64,000 nt of DNA, from the NCBI RefSeq assembly GCF_008389435.1, contig NZ_VUYS01000009.1:1-64000 (forward strand), read 5' to 3'. Positions 1 through 64,000 of this stretch are shown piece after piece (the stretch's first letter is position 1; each line of letters opens with the position of its first letter). This DNA comes from Candidatus Nitrosocosmicus agrestis (GTDB taxonomy: Archaea; Thermoproteota; Nitrososphaeria; Nitrososphaerales; Nitrososphaeraceae). A program made the translations under genes and the position numbers. The notes beneath the pieces were generated by a model that saw only the letters and a program-made list of their open reading frames with translations, was not told the DNA's origin and ran no database searches.

Positions 1-158
1 TAGTTGGTTTCAGCTGATTGCATGGCCTTTTGATTGATATCATAACCATAAGTATCAAAGCCATGTTCTTTGACATATTTCGCAACTGGAAGCCCAAGCT
101 GACCAAGGCCAATAATAACTACCTTGTCGTAGTTGTTTTTATAATTATAATTAAACAT
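1..158 (-). CDS. Nucleotide-sugar dehydrogenase, N-terminal fragment (cut by window edge)
   Basis: The reading frame starts at the ATG at 156-158 and runs off the left edge, so only about 52 residues are seen. After a short polar leader comes a hydrophobic strand and a Rossmann nucleotide-binding turn, VVIIGLGQLGLPVAKYV, then a second strand ending in GYDIN, where an acidic residue would bind the NAD ribose. This arrangement is typical of UDP-glucose/UDP-N-acetylmannosamine dehydrogenases, which oxidise a nucleotide sugar to its uronic acid for surface glycans. A 3-hydroxyacid dehydrogenase of the same superfamily is the main alternative, since the catalytic Cys region lies outside the window. 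Confidence 0.7.
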   Translation of the reverse strand, partial: MFNYNYKNNYDKVVIIGLGQLGLPVAKYVKEHGFDTYGYDINQKAMQSAETN

Positions 159-266
159 TCTTTTAGTTTCTTCTTTCAAATACCTGAATAGAATAAATAA
201 TGATTTCTTATGATTCTATCATTTTTTAAATCTATTACATTTTACTAGAATATTTTCTAGTAGGGT

Positions 267-908
267 TTAAATCCTATATTTTTTACTTGCTCTTGGAAAT
301 AAAATCAATTTCATATTTTCTAATTTCGCTGGATAAACAAATTCACATTCAAGCATATTATGCATTCCCTTACTGATGATTGCCTTAAAATGAATATATC
401 TGACAATGTCGTTGAATCGCAATTCATGTGTAGTAGACCTTGAGGCAAATTTATTGTTAGAGTCCACGAGAAAGGGGTTAGTAAATATTATACAAACTCT
501 TTTACAGAGTGCTAATAAAGCGATCTCTCTGATGATGTTTCTGATCTCTTCCTTTGCATTTCTATCTTGTCGATAAGAATAATAAGTTAATAGATCATCA
601 ATTACCACGCAAGCATAATCCATAATCCATAATTTCTTGATAATTGAAAATAAATCACCAACTTCATAAGCCCTTGCATGAGAAACAAGTTTCATTTTCG
701 CATAAATCTCATTGTTCTTTAAAGTTTGGGTGCCTTCCAAGTATTTAAAAATAAATTCGGGATCAAACCTACCCACATTATCTACATAACAAGTCTTTGT
801 ATTCTTCAATGAGTTTATTGAGCACATGATATGCAATAGCAAGGTTTTTCCTGATTGTCTACCTCCAGCAAATTCCACTAAAGCACCTGTGGTGGTAAAC
901 TCAGTCAT
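267..908 (-). CDS. RadB/RecA-like P-loop ATPase
   Basis: A 213-residue protein consisting of little more than a RecA-type ATPase core. Walker A is GGRQSGKT (about residues 15-22) and a Walker B strand VVIDD lies at about 101-105, followed by a helix and another hydrophobic strand CIIFTN, as in RadB. It lacks the helix-hairpin-helix N-terminal domain of RadA, and its size matches RadB-like recombinase paralogues, which are thought to modulate recombination. The start is ATG at 908. It reads away from the divergent LSm gene and toward the sugar dehydrogenase fragment, with about 110 bp between. A KaiC-like ATPase without further domains is an alternative; the exact role is unknown. Confidence 0.6.
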   Translation of the reverse strand: MTEFTTTGALVEFAGGRQSGKTLLLHIMCSINSLKNTKTCYVDNVGRFDPEFIFKYLEGTQTLKNNEIYAKMKLVSHARAYEVGDLFSIIKKLWIMDYACVVIDDLLTYYSYRQDRNAKEEIRNIIREIALLALCKRVCIIFTNPFLVDSNNKFASRSTTHELRFNDIVRYIHFKAIISKGMHNMLECEFVYPAKLENMKLILFPRASKKYRI

Positions 909-1036
909 TAAATCAGCAAGCTTATGAATATCTGTCGTTATAATGCCTATGACTTTCAGAAATAAAAATATGATGAAATCTCTTTAGGGGAAGCTTTTTA
1001 TTGTAGCCTAGGGTCCTTTCACAATTGATTAACGAA

Positions 1037-1291
1037 ATGGCAGCATCTTCTTCACAACAACCTACTAAAAGACCATTGAATGTATTACAGCGTTCTTTAA
1101 ATAGAAAAGTTGCTGTAAGGTTAAAAAGCGAAATCGAATATAGAGGCAAAATGTCTAATGTGGATTCATATATGAACCTCATATTGGTTGATGCCGAAGA
1201 ATTTGATGGATCTGATTTGTTAGCTAATTACGGCAAGGTCGTTATCAGAGGAAATAATGTACTTTTCATTAAATTAGAAAAAGAATTCTAG
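1037..1291 (+). CDS. LSm/Sm-like RNA-binding protein
   Basis: A small archaeal Sm-like protein (84 residues from ATG 1037; an in-frame TTG at 1025 would add four). The Sm1 motif is seen in LNRKVAVRLKSEIEYRGKM, with the NL.LVDAEE ending, and the Sm2 motif in GKVVIRGNNVLFIKL, whose IRG triplet is the usual Sm2 signature. Such proteins form six- or seven-membered rings that bind U-rich RNA and act as chaperones in RNA processing. The gene ends 33 bp before metK and may be co-transcribed with it. Confidence 0.88.
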   Translation: MAASSSQQPTKRPLNVLQRSLNRKVAVRLKSEIEYRGKMSNVDSYMNLILVDAEEFDGSDLLANYGKVVIRGNNVLFIKLEKEF

Positions 1292-1324
1292 ATGATATAT
1301 CAACTTCCTCAATAGACGATTATT

Positions 1325-2476
1325 ATGGAACCAAGAAAATTTATATTCACTTCTGAAAGCGTTACCGAGGGTCATCCAGATAAAATTTGTGATAGAATTT
1401 CAGACTCAATACTAGATGAATTCTTAAAACTAGATCCTGACTCGAGAGTAGCGGTAGAAACCATGACCACCACGGGAGTTGTTATAGTTGCAGGTGAAGT
1501 TACATCTAAAAACAAATTAGACATACAAGACATTGTGCGAAATGAGATAATAGATATTGGATATGATAAACCTGAATATGGTTTTGATGGTAGCACCTGC
1601 TCTGTGCTGGTTTCTTTACACGAACAAAGTCCTGATATTTCTATTGGTGTGACTTCAAATCACGAACGGGAACAAGGCGCAGGTGATCAGGGATTGATGT
1701 TTGGATTTGCAATAAACGAAACTTCAGAACTTATGCCATTACCTATTACTTTGGCGCATAATTTGTCTATGCGTCTTTCACAAGTTAGGAAGAAAAAAGA
1801 GTTAGATTGGGTTAGACCGGATGGTAAATCTCAGGTTTCAGTAATATATGAGGATAATCAGCCAAAAGCAATTGATACCATAGTTTTATCAACTCAGCAT
1901 TCTCCTGAAATTTCACAAGATCAATTAACAGAGGATTTAAAGAAAATAGTAATTTCCCCTGTATGCGAGGAGTGGATCACTCCTGAGACCAAAGTATTTG
2001 TAAACCCAACTGGGCGATTTGTAATAGGAGGACCACCAGGCGATACTGGTCTAACTGGAAGAAAAATAATTGCAGATACTTATGGAGGTATGGGTAGACA
2101 TGGTGGTGGGGCCTTTTCTGGTAAAGATCCTACAAAGGTCGATAGATCTGCATGTTATATGGCCAGGTATATTTCGAAGAATATTGTTGCCGCTGATTTA
2201 GCTACCAAGTGCGAAGTTCAAATAGCTTATGCAATTGGTGTTGCCAAACCCGTTTCTATAATGGTAGACACTTTCAGAACTGCTAAAGTACCTGAAGAAA
2301 AGATTGAGGCTAAGGTAAGGGAAATTTTTGATACTAGTCCGGCCGGCATAATAAAAACATTAGATCTTAAAAGACCAATATATAAGAAAACTTCTGCATA
2401 TGGGCATTTTGGCAGACGGGATCCCGACTTTAAGTGGGAGCAGACAGACAAAGTAGACTCCTTGGGAAATATCTGA
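1325..2476 (+). CDS. metK: S-adenosylmethionine synthetase, bacterial/eukaryotic-type MetK
   Basis: Makes S-adenosylmethionine from ATP and methionine. The 383-residue length and the motifs [18 protein letters not shown] near the N-terminus, [12 protein letters not shown] in the middle and [20 protein letters not shown] (glycine-rich phosphate loop) are those of the MetK family found in bacteria and eukaryotes, not of the divergent archaeal enzyme (COG1812) used by many Euryarchaeota and Crenarchaeota. The C-terminus YGHFGR..F.WE is also canonical. It starts at ATG 1325 and is followed 58 bp later by cbiD; both the corrin methyltransferases and Taw1 in this window consume its product. Confidence 0.95.
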
Positions 2477-2492
2477 TAGCCTTACCTAAAAC

Positions 2493-2499
2493 TTTTTTT
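2493..2499 (+). terminator. Oligo-T tract after metK
   Basis: Seven consecutive T residues 17 bp past the metK stop and before the cbiD start. Archaeal intrinsic termination commonly needs only a T-run, so partial termination here is possible. No hairpin is evident. Confidence 0.3.
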
Positions 2500-2534
2500 G
2501 TAAAAATTGAATTTATTATTATTGATGAATTTTA

Positions 2535-3713
2535 TTGAGCAGGTCCAATAACACATTCATTGATGATTTGTCCATCGCTGAAGGCGAACAGGATCTTCCA
2601 AAAGAGATTAGCGAAAAGAAATCAAAAGGCCAACTCCGTACTGGATACACAACTGGGACCTCTGCGTCAGCTGCCACAAAAGCGGCATTATATGCTTTAA
2701 TCTCTAAAAAATCATTGGATAAAGTTACAGTTACTCTTCCAAAAGGACAGGTGGTGAATTTACCTGTTGCCTGGACTAAGCAGTCTGAAACTTCTGCAAC
2801 ATCTGCCGTAATAAAGGACGGTGGTGACGATCCAGATGTTACCCATGGTGCTGAAATATGTTCTACGGTTCAACTTACTTCCGATGCCGGAAAGGTATCT
2901 GTTGATGGTGGTTTGGGTGTTGGGAGGGTTACCAAACCTGGTTTGGGCCTTAAGATAGGTGATGCTGCGATTAATCCCGTACCTATGAAAATGATAAGGG
3001 AATCTGTAAAAGAACTTTTGACTCAGGTTGCCTATCCATTGAACACTTCTGGCTTAAACATAACCATCTCTGTACCTAACGGTCATACTTTAGCAAAAAA
3101 AACTGATAACCCGCGGCTAGGCATACTAGGTGGAATATCGATCCTAGGTACAACTGGAATTGTATTGCCTTATTCAACTGCATCCTTTGCTGCTGCCATT
3201 AGGCAGAGTCTAGATGTTGGGATAGCACTAAAAGCTGATACCTTTATTTTGACAACTGGTGGAAGGAGCGAAGATTTTTCAAAAGCTCTTTTTGGTGAAA
3301 TATACCCGGATCATTGTTATGTACAAATGGGTGATTTTGCTGGTTACAGTATAAAACAATGCCATGATAAAGGGGTAACGAAAGTATTTATTGGCGGATT
3401 TATAGGTAAATTAACAAAAATTGCTATGGGTGTGAAACAAACTCATGTCAGAGGATCACATGTTAGCATGGATTTTATGGCCAAATTAGCAAAAGATTCT
3501 GGTGCAAATGAAGAAGTAGTGAAATTGATATTAGATGCAAATACTGCAAGACATGTTTCTGAAATAATTGAATCAAACCGACTAGTAGGATTTTACGATC
3601 GTATTTGCCGTGAAGCTGTTAGGCAATTGGAGAATTATTCAAAGAAAGAAATGCGTATCGAAGTTATAATGTTTGATTTTGATGGTAAAATTGTTGGTCG
3701 TTTCCCTCGTTAG
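2535..3713 (+). CDS. cbiD: Cobalt-precorrin-5B C1-methyltransferase CbiD
   Basis: Methylates C-1 of the corrin ring in anaerobic (cobalt-early) cobalamin synthesis. The 392-residue product has the CbiD signature LRTGYTTGTSASAATKAAL near residue 36, a central glycine-rich ILGTTGIV segment and the FIGGFIGKLTKIA stretch near the C-terminal third. A polar extension of about 30 residues precedes the core. The ORF opens with TTG at 2535 and no in-frame ATG lies between it and the core motif. It is the first of four same-strand cobalamin genes; 138 bp separate it from cbiG. Confidence 0.95.
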   Translation: MSRSNNTFIDDLSIAEGEQDLPKEISEKKSKGQLRTGYTTGTSASAATKAALYALISKKSLDKVTVTLPKGQVVNLPVAWTKQSETSATSAVIKDGGDDPDVTHGAEICSTVQLTSDAGKVSVDGGLGVGRVTKPGLGLKIGDAAINPVPMKMIRESVKELLTQVAYPLNTSGLNITISVPNGHTLAKKTDNPRLGILGGISILGTTGIVLPYSTASFAAAIRQSLDVGIALKADTFILTTGGRSEDFSKALFGEIYPDHCYVQMGDFAGYSIKQCHDKGVTKVFIGGFIGKLTKIAMGVKQTHVRGSHVSMDFMAKLAKDSGANEEVVKLILDANTARHVSEIIESNRLVGFYDRICREAVRQLENYSKKEMRIEVIMFDFDGKIVGRFPR

Positions 3714-3917
3714 TATTTATTCTGTTGGTGAATTTACTTTGAAATTTTTTATTCTGATTAGTATTTAAAAATCTAAAACAATAATCTTTTAGCTAATTTT
3801 AGAGTATTATTGCAAACTCTGTTATAGTAGACCTTACGGCCTTGAAATCCATTGAATGCAAAACCATATTATAAATATGATTTAAAGAGATGTAATAATC
3901 TAGGTGAAATCTACTTA

Positions 3918-4997
3918 ATGAATGACTTTCTTGAACCAGATAAAATTGCTATAATAGCTATAACGAGAAAAGGTATTGATATCGCTAAACGAATCAAAAA
4001 CACCATTAAAGGATCTCATATCTATGTGCCAAAAAAATTTGATAATTCAGATCCTACATTAATTTTTTTTTCGGAATCCGTTACCGATAAGATCGGAACA
4101 ATTTTTAAAAGTCATAATTCATTAATTTGCATTTTTTCTCTTGGAGCAGTAATCAGATTAATTTCTCCTCATATTAAAGATAAAAAGACAGATCCCGCAG
4201 TGGTAGTGATTGATGATGCCGCAAAGTTTGTTATCAGTACATTATCAGGACATTTGGGAGGTGCAAATGAATTAACTCTAAAAATATCTGAATTGTTAAA
4301 TTCTATCCCAGTTGTAACTACAGCTGCTGATGTAAACAATACTATACCTGTCGACCTACTGGGCAAGACTTTTGGTTGGACTATCGATAATTTTGACAAT
4401 GTGACAAAAGTGAGCGCAATGATGGTTAATGAGGATACTATAGGTTTCTATCAGGATACAGGTGAAAGAAAATGGTGGAAAGATGATGCTCTTCCTAAAA
4501 ATATAAAGCTGACAAATAATCTCAAAGACCTATTGTCTGACGAATATAAAGGAGCTCTAATAGTGACTGATCGCATGGTTGAAAACCTTGAATTACTAAA
4601 GAAATCGGTAGTTTATCGACCAAAATCCCTTTACGTGGGTATAGGTCTTCATTGGAATACTTCATCTGAAACTATTATTAATGGTGTTACAAAGGTCTTG
4701 GAGGAAAATAAGTTGAGTTTTAAGAGTATTAAAGCAGTAACGTCTTTAGACAAGGGTAAACGCGTTAGAGGTTTGGATGAATTTTGTCAGAAGTTTGATA
4801 TACAGTTGCAATTATACTCCAAAAACGACTTGGATAAAATTCAAGTACCTAATCCATCTGAAATAGTAGGCAAATATGAGGGAACGGCGAGTGTTTCCGA
4901 AGCTTCATCAATTGCAGCGTCAAAGGGTAAATTGGTTGTACCTAAAAATAAATTTCCACCCGATTTGACTGTAGCCATTAGCCGGGGGGAATTTTGA
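3918..4997 (+). CDS. cbiG: Cobalt-precorrin-5A hydrolase CbiG
   Basis: Opens the delta-lactone of cobalt-precorrin-5A, releasing acetaldehyde, the step before CbiD. The N-terminal part carries the IFSLGAVIRLISPHI.DK segment and a SGHLGGANELT motif, and the C-terminal part the conserved LYVGIGLHWNT and EGTASVSEASSIAASKG motifs. I prefer ATG 3918 because it sits 10 residues before the conserved first strand; an in-frame TTG at 3852 would add 22 residues. The stop abuts the GTG of cbiX, so the two are certainly co-transcribed. Confidence 0.92.
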   Translation: MNDFLEPDKIAIIAITRKGIDIAKRIKNTIKGSHIYVPKKFDNSDPTLIFFSESVTDKIGTIFKSHNSLICIFSLGAVIRLISPHIKDKKTDPAVVVIDDAAKFVISTLSGHLGGANELTLKISELLNSIPVVTTAADVNNTIPVDLLGKTFGWTIDNFDNVTKVSAMMVNEDTIGFYQDTGERKWWKDDALPKNIKLTNNLKDLLSDEYKGALIVTDRMVENLELLKKSVVYRPKSLYVGIGLHWNTSSETIINGVTKVLEENKLSFKSIKAVTSLDKGKRVRGLDEFCQKFDIQLQLYSKNDLDKIQVPNPSEIVGKYEGTASVSEASSIAASKGKLVVPKNKFPPDLTVAISRGEF

Positions 4998-5756
4998 GTG
5001 AAGAAAGCCTTGTTGATTATAGATCGAGGTAGTAAAATGAATGAGGTCCGTGAAGAATTATTAGAAACATGTAATATCATCAAGAAAGTGTCTGATTATG
5101 CTATAGTTGAATATTGCTTTTTGGAAGTTGTACCTCCCTTTATAGACCAAGGAATAAAAACTTGCATTGAAAAAGGTGCTGATTCGATTACCATAGTTCC
5201 TTACTTTTTATACCCTGGTATGAAACTTAAAGATGCTGTAACAAAAACAGCTGCTATAATTTCTGAAGAAAAAATTAGGATGGTGGTAACAAAGCCACTG
5301 TCTTATCAGCCAACAATCCCAAAAATTGTTATAGATCGTTTACAATACTTGTTAAAAGATAAAAAAATTGATCCAACTAAGAATATTTGTTTATTACTGA
5401 TTGGACATGGAAGCAGTGATAGGCGAGCCAGAGATGCTTTTATATATACTGTTAAAAGCTTAGAAGCGATTTATCCCAATGTTAGATATTGCTTTTTAGA
5501 ACTCGAACCCCCTGATATAAACGAAGGATATAAAAATTGTGTTTCACTAGATCCTGACTATATTATTGTGGTTCCTTATTTCTTGCATAAAGGTATACAC
5601 ATACAAAGAGATATTTTGGTCGACCTAGAAAAGGCAAGGGAAAATTATGGACAAAGAGATATCTATATATCCTCTCATATTGGAGTGAATGATTCAATTG
5701 TGGACCTCGTTATCTATTTGGCAAAGGAGGCTGAAATGAAAAGTGGATTATTCTAA
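4998..5756 (+). CDS. cbiX: Two-domain sirohydrochlorin cobaltochelatase CbiX
   Basis: Inserts cobalt into sirohydrochlorin at the start of the anaerobic B12 pathway. The 252-residue protein is an internal duplication of the CbiX fold: residues about 1-120 and 130-250. The C-terminal copy has the metal-binding and catalytic pattern LIGHGSSD and VVPYFLHKGIH. In the N-terminal copy the equivalents read IDRGS and VPYFLYPGMK, so both histidines are gone and only one active site should remain. GTG start at 4998 directly after the cbiG stop, with GGGGGA seven bases upstream. The 3' end overlaps cbiC by 14 bp. Confidence 0.9.
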   Translation: MKKALLIIDRGSKMNEVREELLETCNIIKKVSDYAIVEYCFLEVVPPFIDQGIKTCIEKGADSITIVPYFLYPGMKLKDAVTKTAAIISEEKIRMVVTKPLSYQPTIPKIVIDRLQYLLKDKKIDPTKNICLLLIGHGSSDRRARDAFIYTVKSLEAIYPNVRYCFLELEPPDINEGYKNCVSLDPDYIIVVPYFLHKGIHIQRDILVDLEKARENYGQRDIYISSHIGVNDSIVDLVIYLAKEAEMKSGLF

Positions 5757-6441
5757 TCCTGACTCGCAAAAAAAATATCATATAGGTAATCCAATTTCGA
5801 GGGATATGTCAAATCGTGCCTTTAACATAGAAAAGCAAAGTTTTGACATTATTGAATCTGAAATAGGTAATCATGATTACTCCGAAAATGAATGGACTAT
5901 AGTAAGACGTGTTATTCATGCAACCGCTGATTTTGATTTTGCCAGATCTAATAAAATTTTATTTCATAAACGTTCCATTGATTCTGCGTTTAAAGCTTTT
6001 GAAAGGGGATGCTACATCGTAACAGATGTTGAAATGGTCTTACACGGACTAAACAAACAATCTTTGTCAAAGTTAGGGTTAGAGGGAGTCTGTTTGATTA
6101 ATGAGCCTCGATTAAAGGATATGGCAAAAACATCTGATAAAACTCGTTCTGAACTTGCAATGCAGGCCTCATCTGAAAAGATTGATCAGGGGATTGTTAT
6201 TATTGGAAATGCTCCAACCGCTTTGTACGAAGTAATTTCCATGATGAAGGCAAAAAAGATCAATCCATTTCTTGTAATTGGGATACCGGTTGGTTTCGTT
6301 TCGGCGGTGGAATCTAAAGAAGAATTATCAAAAATTGATTCACCATATATTACAAATATTGGTAGGAAAGGTGGTAGTTCTGCGGCGTCGTCAATAATTA
6401 ACTCTCTGATGTTGTTGTATATTTCCAAAAAGTACCAATAA
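5743..6441 (+). CDS. cbiC: Cobalt-precorrin-8 methylmutase CbiC
   Basis: Moves the C-11 methyl group to C-12, giving cobyrinic acid. The conserved VRRVIHATADFDFA motif includes the catalytic histidine at residue 59, and the C-terminal IGIPVGFVSAVESKEEL and GRKGGSSAASSIINSL segments match the family. A GTG start at 5743 lies inside the cbiX end and is preceded by AAAGGAGG at 5723-5730, a good ribosome-binding site. Last gene of the plus-strand cobalamin run; it converges on cbiA. Confidence 0.93.
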   Translation: MDYSNPDSQKKYHIGNPISRDMSNRAFNIEKQSFDIIESEIGNHDYSENEWTIVRRVIHATADFDFARSNKILFHKRSIDSAFKAFERGCYIVTDVEMVLHGLNKQSLSKLGLEGVCLINEPRLKDMAKTSDKTRSELAMQASSEKIDQGIVIIGNAPTALYEVISMMKAKKINPFLVIGIPVGFVSAVESKEELSKIDSPYITNIGRKGGSSAASSIINSLMLLYISKKYQ

Positions 6442-6476
6442 CTATATAATGATATTGCTATGAGAGAACAATAATT

Positions 6477-7925
6477 TTATGATTTTGAATATTTAATACA
6501 ACATTTAACAAAATTCTCTGATCTTTTTCTTGAAATAAAGCTGTGCATATAAGAAGCCAAGCAGTTTTTTTCATATAAGCCATCCTTTCCATCATTAATA
6601 CCATTCCCTCTTTTTAAATCATACAACATTTTTGAATCGTTACTGTTGACAGTTACATGCGAATAGTGAAACTCGTGACCTTTAACATTTTTAACTCCTT
6701 TAAAAAATGGATGCTGTTGGGAAATTAATCCTTCTGTATATCCAAGTGTCAACTTTCCTGTCATTTTGGTTTCTGCATCAAAAAAACCTACCATTCTATA
6801 TTTTTTTTTAGAATCTCTAAATCCTGAAATTGATTTGGTTAAATACATCAATCCTCCACATTCTGCGTGAACTGGCATTCCATCTTCCATTAGATTAAAA
6901 ATTTTTTTACGAAGGTGAGCATTTTCCTCTAATTTATCTGCAATTACTTCAGGAAACCCTCCACCTAATATTATTCCGCTACAGTCATGGGGAATTTCTT
7001 TATCATCGATCGGACTAAAGAATTGGATACTCGTCTGCCCAGCAAGGTCGTCTAAGGTATCCTGGTAGTAAAAATTAAAAGATTTATCCAAAGCAACCAA
7101 TATTTTAACTTTAGATTTAGTTTGACTACTAGTAAAATTCTTCCTCAATTCCTTATTTTGCAGTATATTATTTGATAGGTTTGATTTTGCAAATTGTGAA
7201 TGCATTTGTGCTAATTGAATTATCTCATCTAGATTCAAATCTCCTGAAATTTTACGTGCGTCGTTGATGATTTTTTGTTTGTTATATCTATCCAATTCTA
7301 AACTAGGTATCAGTCCTAAATGTCTCTCCACATAACTACTATAGGGATTTCTAAAAATAGATCCTAAAATTGGTAACTTAATTTTGGTATTAATTGCTTC
7401 TTTAATATATTTTAAATGTCTTGCACTTGACAAATTATTGATAATAATTCCTATGATTCTAATTTTTGGTTCAAATTTTAAGAACCCTAATATTACAGCT
7501 GCTAAAGATCTAGCAGCCTTTTTCGCGTCTATTATAAGGATTATTGGTAAGCCTAGAATTTTAGAAATATGAGCCGTACTAGCAAAATTGTTCTTTCCAT
7601 TGAGCCCATCATAAAGCCCCATTACACCCTCTAAAACTGTAAAATCTGTATCAATACTATTTTTAATATATGATTCGATCAGACCTTGTTTATCCATCAA
7701 CCAAATATCCAAATTCCTTGATTTTCTTTTTGAAATTACGTTATGATATGAGGGGTCAATATAATCTGGTCCAATTTTGAAAGGTTGAACAGTATACCCT
7801 CTTGATAATAGTCCGTATATAATCCCCAATGAGATAGTTGTTTTCCCGACCCCACTACTTGTTCCTGCAATAACCACTCCTGGTATTTTCGGGAAGTTTG
7901 ATAAAATTTTGGTATCTATTCGCAT
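6477..7925 (-). CDS. cbiA: Cobyrinate a,c-diamide synthase
   Basis: ATP- and glutamine-dependent amidation of the a and c carboxylates of cobyrinic acid, directly after CbiC. The N-terminal synthetase domain has the P-loop GTSSGVGKTT (residues 21-30) and KIGPDYIDP. The C-terminal class I glutamine amidotransferase-like domain carries the nucleophile C356 in HAECGGLMYL and a histidine in GHEFHYSH. 482 residues is a normal length. ATG at 7925. It lies convergent to cbiC, 35 bp apart, so it is transcribed separately although it acts on the CbiC product. It could equally be named CobB (hydrogenobyrinate type), but the CbiD/CbiG/CbiX context indicates the cobalt-early route. Confidence 0.93.
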   Translation of the reverse strand: MRIDTKILSNFPKIPGVVIAGTSSGVGKTTISLGIIYGLLSRGYTVQPFKIGPDYIDPSYHNVISKRKSRNLDIWLMDKQGLIESYIKNSIDTDFTVLEGVMGLYDGLNGKNNFASTAHISKILGLPIILIIDAKKAARSLAAVILGFLKFEPKIRIIGIIINNLSSARHLKYIKEAINTKIKLPILGSIFRNPYSSYVERHLGLIPSLELDRYNKQKIINDARKISGDLNLDEIIQLAQMHSQFAKSNLSNNILQNKELRKNFTSSQTKSKVKILVALDKSFNFYYQDTLDDLAGQTSIQFFSPIDDKEIPHDCSGIILGGGFPEVIADKLEENAHLRKKIFNLMEDGMPVHAECGGLMYLTKSISGFRDSKKKYRMVGFFDAETKMTGKLTLGYTEGLISQQHPFFKGVKNVKGHEFHYSHVTVNSNDSKMLYDLKRGNGINDGKDGLYEKNCLASYMHSFISRKRSENFVKCCIKYSKS

Positions 7926-7994
7926 ATCTGTTTTTGGTTCCTTTATTTTAGATTTAGAATAATTACACTATCTAAACGTTATATATTTCATATA

Positions 7995-9710
7995 CTATTT
8001 GAAAATTTCGTTTCTTAATTTTCTGTTATATCTTAACCCAAATCTATGTGATTCGTCTCTTATATGTTGAAGTATCTTGATTGCCTTTTGATCACGTGGA
8101 ATGATTATCGGGTCGGCTGCAAATTTCGTGAATATTTCTTCATTTTCTTTAGCGATAGATATGCAATCCGTTTCTTTGAAACCTAACTCTTCAAGTGCCC
8201 TAAGTGCAGTGTTTAAGTGACCTCTTCCTCCATCTATTAGTATTAGATCAGGATTCTCTCTAAATTCAGGCTGATTACTGTTGTGACTTTTATACAGATG
8301 CACTCTTCCATATCTTCTCTTTATCAACTCGTCCATCATTGAATAATCATTTTGTTGATTTACTTTTTTTACTTTGAATTTCATATATTCGCTTTTTTTT
8401 GGTTTTCCATTAACAAATCTAGTACAGGCACCCACTGCATAATCATCTCCGAAATTTGATATATCAAAACAATCTATAATGTAAGGAAGTCTATTAAGTT
8501 TCAGTATTTGAACCAAGTCGTCAAGCGCTGGTTCATGACCTTTTTCTATATAGTTCTTTAAATTTGTAAGTAAAAGCCGCATTATTTTTGTTTTCTTTGT
8601 TATATAGTCTGAATCATGGGAAACTTCATTCTCATTTTGATTTTGTAGTGTGATTATTCTGATATTGGTGTTAGTAATGTCTAAAATGATTTCTTCTAGT
8701 TTTGGAGCATCAGCAATTTCAATATTAGTAAAAACAGTTCTGGGGATTTCTGGATTAGATATATAATATTGACTTATAAAGCTCGAAATTGAGTTATCTC
8801 CAATGAGATCAAATTGATACCTTTTCATATCGCTGATAACGCCATTCCTACTTAGAAGGGTCATGACATGTACCATTCCATTTAATTTATCTGAATAGAA
8901 TCCCATGTACTCTTCTAAAGATCTTTCATATACATTACTTTCAATTTTCTGATTCTCTAGCAAATTCTGGAGTCTATGAATAGTGTCACGAAAATAAATT
9001 GCTCGTTCAAACTCTTTGTTCTTTGAGGATTCTCTCATCTCTACTTCTAATTTTTGGCAAAATTCATTCAAGTTATTGTTGTTCTTCAATATACTCTTTA
9101 ATGATTCCACATTTGCCTTGTATTCTTCAGAGCTGACTTTGTTAATACAAGGCGCATCACAATTTCCAATATGATATTCTAAACACTCTTTCTTTGGAAG
9201 AGTATTACATATCCTAATCTTGAACATTTTCCTTAACAGCCCTACCGTTAAATATCTGGAACTTCCTTTGACAAAAGGGCCTATGATTTCACCTGATTCA
9301 TTTGATAGGTCGCCCTTTCTATTCCTCCTTGCAACATTTAGTCTTGGAAATTTCTCATTTGTAATTCTTAAATACGTATATTTTTGCTGATCCTTAAGCT
9401 CTATATTATAAATCGGTCTATATTTTTTTATTAGGTTTGATTCGAGTAAAAAAGCTTCAATTTCATTGTCTGTAATAATATAATCTATGTGTTTGACTTT
9501 TGATATCAGAATGCTTGTTTTCCAATGCTGATTGTCTCTATTTGAAGATCTATCGATGAAGTAACTCTTTACCCTTTTTCTGAGGTTTTTTGCTTTTCCA
9601 ATGTAAATTACTTTGCCTTTGGAATCTTGCATCATATATACCCCAGGTTTTTGAGGATAGGGAAAATCTGATAAATTATTAAGAATGTCTATCATTTTAT
9701 GCTGTATCAT
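7995..9710 (-). CDS. uvrC: Excinuclease ABC subunit C, lacking the C-terminal HhH region
   Basis: The nuclease of nucleotide excision repair, cutting both sides of a lesion with UvrB. From ATG 9710 the GIY-YIG domain begins with GVYMM (residue 23) and IYIGKAKNLRKRV; next come a Cys-rich segment, a UVR motif (KNKEFERAIYFRDTIHRL) that binds UvrB, and the RNase H-like endonuclease domain with CFDISNFGDDYAVG, DLILIDGGRGHL and RDESHRFGL. The protein stops 12 residues after that last motif, where most UvrC proteins continue into two helix-hairpin-helix motifs. Only 69 bp separate its stop from the cbiA start, so no frameshifted tail is hidden. A TTG at 9722 is an alternative start. Confidence 0.93.
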   Translation of the reverse strand: MIQHKMIDILNNLSDFPYPQKPGVYMMQDSKGKVIYIGKAKNLRKRVKSYFIDRSSNRDNQHWKTSILISKVKHIDYIITDNEIEAFLLESNLIKKYRPIYNIELKDQQKYTYLRITNEKFPRLNVARRNRKGDLSNESGEIIGPFVKGSSRYLTVGLLRKMFKIRICNTLPKKECLEYHIGNCDAPCINKVSSEEYKANVESLKSILKNNNNLNEFCQKLEVEMRESSKNKEFERAIYFRDTIHRLQNLLENQKIESNVYERSLEEYMGFYSDKLNGMVHVMTLLSRNGVISDMKRYQFDLIGDNSISSFISQYYISNPEIPRTVFTNIEIADAPKLEEIILDITNTNIRIITLQNQNENEVSHDSDYITKKTKIMRLLLTNLKNYIEKGHEPALDDLVQILKLNRLPYIIDCFDISNFGDDYAVGACTRFVNGKPKKSEYMKFKVKKVNQQNDYSMMDELIKRRYGRVHLYKSHNSNQPEFRENPDLILIDGGRGHLNTALRALEELGFKETDCISIAKENEEIFTKFAADPIIIPRDQKAIKILQHIRDESHRFGLRYNRKLRNEIFK

Positions 9711-9782
9711 CAGTATCCACAAATATCCCTACTGAAAAGAATTGAATCCAAACCCATGACTGGATCAGTATTTATCATTCCT

Positions 9783-12665
9783 TCAACTTGTAATTATTTC
9801 AGTCTCTTTACCTGCAGATACCAATTTTTCCTTTAAAAATTTTCCAGTATAACTTTTTTTATTTTTAGATATCTCTTCTGGCAATCCCATATCGACAATA
9901 TATCCGCCATTGATTCCGCCTTCTGGTCCAAGATCGACTATCCAGTCTGCTGAAGATATTACGTCCAGATTATGTTCTATGATTATGATTGTATTTCCTA
10001 GATCTCTTAGTCTAAATAAGATATTCAACAACTTTCTTACATCTGAGAAATGTAGTCCTGTAGTAGGTTCATCCAAAATATACAGCGTATTCCCAGAGTC
10101 TTTTTTTGAGAGTTCTGAAGCCAACTTTATCCTTTGAGCTTCACCGCCAGATAATGTAGTTGCTGGCTGACCTAGATGTAAGTAACCTAATCCTACATCT
10201 TGCAATAGTTCTAATTTTCTCTTTATAGCTAAATTATGTTTGAAAAATTCCAGGGCTTCATCAACCGTCATATTAAGGACCTCTGAAATACTTTTACCTT
10301 TGTATTTTACATCTAACGTTTCATCGTTGTATCTATTTCCATTACATTGATCACAAGTTATGTAAACATCTGGCAGAAATTGCATCTCAATTTTTCTAAC
10401 TCCAGCTCCGTCACAGACGTCGCATCGGCCGCCATGTATATTAAAAGAAAATCTGCCCATTTTATATCCTCTCTCTCTCGAAATTTGAGTTTTTGAGAAT
10501 ATGTCTCTAATATACGTAAAGGCATTGACATAGGTAATGGCGTTGGATCTTGGTGTTCTTCCGATAGGGGACTGATCGATACCAATTACTTTATCAATAT
10601 ATTCAAATCCTTCTATGCTCTTGACTTTTCCTACCCTGAGTTTTGATTTATTAAAGTAGTTGTTTAGAGAGTTAAATAAAATGTCATTTACCAGGGTAGA
10701 TTTGCCTGAACCAGAAACACCTGTAACTACTGTAATAGCTCCGATCGGAAATTTTGGATTAATTTTTTTTAGATTATTTTCACTTGCATCATTTACACGG
10801 ATGAATTTGTCTGAAATATTCTTTCTATTTGATTGCTGGTGTGCGGTTTCGTTACCATTTAAAAATCCTGCAGTTATTGATCCTGGATTCGACACAATGC
10901 ATTCTAATGGGCCTTCAGCAACTACCTGTCCACCATGGATCCCTGCTTTGGGACCAATATCTATTATCCAGTCTGCGTTTTTTATGATTTCTTCGTCATG
11001 TTCTACCACAATTACTGTGTTTCCTAAATTTCTGAGATGAAATAGTGTGTTGATTAATAAACTGTTGTCTTTCTGATGAAGACCAATAGTAGGTTCATCA
11101 AGTACGTATAAAACTCCGGTAAGATTTGTGCCTATTTGTGTGGCAAGTCGAATTCTCTGAGATTCACCTCCTGATAGTGTTCCTGCACTTCTATTCAAAT
11201 TTAAATAATCCAAACCTACGTTTGACAAAAATTTTAATCTGCTGTTTATTTCCTTTAACACCTGCTTTGAAATGGTTATATCTGTTTGATTCAATGACAA
11301 ATTACCAAAGAACTCGATAATTTTATCAACAGAAAGATCACAAACTTCTATGATGGATTTACCATTTATTTTGACCGCTAGACTTTCTTCTTTTAGTCTT
11401 TTGCCCTTGCAAGATTCACATGGTTTTTCAATCATGAATTCTTTTATCTCTTCCCTTTTGGAGTCTGATTCTGTCTCGTTGAATACTCTCTGCAGGTTTG
11501 GAATGACTCCCTCAAATCTACCTGAATATTCCCATGAACTATCGCTTGATCTGGAAGTATAGTTGTACCGTATTTTAGAATCAGTTCCGTACAATATGGT
11601 CTCAATTTGCTTGTGGCTTAGCTTATTTATTGGTGTATTTAAACTAAAACCGAACTGTTTACCTACATCCTTTAGCATAGAAACCCTGAAATTCGCAAAT
11701 TGTCCCTGTGACCATGGTTTTATAGCTCCTTCCAAAATACTCAAATTCTTATCAGGAATGATCAAATCTGGATCAAATTCTGTTTCGATACCTAGTCCGT
11801 GACATGCCTGGCAGGCCCCGAATGGTGAATTGAATGAAAATGATCTAGGTTCCATCTCTCCAATACTTATATTACACACAGGGCAGGCATTCTTTTGAGA
11901 GTAGATGTATTCATTGTCTCCAGTTAGTATTTGAACAACTCCTTTACTCTTGTTTAATGCTGTTTGGACAGCTTCAGAAATTCGATCTTTTTCCTCTGTC
12001 AAGTCTTCTGAAAAAATTCTGTCTACGACAATTTCAATGGAATGTCTCAAATGCTTCTCTTTTGCAGGAATTAGATTTAGATCTTTTAGTTCACTAAGAT
12101 CTACTATTTGTTTATCAAGTCTTATTCTGTAATATCCTTCACTCTTGATATCTTCAAGTAATTTTTCATGAGTTCCTTTACGTTCTTTTATTATAGGACT
12201 CAAAATGTAAATGAATTCTCCGATCAAATTCGTTTTTGTACTAAGGATTGAGTTAACTATAGAATCAAGTGATTGATAAGAAATTTCTCGATTGCACTTT
12301 GGACAATAGGGCACTCCTATCTTCGAATATAACAATCTTAAATAATCATATATTTCAGTTATGGTCCCTACGGTAGAACGAGGATTCTTATTCGTAGTTT
12401 TCTGTTGAATAGCTATTGCTGGAGACAGTCCTTCTATAGTATCAACATCTGGTTTGTCCATCGTTTGTAAAAACTGTCTTGCATAAGCTGACAATGATTC
12501 AACATATCTTCTCTGTCCTTCTGCAAAAATAGTATCAAAAGCCAGAGTTGATTTTCCTGATCCTGAGAGCCCAGTAATTACCACCAATTTATTTTTGGGA
12601 ATTTCAAGGCTTATGTTCTTTAAATTGTGCTGTCTTGCACCTTTAATAATAATTCTATTTTCCAT
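9783..12665 (-). CDS. uvrA: Excinuclease ABC subunit A
   Basis: Damage-sensing ATPase that loads UvrB on DNA. The 960-residue protein has two ABC ATPase modules: the first with [14 protein letters not shown] near residue 31 and [12 protein letters not shown], the second with [13 protein letters not shown] and [12 protein letters not shown], both followed by LDEPT Walker B segments. Zinc-binding CxxC pairs occur in CPKC, CPVC, CQAC, CDVC and CDQC. The ATG at 12665 lies 6 bp after the uvrB stop, so the pair is one transcript, with uvrC 72 bp further on. Confidence 0.97.
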
Positions 12666-12671
12666 TTCAAT

Positions 12672-14630
12672 CTAACTTGTTACTTTTATTGATAACATAT
12701 CGTTAATCCTTTTTAAGTTTTCCCTGGATTCGATTGCCTTCTCAAATTCCAATTCATCTGCGTATTCATTCATCTGAGCCTCTAATTTTAAAGCGAGCTC
12801 TAATAAATCATTACGTGTCATGGTTTTTAGGTCTACCATAGTATTTGAAATGTTCAAATTCTGCGCTGGAATAGACTTAATGATACTGGTAGGGACAATA
12901 TTATGAGCCGTATTATATTCTATTTGTTTTTTACGTCTTCTCGTTGTTTCTGTAATTGCCTCTTTGATGGATTTTGTAATCTTGTCTGAATACAAAATAA
13001 CCTTACCATCCACATTTCTTGCAGCCCTCCCAAAGGTCTGAATTAAGCTAGAATAATTACGTAAAAATCCTTCCTTATCGGCATCCAATATAGCAACAAG
13101 AGATACTTCGGGCAAGTCTAGCCCTTCTCTTAATAGGTTTATTCCTACTAAAACATCGAACTCACCAATCCGTAACTTTCGAAGCAATTCTGTCCTTTCC
13201 AAGCCATTTATTTCTGAATGTATATACCTGACTTTGATTTTGTTCCTTGAAAGGTACTCAGCTAAATCCTCTGCCATTTTCTTAGTCAAAGTTGTAACGA
13301 GAGTTCGTTGTTGATTTAATACTCTCTTGTTGATTTGCTCTATTAAATCTTGCATTTGATTATTTGTTTTCTTGATTTCGATTTCAGGGTCGACTAGACC
13401 TGTGGGTCTTACCAATTGCTCTACAAGGTTATTTTTATTTTTTATTTCGTAACTTCCTGGTGTCGCAGAAACAAAAATTACATTCTGAAGATATTTTTCA
13501 AATTCCTCAAATTTTAGTGGACGGTTGTCAAATGCGCTAGGCAGTCTGAATCCATAATCCACTAATGTTTTCTTTCTCGAAAAATCTCCTTTATACATTC
13601 CCATGACTTGAGGTAATGTTACATGTGATTCATCTATTACAAGGAGAAAGTCATCGCCAAAAAAATCTAATAAACAATATGCAGGCTGCCCTGGAGCTCT
13701 CCCATCAAAATGTCTTGAATAATTTTCAATACCATTGCAATATCCTAACTCAGATAACATTTCTAGATCATAATTTGTTCTCGAAAGTAGTCTTTGACGT
13801 TCCAATTCAGTTGGTAAATGACCCAACCAGTCTGCAAGTTCTGATTTAATCGATTTTATAGCTCGCTTATGACTCTCTTCATCAACGATATAATGTTTTG
13901 CTGGAAAGATTGTAATATATTCCAGTTCCTTTTTAAAGTTCTTTGTTATCTTATCATGAATAGTAATCTTTTCGAGGGTTTTAGCAAATAAACTTATCCT
14001 TAAAAGCTCGTCTGAATAACCTGGGATTATCTCTATGAGATCGCCCTTTACACTAAAGGTTCCATTTTTAAATTCCAAGTCGTTACGTTCGTATCTTATT
14101 TTGAGTAATCTTTTTATTATGTCTCTCCTGTCGACTATCATTTTTTTCCTTAATATAATTGACTGATCTTTCCATTCTTGAGGTGAACCTAGAGAGTATA
14201 TGCATGATACGGTTGCAACGATTATGGTGGGTTCTCCCGAAAGTAACATAGATGTTGCCTCTAATCTGAATTGTTCTATTCTTGAATTAATCTCAGTATC
14301 TTTCTCTATATAAGTATCACTTTGAGGGATATAGCTCTCTGGTTGGTAATAATCATAAAAACTAACAAAGTATCCAACATTATTGTTTGGAAAAAATTCC
14401 TTGAATTCTGTATATAACTGAGCTGCTAAAGTTTTGTTGTGAGAAATGATAAGTGTATTTTTATTTACTTTTTGGATTACGTTTGCAATCGTAAAGGTCT
14501 TACCACTGCCAGTGACTCCCAAAAGTACTTGTTTGTTCTTGCCGTTCTTTAAACCCTCTACCAAACCCTTAATTGCGCTAGGCTGGTCGCCTTTTGGTAC
14601 TAGTTCTTTAGAAATTTCAAATCTGTCCAT
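12672..14630 (-). CDS. uvrB: Excinuclease ABC subunit B
   Basis: Helicase-like damage verification subunit. Walker A GVTGSGKT (near residue 39), the beta-hairpin region [20 protein letters not shown] that inserts between strands, DEXX-type DESH, and the C-terminal helicase motif QTFGRAARN are all present. A UVR domain ([18 protein letters not shown]) at the C-terminus would contact UvrC. 652 residues is a full-length protein. It is the first gene of the uvrB-uvrA-uvrC unit, with ATG at 14630. The UvrABC system is bacterial in origin and is known from several archaeal groups, including thaumarchaea. Confidence 0.97.
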
Positions 14631-14728
14631 AATTTAAACCCCAAAATTAATTTCACGGAAAAGATAATATTTTCCACCACTCACGGTTTTATCGAGCAAT
14701 TCGGATAAATAATATTTTGCATAATATC

Positions 14729-16060
14729 TCAAGTAAACTTGGATAGCGCATCGACTGGGGGAATTTTAGACCCTTTATAAGCTGGATATAAACCTGCAAA
14801 AATACTCAAGACTATTACTGTAAATGCTATTTTAGAAATTTCAAGAACATTAAAAATCGGAAGAATCTCAAGAGGTAAATCAAGGAAGTACAAAAAGCCT
14901 ATTAGCAATAAATAGGAACCAATAAAACCAAATACTATTCCAAATATGGCCCCGAAAACCCCAACAAAAACAGATTCGGTAAGAAACATTCCGAGAATTA
15001 TTCTGTTGGTACCACCAAGTGCTTTTAGTATGCCTATCTCTCTGGTCCTTTCAACTACTGAAGTGTAAATCGTTATTATTATCCCTAACGCACCAACAAT
15101 CAAGGATATTACCGCGATGCTTGAAATAAAGGTTGTTACCCCAATTATGAATTTTGTTATACTCTTGACAATTTCCATAGAATTCAATATCGTAATTTGA
15201 TTATTGAAATGCTTTTGAATTTGCTTTACTAGATCATCTACTTTATTCACGTCGTCATATGTCAGAAATAACAAATCATAATCATTTCCTTTATCAAGAA
15301 TCTTCTTTCCATTATTTACATCAATAAAAATTGAGTTATCAATAATTGGATTACCTGTAGAATTTAGTAAACTAAAAAGATTGTATTGATTACTCTCAGA
15401 AGGTTTGTCTGAAGTTTCAATTATTTCTCGGATTTTGTTTATTGTCACGACAATATTTTTCTGTTGAGGGGGTTCTCTTCCTTCAATGTTACTTTGAATG
15501 TCTTTTCGAATCCCTTGCGAGTGAGTAAGTGAAATTTTTTCACCAATTTTTTCTGGAATTATCACACTATTATGATCATTATCCTTGCTTAGTATGGGAT
15601 CCAGTTTCGCATTTGGAATTATTTTGTTGATGTTTTTGAAGTCCACAGCTAGTATGTTAGTAACTTGAGAATGGTTCTTGTAATTTAGCATCGCAACACC
15701 TTGATATGCGGGGTAAATGTCTTGTACTCCGTTTAAATTTTCCAAATAATTAATTGTAGTGCTGTTAAGCGGGATACTCTTTCCTATCATAGTTGTATTT
15801 TGATCAAAAAGTACTTGGAGTTTGTTTCGTATTCCTTCTACGCTTGATTCTTGAATGTTATCTGTATTTGAGATAATAATTTGGTTTGGAAGTATATTTT
15901 TAAAATTCTGTTCCACAAAGTGTACTAAACCTTGTGATAGACTATTTAAAGAGACAAGCAGTCCACACCCCATAATTATCATTAAGATGGTGAGTGTGTT
16001 ACGGGTTCTTCTTTCCTTTATCGAACTATAGGTTAAAAAAAGCATCTCCTTAAAGTCCAT
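14729..16060 (-). CDS. ABC transporter permease of the MacB/FtsX type
   Basis: An integral membrane protein with one N-terminal membrane segment (RNTLTILMIIMGCGLLVSL), a long extracytoplasmic domain of about 220 residues, and three C-terminal membrane segments including the FtsX motif VVERTREIGILKALGG. This is the MacB topology of lipoprotein/antimicrobial export or mechanotransmission permeases. ATG 16060 is the preferred start; a GTG at 16075 would add five residues. No ATP-binding partner gene lies next to it in the window: the neighbours are uvrB and a divergent amidotransferase. Substrate unknown. Confidence 0.85.
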   Translation of the reverse strand: MDFKEMLFLTYSSIKERRTRNTLTILMIIMGCGLLVSLNSLSQGLVHFVEQNFKNILPNQIIISNTDNIQESSVEGIRNKLQVLFDQNTTMIGKSIPLNSTTINYLENLNGVQDIYPAYQGVAMLNYKNHSQVTNILAVDFKNINKIIPNAKLDPILSKDNDHNSVIIPEKIGEKISLTHSQGIRKDIQSNIEGREPPQQKNIVVTINKIREIIETSDKPSESNQYNLFSLLNSTGNPIIDNSIFIDVNNGKKILDKGNDYDLLFLTYDDVNKVDDLVKQIQKHFNNQITILNSMEIVKSITKFIIGVTTFISSIAVISLIVGALGIIITIYTSVVERTREIGILKALGGTNRIILGMFLTESVFVGVFGAIFGIVFGFIGSYLLLIGFLYFLDLPLEILPIFNVLEISKIAFTVIVLSIFAGLYPAYKGSKIPPVDALSKFT

Positions 16061-16090
16061 ATGTATTAATATCACGATTTAAGCAACTGG

Positions 16091-16098
16091 TTATATAA
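16091..16098 (+). promoter_or_regulatory. TATA-like element before the amidotransferase gene
   Basis: TTATATAA about 30 bp upstream of the ATG at 16128, the distance expected for an archaeal TATA box serving a transcript with a very short leader. Assigned by sequence and spacing only. Confidence 0.45.
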
Positions 16099-16127
16099 TG
16101 CTTTTAAGACGTAGCGAACATTAGTTA

Positions 16128-16832
16128 ATGAACTTGGGCCGCAATAATCAAATTTTGTGTTTAAGAAATATTGATATAGAAACCTTAGGTAACTATGAGA
16201 AATTATTAACAGAGGATGGCTACCGTATAATTGACATTATGGCCAGTGATTTAGTTACACTATCAGTCCAAGTTGATAGATATGATGCAATTTTTGTTTT
16301 AGGTGGACCAATGTCTGCAAACGATGACTATGATTATCTACATTATGAGAAGCAATTGATCTCCCGTGCAGTAGAGAATCACATTCCTTTAATGGGTATT
16401 TGTTTAGGATCGCAGCTAATTGCAGCTTCATGCGGAGGGAAAGTCTACAAGGGCGTAAAAAAAGAAATTGGTTGGGGAGATGTCTCTCTGACTAAAATTG
16501 GGTCGGAAAGAATATTCAAGAATAATTTTACTAACTCTCTACAGGTGTTTCATTGGCATGGAGATACTTTTTTGCCCCCGGTCGGTGCAGAAATCTTATC
16601 TAGAAACGAGTTATATATACAAGCTTTTAAGTATCGATCTGCAATTGGAATCCAATTTCATATTGAAGTTAATCAACGAATGATTATGGATTGGTCTAAT
16701 AGATATAAAAAAGAAATCGAGCTTGAGGGTATCTCAGTAGATAATTTTTTTCGCAAAAAAGAGCAAGATTTTGCGAGGTTGACTGACACATCGAAAGTGT
16801 TCTATGAATATTTCAAATCCTTCTTTAACTGA
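16128..16832 (+). CDS. Class I glutamine amidotransferase-like protein
   Basis: A stand-alone 234-residue class I amidotransferase domain. The nucleophile elbow is GICLGSQLIA with C92, and the downstream histidine-acid pair is seen in GIQFHIEV. VFHWHGD between them is typical of the GMP-synthase-like branch that includes gamma-glutamyl hydrolase/transferase relatives. No synthetase domain is attached and no partner is adjacent, so it may hydrolyse gamma-glutamyl compounds rather than feed ammonia to a known synthase. It is transcribed away from the permease gene. Confidence 0.8.
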   Translation: MNLGRNNQILCLRNIDIETLGNYEKLLTEDGYRIIDIMASDLVTLSVQVDRYDAIFVLGGPMSANDDYDYLHYEKQLISRAVENHIPLMGICLGSQLIAASCGGKVYKGVKKEIGWGDVSLTKIGSERIFKNNFTNSLQVFHWHGDTFLPPVGAEILSRNELYIQAFKYRSAIGIQFHIEVNQRMIMDWSNRYKKEIELEGISVDNFFRKKEQDFARLTDTSKVFYEYFKSFFN

Positions 16833-17293
16833 TTAAATGTCATGTGTTACTCTGTTATTATGGTGAAGTTGGGTCGATTTCAGAATTTTAGTTCAATACA
16901 TTACTAGAAAAATAAAAAACCCATTAATTCTAACTTAACTTGAATTTTGAATATAAATATTTAATTTTTGACTCTAAACGATTTTAGTTGGTGTTTGTAT
17001 AGATCTTCCAAATTTACTGAACCCTGCTCTGAATACCAAATGTTATATTCTATTTTCTCCGACTTGAACACACAAATTGACACCCTTGTCTGTCACCGAT
17101 TGGGAATATAAAAATCGGTAAAAACTGCATAGTAAATCTTGCCTATCAAATTCCGAGTATCCTCAAGCTTAACATTAGCCATTGGTTTGACTGTATTACA
17201 AGTTCTAACTTTATCATGTAAATTCTTTTCAATTGCTAGTGCTCCCTCGGGATTTACCATATCGTTTAGACAATCAATAAATATTTTTAAATA

Positions 17294-17301
17294 AAATTCC
17301 A
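17294..17301. repeat. Target-site duplication, left copy
   Basis: AAATTCCA, directly abutting the left inverted repeat of the insertion element and identical to the bases after the right end. Eight bases is the usual duplication length for IS6-family transposition. Confidence 0.9.
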
Positions 17302-17987
17302 GGCTCTGTTAACTTAACGAAAAAGCTATAGTTTGAAGATGTTGTCCCTATTTCAATTATGGTTATAAAAAGAAATAAAGAACATCTTTGTTTGATATCG
17401 AACGTGCATTATATTTGTACTTTCTTGGTTTGTCGACTAGATGTGTTGCCAAAGCATTGTTATTCTTACATAATGTTAAGAGAAGCCATGTTTCAATTTG
17501 GAAATGGATTCAAAAATGTCATCCTAGAAAAACATCCTCAAAGAAAAGAAGAACAGTTGAGGAATTCATTGTTGATGAAACATTACTTAAGGTAGGTCCA
17601 GAATTAATATGGCTTTGGATTGCAATTGAGCCAGAAAACAGGCAGATTCTCGCACAAAATATAACTCAAGAAAGAAACATGTTAATTGCTGAGAGGTTTC
17701 TGTCAGGAGCTGTCAGAGACTATGGAAAACACCCTGTATCCACAGATGGCGGAACCTGGTATCCAATGGCTTGTCAGTTTCTCGGACTAGATCATCATGT
17801 TCATTCTCCTTTAGAGAAAAGCATGATTGAAAGGACAATGCAATATATCAAGGACATAACGGAAAGTTTTGATGACTACTTTCCGTATAGACAGAAGAAC
17901 TGTAAACTAAAACATGTGCGGAACTGGTTGAATCTTTTTGTCAACTATCATAATAAGGAGCTGATTTATGCTTAAGTTAACAGCGCC
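17302..17987 (+). mobile_element. Complete IS6-like insertion sequence, 686 bp
   Basis: The element is bounded by 16-bp inverted repeats, GGCTCTGTTAACTTAA at 17302-17317 and TTAAGTTAACAGCGCC at 17972-17987, that match at 15 of 16 positions. The GGCTCTGTT start resembles the known IS6/IS240 terminus. A perfect 8-bp target duplication flanks it. A single transposase gene fills most of the element and its stop lies inside the right repeat. Intact ends and identical target copies suggest a fairly recent insertion. Confidence 0.92.
17388..17975 (+). CDS. IS6-family DDE transposase
   Basis: A 195-residue transposase. The N-terminus has a helix-turn-helix-like segment (LYLYFLGLSTRCVAKAL then VSIWKWIQK), followed by the DDE catalytic core: D in FIVDETLLKVG, D in HPVSTDGGTWYP, and E in SMIERTMQYIKDITESFDDY. 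The IERTMQYIKDRTE-like motif is characteristic of the IS6/IS240 group. The frame opens with TTG at 17388; the frame is closed 12 bp upstream, so no ATG start is available in frame. All three acidic residues are present, so the enzyme may be active. Confidence 0.88.
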   Translation: MFDIERALYLYFLGLSTRCVAKALLFLHNVKRSHVSIWKWIQKCHPRKTSSKKRRTVEEFIVDETLLKVGPELIWLWIAIEPENRQILAQNITQERNMLIAERFLSGAVRDYGKHPVSTDGGTWYPMACQFLGLDHHVHSPLEKSMIERTMQYIKDITESFDDYFPYRQKNCKLKHVRNWLNLFVNYHNKELIYA

Positions 17988-17995
17988 AAATTCCA
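17988..17995. repeat. Target-site duplication, right copy
   Basis: AAATTCCA, identical to 17294-17301, immediately after the right terminal inverted repeat. Confidence 0.9.
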
Positions 17996-18021
17996 TATCG
18001 ATTGATTTGTAATCGGAAAGT

Positions 18022-18063
18022 GCCGAAAATAAGATTTTTTTCCAATTTTAACTTCTTTTCGGC
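18022..18063. repeat. Inverted repeat with 8-bp arms
   Basis: GCCGAAAA at 18022-18029 and TTTTCGGC at 18056-18063 can pair around a 26-base AT-rich loop. It lies just beyond the decayed gene and could be a remnant element end or a weak hairpin. No function is evident. Confidence 0.4.
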
Positions 18064-18092
18064 TTGCACCCCCTATGGATTGCATATGATTT

Positions 18093-18413
18093 TCAAAACC
18101 ATAAAACTTTCTCGAGATTAATTTGCCAGACTAACAAAAAGATCCCAAACCCTAATCCCATGTCTGCAACCTTGCCTTCAAAAAGAAGAGTACTATTAAC
18201 ATCATGTAGGAGGAGTGTCCAGGTTTTAAAAGATTGGTGAATGATAGGGCTGCAAAAACTCGTTGTTTCTTCAAACAAATCATTGTGGCGAACACCCTAC
18301 GAACCATCCTTGCCAAATTTAAACATATAAACAAATTTATTCTCATAATTTACCATAGATCTCACTTGATACCCTTTATGAAGAACAATGGGACTTTCTA
18401 CTTCAGCAAATAC
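18093..18413 (-). pseudogene. Decayed reading frame with an internal stop
   Basis: One minus-strand frame is open from 18413 to 18093 except for a single TAG near 18298. Before the stop it reads through KGYQVRSMVNYENKFVYMFK and after it GVRHNDLFEETTSF, and the composition looks protein-like rather than random. I do not recognise the family. It sits between the IS element and the tRNA gene in a stretch with no intact gene. It may be the 5' part of the same locus as the interrupted gene or an independent relic; chance openness in AT-rich DNA cannot be excluded. Confidence 0.3.
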
Positions 18414-18471
18414 CTATTCTTATATTCAAGATAAATAGAATTTTTTTTGTCAGGAGCTTAGGATAGGCAAT

Positions 18472-18651
18472 CTATGACCGCCTGACCGGATATAGATTCT
18501 GTGATGTATCTTTTGAAGATGTCTGCCTTCTAGGCAAGTTCTTCAGACAATAACGACTTGTTTTGTTGAGAGCCTTGTACAAACCTGATCTTTCAACTAA
18601 TATGATTATCATAGCTCCTAAACTACTTTCGATATCTCCTACAGCTCTCAT
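18472..18651 (-). other. Short ORF of 59 codons, unrecognised
   Basis: ATG at 18651 to TAG at 18472-18474 on the minus strand. It begins MRAVGDIESSLGAMII, which is plausible protein sequence, and ends in a basic polar tail. No family recognised and no clear ribosome-binding site. It may be the remnant of a larger gene in this eroded interval (about 18.0-18.8 kb), which otherwise holds nothing I can name. Confidence 0.2.
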
Positions 18652-18793
18652 TACAACTTCTTATGATTTTTTGCTGTCTACAGAAATAATGAATTATTAT
18701 CCATTTAACTATTATTGGCTAGGAAATTGCTTTCATAATATTTACAAAGCAAGTATCGTCTCTATGTGTTAGAATCTTTAAATAATTATGATA

Positions 18794-18899
18794 TGGGGCC
18801 TTCGGAGGGATTTGAACCCTCCTCAAGCGGTTTCTATCCTCCTCAAATTTTTTGGAGTTCCACAGCCGCCTATACTAACCAGGCTATACTACGAAGGCC
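18794..18899 (-). tRNA. tRNA-His (GTG) with a 28-nt intron and encoded CCA
   Basis: Reading the minus strand from 18899: an extra G at position -1, acceptor GCCTTCG pairing with CGAAGGC, discriminator C73 opposite G-1 (the tRNA-His identity pair), then encoded CCA ending at 18794. The D arm GTAT..GTAT, anticodon arm GGCGG/CCGCT with loop C-T-GTG-G, and T arm GAGGG-TTCAAAT-CCCTC all fold. A 28-nt intron (18832-18859) interrupts the loop after G37, the canonical archaeal site, and CTCC and GGAG next to the junctions can form the helix of a bulge-helix-bulge motif for the splicing endonuclease. Confidence 0.95.
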
Positions 18900-18931
18900 A
18901 CTCGAATTTGAAATCTTTGTAGGGTTAATTT

Positions 18932-18939
18932 GTATATAA
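18932..18939 (-). promoter_or_regulatory. TATA-like element of the tRNA-His gene
   Basis: On the minus strand ATTATATACA lies 33-40 bases upstream of the mature tRNA 5' end, consistent with an archaeal TATA box and a short 5' leader removed by RNase P. Confidence 0.45.
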
Positions 18940-19032
18940 TTGTTTTAAATTTTAAATCGCACCATATTCAAATTAGTGTGTAATGATTCTTGTTCTACAA
19001 AACTTATATCTTCAAATTGAGTTTTAAACTCC

Positions 19033-20064
19033 ATGAGTTGTTCAGGGGAGTATTATTCTCATAATAATCAAGGAGATAATTTGATCCAAATTACACCTGC
19101 ATTAAAGCAAAAGCTAAAGAAAGCTAAATACGGTGTTTTTAATCATTCAGCAGTAGAACTATGCCATTGGACAAAAAAGTCCTTTGCAGATGAGGGCACT
19201 TGTTACAAACACAAATTCTATGGGATTTCTACTCATAGATGCATGGAGATGACTCCAACTGCGCTTAATTGTGAAAACCGTTGCCTGTATTGTTGGAGGC
19301 CGACTGAGTTTTATGATACCCTTAATATGCCTGCACAACTTGTTGATAGTCCTGACGTAATAGTTCATTCGCTCTTGGAGGAACGTAGGAAATTGATAGT
19401 TGGCTTTTACGGTAGTGAGGGTATCAATAAATCAAAATTGGATGAATCTCTTTTTCCCGAGCATTACGCGATATCACTTTCAGGGGAACCTACCATGTAC
19501 CCTAAATTACCTGACTTGATAAAGTACTTGTTTAGTTTAAAAGCAACAAAATCTATTTTTTTGGTAACAAATGGCCAAGAGCCTGAAATGCTTCAAAGAC
19601 TATCTGAAGAGGATGCTTTGCCCACTCAACTTTATCTTTCAACCAATGCTTCGAATAAGAATATGTTTTACAAGATAAATGGACCAAAGTATAAAGACGC
19701 ATGGGAGCGGTGGCTCAAAAGTTTGGAACTTGTTTCACAGTTACGGACAAGAACTGTTTTACGATTTACTCTAATTAGGGATTTTAATACTGATCTAAAT
19801 TATTTGGATGATTTTGCAAACTTGGTCAAAATAGGGTCTCCTCATTTTATTGAATTAAAGTCTTACATGCATGTAGGAATGTCCACTAACAGGCTAGAGC
19901 AATCAAATATGCTCGAAATGGCAGAAGTCAAGAAATTCGCAGAAGGTCTCAAATCAAAGTTGAGCAACTATAGTTATGTAGATGAGAGCATACCTTCAAG
20001 AATCGTCTTACTTCAGAATCAATACAGATCCATTGATAGGTGGATTGAAAATTATCGATCCTAG
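19033..20064 (+). CDS. taw1: tRNA 4-demethylwyosine synthase Taw1
   Basis: Radical SAM enzyme that condenses N1-methylguanosine-37 of tRNA-Phe with pyruvate to give the tricyclic wyosine base. The radical SAM cluster cysteines are C80, C84 and C87 in NCENRCLYCWRP. Three more cysteines, C44, C57 and C70, are spaced 13 and 13 residues apart and 10 before the radical SAM motif, exactly the spacing of the second [4Fe-4S] site in characterised archaeal Taw1. The LSGEPTMYP segment also fits. 343 residues, ATG at 19033. It stands alone between the tRNA-His gene and a convergent pyrophosphatase. Confidence 0.95.
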   Translation: MSCSGEYYSHNNQGDNLIQITPALKQKLKKAKYGVFNHSAVELCHWTKKSFADEGTCYKHKFYGISTHRCMEMTPTALNCENRCLYCWRPTEFYDTLNMPAQLVDSPDVIVHSLLEERRKLIVGFYGSEGINKSKLDESLFPEHYAISLSGEPTMYPKLPDLIKYLFSLKATKSIFLVTNGQEPEMLQRLSEEDALPTQLYLSTNASNKNMFYKINGPKYKDAWERWLKSLELVSQLRTRTVLRFTLIRDFNTDLNYLDDFANLVKIGSPHFIELKSYMHVGMSTNRLEQSNMLEMAEVKKFAEGLKSKLSNYSYVDESIPSRIVLLQNQYRSIDRWIENYRS

Positions 20065-20080
20065 TGACGATCTCATCCTT

Positions 20081-20641
20081 TTATTTTTGTTTATTTGCTA
20101 AAAACCAGGTACATAACTTTTCTAGAGCTATCCTTCTATGTGATATCTTGTTCTTAAATTCATACCCCAGATGCGCAAAGGTATTTTCAAAACCCTCTGG
20201 AATAAAAATCGGGTCATATCCCCAACCTTCGCCTTCAGGGGAATGCGATATTGACCCGCATTTTTCTCCAACAAATATCTGGATATTTTTGCCATCATGA
20301 AATGCAAAAACAGAACGAAACACTGCTTTCCTGTTCTTTTCATCAGAAAGTAATTTGATAATTCCGCTATTGCCTATAGTTTTAAAGATATATGATGAAT
20401 ATACGCCGGGAAATCCATTCAATGCATCGATAAATAATCCGTCATCTTCTATTAGGGTTAAATATCTTACCCTTTCGAAAGCTTTGAGTGCCTTATGTTC
20501 AGAGACTTTCTCAAGGGAATCTGATTGAATTTCCTCAAGTTCTAATTGCTTGAACTTTATGGTAAAATTGGGGCGATCAAGCGCTTGAATAAAATCCACT
20601 ATTTCTTTATATTTATTTTCATTACTACTTACGAAATACAT
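20081..20641 (-). CDS. XTP/dITP diphosphatase (RdgB/HAM1 family)
   Basis: Removes non-canonical purine nucleotides such as ITP, dITP and XTP from the nucleotide pool. The N-terminal SSNENKYKE motif supplies the N7, K10 and E13 positions conserved in the family, and EDDGLFIDALNGFPGVYSSYI and GEGWGYDPIFIPEG are the other two signatures. 186 residues is typical. ATG at 20641. It converges on taw1 with 16 bp between the stops. Confidence 0.93.
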   Translation of the reverse strand: MYFVSSNENKYKEIVDFIQALDRPNFTIKFKQLELEEIQSDSLEKVSEHKALKAFERVRYLTLIEDDGLFIDALNGFPGVYSSYIFKTIGNSGIIKLLSDEKNRKAVFRSVFAFHDGKNIQIFVGEKCGSISHSPEGEGWGYDPIFIPEGFENTFAHLGYEFKNKISHRRIALEKLCTWFLANKQK

Positions 20642-20749
20642 ATGACTAAATGCGGTAAATGTGGTCTTTTATTTAGTTATTTCATATTTCACTCCAGGAT
20701 TGAACAATATTAAATTTATATTCTGTATCTTGATTAGTCTACTTGATTT

Positions 20750-21793
20750 TTGAATATTGAAAATTTTTTTCTAATGTTGGGCTGGCTCGGTGAGTTGATT
20801 TTTGCCAGCTGGGTGCTATCCTATGGAGCAGAGCACCTTTCAATGAGATTTGGGGCAAAGTTTGTTGGAAGGACTTTATTGTCAGTAGCAACTACTTTAC
20901 CCGAAATTGCAATAGTTATGTACGCAGCATCAGTTGGTCTATACGAAGTTGCAATTGGAGCAGGTTTGGGTAGTAATGTTTTGATGATGACTTTGGGGCT
21001 AGCATTAATGCTACTAATAGCTACAACGAAGTTATCAAAGGCACCACTGACACGGATTGATGTGAGCACGTTTAAGGTGGATAAAATTTTTCTATTGGTT
21101 TCTGCTTTGATAAGTGCGATTTTGCTGGTTGATGGATATAATTTTATAGATGGTTTTATTTTCATAGGGATGTTTGTTGGATATGTATTAATCGCATATG
21201 TTGAGATGAAAAGGGAGCAAAAAATTAGTAGACCAACAGTTATGCATGTTGCGGATAATCAATCAGTTTCTTCAAGTGAATATACTTTGTCTAACAGGAA
21301 TGATATGGCGAAAGCCATCTTAGCATTTATCGTAGGAACAATTGGGATTGTCATCGGTGCGGGCCCATTCATTCATTCTCTGCAAACATTTTCTGAGGAT
21401 ATCGGTGTTTCAACGATAGTGCTAGCAGTAATTATAAGTCCAATAGCAGGAGAAATGCCCGAAAAGATTTCTATGATGATTTTGGCAAGAAAAGGGGCAG
21501 CAGGTGCTGCTATTGCAATTGCTAATGTACTTGGATCCAAAATTTTAAACAACTCTTTACTCTTAGGTGTCGCAGTTATCGCAGCAATGTATCATGGTGG
21601 ATTTTTTACTACGATACATAATAGTGAATTATTATGGTTTCAAATGATCCTCGCTACCACTATTACCGTAGTAGCTTTGATTCCGTTGTTTAGACACTAC
21701 ATTGGAATTAAGGTCGGCATATTTTTGATCGCTTTATATATCTTGAGCATTATTGTTCAGTTTTTTGCACCAGGAGAAATAAAACCCCACTAG
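20750..21793 (+). CDS. Sodium/calcium exchanger-type cation antiporter
   Basis: A CaCA-superfamily membrane protein of 347 residues with about ten hydrophobic segments. The two inverted alpha-repeats that form the ion path are visible: VATTLPEIAIVMYAA in the first half and IISPIAGEMPEKISMMI in the second, each with the conserved Pro-Glu. A hydrophilic loop of about 45 residues separates the halves. It should exchange Ca2+ (or another cation) against Na+ or H+. TTG start at 20750; an in-frame ATG lies eight codons later at 20774. Neighbours give no hint of the substrate. Confidence 0.85.
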   Translation: MNIENFFLMLGWLGELIFASWVLSYGAEHLSMRFGAKFVGRTLLSVATTLPEIAIVMYAASVGLYEVAIGAGLGSNVLMMTLGLALMLLIATTKLSKAPLTRIDVSTFKVDKIFLLVSALISAILLVDGYNFIDGFIFIGMFVGYVLIAYVEMKREQKISRPTVMHVADNQSVSSSEYTLSNRNDMAKAILAFIVGTIGIVIGAGPFIHSLQTFSEDIGVSTIVLAVIISPIAGEMPEKISMMILARKGAAGAAIAIANVLGSKILNNSLLLGVAVIAAMYHGGFFTTIHNSELLWFQMILATTITVVALIPLFRHYIGIKVGIFLIALYILSIIVQFFAPGEIKPH

Positions 21794-21958
21794 TTTTTTT
21801 AGAAATAATTATTTATTAGAATTTTACTATTATTTGAATATACATAAAAATTATATAATATATTTAAATTGCTGATTTATATAATTTATTATTATTGCAA
21901 TTTTCTATAAAATTATTATATGTAAATTTTAAAAATAACCCTATACTATTACTTTTTA
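21794..21958. other. Very AT-rich intergenic leader
   Basis: About 165 bp composed almost wholly of A and T, with several TATA-like stretches, upstream of the secreted repeat protein. It presumably holds that gene's promoter, but the many equivalent candidates prevent choosing one. Confidence 0.4.
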
Positions 21959-22423
21959 ATGTATTTCAGCAAATATGCAGCAGGGATATTCGTTTTTGCA
22001 GGCATTTTATCAATGATCGGTGGAATAAGTGGAGTTACATTCACTCCTAATGTAAGTGCTCAAACTGTTGGAGAACAAATTGGCGATACTTTGGGTGGAG
22101 CAATCGATCAAGCCGGTGAAGCAGTAGGAAATGCTAGTCAAAGTTTAAGCAATGCCGCAAATGAAACTGGTCAAGCAGCAGACAACGCAACAACCATCGA
22201 TGAAAGTGCAAGTCAAGCTGTAAATAACACTGCAAGTGAAGCTGGTCAAGCAGCAGACAACGCAACAACCATCGATGAAAGTGCAAGTCAAGCTGTAAAT
22301 AACACTGCAAGTGAAGCTGGTCAAGCAGCAGACAACGCAACCTCCGCAGGAGGAAACGCATCTAACGACACATCAAATAATCCACTTGACATGTTGATGA
22401 ATTTATTCAAAGGAAATAAATAA
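21959..22423 (+). CDS. Small secreted Ala/Asn/Thr-rich repeat protein
   Basis: A 154-residue protein with an N-terminal signal-like hydrophobic segment (AAGIFVFAGILSMIGGISG) and a likely cleavage site after VSAQ. The mature part is low in hydrophobic residues and built from a 25-residue repeat containing GQAADNATTIDESASQAV, with many N-x-S/T sequons (NAS, NAT, NNT, NDT), so it may be heavily N-glycosylated. The C-terminus ends in an amphipathic MLMNLFKGNK. Nothing indicates catalysis. It looks like a surface-exposed or amphipathic-helix protein of unknown role. Confidence 0.75.
   Translation: MYFSKYAAGIFVFAGILSMIGGISGVTFTPNVSAQTVGEQIGDTLGGAIDQAGEAVGNASQSLSNAANETGQAADNATTIDESASQAVNNTASEAGQAADNATTIDESASQAVNNTASEAGQAADNATSAGGNASNDTSNNPLDMLMNLFKGNK
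22171..22340 (+). repeat. 75-bp tandem repeats inside the secreted protein gene
   Basis: Two identical 75-bp units at 22171-22245 and 22246-22320, then the first 20 bp of a third. The unit is a multiple of three, so copy-number change alters protein length without shifting the frame. Identity of the units points to recent expansion. Confidence 0.92.
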
Positions 22424-22461
22424 CCTGAAATTATAAAACTATATTTTTATTTCCAATCTGA

Positions 22462-22469
22462 TTTTTTTT
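22462..22469 (+). terminator. Oligo-T tract after the secreted protein gene
   Basis: Eight T residues 39 bp after the stop at 22423, just before the end of the convergent radical SAM gene. Fits an archaeal T-run terminator for the plus-strand transcript. Confidence 0.4.
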
Positions 22470-22475
22470 GCTCTT

Positions 22476-23357
22476 TTAGAATCTTCTCAAGACTTTTGGC
22501 TTTAACAATTCGGGATGGGTCTTTAAATAATCAATCTTAGATAGAATCTGATTTTTATCGCGAGGTAGTGTACCACCTATTGCATATACGTTTGAAGCGT
22601 GGTTTGCCCTAAATAATACATCATTTTTCACGTTAATATTATCTACTAAATTGCCAAGTTCTACAAGAATTTCTCTGTCCTCAAGTGCTGCAAAGGGTTC
22701 CTCAAATTTCTGTAAGAATTCTTCTTCAATTTCCGGTTCCATGTACAAAGTTAATGCACCCACATAGTTTGGCTCAATGGAATTTATAACTCGAGCCGTA
22801 TCTTTTGCGTGCTGTAATGTATATTTCTTACCACCAAGCCCTAATATAACCATACAAGACAATATAAAATTGGCCTCCTTTGCCTTTTTACAACTATCAA
22901 TTATCATTTTAGAAGTCGCACCTTTAGTAACTTTCTTCAGAATCCTGTCATTACCGCTTTCAATTCCTAAATACACCATATCCAAACCCGCAGATTTTAG
23001 AACTTTTAATTCCTCCATAGATTTTTGCATTAGATTCTTTGGCATAGAATAACTTGAGATTCTTTCGATATTCTTAAACCTCTGCTTTATATTGAGCAAT
23101 ATCTTCGCCAGTTTGTCAGTTCTTAGATTCAAGGCATCACCATCAGCCAGGAATACTCTTTTTGTTTGCGGGTAATATTTTGCCATTAGTTCTATCTCCT
23201 CGTGGATTTCTTCCATAGGTCTTTCAGAATAATCTTTAGTTCTATACATATTACAAAATGAACATTTGTTAAAAGAACATCCTAGCGTGACTTGAAATAT
23301 TAGTGAGCGCGCTTCTGAAGGTGGTCTATATAATGGATAATCGTACGCTAATTCCAT
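22476..23357 (-). CDS. Radical SAM protein of unknown substrate
   Basis: A 293-residue radical SAM enzyme. The cluster motif is C27-x4-C32-x2-C35 (CSFNKCSFCNMY), with the extra residue between the first two cysteines compared with the usual CxxxCxxC. FLADGDALNL and VYLGIESGNDRILKKVTKG, which bind SAM in this Elp3/HemN-like group, follow. No substrate-binding extra domain is attached; the C-terminal 80 residues are helical. Homologues of this kind occur widely in archaea and bacteria and are not characterised. ATG at 23357. Confidence 0.82.
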   Translation of the reverse strand: MELAYDYPLYRPPSEARSLIFQVTLGCSFNKCSFCNMYRTKDYSERPMEEIHEEIELMAKYYPQTKRVFLADGDALNLRTDKLAKILLNIKQRFKNIERISSYSMPKNLMQKSMEELKVLKSAGLDMVYLGIESGNDRILKKVTKGATSKMIIDSCKKAKEANFILSCMVILGLGGKKYTLQHAKDTARVINSIEPNYVGALTLYMEPEIEEEFLQKFEEPFAALEDREILVELGNLVDNINVKNDVLFRANHASNVYAIGGTLPRDKNQILSKIDYLKTHPELLKPKVLRRF

Positions 23358-23637
23358 TGTCTCTTTAAAGACCTTGAAGAATTATAATTTAACTATTCGT
23401 TATGTGAAAGGTTGTGCTGTATTACGGAAAACTCTGAGTCACTCTGAGTTACTCATAATGATTGTAGTATTAGATACTCTTAATTAAATTTCTTTATAAA
23501 TTGATTCGATTCACCAGTTTTTAATTCATCTTACATCAACTCATTTATTGATTGCCTTTATATTTTCAGATTTTCAAATTTTCTAACAACTGCTGGCTCT
23601 TTTTATAGAAAAATATTTAAATTAATGTTTTATACAA
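23358..23637. other. Intergenic region without a recognisable gene
   Basis: About 280 bp between the radical SAM gene start and the candidate sRNA. A short direct repetition ACTCTGAGT..ACTCTGAGT sits near 23430-23452. It probably carries the minus-strand promoter of the radical SAM gene; I see no ORF or stable structure. Confidence 0.4.
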
Positions 23638-23709
23638 ATTGGGTCAGTTCGTCGCAGGGTCATCATTGATTGCTCTCAGACTGGAGCAGCGATACACTTC
23701 ATCCCCAAT
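23638..23709 (-). ncRNA. Candidate C/D box sRNA (2'-O-methylation guide)
   Basis: On the minus strand a 6-bp terminal stem ATTGGG/CCCAAT encloses, in order, a box C-like GATGA (23699-23703, imperfect), a D' CTGA (23676-23679), a perfect C' box ATGATGA (23660-23666) and a perfect D box CTGA (23644-23647). The segment between C' and D is exactly 12 nt, the archaeal guide length, and would direct methylation to the U in TTCGUCGCAGGG. The segment between C and D' is longer than usual (19 nt). Order, boxes, stem and one guide spacing fit; the target has not been checked. Confidence 0.5.
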
Positions 23710-23755
23710 AATGAATGAAACACAATCAAATATGAATATTCAATTTTCTTTTGAT

Positions 23756-24883
23756 TTATAGGATGATAAGTTCTTTATCATATGAATGAAAGTTCAAAAA
23801 CTCAAATCCTTTTTTTGAGTCAGACACAGACTTTATTAGCAAACTATCCTCTATTCTGACTCCAAATTTGTTTGAAATATAAATGCCGGGTTCAATAGTA
23901 ATAGTCATATTCTCGCTTATCTTTGATTTAAAATTTGGTCTAATCCAAGGTAATTCATGAACTTCCAAACCAATCCCATGACCAGTTGAATGTATGAATT
24001 TTTCCCCATACCCTGCTTCCTTTATTAAATTCCTGCATGCCGCATCTATCTCGGAAAAATCGGTTGATGTGGCGATTTTTCCGATACCTTGTAGCTGAGC
24101 TTGATAAACTATGTCGTAAACTTCTTTCTTCTCTGGAGAAACATTGCCTATTCCAAATGTGCGTGTCGCATCAGATATATAATGATTATAACTTAAAGTA
24201 ATATCTAAAACAATCAAATCGCCGTCTTGGATTTTTCTAGATGAAGTTTCAGCATGCGGAAAGGATCCATTGGGACCACTAGCAACAATTAATGGATTCG
24301 ACGTAAATTGGTAAGTAGGGAATCGTGCACCCAAACGCATGGCCTCATATACCAGCGTTGATTGAATTTCTTCTTCTGAAATATTTACTTTAATTTCATT
24401 TCTGGCGACTTTGTATAATCTGTCGATTATATTTGAGGCCTTTTGAATTCTTTCTATTTCCACAGGTTCTTTAATTTGTCTAACCTGTCTCAATGCCTCT
24501 GGGTTAAGTTTTAATTTACTTTTTCCTATTTTCCTTGATATTTCATCAATAATCCAAAAATCGGTTCCACCATAGAATACCAAAACTTCAGTTCCAAGGA
24601 GATTTACAACTGATTCAGTCAAACTCTTCCCTCTCTCCGATTGGATAATATCACAATCAATTGATGTTTCTGTGGCTCTGAAATATTCTAATTTTGGAAC
24701 TATGAGTTTACTAGCTTTATCTTGAGTAATTATTAAAATTCCTTCCCCCCAATATCTAGAATAATAATATAGGTCTTCTGGATTGTCGATTATGAAAATC
24801 AAGTTATTATTATGGGTAAAATCTTCAAATAATTTCTTGCATATCTCAAACAGGTTTTGCTTTCTATCTTGCCAATTTTCCAA
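23756..24883 (-). CDS. M24-family metallopeptidase (Xaa-Pro dipeptidase/aminopeptidase type)
   Basis: Cleaves the bond before proline in peptides. The N-terminal 135 residues form a creatinase-like domain and the rest the pita-bread catalytic fold. All five dinuclear metal ligands are in place: D227 (LIVLDITL), D238 (YISDATR), H302 (STGHGIGLEVHE), E331 (ITIEPGIY) and E345 (VRIEDSLL). 375 residues. The ORF begins with TTG at 24883. It is divergent from the aminotransferase gene, 79 bp away. Confidence 0.9.
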   Translation of the reverse strand: MENWQDRKQNLFEICKKLFEDFTHNNNLIFIIDNPEDLYYYSRYWGEGILIITQDKASKLIVPKLEYFRATETSIDCDIIQSERGKSLTESVVNLLGTEVLVFYGGTDFWIIDEISRKIGKSKLKLNPEALRQVRQIKEPVEIERIQKASNIIDRLYKVARNEIKVNISEEEIQSTLVYEAMRLGARFPTYQFTSNPLIVASGPNGSFPHAETSSRKIQDGDLIVLDITLSYNHYISDATRTFGIGNVSPEKKEVYDIVYQAQLQGIGKIATSTDFSEIDAACRNLIKEAGYGEKFIHSTGHGIGLEVHELPWIRPNFKSKISENMTITIEPGIYISNKFGVRIEDSLLIKSVSDSKKGFEFLNFHSYDKELIIL

Positions 24884-24962
24884 CTCTTTTATACCTAGTA
24901 TGCTATACCTTGTGAATTACTTATAAATAACGGGTAAGCATGCTGTAAATTTGAAAGTTGCG

Positions 24963-26096
24963 ATGGAATATTTAGTAATGTTGCCTGGTCCTACCAATGT
25001 TCCGAATAGGGTAATGAACGCTATGTTAGCACCCATAATTAATCATAGAAGTGAAGATTTTAGGATTTTATATAAATCAATTGTTGAGAAAACTAAGAAA
25101 CTATTTCAAACTGAAAGTGATATAGTTTTGCTATCTTCGTCTGGTACTGGTGCGGTAGAAACCTCTGTCATAAATTTAGTTAAAAAAGGGGACAAGGTTG
25201 TAATTCCTGTCAACGGGGAATTTAGTACTCGCTTAGCCGATTTGATTGACAGTTGGGGTGGACAATCAATACGTATCGAATCACCATTCGGTGAAAATCC
25301 TCCTTACGAAAAATTCGAAGAGGTACTTGATCAGCATAAAGATATCAAAGCATTATATGCAGTTTACAATGAAACCTCCACTGGTACAACTATCCGTTAT
25401 ATGGATAAACTTGGTGAATTATGTTCTAAGAAAGATATATTTTTTATCGCAGACTCTGTGTCTATATTGGGCGGTGACGATCTCCCTGTGGACAAATGGA
25501 ATATAGATTTATGTGTAACGGCATCACAAAAGGCCATTGCAGCACCACCAGGAGTTTCGCCTATTTCTGTGAGCAAAAAAGCAAAAAAGTATATTCAGGA
25601 TAATCCTCCTCCAACCTTGTATTTTAACTTAAAGAGGTACTTCAAATACTTTGAGGAACATTATGAGACTCCATTTACCCCTGCTTTACCATTATGTTAT
25701 GCATACGATGAAGCCTTAAATCTTATTTTTGAAGAGGGACTAGCACAACGCATCGAAAGACACAAAAAATGCGCATCTGCTTTTTACGAGGGACTAGGAG
25801 CTATGGGTTTGACTCCATTTGCGAAACCTGATGCACGAAGTAATGTTGTGATCGCGGTAAATTATTTGCCAAATATTGATGATAAAAGGTTCCGAGATTT
25901 ATTGTCAAATGAATTTAAAGTATTGATAGCAGGTGGCTTTGGAAACCTTAAGGGTAAGGTTTTTAGAATAGGTTCGATGGGTGAGGTTAACAAATATCAT
26001 GTCGTAAGAACACTGTCTGCTATTGAATCGGCCTTTAAAATGATGAATATAGATGTTCCTTCAGGGGCCATAAACAAAGCTTTGACAAAAATTTAA
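24963..26096 (+). CDS. Class V aminotransferase (alanine/serine-glyoxylate type)
   Basis: A PLP-dependent fold-type I aminotransferase. The N-terminal LPGPTNVPNRVMNAM and the NHRSEDF segment are typical of the alanine-glyoxylate/serine-glyoxylate aminotransferase and small hydrogenase-subunit-like group. The Schiff-base lysine is K190 in VTASQKAIAAPPG, and the preceding FIADSVSILGGDDL provides the aspartate that contacts the pyridine ring. From ATG 24963 the length is 377; a TTG at 24951 would add four residues. Likely role in glyoxylate, serine or glycine metabolism; the exact amino donor cannot be told from sequence. Confidence 0.88.
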   Translation: MEYLVMLPGPTNVPNRVMNAMLAPIINHRSEDFRILYKSIVEKTKKLFQTESDIVLLSSSGTGAVETSVINLVKKGDKVVIPVNGEFSTRLADLIDSWGGQSIRIESPFGENPPYEKFEEVLDQHKDIKALYAVYNETSTGTTIRYMDKLGELCSKKDIFFIADSVSILGGDDLPVDKWNIDLCVTASQKAIAAPPGVSPISVSKKAKKYIQDNPPPTLYFNLKRYFKYFEEHYETPFTPALPLCYAYDEALNLIFEEGLAQRIERHKKCASAFYEGLGAMGLTPFAKPDARSNVVIAVNYLPNIDDKRFRDLLSNEFKVLIAGGFGNLKGKVFRIGSMGEVNKYHVVRTLSAIESAFKMMNIDVPSGAINKALTKI

Positions 26097-26151
26097 TCTC
26101 TAATTTTGTTCTTTGTCAAACTTAATATAAGGTAAATTTATAGCGATTTTT

Positions 26152-26991
26152 ATGACATTAGAAAAAGGTTCCCTAATTCTACTAGATTATACTGCTAAGA
26201 TTAAAGATACTAATGAAATTTTTGAGACTACGAGAGTTGATGATATAAAAAATGATTCTAATTTTGATCCAAATAAAAAATATGAACCTAGACTTTTAGG
26301 TGTAGGTGAGGGCTGGGTACTAAAGGGGCTTGATGAAGCCCTACTCGAGTCTAGCATTGGTACACCTTTGGATATTGAGATTCCGCCCGAAAAAGCATTT
26401 GGGGAGCGAGATCCTTCCAAAGTGCGAATGATACCTTTGCGCAAATTGGGCGAAAAAGCAAATGAAGTCGGGATCGGCGATGTGATTGAAATAGATGATA
26501 GGATTGGAATTATAAGATTTATAGGGTCTGGGCGTGTTCAGGTTGATTTTAATCACAAATATGCAGGTAGAACTCTTGTTTATAATGCTAACATATTGAA
26601 AAAATTGGAAAGTGATGACGAAAAGATCACAAATCTTATCCATCGTCGTTTGCCAATAGAATTGTCAGAAATAAAATTCGAAAACAATGAGTCGGAGATT
26701 CAAATTTCACTTCCTGAAAATACTTTTTTGATAGAAGGTATTCAAATTATCAAAAGGGGTATATCTGCAGATATATTCAAATTTGTACCAAATATCAAAA
26801 GTGTCATATTTTTGGAAAAGTATGATAATACCTCTACTAAAAATGATGCAACTAAGCAGGCCGATTTCGAGGAAAGCCCGGACACAAATATAGAATCTAA
26901 GAAAGAAGACTCAAACAGTGAACAACAAAGTGAATCAACAGATGATGCTAATAAACTTGATGGGACTGATGCTACCAAAAACAAGTCCTAA
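26152..26991 (+). CDS. FKBP-type peptidyl-prolyl isomerase, long archaeal form
   Basis: Catalyses cis-trans isomerisation of peptidyl-proline bonds and acts as a folding chaperone. The FKBP core is at residues 1-100 with LGVGEGWVLKGLDEALLESSIGTPLDIEIPPEKAFGER, and the inserted-in-flap (SlyD-like) domain follows with VQVDFNHKYAGRTLVYNANI. A second globular region reaches about residue 225, as in long archaeal FKBPs, and the last 55 residues are acidic, polar and probably disordered. No signal peptide, so cytoplasmic. ATG at 26152, 55 bp after the aminotransferase. Confidence 0.9.
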   Translation: MTLEKGSLILLDYTAKIKDTNEIFETTRVDDIKNDSNFDPNKKYEPRLLGVGEGWVLKGLDEALLESSIGTPLDIEIPPEKAFGERDPSKVRMIPLRKLGEKANEVGIGDVIEIDDRIGIIRFIGSGRVQVDFNHKYAGRTLVYNANILKKLESDDEKITNLIHRRLPIELSEIKFENNESEIQISLPENTFLIEGIQIIKRGISADIFKFVPNIKSVIFLEKYDNTSTKNDATKQADFEESPDTNIESKKEDSNSEQQSESTDDANKLDGTDATKNKS

Positions 26992-27025
26992 CTTTCTACT
27001 CAACAGGGTACAACTCTTTTCTTAA

Positions 27026-28099
27026 CTAGTCTAGTATTCCTGTTTCTACTATTACCTTTTCAAAATCTTTTTTATCGTATTTGTTCTTGCTTAGAATTGT
27101 ATATCTTTCAGGACGTAGTGTACGTGCTAACAACAAAGCATCAATCATTTGATCTTTGTCTACATTGATGGCCTTGCCAGTAACTGGTGCTCCAATCTTC
27201 CTTAAGGATTCTCTAATTTCCTGCCAATCAAGACCATGTAGTTTTGACATGATTATTGTGCCAATGCCTACTCTTTCTCCATGGAGGCCGCAATGACCCT
27301 TTGCGATGTACTCCAGAGCATGGCTAAATAAATGCTCTGAACCCGAGCATGGTCTACTGCTCCCTGCTATTCCTGCTGCCACCCCGGAACTGATTAATCC
27401 CTCTACAATAGTACGTGTTAACTGAGTAGCAGTTTGAATTGTGGAAATTGAATTAGATATGTCAATTATCATTCTCGATCCTAAATATGCCAGTTTAGCC
27501 GCATACTCCCCATAATACTCATTATTAAAGTCTCTAGCAAGTTCCCAATCTTTAACCGCTGTTGTTTTTGCTATCAAGTCCCCACACCCACTTGCCAGTA
27601 GCCTGCGGGGTGCATTGGCAATAATTTCTAGGTCTCCTATTATTTCAGTTGGGGTTTCAGTCATTATGGAATAAGGTCTTTCATTTCCTTTTAGAGATAC
27701 AAATGGACTTGAGATGCCATCATGGGAGGCAGATGTTGGAATGCTTATGAACGGTACCTTCAATCTACTCGCGACCAATTTACCCAGATCGATACATCTC
27801 CCGCCTCCAAGTCCAATAATCAGTGCGGACTTTTGTTTGTTAAGTTGAGTCGTTACTTCATCACCAAATTGAAAAGTTGCTTCCTTGGCTATAATCCACT
27901 CCAGATCAAATCCATGTTCCAGCATACTTTCCTCTATTGATTTTGATACTGAATCTCTAATATTTGGACCAGTTATAATTGCTAATGATTTTAAAAATGG
28001 ATAATTTCCTTTTATAAGGAGACCACAATTCTGTAGAATTCCGCATCCAATAGTTACTTTTCTTGGTAACTGCATTACATGAGTTGAATTATAACTCAT
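27026..28099 (-). CDS. egsA: sn-Glycerol-1-phosphate dehydrogenase
   Basis: Reduces dihydroxyacetone phosphate to sn-glycerol-1-phosphate, setting the stereochemistry of archaeal ether lipids. The NAD(P)-binding motif IGLGGGRCIDLGK and SIPTSASHDGISSPFVS match the family, and GCGDLIAKTTAVKDWELA, HLFSHALE and CGLHGERVGIG supply the aspartate and two histidines expected to bind zinc. 357 residues, ATG at 28099. It is a clear marker of an archaeal genome. Monocistronic by appearance; the TRAM gene lies 46 bp upstream on the same strand. Confidence 0.95.
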   Translation of the reverse strand: MSYNSTHVMQLPRKVTIGCGILQNCGLLIKGNYPFLKSLAIITGPNIRDSVSKSIEESMLEHGFDLEWIIAKEATFQFGDEVTTQLNKQKSALIIGLGGGRCIDLGKLVASRLKVPFISIPTSASHDGISSPFVSLKGNERPYSIMTETPTEIIGDLEIIANAPRRLLASGCGDLIAKTTAVKDWELARDFNNEYYGEYAAKLAYLGSRMIIDISNSISTIQTATQLTRTIVEGLISSGVAAGIAGSSRPCSGSEHLFSHALEYIAKGHCGLHGERVGIGTIIMSKLHGLDWQEIRESLRKIGAPVTGKAINVDKDQMIDALLLARTLRPERYTILSKNKYDKKDFEKVIVETGILD

Positions 28100-28145
28100 T
28101 TGTGTTTAAATAATAATAAAATATTGAAAAAAACTTTGAGGTCTT

Positions 28146-28490
28146 TTATTCTTCTGACTTTGATTCTACCAGATCTGCTGTCGCATAACCTCTTCCTACA
28201 CGAGTAATTTTAACTTTGACTTTGTCCCCGACTTTTGTATTCGGAACGAATATTACTAGTCCTTGGATCCTACCAACTCCCGCATCTCCTCTCTTACTCA
28301 TAGATTCGATGTCAATTTCATGCTCCTCGCCTGCATTTACAGGGGATGGTTTAAAAAATCTGTTGTAGCTTCCGCCGCCATTACCATTTCCGCCGCCATT
28401 TTCATTTCTTCTATTAGAAAATCTTCTTTGACTGTTGTCACCTTGAGAAATTTGCTCTATTCCTGATGGTTGTGATTCACTGTTTTCCAA
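28146..28490 (-). CDS. TRAM domain protein with a Gly/Asn-rich N-terminal tail
   Basis: A 114-residue protein. The last 65 residues form a TRAM beta-barrel (EEHEIDIESMSKRGDAGVGRIQGL..VPNTKVGDKVKVKITRVGRGYATADLVE), a nucleic-acid-binding fold also found on tRNA-modifying enzymes. Stand-alone TRAM proteins are common in archaea and have been linked to RNA chaperone and cold-shock roles. The first 50 residues are low-complexity and rich in Gly, Asn and Arg, resembling RNA-binding disordered tails. ATG at 28490. Confidence 0.9.
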   Translation of the reverse strand: MENSESQPSGIEQISQGDNSQRRFSNRRNENGGGNGNGGGSYNRFFKPSPVNAGEEHEIDIESMSKRGDAGVGRIQGLVIFVPNTKVGDKVKVKITRVGRGYATADLVESKSEE

Positions 28491-28588
28491 ACTATATCAG
28501 TACATTACTATAATATTATTGGATATTTCAACTTTGATATTCATAGCACGTTCTACTTAAATATCTTAAAATAGTTTTTTATCAATTA

Positions 28589-29935
28589 TTGTTCAAGATG
28601 CAAACCTCAGCAAGTTTGGAAGGATTTGTACAAGAATTTGTGGATGTTCGAAATAAAACTATTGAACTGTTTTCGCCGCTCGATATCGAAGATGCGGTTA
28701 TCCAATCAAATGAGTTTGGAAGTCCTCCAAATTGGCATATTGCACATGTAACGTGGTTTTTTCAAAAAATATTGGAAAAGTATTACGGACATAAACTCAA
28801 CCTAAAGGATAATTTTGATTTATCTTATCTAAACTCATATTACCAAAAATATGGTTCTATTCTTAAGAAAAGCGAAAGAGGTAAATATCCTAGACCGACC
28901 GTCATACAAACTCTCAAATACCGAAAAGAAATCGAAAGACATTTTATCGAATTCTTAAAGACATATAAAATCAAATCTCAAAACGACGAAGATAATGTAT
29001 TTTTCGATATACTTACTGCTATAAATCATGAACGACAGCACCAGGAGTTGATGATTTACGATTTCCAACACTATTTTAATAGATTTAAGAGTGAGAGTGA
29101 TAATTATTTACCTCGGCTAAAATCACAAGTCCCTCGTAGTGTAAGCATTGAAAATGAAATGATTCCAATTGATGGAGGAATTTTTGAAATGGGTTTTACG
29201 GGACACGATTTTTGCTACGATAATGAATTACCGTTACATAAAGTGTATTTGGACAATTACAAAATTAGTAACAAATTGGTAACAAACGGTGAATTTATGG
29301 AATTTATTGAATCGGGAGGTTATGACAATTATCGATATTGGTTATCTGATGGCTGGGATCTCGTTATAAGCGAAAACTGGACTTCACCATTATACTGGAA
29401 GTTTGAAAAGGATAAGAATAGGTGGATTAAGAAAGATTTTCGTGGATATCATAAGATTGTTGAGGAAGAACCAGTTGTAAATGTCAGCTATTTTGAAGCC
29501 GATGCTTACTGTAAATGGGCAAAGAAACGATTACCCACTGAAGCTGAATGGGAAAAGGCTGCAACTTGGGACGATCATACCGGATTGAAGACGATATATC
29601 CATGGGGTAATGAAATGATATCCAGTGAACACGCGAATGTTTTGGACAGTTATACGTGGCAACCCACTGTGGCAGGAAGTTTTTCAAAAGGCAAGAGTCA
29701 TTGTGGATGTTTTCAAATGATTGGCGATGTTTGGGAATGGACATCTTCTGAATATATTCTCTTTCCTGGTTTTAGATCACGCTTTGAAGAATACACGGAC
29801 AAGTGGGCAATAAACCAAAAAGTGCTTCGAGGAGGGAGTTTTGCAACTCCTGGCAAACAGATTCGCAGCAGCTATCGAAACTACTTTAAACCTCATGAAA
29901 GAATATTGTTCGCAGGTTTCAGATGTGCTTTATAA
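28589..29935 (+). CDS. EgtB-like sulfoxide synthase (DinB_2 plus FGE-sulfatase domains)
   Basis: The architecture is that of EgtB, the non-haem iron enzyme that joins a thiol to hercynine in ergothioneine synthesis. The N-terminal DinB-like domain has the NWHIAH region (H50, H53) and HERQHQE (H147, H151), which supply the three-histidine iron site. The C-terminal FGE-sulfatase domain ends in VLRGGSFATPG and FKPHERILFAGFRC. The ORF opens with TTG at 28589; ATG 28598 is equally likely. No EgtD methyltransferase or EgtC-like gene is adjacent, so the thiol donor and product (ergothioneine or another thiohistidine) are uncertain. Confidence 0.82.
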   Translation: MFKMQTSASLEGFVQEFVDVRNKTIELFSPLDIEDAVIQSNEFGSPPNWHIAHVTWFFQKILEKYYGHKLNLKDNFDLSYLNSYYQKYGSILKKSERGKYPRPTVIQTLKYRKEIERHFIEFLKTYKIKSQNDEDNVFFDILTAINHERQHQELMIYDFQHYFNRFKSESDNYLPRLKSQVPRSVSIENEMIPIDGGIFEMGFTGHDFCYDNELPLHKVYLDNYKISNKLVTNGEFMEFIESGGYDNYRYWLSDGWDLVISENWTSPLYWKFEKDKNRWIKKDFRGYHKIVEEEPVVNVSYFEADAYCKWAKKRLPTEAEWEKAATWDDHTGLKTIYPWGNEMISSEHANVLDSYTWQPTVAGSFSKGKSHCGCFQMIGDVWEWTSSEYILFPGFRSRFEEYTDKWAINQKVLRGGSFATPGKQIRSSYRNYFKPHERILFAGFRCAL

Positions 29936-29967
29936 ACCATTACCTACTGAATTCTTATGACATTGTT

Positions 29968-31818
29968 TTATTCACTGACTTTTATTTTTACCTTTTTTAG
30001 TATGGAAAAATCTTTGCTTTCTATACCTACTATTAAATTGTAATTGCCCGGGTTGATTTTATGATTGATCTTTAACTCCACTTTAACATTTGCATATGTT
30101 TGTTTTGAGTCTATATTAGATTGATTGTATTCCATATTCAGAAGATTTGGAGTAAACGTCGCACTAAATCCTGATAGATTGCCATTTGGACTAAAGGATG
30201 TAGACCAGATGGGCTTTAGGCTCATATTTTTGTCTTCGGTATTGTTGTATTCAAGCTCTTGTTGCAATAACGACAAATTGACTAACACATTCATATTCAA
30301 CTTTACCGTATCATTGACACCATTTTTCAGGTTTAAGAAAGAAGGATTCACAACAATATTTATTGGAATTTTTTTTCCAAGGTCTACATAGCCAATTTTA
30401 TTTTCAGATTGTTCGGAAAACCATATTCTTGCATCCTTGTTTATCGTATTGTCGGTTGTGTTGTATTGGATATCAAATTGCAGAGCATTTGAGTATCCAC
30501 ATATATTTGTACTACTTTGAGGACTGCATACAGAATACAGGATGTTTTGGCTGGGAATCCAATACTCGGTTAGGGTGTCATTATGGGGAGAATATTTTGC
30601 TATCTTATTTCCTACATGTTCATTTGTGAAGATGTTATCCTCCTCGGTAGACTTGATCCAATAAGGTAGGGAACTTTGATACAAATTAACTGTGTTATTG
30701 CTTAAATCATCATGTTTTATACCTATTATCCTTGAAGATAATGGGGCAGTCACAAAATGTTCAACCTCATTCATATTGATCATAGAGGAATTAGAAGGTG
30801 GGGAGATCTTGTAAAACGAACTTGTAGCATGGTCAGTAATCCATAAATTTCCATCCTTATCTATTGATATACCTGTTGGTGACTTGATAGTATCCGGCAG
30901 TTCATATAAGGAAAATTTTTTGTCAGGGATATTGTATTTAACTAGTAATCCTTTTTTATCAAATGCCAGAGCTGTAATCCAAATATTTTGGTTCCCATGA
31001 TCAATTGCAAGGGAACCTAACCCCACCTCGTAGTCTGGAATTCCTTTAAATGAATCACTAAGCGGAATTGGTATTTCTTCTATTCCTTTACTAGTACCGC
31101 TTTTCATTCCATCCAGAGATCCGTGCCAAAGTGACAGGGATCGTATACCCACAAAATAAACATTATTTTCATCAGGAAAGGCCAGTGAAATGGGATAAGA
31201 TGTAGAGTAAGATTCTGATTTATATGGTACTATGTATTGTTCAAATTGTCTATTAGTTTTATTAAACTTCCATAGGGAATCTAGTTTTTCGTCGGTGAAC
31301 CAGATATTATTATAAGTTTTGTCAAACTTTAAAGCCCAACTCCAAGAAGTTCCTGCGGGCAATTCTCTTGAATACCAATTAGGTATTTTATATGAACTAA
31401 AGTTATTTGCATCTGGGTCATACTCCAATAGAGTTCCGTTTCTTGTCCCAACTAGCCAAACTTTATTATCTTTTTCATCATATCCTATTGCAATGGGAAC
31501 ACTACATTTTTCTGGAATCCTAATTTCTTTGATAAAATAATTTGAATTTACTGTGCTGTTTATCCCGCAGTTCCAATCCTGAAAGGTTCTTATTTGTTCA
31601 ACTTCAGTAGGGGATGCAAACACAAGTTCGAATTCTTGGATTTCAGACCACAAAAGAGAATTAAGAATTACAAAAATTATCAAAAGGAAAATACTGCAAA
31701 GTAGAGTTCTACAAGGCAGCCTATAAGAATTCAACTTATTGTGAGGATACACTTTCTTTCTTATACTCTTTTCTACAGCCAAAGTACTGATGGTATCAAA
31801 AGTGTTGGTTAAGCACAA
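29968..31818 (-). CDS. Secreted or membrane-anchored Vgb-like beta-propeller protein
   Basis: 616 residues with an N-terminal basic segment followed by one membrane helix (LLCSIFLLIIFVILNSLLW), so probably anchored with the bulk outside. The outer part contains repeated four-strand blades: KVWLVGTRNGTLLEYDP, NIWFTDEKLDSLWKFNK, NLWITDHATSSFYKI and RIWFSEQSENKIGYVDL. These resemble the streptogramin B lyase/NHL propeller, but lyase catalytic residues cannot be confirmed. The last 130 residues are a separate beta-rich domain. Many N-x-S/T sites. TTG start at 31818. Probably a surface protein, not an antibiotic-resistance enzyme. Confidence 0.7.
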   Translation of the reverse strand: MCLTNTFDTISTLAVEKSIRKKVYPHNKLNSYRLPCRTLLCSIFLLIIFVILNSLLWSEIQEFELVFASPTEVEQIRTFQDWNCGINSTVNSNYFIKEIRIPEKCSVPIAIGYDEKDNKVWLVGTRNGTLLEYDPDANNFSSYKIPNWYSRELPAGTSWSWALKFDKTYNNIWFTDEKLDSLWKFNKTNRQFEQYIVPYKSESYSTSYPISLAFPDENNVYFVGIRSLSLWHGSLDGMKSGTSKGIEEIPIPLSDSFKGIPDYEVGLGSLAIDHGNQNIWITALAFDKKGLLVKYNIPDKKFSLYELPDTIKSPTGISIDKDGNLWITDHATSSFYKISPPSNSSMINMNEVEHFVTAPLSSRIIGIKHDDLSNNTVNLYQSSLPYWIKSTEEDNIFTNEHVGNKIAKYSPHNDTLTEYWIPSQNILYSVCSPQSSTNICGYSNALQFDIQYNTTDNTINKDARIWFSEQSENKIGYVDLGKKIPINIVVNPSFLNLKNGVNDTVKLNMNVLVNLSLLQQELEYNNTEDKNMSLKPIWSTSFSPNGNLSGFSATFTPNLLNMEYNQSNIDSKQTYANVKVELKINHKINPGNYNLIVGIESKDFSILKKVKIKVSE

Positions 31819-32018
31819 ATGCTTTCTATGAAGTCAGGTTAGTGGGTAATAAATTTTGAATACTTTTGATTGTTGATAATCCGCTATTAATGGGAAAATT
31901 TTTGATACAAACTTTGAAATTCATATTTTTAAAGTATTTTCAGAATTCCACGAGTTAGACAATTATCCGATTATGTTTTTTTATAATATTTATTCAATTA
32001 TAATCGCTTTGGGTAGGA

Positions 32019-32031
32019 TAAATATAATTTA
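32019..32031 (+). promoter_or_regulatory. Possible TATA region of the eS1-RNase P cluster
   Basis: ATAAATATAATTT about 75 bp before the eS1 start, in a 285-bp spacer divergent from the propeller gene. It is the best TATA-like match in the spacer, but others exist closer to the gene. Confidence 0.3.
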
Positions 32032-32103
32032 ATCAAATAAATTCCATATGTTCAACAATATAGCCAGTATGACTTATATTTTGGATTCAAGGATTGGCTG
32101 AAT

Positions 32104-32814
32104 ATGGCAAAAGGTTCCAGACGAGGGGGAAGAGTTCGAGATAAATGGCGAGACAAACAATGGATTATTGTAAATGCCCCATCAGCTTTTGATAGAGTAC
32201 CATTAAATTATATTCCGATATCTGATATTAATAATGCTAAAGGCAGAGTAATTGAAAATACTCTTTATGATATGTTGAAGCAAGATCCAACTCAGCATCA
32301 AACAAAGATTTTTGTCCAAATAGACAAGATAAACGCAGGTATGGCTACGACTATTTTTAAGGGTCACGAATACGCAAAAGAATTCCTAAGAAGCTTAATT
32401 AGAAGAGGTAGTTCAATGATAAACTTTGTGAATGAGTACAAAACTAGTGACGGCTATTTATTTAGAGTTTCATCAACCGCATTTAGCCATAGGAGAATCA
32501 ATACAGCAAAGAAACATGAAATAAGATTGGCCATGGATAACCTGCTAAAAGAACGCATTCCCAACTTAACGTTAGATGAATTTGTTAAGGAAGTCACGAT
32601 GGGCAAGATGAGTAATGATATGATGGAGGAGGCCAAGAAGATAGCGGTTATCAGACATGTTGGAGTCCGAAAAACTAAATTATTGTCATCACCATTGCAA
32701 AATGAAGATACTTCAACAAGTAATGATTTTACATCTGAGACCAGCGAGGAAATATCTTCTGATTCGCCTGATAATCCAGATGCCGAGGAAGTCCAGGATG
32801 AAACAAATGCTTAA
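32104..32814 (+). CDS. rps3ae: Ribosomal protein eS1 (S3Ae)
   Basis: Small-subunit protein shared by archaea and eukaryotes. The N-terminus RDKWRDKQWIIVNAPSAFDRVPLNYIPISD, the central GHEYAKEFLRSLIRRGSSMI and the RVSSTAFSHRRINTAKKHEIR stretch are diagnostic. The last 35 residues form an acidic Ser/Asp/Glu tail. 236 residues, ATG at 32104. It heads a tight gene run: the next start is 15 bp away and the following genes overlap, so eS1, the COG1325 protein, p30 and Pop5 are probably one transcript. Confidence 0.95.
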   Translation: MAKGSRRGGRVRDKWRDKQWIIVNAPSAFDRVPLNYIPISDINNAKGRVIENTLYDMLKQDPTQHQTKIFVQIDKINAGMATTIFKGHEYAKEFLRSLIRRGSSMINFVNEYKTSDGYLFRVSSTAFSHRRINTAKKHEIRLAMDNLLKERIPNLTLDEFVKEVTMGKMSNDMMEEAKKIAVIRHVGVRKTKLLSSPLQNEDTSTSNDFTSETSEEISSDSPDNPDAEEVQDETNA

Positions 32815-32828
32815 TTTCCTAAAGGACT

Positions 32829-33233
32829 TTGTATTCTTCATTTGATATTTCTGTATTATCCCACGCGACTGAGGATGAGGACAAGCTCCTAAATTGTTTG
32901 AAAACCCATTTGGGAAGATTTTCAAATCTTAAAAAGGTTGAATTGATAAAAACAGAAGGACACTGGAAAAATCCTATAATCCGTATTAACCTTCACTATA
33001 CGAAAAATAGTGATTCTTTATATTCTGAAGTAGTAGATAGGCTTAGTCATATCTATGGGAAAGACGACCTAAAGTCATACCTGGATAACAACGTAGATGA
33101 AAAAGGATCTGTTTATTTAAGGTTAGATAAACAGAAATTGTGCTCGGGAGAATTGTCAATATCTGAAAAAGATTCTGTAAGGCTTGTTTTTAAAAGAAAA
33201 GGAAAATTTTCTAATAATAATGATATAGTTTGA
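32829..33233 (+). CDS. COG1325 RNA-binding protein (predicted exosome-associated)
   Basis: 134 residues matching the small archaeal family that lies beside RNase P and exosome genes. It begins with ISVLSHATEDEDKLLNCLK, has a central LKKVELIKTEGHWKNPIIRIN and ends LRLDKQKLCSGELSISEKDSVRLVFK. The predicted role is RNA binding related to the L5-like fold; it has not been given a firm function. TTG start at 32829 with AAAGGA just upstream. Its TGA overlaps the TTG of the p30 gene by four bases. Confidence 0.78.
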   Translation: MYSSFDISVLSHATEDEDKLLNCLKTHLGRFSNLKKVELIKTEGHWKNPIIRINLHYTKNSDSLYSEVVDRLSHIYGKDDLKSYLDNNVDEKGSVYLRLDKQKLCSGELSISEKDSVRLVFKRKGKFSNNNDIV

Positions 33234-33826
33234 ATGACATCCGTTACTATGTTGATTTGTCTATAAATTTTGAGTGTAGTGACAACATTGTCAGGTTTAT
33301 GGATAAATTCCTTAAAATAAATAAATTAGGAGTTATTTCAACACAGTCAATTAATGAGAAATGGGGCTCTATAATATTAAGGGTTAAAAATAAAGACTAT
33401 GTGCTAAATGGCCGACATTCAAATTATCCTCATTTAACTTATGTGGATACAGAATTTTACAGCCATGAAAAGGTTTCTTCTTGTGATATAATAGTAGTAA
33501 CAAATTTCTTGGAATCAAAACCCCTTCTTCAAAAACTCTCTGGTAAGAACTTGGGATTCGAAGTTCTTATTTCAAAACTAAAGTACATGAAAGCTGACGA
33601 AATTGGAAAATGGTTTTGGGATGTTAAATATCTTTCCGACCTTTGTAGGAAACACAACCAACAGCTAATACTTTCCAGCGGTGCCAGAGATATTTTTGAA
33701 TTAGTTTCCCTAAGGACATTCAATTCAATACTTGCCAAGTTAAATATATCCCCCTCGGAATATTGGTCTGATTTAAATATGTGGTTAAATTCGAGATTGC
33801 GGGGTGGTTTTATTGACTTTAACTAA
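33230..33826 (+). CDS. rnp3: RNase P protein subunit p30 (RNP3)
   Basis: Protein subunit of the archaeal RNase P that trims tRNA 5' leaders; it pairs with Pop5. The sequence shows the PHP-like TIM-barrel pattern with DIIVVTNFLESKPLLQKL, then the C-terminal QLILSSGARDIFELVSLRTFNSILAKLNIS segment typical of p30. 198 residues. TTG start at 33230 inside the previous stop. Identification rests on both sequence pattern and the Pop5-like neighbour. Confidence 0.78.
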   Translation: MNDIRYYVDLSINFECSDNIVRFMDKFLKINKLGVISTQSINEKWGSIILRVKNKDYVLNGRHSNYPHLTYVDTEFYSHEKVSSCDIIVVTNFLESKPLLQKLSGKNLGFEVLISKLKYMKADEIGKWFWDVKYLSDLCRKHNQQLILSSGARDIFELVSLRTFNSILAKLNISPSEYWSDLNMWLNSRLRGGFIDFN

Positions 33827-34181
33827 GAAAAAGTTCCGCTACATAGCAATTTATATTCCTGATGATTCTTTATCTCACAGGAATCTGATAATAAATAGAA
33901 TTTCTGATCGCTTCGTTGATTTGTTTGGAACAATATATTACTCAAGTTCCCGAAACAGAATTATCAAGTCAAGCCAACTCAATTCAAACATTTTAGTTTT
34001 AAAGTGTAGTCTTGACACTATATCAGAAATGATTCTATCAATTTACTCGATCAAAGAAGATTTGATAATAATCTCCATTTCTGGATCCTTAAAACAGCTA
34101 AAGATAAGGTCAAATGACTTTCTAGGTCAAATTGCTATGATCTTTGGATCGGTTAATTCTGATCGAATAAAATCTACTTGA
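33804..34181 (+). CDS. rnp2: RNase P protein subunit Pop5 (RNP2)
   Basis: 125 residues with the ferredoxin-like pattern of Pop5: a first strand KKFRYIAIYIP, a helix with HRNLIINRISDRFVDLFG, then ILVLKCSLDTISEMILSIYSI and a final strand IIISISGSLKQLK. The Pop5-p30 pair activates the RNase P RNA. A GTG at 33804 overlaps the p30 end by 23 bp; a TTG at 33813 would shorten the overlap. The tight coupling suggests coordinated production of the two partners. Confidence 0.78.
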   Translation: MVLLTLTKKKFRYIAIYIPDDSLSHRNLIINRISDRFVDLFGTIYYSSSRNRIIKSSQLNSNILVLKCSLDTISEMILSIYSIKEDLIIISISGSLKQLKIRSNDFLGQIAMIFGSVNSDRIKST

Positions 34182-34222
34182 ATAGCTAAGTATAAAGATG
34201 TCAATTGATAACAAGTTTATAA

Positions 34223-35338
34223 GTGAGTAAAATATCTCAGGATTCTCTCAAAAACGACGAGCAAAAGATCAATGAAGTTAATTCTGTAGTTGATTCTAAT
34301 ACTCAAGAAAATAGTAAGGTTAAGGCAGTGGCGTTACTTTCAGGAGGATTAGATAGTCAATTAGCTGTAAGAATGATTAAAGAACAAGGAATAGAGGTAG
34401 AGGCTGTTGCAATAAAGACCCCTTTTTGCGATTTTGATTGTGGAAAAGGATGTGGTCATAAGGTATTAGAGGTGGCCACCGAATTAGACATAAAATTAAA
34501 AACTGTTTTTTTGGGAAAAGATTATTTAAAAATGCTAAAGAATCCCAAGTATGGATACGGCTCAGGTATGAACCCATGTATAGATTGTCGAATGATGATG
34601 TATGATGAGGCAAAAAAGCACATGAAGAAAATAGGTGCCACATTCTTGATCACGGGTGAGGTATTACATCAAAGACCTATGAGCCAAAATTCAAATGCTT
34701 TATCTATTATAGAAAAAAATACTGAAATGGAGGGGAAAGTATTACGGCCATTATCTGCTAAACTAATGCCCCCAACTGAACCGGAAGCTAGAGGGCTAGT
34801 AAAAAGATCTTTATTAGGATCAATTCGAGGTAGGTCGAGGAGGGGACAGTTAGAATTGGCAAATAATTTTGGAATCGAAGACCCGCCTAATTCAGCTGGA
34901 GGCTGTCTGCTTACCGATCCTGAATTTTCTAAAAGAGTCAGAGATTTATTTCGATATTCTATAACCGAACCAAGTCTAAATGATATGGAGTTGCTCAAAA
35001 TTGGCAGACATTTTAGAATGAATTCAGAGTCCAAACTAATAGTGGGAAGAAATCATGGCGAAAATGAAATGCTGAAGTCACTTGGTGAAGAATTGGATTA
35101 TATTTTACAACCAACCATTGTCCCTGGGCCAGTTTCAATTTTGCGATTTCATGATAAGCCTGATTTGCGGAAACATAAATTATTACTTGAATGCAGTTCT
35201 AAGATTACATTGAGATATTCGGATACACTAGAAGATCGAAGTTATGAAGTATCCATAACTAATCAAAAACGGAAATTGAATAGAAGATTGTATATTCGAC
35301 CCTTTACTAAAAATGATGTAGAATCATTCAGAATTTAA
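34223..35338 (+). CDS. PP-loop tRNA thiolation enzyme
   Basis: An ATP-pyrophosphatase of the ThiI/MnmA superfamily, expected to activate a tRNA uridine for sulfur transfer. The PP-loop SGGLDS is at residues 40-45. A cysteine group C69, C73, C77 follows, then CIDC (C119, C122) and C228 in AGGCLLTD; CxxC plus one distant Cys is the pattern that binds a [4Fe-4S] cluster in iron-sulfur-dependent tRNA thiolases. The first 32 residues are polar and probably disordered, and a C-terminal domain of about 100 residues follows. GTG start at 34223. Often annotated as a thiouridylate methyltransferase subunit; the precise nucleoside is unknown. Confidence 0.78.
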   Translation: MSKISQDSLKNDEQKINEVNSVVDSNTQENSKVKAVALLSGGLDSQLAVRMIKEQGIEVEAVAIKTPFCDFDCGKGCGHKVLEVATELDIKLKTVFLGKDYLKMLKNPKYGYGSGMNPCIDCRMMMYDEAKKHMKKIGATFLITGEVLHQRPMSQNSNALSIIEKNTEMEGKVLRPLSAKLMPPTEPEARGLVKRSLLGSIRGRSRRGQLELANNFGIEDPPNSAGGCLLTDPEFSKRVRDLFRYSITEPSLNDMELLKIGRHFRMNSESKLIVGRNHGENEMLKSLGEELDYILQPTIVPGPVSILRFHDKPDLRKHKLLLECSSKITLRYSDTLEDRSYEVSITNQKRKLNRRLYIRPFTKNDVESFRI

Positions 35339-35420
35339 TTCTCCTATTAAAATTTATTGTCATAAATTTTCAATCTTTATATTAGTGATGCGTTCTATTA
35401 TAGCATATCACATTTAAAAA

Positions 35421-35696
35421 ATGCACGGTAATAATTTAGAACAAAGACCTATTTATTTGAGGACCTTTACTCTTCGTGGATTAAATGATCTAGACGAAAT
35501 CAAGAAAGGTATCGAAAAGAATATGATAATAATTATACGCATCACCCCTTTAGCTCACAAGGATGTCGAAGAGCTCAAGAATGCCGTTGAAACTTTACAC
35601 AAGTCTGTTACCATGATGGGCGGTGATATTGCTAGGCTGGGCGAGGAACGAATCATCTTAACTCCCTCTGCGGTCAAAATTTGGCAAGGTGCCTGA
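35421..35696 (+). CDS. sepF: Archaeal SepF cell-division protein
   Basis: 91 residues equal to the SepF core: RPIYLRTFTLRGLNDLDEIKKGI, then IIIIRITPLAHKDVEELKNAVETL and MMGGDIARLGEERIILTPSAVKIW. SepF tethers FtsZ to the membrane in archaea; thaumarchaea combine it with Cdv/ESCRT division genes. The N-terminal amphipathic membrane-targeting segment seen in other SepF proteins is short here. Start ATG 35421; a small imperfect hairpin (35385-35411, GTGAT/ATCAC arms) lies just upstream. Confidence 0.88.
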   Translation: MHGNNLEQRPIYLRTFTLRGLNDLDEIKKGIEKNMIIIIRITPLAHKDVEELKNAVETLHKSVTMMGGDIARLGEERIILTPSAVKIWQGA

Positions 35697-35769
35697 AAAC
35701 CAGCATCATAGTTAGTTTCTGAAATTGTTCACAGTTTGACTTGTATTTCTTTCGAATTTCTATATATTA

Positions 35770-37674
35770 TTAAAGGATCCTTATTGATTCTTGATTCTGC
35801 AAATACTGAGTAGGAATATTGTGAACTTTACTTGAATATCCAGAAAAATTCTGAACCTTAGATCTCTCTCCATGATTTACTATTATTCGCTTTAATTTTG
35901 GTCTTAGTCTTGCAATATAGGCGTTTAATTGATTAAAGTCTGAATGTGAATTAAAAGAATAAAGAGCTTCAATTTTACAACGAATTTCATACTCCTCGTC
36001 TTCAATAAAGAATTTTCTATTTCCATCTGACAAATCTTTATAGAATCCACTCCCTGTAGGCTTGGTTGTCAAGATCATTAAATTTTCGGGATCAGTTGCT
36101 ATTCTTTTTAGATATTTCCTACTAGATTCGCAATGAAGCATGGATGAGGGACAAATCACTATACCCGAGTCTAAATTTTGCCCCTCAATATCTGTCAAAA
36201 TTGATAATGTTCTTGATCTAAACGGATTATTCTCACCTGTGGAAATGTTTTGGTGTAATTCTTTATTTAGAAATTCTGATTCAAATTCGTGAATTGAATT
36301 AACCTCTGCTATTAGTTCATCGATATAAATTTTGCATTTTTTGATTTTCTTTTCTTTTATTAATTGATTCAAAGTGATGATCATTTCTTGTGAAGTGCCA
36401 ATTAATTGAGTCGGTATCAATACTGTTTTCTTAATCTTGATAATTTTATTGATCTCCTCGATTAATTTTATCTCTGACTCTTCCCTCGATGTGAATGAGT
36501 CTTCTCTACCGCCATTTGTGCACTCTATTAATAGCGTTTCTACTCTTGGAAAATTCCAAACTGCATTTTCCAAATAAGCACTCTTTCCAAATTTTATATC
36601 CCCAGTATAGACAAAATTGTGATCACCATTTCCTATATGAAAATGAAAAGATGAAGATCCGAGTATATGTCCTGCATTGTACGGGGTAACTTTGATTTCA
36701 GGAGTTAGGTCTGTTACAATATTGTTATTTAGGAAAATCAAATGAGAGTAAATTTTTTCAATGTCGGATTCGTCATAACTTGAAAATGAATTATCGTTCT
36801 TTACAAATTCTCTGAATAACATGAACATCAAATAGGCAGTAGGTTCAGTGCAATAAACCGGACCGATGAAACCATATTTAAATAAAACAGGTAAGAACCC
36901 TGTATGATCAAAGTGTGCATGAGTTAATAAAATCGCATCAATTTCTGATAGTCGAAGGCCAACTGAGTCGAATCTTGGATACTTTAGCAACGGATCTTTC
37001 GTATAAGTGTTTAATCCACAATCCAAAAGCACGCTGCTTTCATTAGTGCTTAGTAGCACTGAGGATCGTCCAACTTCAGCGAAACCACCAAGCGAAATTA
37101 AGCTAGTTTCTATAACGGGATTCATACGATCGCGAAAGATTTTCTCTCCTACTTTCTTGTAGAATTGAATTCTGTATTCTGAGGATTTTTTCATAATTTT
37201 ATTAATTTGTTTTATTATGTCGAAATTCCTGGGAGTTTTTTTAAAGGTGATTTTCCAACCTGTTGCCAAAATGATTTCATTGATTATTCGTTCGGTATCT
37301 AAGGACTGGGGTAATTTCTTTAGAAATATTGTAGCCTCTCCTATTGCTGGGTCAAAGAGTATATCTGTAACATTTGATTTACCTAAAACATATTTTTCTA
37401 CAATTTTTCTTGCTTCATCTTCATCTTTTCTTATTGCTACATCCGTTCGCAGTACTATCCTCTTTTTGATCTGGGCTACAATATTTGGAAGAATTTTATT
37501 ATTTTCTAAAAGGAATTGTGGGTTATTTGTGTGCAACGCGATTCTTGGTCCCTCGTACTCTATTTTGGTAAGGGCGCATTCTTTAGGTAAGTTCTGTAAT
37601 ATTGTCGCCATTATATTTTGGTTATCTTGATAACTATTACTCGATTCAAAGGACCTCGCATTCATAATACCCAC
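35770..37674 (-). CDS. aCPSF1, archaeal beta-CASP ribonuclease and termination factor
   Basis: 634 residues: two N-terminal KH-like RNA-binding regions (about 30-170), then a metallo-beta-lactamase domain with HAHFDH (H252, H254, D256, H257) and a beta-CASP domain with later motifs including GHILGSSSF, IVNHGERSK and SFNSHSD. aCPSF1 is homologous to eukaryotic CPSF73, cuts RNA 3' ends at U-rich sites and drives transcription termination in archaea. The ORF opens with GTG at 37674; ATG 37665 is an alternative three codons in. Convergent with sepF. Confidence 0.93.
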   Translation of the reverse strand: MGIMNARSFESSNSYQDNQNIMATILQNLPKECALTKIEYEGPRIALHTNNPQFLLENNKILPNIVAQIKKRIVLRTDVAIRKDEDEARKIVEKYVLGKSNVTDILFDPAIGEATIFLKKLPQSLDTERIINEIILATGWKITFKKTPRNFDIIKQINKIMKKSSEYRIQFYKKVGEKIFRDRMNPVIETSLISLGGFAEVGRSSVLLSTNESSVLLDCGLNTYTKDPLLKYPRFDSVGLRLSEIDAILLTHAHFDHTGFLPVLFKYGFIGPVYCTEPTAYLMFMLFREFVKNDNSFSSYDESDIEKIYSHLIFLNNNIVTDLTPEIKVTPYNAGHILGSSSFHFHIGNGDHNFVYTGDIKFGKSAYLENAVWNFPRVETLLIECTNGGREDSFTSREESEIKLIEEINKIIKIKKTVLIPTQLIGTSQEMIITLNQLIKEKKIKKCKIYIDELIAEVNSIHEFESEFLNKELHQNISTGENNPFRSRTLSILTDIEGQNLDSGIVICPSSMLHCESSRKYLKRIATDPENLMILTTKPTGSGFYKDLSDGNRKFFIEDEEYEIRCKIEALYSFNSHSDFNQLNAYIARLRPKLKRIIVNHGERSKVQNFSGYSSKVHNIPTQYLQNQESIRIL

Positions 37675-37799
37675 TATTTAAGAGGAAAATCAAAGGTAAA
37701 ACAATTAACAAAGAACAATTGTATATAAAAACTTATTTAACCTAATTTTTAAAAGTTTAACGTATTTATACTATAATTACAAAACTAAATCTAAACGAT

Positions 37800-37997
37800 A
37801 TGGCAATTTCCTTCGATAATCTTGTTTTCACATCCTCTCTAATAATATTTATACTTTCATTGGTTTCAATATTTGCTTATCAATTCATTTCGACCAAAGA
37901 ACAAAGACAAGAAGTGAGAAAGATTGCGAGTACTGGAAAAACCCGAAAAAAATCGACCAAACAGGTAAATAAAAAACAATTTGACAAAATTGAATGA
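37800..37997 (+). CDS. Small single-span membrane protein
   Basis: A 65-residue ORF with one hydrophobic helix (LVFTSSLIIFILSLVSIFAYQF) and a very basic C-terminal half (many Lys and Arg). It begins with ATG at 37800 and its end overlaps the TTG of the helicase gene by 17 bp, which suggests translational coupling and favours a real gene. The protein would sit in the membrane with a positively charged cytoplasmic tail. No family recognised. Confidence 0.55.
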   Translation: MAISFDNLVFTSSLIIFILSLVSIFAYQFISTKEQRQEVRKIASTGKTRKKSTKQVNKKQFDKIE

Positions 37998-40797
37998 AGA
38001 TTACAGCAAATTAGAACAATCTATCCTGGATAAATACAGAAAGGAATTATTCTATAATTTAACCTCAATTCAAGAGCAGTCTTATAAAGTGTTGGCTCAA
38101 AGGTCCAATGCTTTATTGGTTGCGCCTACAGGATCTGGAAAGACTGAAGCGGCAATCCTACCCGTAATAAGCTTAATAGCAATTAATAATGAACGAAATA
38201 CATCTGATAATAAATCAAAGAGGGGGATAAAGTGTCTGTACATTACTCCACAACGTTCACTCAACAATGATGTATTTAGAAGAATTATCAAATATGCTAC
38301 TTCAGAAGAGATTGATGTACAAATTAGACATGGGGATACCACATACTCGAAGCGGAAGAAAATTATTGAGAATCCCCCTGAGATTCTAATCACGACACCT
38401 GAATCATTAGGTGTGATCCTTGTAAATGAAAAAATGAATGTACTACTTCGAGATGTGGAATGGGTTATAATCGATGAAATACATGAAATAATGCCATCCA
38501 AAAGGGGTGCATATCTCTCTTTGTGCCTTGAAAGGCTAACTTTGATTTCCACCGAATTCTGTCGAATTGGTATCTCAGCAACAATTGGCAACATTTCGGA
38601 TACCGCGAAATTCTTGGTAGGAAAGAATAGAAAATGCGAGATTCTAATCGACAAATCACTTAGAAAATATGATCTTGAACTAAAATTTGTTCAAGGATCA
38701 ATAAAAGATACTTGCAATCATATAATAAAATACATTTCCCAAGATTTTAGTAAATCTTCCGTGTTGCTGTTTACTAATACAAGGGATGAATCTGAATTTT
38801 TAGGAACTGTGTTAAAGGATCAAAGTAATATCCCTATCCAGGTTCACCATGGATCACTTTCAAAAGATGCTAGAGAGGAAACTGAACAATTTCTTAGACG
38901 GGGATTCAATGGAATTGTTGTTTGCACTTCATCATTAGAGTTGGGCTTAGATATCGGTTCCATCGACTTGGTCATTCACTATGGATCGCCAAGGCAAGTT
39001 TCAAAATTGATCCAAAGGATAGGTAGAAGTAGACATACTCGGCATACGTCCGCTAAGGGGTTGATTATAACGAATAATTATGATGATTATCTTGAATCGA
39101 TGAGTATAATTCAACGCGTTAATATGGGTTCAATCGAGGAGCAACAACCACATGAATGTTCTTTAGATGTATTGGCACATAATATCGTTGGCTCCGTATT
39201 GCAGGAGAAAAAACCTTTAGACTTGAGAGTTTTATACGAAACATTAAAATCTGCTTTTCTTTACAAATCGTTATCTTTCTATGACTATAATGATTGTATA
39301 AACATTTTGATAAATTCTTATTTATTACGAATAGAGCGTGATAAGAATCTTATTTTTAGAACTGGAAAATCTCTTCGGTATTATTATGAGAATGTTTCTA
39401 CCATTCCGCACGTTTCTAAGTTCGAGGTAATAGACTCGATCTCTAATAGGAAAATTGGTACCCTTGATCAACAGTTTGTGGGCGATTATGGTGAAAAAGG
39501 GAATGTTTTTGTCCTGAAGGGTTCCCAGTGGAGAATTTTGGTGGTTAATGAAACCAAATTTCAGGTTCATGTGGAGCCTTTAATGGGTGCCCCAATCAAC
39601 ATCCCGTATTGGGTTGGTGAAACTATTCCAGTTGATTATGAGACTGCTAGAATAGTTGGTCAAATAAGAAAAAGTATCTTGTCTTCGAGTTCATTTGATC
39701 CAAAAAAATATTATTTGTCAAATCTGATGACTTCTGAAATTCATTCCAAGCTGGCCGAAAACATAAAACCGTTAAAGATAATTCCTAATTCAAACGACAT
39801 TGTAATAGAGTCTGTTGCTTCCGAGGATGTTACTATAATCCATTGTACACTAGGTACAAAGGTAAATAATACATTAGGTTCTCTCCTTTCAACATTTATT
39901 TCTTCAAGAACAGGACATGTGGTAGAATATAGAGCGGACCCTTATAGAATTTTGCTGAGTTCAGTGAATAGTCGAATAACAAAAGAACATATAATCTCAT
40001 TATTTACGGATGAATTTGATGTTGAATCAGTTCTAATTGCATCTTTTACAGGAACCTATAATATTAATTGGAAAGTCTGGATGGTTGCCAAAAGATTTGG
40101 ACTTATCCAAAAGGAATCTGTTTATGATAAAAGATTGGCACGATTATTGTACGATAGATATCGCAAGACTTCGCTAAGCAAAGAGTCAATAAGAGAACTT
40201 ATCCACGACAAATATGATGTCAACAACACTAAAACTATAGTAAAAAAGATCAAGAATGGATTCATAAAATTACATTGGAATGAGGACTATCGCTTTTCGG
40301 GCTTGTCACAACCCATTCTTAATAGGTCTAAGAAAAGTATTTCGACCCCAATTGGAATGGAAAGTGGAATTTTAGAGCTTATTAAAGAGCGTTTGACTAA
40401 TACAAAGCACAAATTAATTTGCGTAAGATGCGCTAAATGGGAACGAATATTCGAAACACATGAAATCCCTGATAAACTATCATGTCCGTTTTGTAAATCT
40501 AGGTTAATTACTGCCACTTTTTGGAAAGATGTGGAATTGAGGATTATAATTGGTCAAAAACTTGCGGGAGAGACATTATCTAGGGTAGAAGAAAATAAAT
40601 TTGATCGAGCCTGGAAATTAGCTTCGTTAATTAATAATTTTGGAAAGTTGGCTATCTTTGTCCTGTCTGGTCATGGTATAGGGGTTGATACCTGTGCGAG
40701 ATTGCTAAGAAACTTTACAGACGAGCAAAATCTATTGAAATCTATATACGAAGCTGAAAAACAATATGTAATGACAAGAGGTTTTTGGGATAATTAA
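37981..40797 (+). CDS. lhr: Lhr-type ATP-dependent helicase
   Basis: A 938-residue superfamily 2 helicase. Motif I is APTGSGKT (48-55), the Walker B is DEIH in WVIIDEIHEI, motif III SATIG, and motif VI QRIGRSRH. The domain after the two RecA lobes fits the winged-helix and Lhr-core arrangement, and near residue 820 a zinc-ribbon-like pair of Cys pairs, CVRC and CPFC, appears. Archaeal Lhr enzymes unwind DNA and RNA-DNA hybrids in replication-coupled repair. TTG start at 37981. It converges with the RPA-like gene. Confidence 0.9.
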   Translation: MTKLNEDYSKLEQSILDKYRKELFYNLTSIQEQSYKVLAQRSNALLVAPTGSGKTEAAILPVISLIAINNERNTSDNKSKRGIKCLYITPQRSLNNDVFRRIIKYATSEEIDVQIRHGDTTYSKRKKIIENPPEILITTPESLGVILVNEKMNVLLRDVEWVIIDEIHEIMPSKRGAYLSLCLERLTLISTEFCRIGISATIGNISDTAKFLVGKNRKCEILIDKSLRKYDLELKFVQGSIKDTCNHIIKYISQDFSKSSVLLFTNTRDESEFLGTVLKDQSNIPIQVHHGSLSKDAREETEQFLRRGFNGIVVCTSSLELGLDIGSIDLVIHYGSPRQVSKLIQRIGRSRHTRHTSAKGLIITNNYDDYLESMSIIQRVNMGSIEEQQPHECSLDVLAHNIVGSVLQEKKPLDLRVLYETLKSAFLYKSLSFYDYNDCINILINSYLLRIERDKNLIFRTGKSLRYYYENVSTIPHVSKFEVIDSISNRKIGTLDQQFVGDYGEKGNVFVLKGSQWRILVVNETKFQVHVEPLMGAPINIPYWVGETIPVDYETARIVGQIRKSILSSSSFDPKKYYLSNLMTSEIHSKLAENIKPLKIIPNSNDIVIESVASEDVTIIHCTLGTKVNNTLGSLLSTFISSRTGHVVEYRADPYRILLSSVNSRITKEHIISLFTDEFDVESVLIASFTGTYNINWKVWMVAKRFGLIQKESVYDKRLARLLYDRYRKTSLSKESIRELIHDKYDVNNTKTIVKKIKNGFIKLHWNEDYRFSGLSQPILNRSKKSISTPIGMESGILELIKERLTNTKHKLICVRCAKWERIFETHEIPDKLSCPFCKSRLITATFWKDVELRIIIGQKLAGETLSRVEENKFDRAWKLASLINNFGKLAIFVLSGHGIGVDTCARLLRNFTDEQNLLKSIYEAEKQYVMTRGFWDN

Positions 40798-40824
40798 TTT
40801 TAGCAACAAAAGTAAGGATCAGTC

Positions 40825-42270
40825 CTAATTTATGATTGTTATGTCTGAATAAGGCCTTAACGATAACTCCAAATTACCTTCCTTTCCTTGCGCTGCCTCA
40901 ACACCAACTAGTCTTATTCTTTCTCCTATTTTCAACTGATTAATTACCCTACTATTGTCTCTCCATCCAACTAATCTGATTTCTCCTGTATCATCCCCAA
41001 CAATAGTGTCTGCAACTGTTACAGTGTCTCCGCTTTTGGTATTGACATCCGTTTTGTTTGGATTTTGAAGAACAATTGCTTCAATTATGTAGGGCCGATT
41101 CGTTGTAGCAATGTCTCGTATTTTGATTTCCAACACCGATTTGTCGGGAATGTCTTCGTTTCCTTCAATTTTTTGAATAAAAGAACTTTGATCCATTACT
41201 TCAACTGTGTTACCCAAAACACGACTCGGATAACATTCAATTATGTTATCCACGTCAAGTTCAAGATCAAAGATCTCATTGTTTACTTTTAGTACAAATG
41301 GATAAGCTTCTCTATTGATGGCAAGATAGCTTGAAAAATTTCCTAATGTGTTAACTCGTTTTGATAAGATTCTCAAAAGGAAGTTTTCATCCGTACTCTT
41401 TTCATTAACCAATTCTATAGTCGTACCTTCGTCACCATGAATTTCCATGTCACCATTCCCAAAATTTGGATTTCCTACCTTGGTTCTAACTCCTATCAGT
41501 TTGATTTGTGAATCTCGAGTAAGTAGCTTTGGGATTATAGCTTCATTTATATTCCAAATAATACTTCGTATTTGACGAGTGTTATCCTCATTCGATAACA
41601 TCAATTGCAATGATTTTGACAATTCGCCTCTATTATTTGTAAACTGAGTAATTCTGGGATCTGAAACAATTTTTCCCATAACTGCAATATTGTCGACAGG
41701 TTCAGATGGGATTCCATCTATTGATTTAGTTATATCTGTTATTGATGGAATCTCGTATTTTTTATCATCTCTGATAACCTCGATATTGCCATTATTGCCT
41801 AGATTTACCACTGGTCTATTATCTAAACCTGATTTTATTTGACAATTTACAACCTTTATCAAATCTCCAACTCTCAAATTCTGAATCTCTGGAATATCGA
41901 CTAGATCATCCCATAACTTAATTCGAACACTAGCCTCTTTATCAAATATGGTTAAAGTCCTATTTCTTGCTTCTTGATCTGAGTCTCTTTTTAAAAATGA
42001 CTTTATAGGATTTATTGTTATAATCCGTCCGAGAATTGAAATGTCTCTAGCACCTATGAAAATATCCTTTAAATTATACTCTGATTTCGGGGATTTTTCT
42101 AACGAAATACCTAAATCTGCGGCAACTAAGAAAAGTGCTCCCTGGTCTGTTAAGTAACCTGCACCAACATTAGCTTTTTTCTCCTCTATTAACGCTTTCA
42201 ATTTACCATGGTCCAAATCCTGTTTTTCTTCAAGGATAGTTTCAATCATCTTATTATAGTCTAATGTCAA
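40825..42270 (-). CDS. RPA-like single-stranded DNA-binding protein
   Basis: 481 residues built from at least three OB folds. Segments such as IKLWDDLVDIPEIQNLRVGDLIKVVNCQIK and, at the C-terminus, GEIRLVGWRDNSRVINQLKIGERIRLVGV repeat the W.(D)..(I)..L..GD.(V).(I) pattern of replication protein A OB folds. No zinc finger is visible. It coats single-stranded DNA during replication and repair. The ORF opens with TTG at 42270; ATG 42249 is an alternative seven codons in. Confidence 0.85.
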   Translation of the reverse strand: MTLDYNKMIETILEEKQDLDHGKLKALIEEKKANVGAGYLTDQGALFLVAADLGISLEKSPKSEYNLKDIFIGARDISILGRIITINPIKSFLKRDSDQEARNRTLTIFDKEASVRIKLWDDLVDIPEIQNLRVGDLIKVVNCQIKSGLDNRPVVNLGNNGNIEVIRDDKKYEIPSITDITKSIDGIPSEPVDNIAVMGKIVSDPRITQFTNNRGELSKSLQLMLSNEDNTRQIRSIIWNINEAIIPKLLTRDSQIKLIGVRTKVGNPNFGNGDMEIHGDEGTTIELVNEKSTDENFLLRILSKRVNTLGNFSSYLAINREAYPFVLKVNNEIFDLELDVDNIIECYPSRVLGNTVEVMDQSSFIQKIEGNEDIPDKSVLEIKIRDIATTNRPYIIEAIVLQNPNKTDVNTKSGDTVTVADTIVGDDTGEIRLVGWRDNSRVINQLKIGERIRLVGVEAAQGKEGNLELSLRPYSDITIIN

Positions 42271-42643
42271 TTACAAATGATATATTTCGCATTACATATT
42301 TTAATTTAATAATTCGCACATCCATGGAACAGTGTAATATCTATATTATTTTGAGTTAGCTTGTCTAATTTTTTTCTTAAATCTAGGTAGGTGAAAAAAC
42401 CTATGCCTGAGATGTTTGCGAGAACTATATTTTAGGTATAAACTGTAGGCATTCCCACAACTTTACCTTGAATTTGCTATATCAATTTTTAATCGCATTT
42501 TGTATTTGTCATATCCCTTTAGCAAAAAATGCAACTTTTATCGAGAAAGTATGAGAAAAACAGGAAAACCTTGAGTTTAATTAGCTGATTATTCAAACTT
42601 GGTGGTTTTTATTTCCAATAATTGGATGACCTTTACCAGGATA
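42271..42643. other. Intergenic spacer with possible RNA structure, no ORF
   Basis: 373 bp with no coding pattern. A hairpin TAGGT-GAAAAA-ACCTA sits near 42388-42405, and ATGCCT and AGGCAT a little downstream could close a larger stem of about 45 bases. No box motifs or tRNA features are found. It probably includes the upstream region of the RPA-like gene. Confidence 0.35.
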
Positions 42644-43921
42644 CTATTTCTTTTTACTTCTCTTGAATTTTATTTTATTCTTACTGTAAAGGGTATAAAT
42701 AAAAGCTACTATTACTCCTGTCGACGCTGATATTATTGCTATTAGGATATTTTGTTGTTCTTCATTATTTAAAGTACTTGACTGTCCGGTCATGCTACTT
42801 TGATTGTTTTGATTAACTTGATTACGGGGTTCGTTTATATCCATTCCTGTTATTTTGATTATCTTTGAGTCTTGTGCAAATTCAATTGCTAATTTTCTAT
42901 TGTCGCCTATTTGGTTAATATTCTCCAAACTAGTCGTATTGTCTTTTGTAGAATTTGATTTTATACTCGATATGATTTTTTTGGTAGTTTCTTTGAATTT
43001 TGTAGGGTGACCATCGATCGTCACAGTAAAATTTTGGTCAATTTTGTTAATTTGAGAATTGAGAATGACTCTTGGAATTTCGATATCTAGTGTCCCTTTT
43101 TCTTTATAAGGTATTATCGACAATAGAAGACTTTGATTGCTTGAATTTGATTGGAACTGTGAGAAGCCAAGGTTAGCCCCGTCTAAATAAATCGATATGA
43201 ATTTGATTGAATCTTCAGCATTGAAGGGGATGTCAATTCTCAATAGTTCTTGCCTACTACCATCCATTTGATTACGGGGTTCGTTTATATCCATTCCTGT
43301 TATTTTGATTATCTTTGAGTCTTGTGCAAATTCAATTGCTAATTTTCTATTGTCGCCTATTTGGTTAATATTCTCCAAACTAGTCGTATTGTCTTTTGTA
43401 GAATTTGATTTTATACTCGATATGATTTTTTTGGTAGTTTCTTTGAATTTTGTAGGGTGACCATCGATCGTCACAGTAAAATTTTGGTCAATTTTGTTAA
43501 TTTGAGAATTGAGAATGACTCTTGGAATTTCGATATCTAGTGTCCCATTATTGGATGTGTTATTGATATCTGGGGGTTCCATGATGAGAACTAAACTCTT
43601 TTCATCTGTGTCATAAAGTAAATTATTAACTTGTCTACCACTACTTGAGATTTCCACCGGATACAATGAATTACCAATTTTTACCTGGTAGAGTAGAATT
43701 GTATTGTTGCTGACCTCCTTATTCGATCCATTTAATAAAATGCTATTTCTGACATTTTCCATGTTATTATCTGAATTATCAGGAATTTGGGCAAAAGAGG
43801 AGTCGCAATAATGACTCGTAATTGCAAGGTATGCTATCAATACACAGGAGACCATACAACAAGTCATCATCATTTTAGATGAGATGACAATGACATATGC
43901 TGATTCTCCTGTCTTGCACAA
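42644..43921 (-). CDS. Secreted, C-terminally anchored protein with a duplicated 93-residue module
   Basis: 425 residues. An N-terminal signal segment (CCMVSCVLIAYLAI) leads to an extracytoplasmic region, and a C-terminal helix (ILIAIISASTGVIVAFIYTLY) followed by KNKIKFKRSKKK anchors it, as in archaeal surface proteins. A module starting at GTLDIEIPRVILNSQ and ending at DINEPRNQ occurs twice with identical sequence, separated by a 57-residue unique part. Many N-x-S/T sites. No known domain is recognised. The TTG at 43921 is the ORF start; an ATG at the signal segment is likely the true one. Confidence 0.75.
   Translation of the reverse strand: MCKTGESAYVIVISSKMMMTCCMVSCVLIAYLAITSHYCDSSFAQIPDNSDNNMENVRNSILLNGSNKEVSNNTILLYQVKIGNSLYPVEISSSGRQVNNLLYDTDEKSLVLIMEPPDINNTSNNGTLDIEIPRVILNSQINKIDQNFTVTIDGHPTKFKETTKKIISSIKSNSTKDNTTSLENINQIGDNRKLAIEFAQDSKIIKITGMDINEPRNQMDGSRQELLRIDIPFNAEDSIKFISIYLDGANLGFSQFQSNSSNQSLLLSIIPYKEKGTLDIEIPRVILNSQINKIDQNFTVTIDGHPTKFKETTKKIISSIKSNSTKDNTTSLENINQIGDNRKLAIEFAQDSKIIKITGMDINEPRNQVNQNNQSSMTGQSSTLNNEEQQNILIAIISASTGVIVAFIYTLYSKNKIKFKRSKKK
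42818..43096 (-). repeat. 279-bp direct repeat, promoter-distal copy
   Basis: Identical base for base with 43268-43546, offset 450 bp. 279 bp is 93 codons, so the duplication is in frame. It encodes the second copy of the module in the protein. Confidence 0.95.
43268..43546 (-). repeat. 279-bp direct repeat, promoter-proximal copy
   Basis: Identical with 42818-43096. Sequence diverges abruptly at both borders. Confidence 0.95.
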
Positions 43922-44077
43922 TACTTCAATATAACGGATCTTTCACAATATAAGAATTCTTAAATAGAAATCTTTCTTATGGACAAAGATTTCTATTTCC
44001 TTTCTTTTTTATTCTTACAATATGATTTTGCTGGAAATACTTTCTAGTTGGATTTGTCTAATCACAAACCGGGGGAA

Positions 44078-44090
44078 TATTATATATATT
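44078..44090 (+). promoter_or_regulatory. TATA-like element before the rpo operon
   Basis: TATTATATATATT about 80 bp before rpoH in a 248-bp spacer. It is the strongest TATA-like run there and would give a leader of roughly 55 nt. Confidence 0.4.
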
Positions 44091-44169
44091 GCATTACAGT
44101 TTTATTGAATATTTGACGATTCTTTTGTTATTATTTAATTGCACTTTATGCATGGAGAGCGAATGAATT

Positions 44170-44421
44170 ATGTCTTCGGAAAAAAAAGAAATTAGGATAG
44201 TTAATCACATATATCAGCCTAAGCATGAAATTCTCTCGAAAGATGAAGCGGAGTTAGTTTTTAAAAAATTTAATTCAAAACCGAGCCAATTTCCATATAT
44301 AATGTCCTCAGATAAAGGAATTCAAGGACTAGATGCCCTGCCTGGTGATGTAATAAAAATAACACGTAAGAGTTCCACCGCGGGTGAAAGTGTATATTAC
44401 CGTTATGTGGTAGAAGGTTAA
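44170..44421 (+). CDS. rpoH: RNA polymerase subunit H (Rpo5)
   Basis: 83 residues corresponding to the C-terminal assembly domain of eukaryotic Rpb5. VNHIYQPKHEILSKDEAELVF and LDALPGDVIKITRKSSTAGESVYYRYVV are conserved. It begins the rpoH-rpoB-rpoA run and ends 8 bp before rpoB. Confidence 0.95.
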   Translation: MSSEKKEIRIVNHIYQPKHEILSKDEAELVFKKFNSKPSQFPYIMSSDKGIQGLDALPGDVIKITRKSSTAGESVYYRYVVEG

Positions 44422-44429
44422 TCTAAGCA

Positions 44430-47400
44430 ATGACTGTTAATATTAACAATAATTCTGTCGTTGATATGTGGCCAATTATTAACGACATTTTACGAAGGGA
44501 GGGAGTCGCCAGACAACATCTTAATTCCTACAATGAATTTATAGAAAGAGGACTTCAAAGCATCATAGATGAAGTCAACGAAATCGAAATTGAGACCGCT
44601 GAATATCCTTACAAGATAAAGTTAGGCAAAATCAAAATGCAACAACCTAGAATCATGGAATTAGATGGCTCAATTACTCACGTTGCCCCTGTAGAAGCTC
44701 GCCTTAGAAATTTAACTTATGCATCCCCGATTATGCTTGAGTGTAGCATTGTAGAAGAAGGGAAGACATTGGAATCACGATTTATACATATTGGTGATAT
44801 GCCCGTGATGGTAAAATCCAACGCATGTATGCTAAATAATTATTCTGAAAATAAACTCATTGACGTAGGGGAAGACCCTAAAGATCCAGGGGGCTATTTT
44901 ATTATAAATGGATCCGAAAGAGTGATAGTTGGACTAGAAGACCTTTCCTATAATAAGATCATAGTGGATATTGAAGAGACATCTGGCACTTTGCTCTATA
45001 AGGCTAAAGTATATTCATCAATAGTGGGATATCGTGCAAAATTGGAGTTAATTATGCGTCCTGACGGATCTATTGTTTCAAAGATTCCTGGATCACCTGT
45101 TGATATTCCACTCATTATTTTAATACGGGCTCTCGGGTTAGAATCTGATAAAGATATTGCAAACGCTGTTTCTTTGAATGATACAATTCAAGATGAATTG
45201 GAGCCTTCATTTGAGAAATCAGGTGAAGTAGCTACGAGTCGTGATGCCATTATCTACATAAGTAAGAGAATCGCCCCGGGTATGTTAGAAGAATTTCAAA
45301 TAAAAAGGGCTGAAACTTTGCTGGATTGGGGTTTGTTACCACATTTAGGAAAAAATCCTGATAATAGGTATGAAAAGGCACTTTTCTTAGGTGAATCTGC
45401 ATGTAAACTTATTGAGCTTAACCTTAACTGGATAGAACCAGATGATAAGGATCATTATGGAAACAAAGTGATAAAATTTGCAGGCCAAATGTTAGCTGAT
45501 CTCTTTAGAACTGCATTTAGAAATTTGATCCGTGACATGAAATACCAATTGGAGAGATCTGGTCAGAAAAGAGGAATTAATGCCGTGGCAGCAGCGGTGC
45601 GTCCTGGAATTATCTCCGACAAATTGAATAATGCAATTGCTACTGGAAATTGGGGGAGAGGTAGAGTTGGTGTTACCCAATTATTAGATCGAACCAATTA
45701 TATGTCGACTGTAAGTCACTTGAGGCGTATTCAATCACCCCTTAGCAGGAGCCAACCTAATTTTGAGGCTCGAGACTTGCATGCTACTCACTTTGGACGC
45801 ATTTGTCCTTCTGAAACACCCGAAGGATCCAACTGTGGGTTGGTAAAAAACTTGGCTCTATCTGCTGTAATATCTGTTAGCGTATTGTCGTCCGATGTTA
45901 TAGAAAAATTATATGAACTGGGAGTTCAAAATGTAAATGAGACAAATGATGAGTTAAAACAAAAAGGTGCTAGAATTTTTGTTGATGGGCGATTAATCGG
46001 CTATATCGAAGACGGTGGTTACCTGGCAAATCGGCTTCGTACTATGCGAAGGTCAGGGAGAATGCATCCACATATGGGGATTTATTATTATTCATCACTT
46101 AATGATAATGCAACAAAGAGATTATACATTAGTTGCAATTCGGGTAGAGTTTTACGACCCATTGCAATAGTGAAAGATGGGAATATTCTATTAACTAGGG
46201 AAGTTATTGAAAAAATTTCAAAAAAATTCCTGTCCTGGACTGATTTGTTATATATGGGAATTATAGAATTAGTTGATGCAAATGAGGAAGAAAATTGCTA
46301 TATCGCAAGCGAATTAAAAGGCATTTCCAATGATCACACTCACGTCGAGATTTTTCTTTCATCTATTTTGGGTGTAGGTGCATCGATTATCCCTTACCCC
46401 GAACATAATCAATCCCCGAGGAATACCTACGAAAGTGCAATGGCAAAACAAAGTTTAGGTTTTTCTACTCCGCTTATGAACGCAAGCACTTATGTCAGAC
46501 AGCATTTCATGCTTTATCCACAAATGCCTGTTGTAAGCACCAAGGCTATCAATTTGCTTGGATTAGATGAACGGCCGACAGGACAGAATTGTGTAGTTGC
46601 AGTGTTGCCATTTGAAGGATATAACATCGAGGATGCCGTGGTGTTTAGTAAATCATCAGTTGATAGAGGATTGGCAAGGACATTTTTTTACAGGGTTTAT
46701 GAAGCTGAGGCCAAACAATATCCTGGTGGGATGAAGGATACCTTTGAGATTCCATCATCTGATGCGAACATTCGGGGTTATCGTGGCGAGAAATCCTATC
46801 GATTGCTGGAGCAGGATGGGGCAATCATGCACGAATCTGTTGTTAATGGTGGAGACATTCTCATAGGCCGGACCTCACCGCCTAGATTTATGGAAGAATA
46901 TAAAGAATTTGAGGTTAAAGGACCATATAGACGTGATACCTCTATTGGTGTAAGACCTTCAGAGAATGGGGTTGTGGATACAGTAATCATGACTCAGTCA
47001 GTTGAAGGTGGAAAAATGTACAAGATTAGGGTGCGAGATATGCGAATTCCAGAAATTGGAGACAAATTCGCTTCTAGACACGGACAAAAAGGTGTGGTAG
47101 GAATGTTGGTAAATCAGGAGGATTTGCCTTATACGGAGGATGGGGTTGTCCCCGATGTAATGATTAATCCGCATGCTTTTCCTTCTAGAATGACTGTAGG
47201 GATGTTTATGGAGTCACTTGGTGGAAAGGCTGCATCTTTGAGGGGAAAAATCGTGGACGGTTCTGCATTCTTGGGTGAAAAATTGAATGACATTAAGGAT
47301 ATTATGGAAAGTTATGGTTTTAAGCACAGCGGGAAGGAGATTATGTATGATGGACGGACAGGAAAGAAGTTTCCGATGGATGTTTACGTTGGAGTTGTAT

Positions 47401-47795
47401 ATTACCAAAAACTTCATCACATGGTAGCAGATAAGATACACAGCAGAGCTCGGGGACAAGTTCAAATGTTAACAAAGCAACCAACAGAAGGTAGAGCTCG
47501 AGGCGGTGGGCTAAGGTTTGGTGAGATGGAACGAGATTGCTTAATAGCATATGGAGCTTCAATGATGCTAAAGGATCGATTATTAGAGGAATCTGACAAA
47601 GCTGAAATTAATGTATGTGAGCGATGTGGACTTTTATCATATTATGATACCAAGCAAAGAAAATATGTATGTCGTGTTTGTGGCGACAAAGCGAAAATAT
47701 CTAATGTAATAATTGCATATGCCTTCAAATTGTTGTTACAAGAAATGATGAGTTTAAATGTGGCTCCGAGATTATTAGTCAAGGAGAAGGTTTGA
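44430..47795 (+). CDS. rpoB: RNA polymerase subunit B (Rpo2), unsplit
   Basis: 1121 residues containing both B'' and B' regions in one chain. Landmarks include the fork and lobe region with SPLSRSQPNFEARDLHATHFGRICPSETPEG-type sequence, the active-site region GYNIEDAVVFSKSSVDRG, GDKFASRHGQKGVVG and the C-terminal GEMERDCLIAYG. A zinc site near the end is formed by C1063, C1066, C1081 and C1084. Many euryarchaea split this gene; here it is intact. Confidence 0.97.
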   Translation: MTVNINNNSVVDMWPIINDILRREGVARQHLNSYNEFIERGLQSIIDEVNEIEIETAEYPYKIKLGKIKMQQPRIMELDGSITHVAPVEARLRNLTYASPIMLECSIVEEGKTLESRFIHIGDMPVMVKSNACMLNNYSENKLIDVGEDPKDPGGYFIINGSERVIVGLEDLSYNKIIVDIEETSGTLLYKAKVYSSIVGYRAKLELIMRPDGSIVSKIPGSPVDIPLIILIRALGLESDKDIANAVSLNDTIQDELEPSFEKSGEVATSRDAIIYISKRIAPGMLEEFQIKRAETLLDWGLLPHLGKNPDNRYEKALFLGESACKLIELNLNWIEPDDKDHYGNKVIKFAGQMLADLFRTAFRNLIRDMKYQLERSGQKRGINAVAAAVRPGIISDKLNNAIATGNWGRGRVGVTQLLDRTNYMSTVSHLRRIQSPLSRSQPNFEARDLHATHFGRICPSETPEGSNCGLVKNLALSAVISVSVLSSDVIEKLYELGVQNVNETNDELKQKGARIFVDGRLIGYIEDGGYLANRLRTMRRSGRMHPHMGIYYYSSLNDNATKRLYISCNSGRVLRPIAIVKDGNILLTREVIEKISKKFLSWTDLLYMGIIELVDANEEENCYIASELKGISNDHTHVEIFLSSILGVGASIIPYPEHNQSPRNTYESAMAKQSLGFSTPLMNASTYVRQHFMLYPQMPVVSTKAINLLGLDERPTGQNCVVAVLPFEGYNIEDAVVFSKSSVDRGLARTFFYRVYEAEAKQYPGGMKDTFEIPSSDANIRGYRGEKSYRLLEQDGAIMHESVVNGGDILIGRTSPPRFMEEYKEFEVKGPYRRDTSIGVRPSENGVVDTVIMTQSVEGGKMYKIRVRDMRIPEIGDKFASRHGQKGVVGMLVNQEDLPYTEDGVVPDVMINPHAFPSRMTVGMFMESLGGKAASLRGKIVDGSAFLGEKLNDIKDIMESYGFKHSGKEIMYDGRTGKKFPMDVYVGVVYYQKLHHMVADKIHSRARGQVQMLTKQPTEGRARGGGLRFGEMERDCLIAYGASMMLKDRLLEESDKAEINVCERCGLLSYYDTKQRKYVCRVCGDKAKISNVIIAYAFKLLLQEMMSLNVAPRLLVKEKV

Positions 47796-47833
47796 GCCTT
47801 TTTATTTTTGTTACTTTGAGGAGGTTTATTTAA

Positions 47834-50800
47834 ATGAATGACGAGTCGATTAAAATATTAGATGGAATTAGGTTTAGTATCTGGTCACCTGTAGAAGTGA
47901 GAAAATTCAGCGTAACTGAAGTTACTGCACCTGAGACGTACGATGAAGATGGAATGCCAGTCCAGGGAGGGTTAATGGATAATCGATTAGGGACCCTTGA
48001 ACCTGGTCAAAAATGTGCTACATGTGGGAACACTTCCGCACGTTGTCCTGGACATTTTGGACACATTGAATTGGCCGAACCGGTATTACACATCGCGTTT
48101 ATTGACGATATTCATAAACTGTTACTAATCACATGCAGATCTTGTAATAGAATAAAACTAGCAAGCGAAGACCTGGAAAAATACAAAAAGTTGAGAGATA
48201 GCAAAGCAGCTTATGCAGTAATTACTTTAGAAAATGTGAAAGATGAAATTATTGAGAAGGCGAAAAAAGTAAAAGTTTGCCCGCATTGTCAAAAAGAGCA
48301 ATATGACTTAATATTTACAAAACCAACGATTTTTGTTGAAAAAACTGATGTTGGTGAAAACAGATTGTTACCAATCACCATAAGGGAAAGATTGCTCAAT
48401 GTATCAAATGATGATTTGATTTTACTCGGATATGATCCAAAAACTGCAAGGCCTGAATGGTTTATTCTTCAGGTCTTGCCAGTTCCGCCAGTAACTGTTA
48501 GACCTTCAATAATTTTGGAAACAGGTATTAGGTCTGAGGATGATCTGACTCACAAATTAGTTGATATTATCCGAGTAAATCAGAGACTAAAAGAGAGCAA
48601 GGAGGCAGGAACACCACCACTTATAGTTCAAGATCTTGTTGATCTTCTACAATACCATGTAACTACCTACTTTGATAATGAAGTTTCTGGAATCCCGCAG
48701 GCTCATCACCGTTCTGGGAGACCACTAAAGACTATAACACAGAGATTAAAGGGCAAAGAAGGTAGATTCCGTGGTTCTTTATCTGGTAAAAGAGTAGACT
48801 TTTCAAGTCGTACAGTTATATCTCCCGATCCTAATTTGACTATCTCTGATGTAGGAGTTCCAACCGATGTTGCAAAGAAATTAACAATTCCAGAAACTGT
48901 ATCAACTTGGAATATGGAAAAGTTAAAAGGGTTAGTCTTAAATGGCCCAAATAACTATCCTGGCGCCAATTATATTATTAGACCCGATGGCGTTAAAATA
49001 CGTCTAGACTATGTCACGGATAGAGCTGCAATAGCTGATTCCTTAATGAATGGTTATACTGTTGAAAGACATTTGATGGACGGCGATGTAGTGATATTCA
49101 ATCGTCAGCCATCTCTTCATAGAATGTCTATTATGGCTCATAATGTTAGGGTTTTGCCATATAGGACTTTTAGACTCCACCCCGCTGTTTGCCCTCCGTA
49201 TAATGCAGACTTTGACGGCGATGAGATGAATTTACATGTACCTCAAAGTCAAGAAGCTCGAGCCGAGGCCGCATTGTTGATGAAAGTACAGGATCAATTG
49301 ATATCTCCACGTTATGGGGGACCAATAATTGGTGGTATAAGGGATTTCATTACCGGAGCTTTCTTGTTAACTAAGGACGAGACATTGTTAACAGCTGACG
49401 AAATATCAAATTTTGCGTATTTGGGTGGATATAATGGACCGTTACCTGATCCTCAGATTGAGAAAGATGGAAAAAAGTTTTATACTGGGAAACAATTGTT
49501 CTCTCTTTTCTTACCAAAAGATTTCAATTTTGTAATTACCTCCAAATGGAATAAAGCATCTAAGTTACAGGGAAAGGATGTTGTCATAAAGAATGGCCAA
49601 CTAATCTCTGGTGTCATAGATAAGGCTTCTATAGGGGCAGAAGAGCCTGATAGTGTATTGCATAGGATTGCCAAAGACTATGGTAACGATGAAGCAAAAA
49701 AGTTTTTAGATGCTATTTTAATCATGCTCAAAACCTATATAACCCATAAAGGATTCAGTTACGGATATTCGGATCTCTGGCTTAGCGAAGAAACACGTAA
49801 TGAGATTTCTGAAGTCATAGAAAAGACGTATAACAAGATTGGTGAATTAATTAAACAGTATCACGATGGTACGCTTCCTTTGACCAGGGGATTGTCGCCA
49901 GAAGAAGCCTTGGAGTTGTATGTAGTAAATGAATTGTCTCGCGCTAGAGATAGGGCTGGAAAAATTGCAGATCGTTCATTTCCAGATGATAACTCAGGGG
50001 TCATTATGGCATCAACAGGAGCAAGAGGTTCGACACTAAACATTGGGCAGATGACTGCAGCACTCGGTCAACAATCCATTCGAGGAAAACGAATTATCAA
50101 AGGCTATAGGAATAGGGCATTGCCACATTTTAGACCCGGTGATCAAAATCCTGACTCTAAAGGGTTTGTAAAGTCTAATTATCGTGATGGACTTAGCCCG
50201 ATTGAGTTTTTCTTCCATGCCATGGGAGGTCGTGAAGGTTTGGTAGATACTGCAGTCAGAACACAACAATCCGGATACATGCAGCGTAGATTGATAAATG
50301 CTTTGGAACATTTGAAGATAGAATATGATCTAACAGTACGTGATCCACATGGTAATATAGTTCAGTACGTCTATGGTGATGATGGGATTGATCCTGCCAA
50401 AAGTGATCATGGCGATGCGGTAAATATCATCAGGCTTGTCGAAAGTGAATCAGTTGTTGATGAGGGTGTGAAAACTACTGAAACTGAGATGAAGGAAATG
50501 CTGCAAAAGTTTAAAGAAAAGATGAATCCAAAGTTAGGTTCTGAATTAGAATCTGCATTAATCACTTATCCTTTGAGTAAATCGGGCATTAAGAAAGTTA
50601 TTCACAAGATAATGGATCTGTTCGAGAGAGCTATGGTAGAACCCGGTGAAGCTGCTGGAGTTGTAACTGCTCAATCGATTGGCGAACCCGGTACACAGAT
50701 GACTTTAAGAACCTTTCACTTTGCAGGAGTCAAGGAAAGAAACGTTACCTTAGGTTTACCAAGATTGATTGAACTTGTTGATGCACGAAAGAAACCTGTC

Positions 50801-51628
50801 ACCCCCACCATGGATATCTATTTAGATGAAGATCATAAATCATCCAGAGAGAAAGCACTAGAAGTTGCAAAACGTATAATATTTACTCGTATCTCCGATC
50901 TCACAAGCAAAGTTGATACAGATTATGCAGGAAACTTGTCATTTTATTTTTCTGACAAAAAAATCGCTGATAGGGGTACATCTATTCAGGAAATTCATGA
51001 AGTCTTGAAAAGTTCAAAGAAACGTTACGAAGTGACGGTGAATGATGAATTGCTATTGGTAAAGATCTCTTTATCTCAAGAACCAGATGCTCAAACCCTA
51101 TTGACGTTAAGGAACAAATTACTTAATGCTCGAGTTAAAGGAGTACCTGATATAGAAAGAGTGACAATTGTAAAACAAAATGATGAATGGGTTATTCAGA
51201 CAGCTGGTTCTAATTTAGCCAAGGTTGTACTCGTTGAAGGAATCGACGTAGATCGAATCACCACCAATAATGTGTTCGAGATATGGCAAACTTTAGGAAT
51301 TGAAGCCGCAAGAACAGCTCTAGTTAAGGAAATTACCAATACTTTGGAAGAGCAAGGATTGGAGGTGGATATTCGACACATTATGCTTGTTGCTGATCTC
51401 ATGACATCAAAAGGCTATCTTCAACAGATAGGACGACATGGAATCGCTGGAACCAAGACTTCAGTGTTGGCTAGAGCTGCTTTTGAAATTACGGTGCCAA
51501 CTATTGCAAGGGCTGCTTTAGAAGGCCAAGTTGAGCCTTTGAAGGGGGTTACCGAAAATGTAATTGTTGGGGCTACAGTACCAGTCGGAACTGGAATGAT
51601 TGATCTATATATGAGTGTGAAGGAGTAA
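47834..51628 (+). CDS. rpoA: RNA polymerase subunit A (Rpo1), unsplit A' plus A''
   Basis: 1264 residues combining A' and A'' without interruption. The catalytic magnesium loop NADFDGD is at residues 457-463, the N-terminal zinc site includes CATCGNTSARCPGHFGH, and the bridge helix/trigger-loop region is in the middle and C-terminal parts (GEPGTQMTLRTFHFAGV). Most archaea encode A' and A'' as two genes; an unsplit A is a known thaumarchaeal trait. ATG at 47834 preceded by GAGGAGGT at 47818-47825. Confidence 0.97.
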   Translation: MNDESIKILDGIRFSIWSPVEVRKFSVTEVTAPETYDEDGMPVQGGLMDNRLGTLEPGQKCATCGNTSARCPGHFGHIELAEPVLHIAFIDDIHKLLLITCRSCNRIKLASEDLEKYKKLRDSKAAYAVITLENVKDEIIEKAKKVKVCPHCQKEQYDLIFTKPTIFVEKTDVGENRLLPITIRERLLNVSNDDLILLGYDPKTARPEWFILQVLPVPPVTVRPSIILETGIRSEDDLTHKLVDIIRVNQRLKESKEAGTPPLIVQDLVDLLQYHVTTYFDNEVSGIPQAHHRSGRPLKTITQRLKGKEGRFRGSLSGKRVDFSSRTVISPDPNLTISDVGVPTDVAKKLTIPETVSTWNMEKLKGLVLNGPNNYPGANYIIRPDGVKIRLDYVTDRAAIADSLMNGYTVERHLMDGDVVIFNRQPSLHRMSIMAHNVRVLPYRTFRLHPAVCPPYNADFDGDEMNLHVPQSQEARAEAALLMKVQDQLISPRYGGPIIGGIRDFITGAFLLTKDETLLTADEISNFAYLGGYNGPLPDPQIEKDGKKFYTGKQLFSLFLPKDFNFVITSKWNKASKLQGKDVVIKNGQLISGVIDKASIGAEEPDSVLHRIAKDYGNDEAKKFLDAILIMLKTYITHKGFSYGYSDLWLSEETRNEISEVIEKTYNKIGELIKQYHDGTLPLTRGLSPEEALELYVVNELSRARDRAGKIADRSFPDDNSGVIMASTGARGSTLNIGQMTAALGQQSIRGKRIIKGYRNRALPHFRPGDQNPDSKGFVKSNYRDGLSPIEFFFHAMGGREGLVDTAVRTQQSGYMQRRLINALEHLKIEYDLTVRDPHGNIVQYVYGDDGIDPAKSDHGDAVNIIRLVESESVVDEGVKTTETEMKEMLQKFKEKMNPKLGSELESALITYPLSKSGIKKVIHKIMDLFERAMVEPGEAAGVVTAQSIGEPGTQMTLRTFHFAGVKERNVTLGLPRLIELVDARKKPVTPTMDIYLDEDHKSSREKALEVAKRIIFTRISDLTSKVDTDYAGNLSFYFSDKKIADRGTSIQEIHEVLKSSKKRYEVTVNDELLLVKISLSQEPDAQTLLTLRNKLLNARVKGVPDIERVTIVKQNDEWVIQTAGSNLAKVVLVEGIDVDRITTNNVFEIWQTLGIEAARTALVKEITNTLEEQGLEVDIRHIMLVADLMTSKGYLQQIGRHGIAGTKTSVLARAAFEITVPTIARAALEGQVEPLKGVTENVIVGATVPVGTGMIDLYMSVKE

Positions 51629-51634
51629 ACCTAT

Positions 51635-51934
51635 ATGAATGAAAAGAAATTAGGAAAAGTATTAAAAGATGCAGCAAATAACAACAAGATAAAGACTGGT
51701 TTTAAGGAAGTATCGCAATATATTAAAGGGACAAAGCTATTGGTCATATCAAAATCGTTACCAGAAGATTCCGAAGAAAAGTTAAGGAGAATTGCGGAAG
51801 AGGGGAAAGTCACTGTAATTAACTATCCCGGGAATTCTGTATCCTTGGGACGATTATGCAGTTTGTCTTATGGTACAAGCGTCGTATCTCTGAAAAATGT
51901 TACTGATGAGGAAATAAATGATATAACATCTTAG
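51635..51934 (+). CDS. rpl30e: Ribosomal protein L30e
   Basis: 99 residues of the L7Ae/L30e fold: KLGKVLKDAANNNKIKTGFKEVSQYIKGTKLLVISKSLP and a C-terminal GRLCSLSYGTSVVSLKN. L30e lies next to RNA polymerase genes in many archaea. ATG at 51635, six bases after the rpoA stop. Its transcript probably ends in the 159-bp spacer before nusA. Confidence 0.93.
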   Translation: MNEKKLGKVLKDAANNNKIKTGFKEVSQYIKGTKLLVISKSLPEDSEEKLRRIAEEGKVTVINYPGNSVSLGRLCSLSYGTSVVSLKNVTDEEINDITS

Positions 51935-52044
51935 CCACGAACATTTTATTAAGAATTTTGTCTTCGATCGAATTTTATTTATCTCATTTTATTTTCCTAA
52001 CTTGAAATCCAAAAATAAACTTAAATGGGGAGATCCTAGAGAGA

Positions 52045-52054
52045 TTTATTTATA
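52045..52054 (+). promoter_or_regulatory. TATA-like element before nusA-rps12-rps7
   Basis: TTTATTTATA 40-49 bp upstream of the nusA GTG, a suitable position for a separate promoter in the 159-bp gap after rpl30e. Confidence 0.45.
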
Positions 52055-52093
52055 CTTGAATCAATTATTCTTTCATGATGGGATGAATGCACA

Positions 52094-52564
52094 GTGAGCG
52101 AGAAAATCAAGTTGTCTCCTGATGAGTTTCGGTTATTGTCTTTATTTCAAAGCGTAACTTCTGCAGATGCTCGGGATTGTATTTTAGATGACAAATTGCA
52201 ACGTGTTATCTTTGTTGTAAATAGAGGCCAAATGGGCATGGCGATTGGAAAAGGTGGATCAAATATAAAACAGCTTCAAACCGTAATAAATAAAAGGATC
52301 GAGCTGGTTGAACACTCAGATCAGCCTGCTGAATTTGTGAAAAATATTTTTAATTCTGATATGATTATTGAAGTTAAAATCAATGACAAGATGGATGGTA
52401 GTAAACAGGCATTGGTGGTCGTGGATGCCAAAAAGAAGGGATTGGTTGTGGGAAAAGATGGTAGGAATGTTGAGAAAGCAAGATTGCTGGCGAAGAGATA
52501 TTACAACATAACGAATGTTCTTGTGATAAGTCCGGAACAATTAATTAAAAGTGAAAAGATGTGA
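52094..52564 (+). CDS. nusA: NusA-like transcription factor (archaeal, KH domains only)
   Basis: 156 residues made of two KH domains: FVVNRGQMGMAIGKGGSNIKQL and LVVVDAKKKGLVVGKDGRNVEKARLL both contain the GxxG loop. Archaeal NusA lacks the polymerase-binding and S1 domains of the bacterial protein; it binds RNA, probably in termination or elongation. GTG start at 52094, with rps12 beginning 6 bp after its stop. Confidence 0.92.
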   Translation: MSEKIKLSPDEFRLLSLFQSVTSADARDCILDDKLQRVIFVVNRGQMGMAIGKGGSNIKQLQTVINKRIELVEHSDQPAEFVKNIFNSDMIIEVKINDKMDGSKQALVVVDAKKKGLVVGKDGRNVEKARLLAKRYYNITNVLVISPEQLIKSEKM

Positions 52565-52570
52565 TATGTA

Positions 52571-53008
52571 TTGAGTAAATCGCCATTAGGTTTATTTTCG
52601 GGTAGAGTTTTGAAGACAAAAAGAAAACGAGCCCGTTGGTCAAACAAATATTATAAACGTAGAATGTTAATGCTTGACAAGAAAGCTAATCCATTAGAAG
52701 GTGCTCCTCAGGCAAGAGGTATAGTTTTAGAAAAAGTAGGTATAGAATCTAAACAGCCTAACTCAGCTGTTCGAAAATGTGTAAGAGTTCAGCTAATTAA
52801 AAATGGAAAGTCGATTACTGCTTTTCTTCCACGTGACGGTGCATTAAATTTCGTGGATGAACATGACGAAGTTGTTTTGGAAGGTATAGGTGGTTCTATG
52901 GGGGGAGCAATGGGTGATATTCCTGGAGTAAGATGGCAAGTGTTTAAGGTGAATGGGGTTTCTTTAAATATGCTTGTACGCGGCAAGAAGGAAAAACCGA
53001 GGAGATAA
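52571..53008 (+). CDS. rps12: Ribosomal protein uS12
   Basis: 145 residues, decoding-centre protein. The conserved [18 protein letters not shown] and the [25 protein letters not shown] segments are present. TTG start at 52571. The gene is between nusA and rps7, the standard archaeal order. Confidence 0.96.
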
Positions 53009-53010
53009 TT

Positions 53011-53619
53011 ATGAGTGGAAAGGAACAAGTTAATTTACTGTTATTTAGCAAGTGGGATACTACAAATATTGAAATTATCGATCCTGGTCTAAAAAATGTC
53101 ATACATCTAAGTCCATCCATGAAAATACCTATAACCTTTGGACGACATGAACATCAGAGACTTAAAAAGGCAGAAGTTAACATCATTGAAAGGCTAGCAA
53201 ACAAATTAATGCATTTTGGAAAGAGATATGCAAAAAATACTGGTAGAATGGGTGGCAAAAAGGCCAGAGTCATGAATGTTGTAAAAACCTCTTTAGATAT
53301 TATATTCTTAGAAACTGGAAAAAACCCTGTGGAGTTACTCGTAAGAGCTATTGAAAATGCGGCTCCTAATGAAGACACGACCAGAATTGTATATGGAGGG
53401 GTTGTTTACCATGTTTCCGTTGATGTTGCTCCATTAAGGCGCATTGACCTTGCATTGAGATTTATTGCTGAAGGAGTAAGAGAATCAACCTATTCTAGTC
53501 CACAGACAATGGAAGAAGTTCTTGCAAAGGAGATATTACTAGCATCTGAAAGTGATATGAATAGCTATGCTATCAAGAAAAAGAACGAGCAAGAACGTAT
53601 AGCAATGTCTTCTAGGTAA
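53011..53619 (+). CDS. rps7: Ribosomal protein uS7
   Basis: 202 residues, primary 16S rRNA-binding protein of the small-subunit head. IERLANKLMHFGKRYAKNTGRMGGKKARVMNVV and NPVELLVRAIENAAPNEDTTRI match archaeal S7. ATG at 53011, three bases after the rps12 stop. Confidence 0.96.
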   Translation: MSGKEQVNLLLFSKWDTTNIEIIDPGLKNVIHLSPSMKIPITFGRHEHQRLKKAEVNIIERLANKLMHFGKRYAKNTGRMGGKKARVMNVVKTSLDIIFLETGKNPVELLVRAIENAAPNEDTTRIVYGGVVYHVSVDVAPLRRIDLALRFIAEGVRESTYSSPQTMEEVLAKEILLASESDMNSYAIKKKNEQERIAMSSR

Positions 53620-53655
53620 TCCATCTTTTTTTATTCATTTACTTAGGGACTCTAG

Positions 53656-54783
53656 ATGAGCAGTAAGGATGATTATATTTTTGAGAAACGCAACCTACTT
53701 CGAACTCCATCTGGTAGAAAAATACTAAAAAGTGGCTTAGTTAAAGACAGAGGATATAACCTCTTTAAATATTATTTGACTGAATCCAAAATTGAATATG
53801 CTAAATTCATACAAAGATATAAAGATGGCATACATCAACTGATAATTTCGGATCAAACGCCTGTCGAAACACACAATCGGTTTTTGGAACAAGTCGGTGA
53901 TTCAACAGAACTTCAACTTGATTATGATAAAATATTATTGTTTAGTAACAAGATGAGGGAAAAGGAGATTGTCTTCGATAGGATTGATAGGATTTTGAAT
54001 TCTAATTTTGTTAAGATGACTTTTCCTGTTTTTTATGCTTTATATGATGGTTTTGCAAGTCTTAGCGGACAAAACAATGATCGCATTAGAAATAATGTTA
54101 TTGATGGCCATTTAATCGCCATTGATCTAAGCGAACCGATGGACAGAATTTTAGACAAAGATGAGGATTTGGATTATTTGGAAGATTACAAATTTCTTAA
54201 TCCATATATCTTAATGCTGGCCAAACAAAATATAAAAAATGCTGGACCTGAGGTATATGAAGTATTCAAAACTGGATTTGCAGATGCATTATTGGGACAA
54301 AAAATAGACTATGAACTAAAAATCAAAAGTATTGAACTGTCTTACGATAATTTGGAACGAAGTTATAAAAAATATCGTTCTGTACTCGGGACCGCAGGAA
54401 GAAATATGTGTCTAAATCGAAATCCATTGTCTGAAATTTATTATATTGGCATGGCGAAGGCAGCAGAATGCGTTGGGTGTGGGAATGAAATTCAAGATGC
54501 AATTTTAACAAGGGGAATAAAATCACCTTCTTGGCCTCTTTATTATTCAATTTTAACAAATGATGTTAAGATGGGGTTTAAACTAACATTAGAAAAAAGC
54601 AAAGCCTATTTAGCAGAAGCCTATTTGGCATTAGAAATGTTAAACGATGATTTCAAGATTAAACCCTTTCTTAAATTCTTATTTTTAACTGTTAGTCATT
54701 ACAATGAATATTGGTATAGAGAATTAGTCACCAACAGAAATGATTTATTGGAAAAATTCCAAACTGATTTGCAAGAAAAATAA
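53656..54783 (+). CDS. Conserved-looking protein of unknown function between rps7 and rfcL
   Basis: 375 residues, mostly helical by composition, highly charged, with no signal or membrane segment. Three cysteines lie in the last third, C252 and the pair C272/C275 (ECVGCGNE), which might bind metal with a fourth ligand. I considered the archaeal primase large subunit, whose size and setting would fit, but I cannot see the four-Cys iron-sulfur pattern of PriL. Location in an operon-like run with ribosomal protein S7 and replication factor C suggests an informational role. ATG at 53656, 23 bp before rfcL. Confidence 0.7.
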   Translation: MSSKDDYIFEKRNLLRTPSGRKILKSGLVKDRGYNLFKYYLTESKIEYAKFIQRYKDGIHQLIISDQTPVETHNRFLEQVGDSTELQLDYDKILLFSNKMREKEIVFDRIDRILNSNFVKMTFPVFYALYDGFASLSGQNNDRIRNNVIDGHLIAIDLSEPMDRILDKDEDLDYLEDYKFLNPYILMLAKQNIKNAGPEVYEVFKTGFADALLGQKIDYELKIKSIELSYDNLERSYKKYRSVLGTAGRNMCLNRNPLSEIYYIGMAKAAECVGCGNEIQDAILTRGIKSPSWPLYYSILTNDVKMGFKLTLEKSKAYLAEAYLALEMLNDDFKIKPFLKFLFLTVSHYNEYWYRELVTNRNDLLEKFQTDLQEK

Positions 54784-54806
54784 CACAATATGGGGAGCAG
54801 TTTGAA

Positions 54807-56033
54807 ATGATGTGGACAGAAAAATATAGAATGAAATCAATAGATGGATTCTTTGGCAATGAAAAGGAAAGACACATTGTCATAGATTGGTTATCCCATT
54901 GGGTAAAAGGCTCAAAACCATTGCTTATGATGGGGCCACCAGGTACTGGGAAAACATCTTTTGTAAAATCACTGGCAAAATATTTTGATTATGATTTGGT
55001 AGAATTAAATGCAAGTGATCTCAGGAATAAATCTAACCTAGAGGCACTTATTCTGCCACTCCTTATCAACTCTAGCTTGTTTGGTAAGAAATTGATGCTC
55101 TTTCTCGATGAAATTGATGGCATATCCGGTAGGGATGACTATGGTGGCCTCTCTTTCTTGGCTGTAGTCCTGAAAGATGCCGATATTCCAATCATTATGG
55201 CTTCAAATTCAAAAAATCAAAAAATGAAAGATGTCTTAAAAAGTAGCAAGATCGTAACATTTTTACCATTAACGCCTTTTGCAAGCTACTTATTAATCAA
55301 GTATATACTAAATAGGGAAAGTAAAATCTTAGATCAGGATACTATTATAAAAATAATAAGAGATGCTCGTGGTGATGCGAGGGGCTTAATCAATGGTTTA
55401 CAAATGATAATTGAGGGAACGATCGAGGGTTATTCTAAAATTGGATCAGAGTATGAAATTGAGGAGAGCATTAGCAAGTTCTTTACTTTTGAAAATATTA
55501 ATGAAACCAAACAAATGTTATTGAATTCTGTATTGCAGTTTTCTACCCCAAAGTTCGGGTATAGTCAGGAGGAAAGAAGTAGGGATTTTTTAAACGCCTT
55601 GTATAATAGTATTGTTAGCAATCATAAGAACATTTCTGATGAGAAACTTGCAAATTTGTTGCATTGTTTGTCTGAGGTTGATTTGTTTGTAAATCGTATT
55701 TATGAAAATCGTAATTGGAGACTATTGAAATATTCAAACGACATTTTATTAACAAAGTTGTTTAAAACCAGTAGAAACCTGGGTATAAAGTATAGTCAAT
55801 ATTCTATACCTTTTCCTTTAATTGGAACCATTTTTATGCGAGGTCAATCACTTCGACCGCTAAGAAATGCACTTTCAAAGCAATTTCATACAAGTACTAG
55901 TACTGTAGGTCTTTTCTGCTTATCATATTTTCTTCAAGTCATCAAGAATGGCAAGTTTGGTGTCCTTGACTTTAATAGTAACGAGGATGATAAGATTAAT
56001 GAAATTATAGTAAAAGAAAAATTACGTGCTTAG
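54807..56033 (+). CDS. rfcL: Replication factor C large subunit
   Basis: Clamp-loader subunit that opens the PCNA ring. It begins MWTEKYRMKSIDGFFGN, has Walker A GPPGTGKT (43-50), Walker B FLDEID (99-104), and sensor 1 in IIMASNSKNQK. In a large subunit the arginine finger is usually not needed. The AAA+ part occupies about 220 residues, followed by a helical collar. Archaeal RfcL often ends in a PCNA-interacting motif; the visible C-terminus here (IIVKEKLRA) has no QxxLxxFF. ATG 54807. Confidence 0.93.
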   Translation: MMWTEKYRMKSIDGFFGNEKERHIVIDWLSHWVKGSKPLLMMGPPGTGKTSFVKSLAKYFDYDLVELNASDLRNKSNLEALILPLLINSSLFGKKLMLFLDEIDGISGRDDYGGLSFLAVVLKDADIPIIMASNSKNQKMKDVLKSSKIVTFLPLTPFASYLLIKYILNRESKILDQDTIIKIIRDARGDARGLINGLQMIIEGTIEGYSKIGSEYEIEESISKFFTFENINETKQMLLNSVLQFSTPKFGYSQEERSRDFLNALYNSIVSNHKNISDEKLANLLHCLSEVDLFVNRIYENRNWRLLKYSNDILLTKLFKTSRNLGIKYSQYSIPFPLIGTIFMRGQSLRPLRNALSKQFHTSTSTVGLFCLSYFLQVIKNGKFGVLDFNSNEDDKINEIIVKEKLRA

Positions 56034-56093
56034 CCATCATTATGGTATTGAAAATAAATAATAACCCATTAACTGTTATTTCGGGTTGATAAG

Positions 56094-56549
56094 ATGTCTT
56101 TAGATTCCTTTTCAGCGGATGGTGATTGGATTAGAATTAGAGTCAAATTCCCTGGTAGATGTATCAAATGTAACAAGAAACTGGAACCTGGAAATTTTTG
56201 TTATTGGTCAAAAGCATCTAAAGCCATATTACATGAAGATTGTTATCAGCTTGGAACTTCTGATCGACCCCAAATTGCTTCTTATGATGGTGCCAAGAAT
56301 TTATCGCTAGTTAAATCAAAAAAAACCCTATCAACACTAAATTCTAAAACAACAAAGGATCTTGGTAGAAAATGTATCATTTGCTCAGATATCATAGATA
56401 TTGATAACGAATTGATATCAAAGCTTAGTATAATCAGAGATAACGGAGGGGATGTTGATTATAGTTATTGTGCTAAATGTTTGGTGAATTTTGATGATGA
56501 AAAATACGAATTGTATAAGAAACAGTTTATGCGAAAAATTCGAAAATAA
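56094..56549 (+). CDS. Small protein with two zinc-finger-like motifs
   Basis: 151 residues. The first half has C23-x2-C26 and later H47-x2-C50, a CCHC spacing resembling a PARP-type or treble-clef finger, in GRCIKCNKKLEPG..ILHEDC. The second half has C94-x2-C97 and C126-x2-C129, a ribbon-like CCCC set. A Lys/Ser/Thr-rich linker joins them. The C-terminus is basic. Such paired fingers suggest DNA or RNA binding. ATG 56094, 60 bp after rfcL. Confidence 0.7.
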   Translation: MSLDSFSADGDWIRIRVKFPGRCIKCNKKLEPGNFCYWSKASKAILHEDCYQLGTSDRPQIASYDGAKNLSLVKSKKTLSTLNSKTTKDLGRKCIICSDIIDIDNELISKLSIIRDNGGDVDYSYCAKCLVNFDDEKYELYKKQFMRKIRK

Positions 56550-56581
56550 AAAAAAGACATTCAGTAATCAAAAACGTTAAA

Positions 56582-56842
56582 ATGCTGAATTTCTCCATGA
56601 ATAGTAGGTATCAATTGTCAAGCGAATATGAATATAATGTAAGCAAATTAATATCAGAAAAGGTAAAAAAATTACAGGAGTTACAAAATTCCGGCAATTC
56701 TTCTTCTTATGAAAAGGATTTTTTGAAAATGGAAATTGAAACCCTAGAATCTTTGTATGAAAATTATAACGTTGGTCTCAATTACTTTAGACGTGCCAAA
56801 GGTGGGAGAAATGGGCTTCGCGAATTAAGCACGAAAGAGTAG
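56582..56842 (+). CDS. Small coiled-coil-like protein, unknown
   Basis: 86 residues with long charged helices (EYNVSKLISEKVKKLQEL and SYEKDFLKMEIETLESLYENY) and a basic end (RRAKGGRNGLREL). No family recognised. It is compact, starts with ATG at 56582 and follows the zinc-finger gene by 32 bp on the same strand, which supports it being real. Confidence 0.55.
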   Translation: MLNFSMNSRYQLSSEYEYNVSKLISEKVKKLQELQNSGNSSSYEKDFLKMEIETLESLYENYNVGLNYFRRAKGGRNGLRELSTKE

Positions 56843-56880
56843 GGGGTGATATTGCATTTTTATGCGGATTCATTTTGCAA

Positions 56881-56988
56881 TTTATAGCAGAGTCTAAATT
56901 TATAGCAGAGTCTAAATTTATAGCAGAGTCTAAATTTATAGCAGAGTCTAAATTTATAGCAAAGTCTAAATTTATAGCAAAGTCTATA
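56881..56988. repeat. Six tandem 18-bp repeats upstream of the carboxylase operon
   Basis: Unit TTTATAGCAGAGTCTAAA. Copies 1-4 are identical, copy 5 has AAAG for AGAG, and copy 6 has in addition a changed end. The array ends 32 bp before the carboxyltransferase start, in the spot where the promoter should lie. Each unit contains a TTTATA-like core. Confidence 0.95.
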
Positions 56989-57020
56989 TTAAATGGCACG
57001 AAGGATTAAGAACATAATAT

Positions 57021-58565
57021 ATGCATGAGGAGAAACTAAAACAATATTATGACCGTAAGGAGAGTGCAGAAGCTGGCGGCGGTCAGGATAAGGTTGAATC
57101 CCAGCATTCAAAGGGGAAACTAACAGCAAGAGAAAGGATCAATCTATTATTAGATCCTAATACTTTTACTGAGATTGATAAATTTGTAACACATCGGGGA
57201 GACGATCCTGAAGTCCAAAAATACTTTGGCGATGGATTGGTGACTGGATTTGGTACTGTTGGCGGTAGACAGGTTTTCATTTATGTTTATGATTTTACAG
57301 TTTTAGGAGGCTCATTGGGTGAAATGGCTGGAAAAAAGGTGTCAAAGGTTATGACACACGCGTTGAAAGTTGGTTGTCCTATTATAGGAATTCTTGACTC
57401 AGGTGGAGCAAGAATTCAAGAAGGTGTTTCTAGTTTGGATGGGTATGGTGATATATTTTTGAAGAATGCAATGGCTTCAGGTGTTATACCTCAGATAACT
57501 GCTAGCATCGGACCATGTGCTGGAGGTGCAGTTTATTCTCCATCCATGACTGATTTTGTAATTATGGTTGAAAATGTTGGTCAGATGTTCGTTACAGGAC
57601 CTGAGGTTGTAAAAGAAGTCTTAAGTCAGGATGTGACATTCGAAGAATTGGGCGGCGCCAGAACTCATGCAACAAAGTCAGGGGTTGCACATTTTATTGC
57701 AAAAGATGAGGTTGATTGCATGGACAAGATAAAGACACTGATCTCTTATCTACCTCAGAATAATAGAGAGGAGCCTGAAATAATAACAGAAAATGCTGAC
57801 GACCCCAACAGATTGGATCCCAATTTAATTAAAATCCTCCCTGAAAATCCTTACCAGTCGTATGATATGAAAGAGATTATTAATTCGATAGTAGATAATG
57901 GAAACTTTTTTCAAGTCCATGAATTATTCGCTGAAAATATTATTGTAGGATTTGCTCGGATGGGTGGAAGATCGGTTGGTATAGTTGCAAATCAACCTAT
58001 GTTTTTGGCGGGAGCTTTGGATATACATTCTTCTAACAAAGCTGCTAGATTCGTACGTTTTTGTGATTCTTTTAATATTCCGATAATAACCCTGGTGGAT
58101 ACGCCTGGATACTTACCAGGTACGGATCAAGAGCACAATGGTATAATCAGACATGGGAGTAAATTATTATTTGCCTATTGCGAGGCTACTGTGCCAAAAA
58201 TTACATGTATCATTGGAAAGGCTTATGGTGGTGCCTACATTGCCATGGGGAGTAAGAATCTTGGAACCGATCTAAACATTGCCTGGCCCACAGCCGAGAT
58301 AGCTGTCCTTGGTCCTGAGGCAGCGATTACTATTATTCACCGAAAGAGCTTGAAAGATTCTTCAGACGCTGTCAGCAGAAAGAAAGATTTAGCAAGAGAA
58401 TATAGGAATAAGTTTGCTAATCCATACATTGCTGCAGAAAGAGGTACTATTGACTCTGTGATTGACCCCATGGAGACTAGGACTACAATAATCAGCGCGC
58501 TTTATGCTTTATCAAATAAGAGAGAACCAAGACCGTGGAAAAAGCATGGTAACATCAATCTTTAA
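57021..58565 (+). CDS. Acetyl-CoA/propionyl-CoA carboxylase, carboxyltransferase subunit
   Basis: Transfers carboxyl from carboxybiotin to an acyl-CoA. 514 residues with two crotonase-like halves: DSGGARIQEG in the first with ASIGPCAGGAVYSPS, and DTPGYLPGTDQEHNGIIRHGSKLL in the second with KAYGGAYIAMGSKNLG. The residue after GGAY is Ile407; known propionyl-specific enzymes carry Asp there and acetyl-accepting ones Ile, so acetyl-CoA use is favoured, though thaumarchaeal enzymes act on both. First gene of the operon; it would fix bicarbonate in the 3-hydroxypropionate/4-hydroxybutyrate cycle. ATG 57021. Confidence 0.94.
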   Translation: MHEEKLKQYYDRKESAEAGGGQDKVESQHSKGKLTARERINLLLDPNTFTEIDKFVTHRGDDPEVQKYFGDGLVTGFGTVGGRQVFIYVYDFTVLGGSLGEMAGKKVSKVMTHALKVGCPIIGILDSGGARIQEGVSSLDGYGDIFLKNAMASGVIPQITASIGPCAGGAVYSPSMTDFVIMVENVGQMFVTGPEVVKEVLSQDVTFEELGGARTHATKSGVAHFIAKDEVDCMDKIKTLISYLPQNNREEPEIITENADDPNRLDPNLIKILPENPYQSYDMKEIINSIVDNGNFFQVHELFAENIIVGFARMGGRSVGIVANQPMFLAGALDIHSSNKAARFVRFCDSFNIPIITLVDTPGYLPGTDQEHNGIIRHGSKLLFAYCEATVPKITCIIGKAYGGAYIAMGSKNLGTDLNIAWPTAEIAVLGPEAAITIIHRKSLKDSSDAVSRKKDLAREYRNKFANPYIAAERGTIDSVIDPMETRTTIISALYALSNKREPRPWKKHGNINL

Positions 58566-58576
58566 GTGGTTTTTAA

Positions 58577-60088
58577 ATGACATCAAAAATTTCTAGTATA
58601 TTGATTGCAAATCGTGGGGAAATCGCTCTTAGAATAATAAGAGCATGTAGGGAATTAGGTTTGAAATCTGTTGCCATTTATTCAGATGAAGATACTAGGT
58701 CTATTCATGTAAAACGAGCTGATTCTGCATACCACGTTGGTCCAGCTGCCCCGGCTCAAAGCTACTTGAACATGAACAAGATCATGGAAATTGCTATTGC
58801 AGCAGGTGTAGATGCCATACATCCTGGTTATGGCTTTTTATCAGAAAATGAAACTTTTGCACAATTATGTGAAAAAAATAATATTATTTTTATTGGCCCC
58901 AAGAGTCTCGCTATGGACCTCACAGGAGACAAGATGAAATGTAAAGAACTCATGAAAAAAGCTGAGGTTCCAACAGTCCCAGGCAGTGATGGCGTTATTG
59001 AAGACGTTGAATTGGCGGCTGAAATAGCTAGGGAAGCTGGATATCCTGTATTATTGAAATCTGCATTTGGTGGTGGAGGAAGAGGAATCCGTTTGGCAAG
59101 AGATGAGAACGAGCTTAGACAAGAGTTTGAAATGGCTTCTGCTGAATCAAAGGCAGCGTTCGGGAAGGCTGCGTTGTTTGTAGAAAAATTTCTAGAAAGG
59201 ATCAGACATGTTGAATTTCAGCTAGTGCGCGATTCGCATGGTAACACTAGACACCTTTTTGAACGAGAATGTTCTATACAAAGAAGACACCAGAAACTGA
59301 TAGAGATGTCTCCGTCTCCAATAATGACTGTCGACAAGAGAAATGAGATAGGTGAAATAGCTAAGAGGGCGGTAGATGCAGTGGATTATTTGAACGCTGG
59401 GACTGCTGAATTTTTATGTGATCCACAAGGAAATTTTTATTTCATTGAAATAAATTCTAGGCTGCAGGTTGAACATCCTGTTACTGAATTAATTACAGGC
59501 ATTGATCTTGTCAAGTTACAGATTTCTATCGCAAACGGGGAAGCCATCCCTTTCAAGCAGGAAGATTTGAAGCTCAATGGTAGTGCGATTGAATGTCGTA
59601 TCAATGCTGAAGATCCTTTTTATGAATTTGCACCTTCTGTTGGAAAAGTTCCCAATTGTAATTTACCTTACGGGCCTGGTATAAGAGTGGATACTTATTT
59701 GTATCCTGGTTGTACTGTCTCTGGTTTTTACGATTCGCTTACAGCCAAACTTATCTCCTGGGGATCCGATTTTGATGAGTCACGAAGGAGGATGAGAAAT
59801 GCTTTGGACGAATTTGTGATTGAGGGGATAAATACTACCATCCCACTTTATAAGACGATAATGAATGAAGATCACTTTATTAAAGGTGAGCTTTCTACGG
59901 ATTACCTTGATAGGTATTCTATTATAGAAAAAATGAAAACCGAGTTAAAAGATAAAAACTCCAATTTCCAGAATAGGATTTTGCCAGCCGTGGCAACAGC
60001 ATTACTCCAATCGGAATATATCAAGAAAAATGCACATTCACGTCAGGGATCACAAAATAATTGGAGATTTGGAGGTATGACAAACTAA
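58577..60088 (+). CDS. accC: Biotin carboxylase subunit
   Basis: ATP-dependent carboxylation of biotin. 503 residues with the ATP-grasp fold: ILIANRGEIALRIIRACRELG at the N-terminus, HPGYGFLSEN, the glycine-rich lid KSAFGGGGRGIRLA, ERECSIQRRHQKLIE and the active-site strand EINSRLQVEHPVTE. It starts 11 bp after the carboxyltransferase and its stop directly abuts the carrier gene's ATG, so the three are co-transcribed. Confidence 0.95.
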   Translation: MTSKISSILIANRGEIALRIIRACRELGLKSVAIYSDEDTRSIHVKRADSAYHVGPAAPAQSYLNMNKIMEIAIAAGVDAIHPGYGFLSENETFAQLCEKNNIIFIGPKSLAMDLTGDKMKCKELMKKAEVPTVPGSDGVIEDVELAAEIAREAGYPVLLKSAFGGGGRGIRLARDENELRQEFEMASAESKAAFGKAALFVEKFLERIRHVEFQLVRDSHGNTRHLFERECSIQRRHQKLIEMSPSPIMTVDKRNEIGEIAKRAVDAVDYLNAGTAEFLCDPQGNFYFIEINSRLQVEHPVTELITGIDLVKLQISIANGEAIPFKQEDLKLNGSAIECRINAEDPFYEFAPSVGKVPNCNLPYGPGIRVDTYLYPGCTVSGFYDSLTAKLISWGSDFDESRRRMRNALDEFVIEGINTTIPLYKTIMNEDHFIKGELSTDYLDRYSIIEKMKTELKDKNSNFQNRILPAVATALLQSEYIKKNAHSRQGSQNNWRFGGMTN

Positions 60089-60601
60089 ATGCAAATCAAA
60101 ATTGATGAGTTTTCTGAGGAGCTTCACGGTAAAATTGAAGGATTTACTCGTAGTGGTGATCTAGTTCTCAAAATAAACGATAAAGAACACTTGCTAAAAA
60201 TAATAGAAATTGGCACAGACAAATTCGAGTTTATTTTTGATAATAAATTCCACGAGGCCAAAATTGCAGAGTCTACAAGCACAGAGTTAAAAATAGCACT
60301 TGATAATCAAATTCTTGTCCTTAAGAAGCATAGCAAGTTATCGGAGATAATAGAAAAATCAACCAGTTCTACCGGTGGGGCTAATTCAATGAATACGATA
60401 TCGAGTCAAATTCCTGGAAGGGTGATTTCAATAGCAATAAGTAAAGGTGATGAAGTAAAACAAGGCGACAGTATAGTAGTCTTGGAGTCTATGAAAATGC
60501 AAGTTGCGATAAAATCTCACCGAGATGGTAAGATAAGAGATTTGAAGGTAAAAGAGGGACAGAGTATTTCTAGAAATGATGTAGTTGCAATTCTCGAATA
60601 A
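60089..60601 (+). CDS. accB: Biotin carboxyl carrier protein subunit
   Basis: 170 residues. The last 75 form the biotinyl domain with VLESMKMQVAIK; K136 is the biotin-accepting lysine. A Ser/Thr/Gly-rich linker (about 85-103) joins it to an N-terminal domain. ATG immediately after the accC stop. A biotin-protein ligase would be needed but is not in the window. Confidence 0.95.
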   Translation: MQIKIDEFSEELHGKIEGFTRSGDLVLKINDKEHLLKIIEIGTDKFEFIFDNKFHEAKIAESTSTELKIALDNQILVLKKHSKLSEIIEKSTSSTGGANSMNTISSQIPGRVISIAISKGDEVKQGDSIVVLESMKMQVAIKSHRDGKIRDLKVKEGQSISRNDVVAILE

Positions 60602-60661
60602 TATGGAACCTAAAAATAACTATTGCAAAAAATAGTAATTCCTTGAAATAGGATTACAAAT

Positions 60662-61156
60662 TTACTTAGTAGAAGTAACTTTTTTTATTTCTTCATAGTT
60701 GGGTTCTACTAGGGGATTGTCGCTTACCCATTTGTAAATCACTTTTAGTTTGTCATCTATTACAAAAATAGATCTCTTTGCCACCTTGAAATCCTTCAAC
60801 TTGCCCAGGCTTGGCATGACCACATTATATTTTTCTATGACATCCCTATCGTAATCGCTTAGTATTGGAAAATTGAATTTGTGATGTTCTGCGAATACTT
60901 TGTTTGCAAAAGGCGAGTCTACAGAAATTCCTAAAATTTTAACATTTTTTCCTTCCAGATCATTGATTGAATCCCTAAAATTACATAATTCCACCGTGCA
61001 AACAGGTGATCCGGCTGCTGGGAAAAATGCCAGTATTGTTAGTCCTTTCTTGTTATAATCCGATAATTTTTGAGACTCTTGATTCGTGTCTAATAACTCA
61101 AAATCTGGTGCGGTATCGCCGACTTCAATGTCTTTGCTGTTTTGAACACTGCTCAT
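60662..61156 (-). CDS. Bcp/PrxQ-type peroxiredoxin
   Basis: Thiol-dependent peroxidase of 164 residues. GDTAPDFELLDTN leads to the active site AFFPAAGSPVCTVELCNFRD with peroxidatic C53 and a likely resolving C58, the five-residue spacing of PrxQ enzymes. SDYDRDVIEKYNVV and RSIFVIDDKLKV are conserved. ATG at 61156, no signal peptide. Converges on the carboxylase operon. Confidence 0.92.
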   Translation of the reverse strand: MSSVQNSKDIEVGDTAPDFELLDTNQESQKLSDYNKKGLTILAFFPAAGSPVCTVELCNFRDSINDLEGKNVKILGISVDSPFANKVFAEHHKFNFPILSDYDRDVIEKYNVVMPSLGKLKDFKVAKRSIFVIDDKLKVIYKWVSDNPLVEPNYEEIKKVTSTK

Positions 61157-61259
61157 AATAAATATTATTTGTGGTACAAAGCTAATAAGTTATTCTGTCC
61201 ATTCAAATGTGGTAAGAATTCTTTTACGCCTATTATCCCAAGTTTCACTTATGAAAATT

Positions 61260-62459
61260 CTATTTTGAATTTTTAATTTCAAGGATTGCTCTTTTCAAAA
61301 TATCGGTGGCAGTATTTATTTCCTCAATGGAATTCTGAATGCCCAAGCTAAATCTGATTGAACTTGAAATTTCATCATACGATAGGCCAATTGATTCCAG
61401 TACATGGGATGCTTTTTTCTTTCTTTTTGATGAGCATGCAGAACCAGTTGAAACTTCCAAGCCTAGCTCATCTAATTTTATAAGCAAATCTTCTCCGTTT
61501 ATCCCGTTGAAAGAATAATTTAGATTATTCCAAATTCTGTTCTCAAGAGAGCCATTTATTTTAGCTTCTGGTATTTCGTTGTTAATTCTTTCGACAAAAT
61601 ATTTTTGAAGCTGCATCAAGTGTGAGTTGTAAGGTCCAATTTTTTTTCTGTATATTTCACATGCTTTACCAAATCCGACGATAGAAGCTACATTTTCTGT
61701 TCCAGATCTTAACCTAATCTCTTGACCGCCTCCATAAATGATAGGTTCGATTAGGATCCCTTTTTTCAAATACAATGCGCCAACTCCTTTCGGCCCATTG
61801 ATTTTGTGCGAAGATAGTGATAGCATATCTACACCTAACTCCTCCACATCGATAGGAATCTTGCCTAGTGCCTGGACAGAATCCGAATGAAAAATTATTT
61901 CCTTACTTACGCTTTTGGCATACTTTACCAACTCTTTAATGGGCTGAATCGTTCCTATTTCGTTATTAACTAGCATAATAGTTACTAAGCCGGTTTCTTT
62001 GGTAATCATTTCTTTGAATGTTACTAGGTCAACAAATCCGTTCCTGCTGGAGGGCACATAATCAATTACAAAACCCAGTTCATTTTGGATGTACTTTACC
62101 GTTTCTAGTATCGATTCATGTTCAATTGCTGAGGTCAAAAGTCTATTACATTTTGGATTCTCTTTTCTAATTTTTTTTGCACTTCCAATAATTGAAAGAT
62201 TATTAGATTCTGTCCCTCCAGATGTAAAGTATATTTCAGATGGGTCTGCATTGATCAACTTTGCTATGCGCATTCTCGACTTGGAAATGGCCAAGGCAGC
62301 TTGTCTTCCCATCCTGTGAAGTGAAGAAGGATTACCGTAATGCTCAAATAAATATGGCATCATGTCATTGATTACCTCTGAATTAACTGGCGTTGAGGCA
62401 GCGTTATCCATATAAATACTGTTATTTGATTGTGATTTGGACTCTAGTTTATCTTTCAT
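61260..62459 (-). CDS. Cysteine desulfurase (NifS/IscS family)
   Basis: PLP enzyme that converts cysteine to alanine and passes on persulfide sulfur. 399 residues. YMDNAASTPV at the N-terminus, TSGGTESNNLSI, the Schiff-base lysine in SLSSHKINGPKG and the catalytic Cys loop STGSACSSKRKK (group I spacing) are all present. The protein is on the same strand as larE, 39 bp downstream, and so could supply sulfur to the LarE reaction, or to Fe-S and tRNA thiolation pathways. Confidence 0.94.
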   Translation of the reverse strand: MKDKLESKSQSNNSIYMDNAASTPVNSEVINDMMPYLFEHYGNPSSLHRMGRQAALAISKSRMRIAKLINADPSEIYFTSGGTESNNLSIIGSAKKIRKENPKCNRLLTSAIEHESILETVKYIQNELGFVIDYVPSSRNGFVDLVTFKEMITKETGLVTIMLVNNEIGTIQPIKELVKYAKSVSKEIIFHSDSVQALGKIPIDVEELGVDMLSLSSHKINGPKGVGALYLKKGILIEPIIYGGGQEIRLRSGTENVASIVGFGKACEIYRKKIGPYNSHLMQLQKYFVERINNEIPEAKINGSLENRIWNNLNYSFNGINGEDLLIKLDELGLEVSTGSACSSKRKKKASHVLESIGLSYDEISSSIRFSLGIQNSIEEINTATDILKRAILEIKNSK

Positions 62460-62498
62460 GCTTTATCATTATTTATTTATATTTTGAAAGTTCCAGAC

Positions 62499-63332
62499 TT
62501 ATTCTTGATTACTTCTATAACCTTCTAGATCCAAAGTTATAAATTTAAAGCCATACTGGTGCATAATTTTTAGGACTCTACTTAATTCTTCTTGGGAACC
62601 AAACAATTTCGTAAAATCTTTTTTATTTAATTCAATCCTGGCAATGTCACCATGGTCTCTTACCCTAATATGATTTAACCCTATCTCTTTTTTTATGACT
62701 AATTCTGATTTTTCTATTCTACTTAATTTAAAATGGGTAACTTCAGAGCCGTGAGGTATCCGTGATGCAAGACACGAATTCGATGGTTTGTCGTAAATAG
62801 ATATATTATTTGATTTGGCCAAAAATCTTACTTCTTTCTTATTTAGACCATTTTCTATCAGCGGACTCTTTATTCCTTTTTTCTTAAGTGCTATCATCCC
62901 TGGCCTGTATTCACTAAGATCATCCATATGGCTGCCGTCAACAACCATATCAAATTTTTTAATTTCAGCCAATTCCAAAAGATGATCTGCCAGTTCATTT
63001 CTACAGTGGTAGCATCTAGACATATCATTTTTTACAAATTGAGGATTTTCTAACTCATTATATTGTATCATTAAATGCTTTACGTCAATCTCGCCTGCCA
63101 CTTTTATGGCACTATCTAGTTCCTCTGCTGCAAGGGTTTTGTAGTTTGCTGTAATTGCTAAAACTCGATCTTTGCCAAGGGCTTGTCTGGCTGCAAAAGC
63201 GACTAATGCACTGTCAACTCCTCCAGATAGAGCAACGATTACTTTACTATTTTTTTCTTCAAACCATGAGATTAGATTTGCATATTTCTTACTACTTGAC
63301 TCAATTATATCTTCAATACCTTTGGTCGACAT
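62499..63332 (-). CDS. larE: LarE-like sulfur transferase (nickel-pincer cofactor synthesis)
   Basis: 277-residue PP-loop enzyme with ALSGGVDSALVAF (PP-loop 36-41). LarE adenylates and then sulfurates the pyridinium dicarboxylate precursor of the nickel-pincer nucleotide. It has the C187 of the SCLASRIPHG motif (the sacrificial cysteine position) plus a C107-x2-C110 pair (RCYHCR). Three cysteines suggest the iron-sulfur-type LarE that recycles, rather than one that destroys its own Cys. ATG 63332, two bases after the larC stop. Confidence 0.88.
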   Translation of the reverse strand: MSTKGIEDIIESSSKKYANLISWFEEKNSKVIVALSGGVDSALVAFAARQALGKDRVLAITANYKTLAAEELDSAIKVAGEIDVKHLMIQYNELENPQFVKNDMSRCYHCRNELADHLLELAEIKKFDMVVDGSHMDDLSEYRPGMIALKKKGIKSPLIENGLNKKEVRFLAKSNNISIYDKPSNSCLASRIPHGSEVTHFKLSRIEKSELVIKKEIGLNHIRVRDHGDIARIELNKKDFTKLFGSQEELSRVLKIMHQYGFKFITLDLEGYRSNQE

Positions 63333-63334
63333 TG

Positions 63335-64000
63335 CTACGACTTTATATCATTTAGTCTCTTTTGGAATATTAAACTATTGACCTTACTTTGGGTTTCCTT
63401 AAAGGAAATTCCTGCCTTTATTGATAATTTCTTTATATCTTCGTACTCTGGTTTAATGCCCATAAAATTACCATTCGAATCCTTGGCAACTTTGATACTA
63501 ATGGTTTGTTTAACATTGTTTAGTTTCACCGGCATAGACAGACTATACCTATCAAGTTTGAATCTCTCACATAACATTCTTCTTATCCCGAGCGAGCCGG
63601 TTTCTACGAATATTAAATTCACAACCTTCATTTCGATTTCAACCGAACAAATTATCTTTAAGATATGGACTGGTCTATTTTTCTTCGTTAGTCCATTGAC
63701 AATGGTAACGTCTTTCACTTGATCGCCATATTTGGCAATCTTTTCTATCAAATAACCCATTACCTCCCCAGTCATATCATCGATATTGGTTTCAAGAACA
63801 GATACTAAATCTTTTGAGACCATTTCTCTTAGCGGTGAATTTCCTATGCAGATTCTTAAAATGTTGGGAACTTTTTCAAAAACCTTCGTCCCAGTACCAC
63901 ATCCAATATTTGTAATGATAAATTCTGGATAATATTTTGTGCTTTTTGCCCCAAGTCCAAAGAGTATTGCAGCACCAGTCGGAGTGGTAATTTCTGAAGG
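63335..64000 (-). CDS. larC: LarC nickel insertase, C-terminal part (cut by window edge)
   Basis: The frame is open to the right edge: upstream of an internal methionine at 63823 it continues 59 more codons. It contains PSEITTPTGAAILFGLGA, the conserved PTGAA motif of LarC, then ETNIDDMTGEVMGYLIEK and RPVHILKIIC. LarC inserts nickel into the pincer cofactor. The Met at 63823 must not be taken as the start; the true start is outside the window. Co-transcribed with larE. Confidence 0.88.
   Translation of the reverse strand, partial: PSEITTPTGAAILFGLGAKSTKYYPEFIITNIGCGTGTKVFEKVPNILRICIGNSPLREMVSKDLVSVLETNIDDMTGEVMGYLIEKIAKYGDQVKDVTIVNGLTKKNRPVHILKIICSVEIEMKVVNLIFVETGSLGIRRMLCERFKLDRYSLSMPVKLNNVKQTISIKVAKDSNGNFMGIKPEYEDIKKLSIKAGISFKETQSKVNSLIFQKRLNDIKS

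Follow-up and report, generated by a model that had tools for sequence, protein, structure and literature searches.

A predicted double-guide C/D box sRNA of Candidatus Nitrosocosmicus agrestis, aimed at two sites in 23S rRNA and recognisable across much of an archaeal phylum

An intergenic element on the minus strand of the window (the whole 64,000-nucleotide stretch of Candidatus Nitrosocosmicus agrestis DNA analysed here), with a 72-nt core at 23638..23709, is very likely (probability about 0.9) a double-guide archaeal C/D box sRNA aimed at G2251 and U2460 of 23S rRNA. It very probably belongs to a known kind of RNA; what is unusual is how widely this one is conserved. Judged from its sequence relatives, the guide RNA is recognisable across much of the archaeal phylum, an unusually wide conservation. 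The initial annotation had placed a C/D box guide RNA on this strand at these positions, and conservation, covariation within the kink-turn (k-turn) and complementarity to rRNA all bear that proposal out.

The minus-strand sequence of the element, ATTGGGGATGAAGTGTATCGCTGCTCCAGTCTGAGAGCAATCAATGATGACCCTGCGACGAACTGACCCAAT, reads directly as ATTGGG-GATGA-(19 nt)-CTGA-(9 nt)-ATGATGA-(12 nt)-CTGA-CCCAAT; the terminal stem and every motif listed in the initial annotation are there as it described them. The 5' arm of the stem (ATTGGG, 23704..23709) pairs with the 3' arm (CCCAAT, 23638..23643). Box D' (CUGA, 23676..23679), box C' (AUGAUGA, 23660..23666) and box D (CUGA, 23644..23647), all on the minus strand, match the CUGA and RUGAUGA consensus exactly. 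The element is intergenic, flanked by ORFs that are likewise on the minus strand (22476-23357 and 23756-24883), and a T5 run on the same strand about 25 nt downstream of it (23609..23613) may mark the end of transcription. Nearby on the plus strand, at 21959-22423, an ORF of 154 aa carries near-identical direct repeats (EAGQAADNATTIDESASQAVNNTAS). The minimum free energy fold of the element was unexceptional (z -0.88; shuffled sequences do as well), and in Rfam the window locus had no match even at E <= 1, with zero families over the gathering cut-off.

The core stands out as a conserved island. In a BLASTN search of 40 relatives, 12 of 14 congeners matched (E <= 1.8e-13, 82-90% identity) over the element plus at most about 10 flanking bases, and weaker matches turned up in several genomes elsewhere in the family and order; the same search returned no match in congeners G001 and G003, both at least 95% complete. 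A covariance model, R1 (73 positions, built from 23 homologues), scored the window locus at 88.1 bits (E 2.5e-18), a sequence that belongs to its own training set. R1 matched 253 of 300 genomes of the class, spread over 52 of 69 class genera and usually once per genome; among class genomes at least 90% complete it matched 191 of 213 and left 22 without a match. In a draw of 300 genomes from the phylum, 197 were matched, of which 147 lay outside the window's class (the 'same phylum' label), at E-values from 2.4e-9 up to the limit of 0.1; because these E-values are rough, the weakest matches may be due to chance. When 80 loci listed from a pattern scan of named genomes were scored at E <= 1, R1 passed 42, all archaeal, including Sulfolobales, Desulfurococcales, Thermofilales, Methanomethylicales, Nezhaarchaeota and Nitrosotalea, and passed none of the 35 bacterial and none of the 3 other archaeal loci. 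With each box just 4-7 nt long, a chance arrangement of short motifs might be suspected, but conservation through class and phylum, together with the k-turn covariation described below, makes it vanishingly improbable; matches in so many congeners and class genomes exclude it, in agreement with the initial annotation, which had judged the combination unlikely to arise by chance.

Synteny separates the element from its neighbours. The upstream ORF neighbour is the same in 11 of 12 congener loci; in the twelfth the contig stops before reaching it. The downstream gene, which we call radical-SAM from its sequence, is flipped in five congeners (L004, L009, L010, L011 and L012), and tblastn found no copy of it in the fetched loci L013 and L021-L024. 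A cis-acting leader or attenuator of that gene would account for the arrangement in the window, where the element sits upstream of it on the same strand; with the gene on the other strand in those five congeners, and no copy in the five tblastn loci, we regard such a leader as extremely unlikely, and it was ruled out on synteny. The flipped gene argues instead that the element is a gene of its own.

Within the 23 homologues used for R1, the four boxes and both guides are kept, with variants of boxes D and D' such as CCGA or CAGA; conservation of the boxes in relatives was a check proposed in the initial annotation, and they are indeed conserved. The C'-D spacer is 12 nt throughout, except in two homologues where it is 13 nt, and the D'-C' loop ranges from 8 to 33 nt.

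Two features of the initial annotation had to be revised, the register of box C and, as set out below, the idea of a single guide. The annotation took the GATGA beside the stem as box C, a register that gives no k-turn bulge. The homologues shift box C 3 nt inward, to a bulge of GAU (three nt, 23701..23703) and a box C of AUGAAGU (23696..23702), with the AU common to both; in the window this box agrees with RUGAUGA at five of seven positions. The outgroup homologue L120 illustrates the register, with the order stem ATGGGG, GAT, GATGT, a 12-nt spacer, D' CCGA, box D CAGA and CCCCAT. A bulge-less variant of the k-turn was considered and dropped once outgroup homologues had shown the shifted register. 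For k-turn scoring, 83 homologues were aligned and three gapped rows were set aside. The shifted register fits all 80 scored homologues: the bulge reads GAT in 64, AAT in 15 and TAT in 1, and the bulge U and both G.A/A.G pairs are present in 80 of 80. In L134, one of the gapped rows, the box C G.A is absent in the aligned register.

Box C nt 6 and box D nt 1 form G-C in 79 of the 80 homologues and G-U in one. At the 3b.3n position (box C nt 5 with box D nt 2) the combinations are A-U in 25, G-C in 20, G-U in 11, U.U in 9, U-A in 5 and others in 10. The two nucleotides covary across homologues; Watson-Crick pairs occupy the position in 50 of 80, a count that none of 10,000 shuffles reached (mean 28.0), although the shuffles ignore relatedness. 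In the terminal stem the two inner pairs are invariant, the four outer pairs are changed on both sides in some homologues, and 79.5% of cells are paired; covariation there is weak (25 of 500 shuffles reach its score). A Watson-Crick 3b.3n pair blocks folding of a k-turn by metal ions alone, and archaeal box C/D k-turns are reported to depend on L7Ae for folding (PMC4382518). By analogy, folding of the k-turn in this RNA should therefore depend on L7Ae.

Two guides can be read against 23S rRNA. The D guide (CCCUGCGACGAA, 23648..23659, minus strand) lies opposite CUCGUCGCGGG, a segment around U2460 (E. coli numbering) that we take to be helix 89; its nt 2-11 pair with CTCGTCGCGGG over 10 contiguous positions with one G.U, and nt 5 stands opposite U2460, a predicted Um2460. 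The D' guide (CGCUGCUCCAGU, 23680..23691, minus strand) lies opposite GCUGGGGCGGC; its nt 1-11 pair with GCTGGGGCGGC over 11 contiguous positions, three of them G.U, and nt 5 stands opposite G2251 in the P-loop, a predicted Gm2251. Both guides of the window form a Watson-Crick pair at nt 5. The target foreseen for the D guide in the initial annotation thus held in part: the organism's 16S and 23S rRNA contain no exact copy of the 12-mer TTCGTCGCAGGG, but the 10-nt pairing was found. Taken in a single genome, this complementarity is modest evidence. Among 1500 shuffles of each guide, 35 (D) and 151 (D') gave pairing just as good, as did 10 (D) and 23 (D') of 1500 arbitrary 12-mers from the window. 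With three G.U pairs, the D' duplex exceeds the two that Dennis et al. (2015) allowed (PMC4644070).

How the guides have evolved provides, on these alignments, stronger evidence for the targets. Eighty-three homologues were scored against 23S rRNA, 37 on their own and 46 on that of the window genome. In 82 of 83 the D' guide forms at least 9 contiguous pairs with the P-loop, and in 79 of 83 (34 of 37 on own 23S) this is also the place in 23S that it fits best; in a motif-free scan of the C-to-C' stretch against own 23S the P-loop ranks first in 33 of 37. Three homologues (L123, L139 and L143) have a D' guide that pairs better with another 23S site, and in L112 the fit is lost. For the D guide, the helix-89 sequence is the best site in 68 of 83 homologues (27 of 37 on own 23S); among these 68 guides, nt 5 falls at U2460 in 50, at G2459 in 9 and one nucleotide beyond that in 1; the remaining 8 were placed from the target sequence only. 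These counts of retention are partly ascertained, because R1 favours conserved guides and because the end of the D' guide was set by a CCA-type motif, not by box D', in the counts over all 83 homologues.

Guide differences among the first 23 homologues are mostly C/U opposite G. In G025 a G>A change at guide nt 3 is matched by C>U in 23S, and in G307 an A>G change at guide nt 2 is matched by U>C; in L104 / G036 a 23S change breaks the D duplex. In seven homologues (L120, L121, L125, L126, L127, L128 and L136) the D guide fits U2593 better than U2460, tying in L126 with a third 23S site; U2460 and U2593 are look-alike rRNA sites, a few substitutions apart. In three more (L135, L139 and L146) the D guide has been replaced by GGAAGAGCCGAG, which fits 23S GUCGGCUCUUCC with nt 5 at G2509. 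Pairing with the P-loop is kept in all 10 of these homologues with a re-aimed D guide. Five of the 83 (L104, L110, L115, L117 and L134) have a D guide with no coherent target. R1 matches are biased towards keeping the guides, since the model was built on them, but matched changes in guide and 23S, and whole guide replacements, lie outside what that bias explains.

These results bear on the possibility, raised in the initial annotation, that the D guide works alone and the C-D' part is filler. In its favour are the three G.U pairs of the D' duplex and the length of the C-D' spacer in the window, 16 nt after the shift of register versus about 12 nt in typical (though this is not essential) archaeal C/D box sRNAs. 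The initial annotation had called this stretch too long, at 19 nt; the guide within it fits the P-loop. Among rows from outside the class, 16 of the 21 that were parsed have a 12-nt spacer (parsing covered 73 of the 83 homologues), the P-loop pairing of at least 9 nt recurs in nearly every homologue, and the D' guide is kept in the three where the D guide was replaced. Of the two guides the D' guide is the more conserved, and a single active guide is therefore improbable. Of the 147 matches outside the class, 30 loci were read closely; they were picked by hand, mostly among the better-scoring matches, and so do not represent the outgroup at random.

The genome encodes two of the proteins that such an RNA would work with. 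Fibrillarin (E 2.6e-81) and Nop5 (E 2.8e-69) are adjacent genes about 300 bases apart on contig C37. The C/D pattern has four matches elsewhere in the genome, of which only L057 looks complete: a second candidate C/D box sRNA at L057:1501-1533 (G000:C15:43889-43921, plus strand), with a stem GG-[AAT]-GATGA/CTGA-CC and textbook boxes, whose guides fit rRNA over only 7-9 nt. A box-like pattern also occurs at L060:1501-1534 (G000:C37:135336-135369, minus strand); its D' guide pairs over 9 nt with 23S TCGGCTCTTC, a site that overlaps the one fitted by the D guides of G319, G389 and G312.

If the double-guide sRNA is expressed, boxes C and D would form a k-turn on the terminal stem and C'/D' an internal one, and L7Ae, Nop5 and fibrillarin should assemble on both. 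The D' guide, on the P-loop (helix 80) of 23S, would put the ribose of G2251 in the active site of fibrillarin, and the D guide, on the 5' strand of helix 89, would direct methylation of U2460. About 210 nt of 23S separate the two targets, both of which lie near the peptidyl transferase centre. By binding both domain V segments simultaneously, the RNA may hold them open while that centre folds. This geometry also suits an RNA whose main work is to bridge helices 80 and 89 as a folding chaperone, with methylation secondary or absent at one site, and double-guide chaperones have been proposed (PMC4644070). Such a role as the main one is rather unlikely, given the Watson-Crick pair at nt 5 of both guides in the window and the methylation already known for G2251 in E. 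coli and an archaeon (PMC12605026).

Taken together, the homologues make it reasonably probable that these RNAs are orthologues of one guide RNA already carried by the common ancestor of the Thermoproteota and retained by most lineages. Its P-loop guide would have stayed nearly fixed, the other guide would have been re-aimed around the peptidyl transferase centre (U2460, U2593, G2509), and the usual U.U of the k-turn would often have been replaced by a covarying Watson-Crick pair. An RNA that can be recognised in Nitrosocosmicus and Nitrosotalea as well as in Desulfurococcales and Sulfolobales would offer a fixed point for dating guide turnover, and its homologues would supply natural examples of guide retargeting and k-turn covariation. 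It also leads to a prediction of RNA-guided Gm2251 for the window's class. Guide RNAs of this sort are usually thought to change quickly, with which the present one contrasts.

No description of this RNA, no C/D sRNA study of Thaumarchaeota and no rRNA methylation map for the window's class were found among the papers listed by searches of the open-licence PMC literature. The word Thaumarchaeota is absent from the main texts of PMC4644070 and PMC7994747, and none of the seven species in those papers belongs to the window's class. The predicted P-loop modification has precedents elsewhere. In E. coli, Gm2251 is made by RlmB, which modifies the same nucleotide but is a stand-alone protein enzyme that works without a guide RNA (PMC11542601); PMC12605026 reports the mark in E. 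coli as well as in Methanosarcina acetivorans, in the latter by cryo-EM. Three of seven archaea have a predicted guide for G2251 (G2520 in Dennis et al.; PMC4644070). Among the predicted guides for this P-loop G (23S G2520) are sR13/sR45 of Methanopyrus kandleri (Dennis et al., Table 2; PMC4644070), from a different phylum and likened to the present RNA by predicted target alone.

In layout, the element resembles the Rfam families snoPyro_CD (RF00095), sR5 (RF01304) and other archaeal C/D families; several outgroup homologues reach 19-35 bits against Rfam C/D families, whose gathering scores are 37-50. The C/D box sRNAs of Sulfolobus, Pyrobaculum, Ignicoccus and Thermoproteus (PMC4644070, PMC7994747) are alike in their two guides, their C/D and C'/D' motifs, the N+5 rule and their targets in domain V of 23S. 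Breuer et al. (2021) described guide sets that vary and guides that evolve at an accelerated pace, with no methylation site common to all seven species surveyed (PMC7994747); they also cite the Pyrobaculum family study of Lui et al. (2018). In those archaeal sets the guides change fast (PMC4644070, PMC7994747), whereas here a single guide pair can apparently be followed across much of a phylum.
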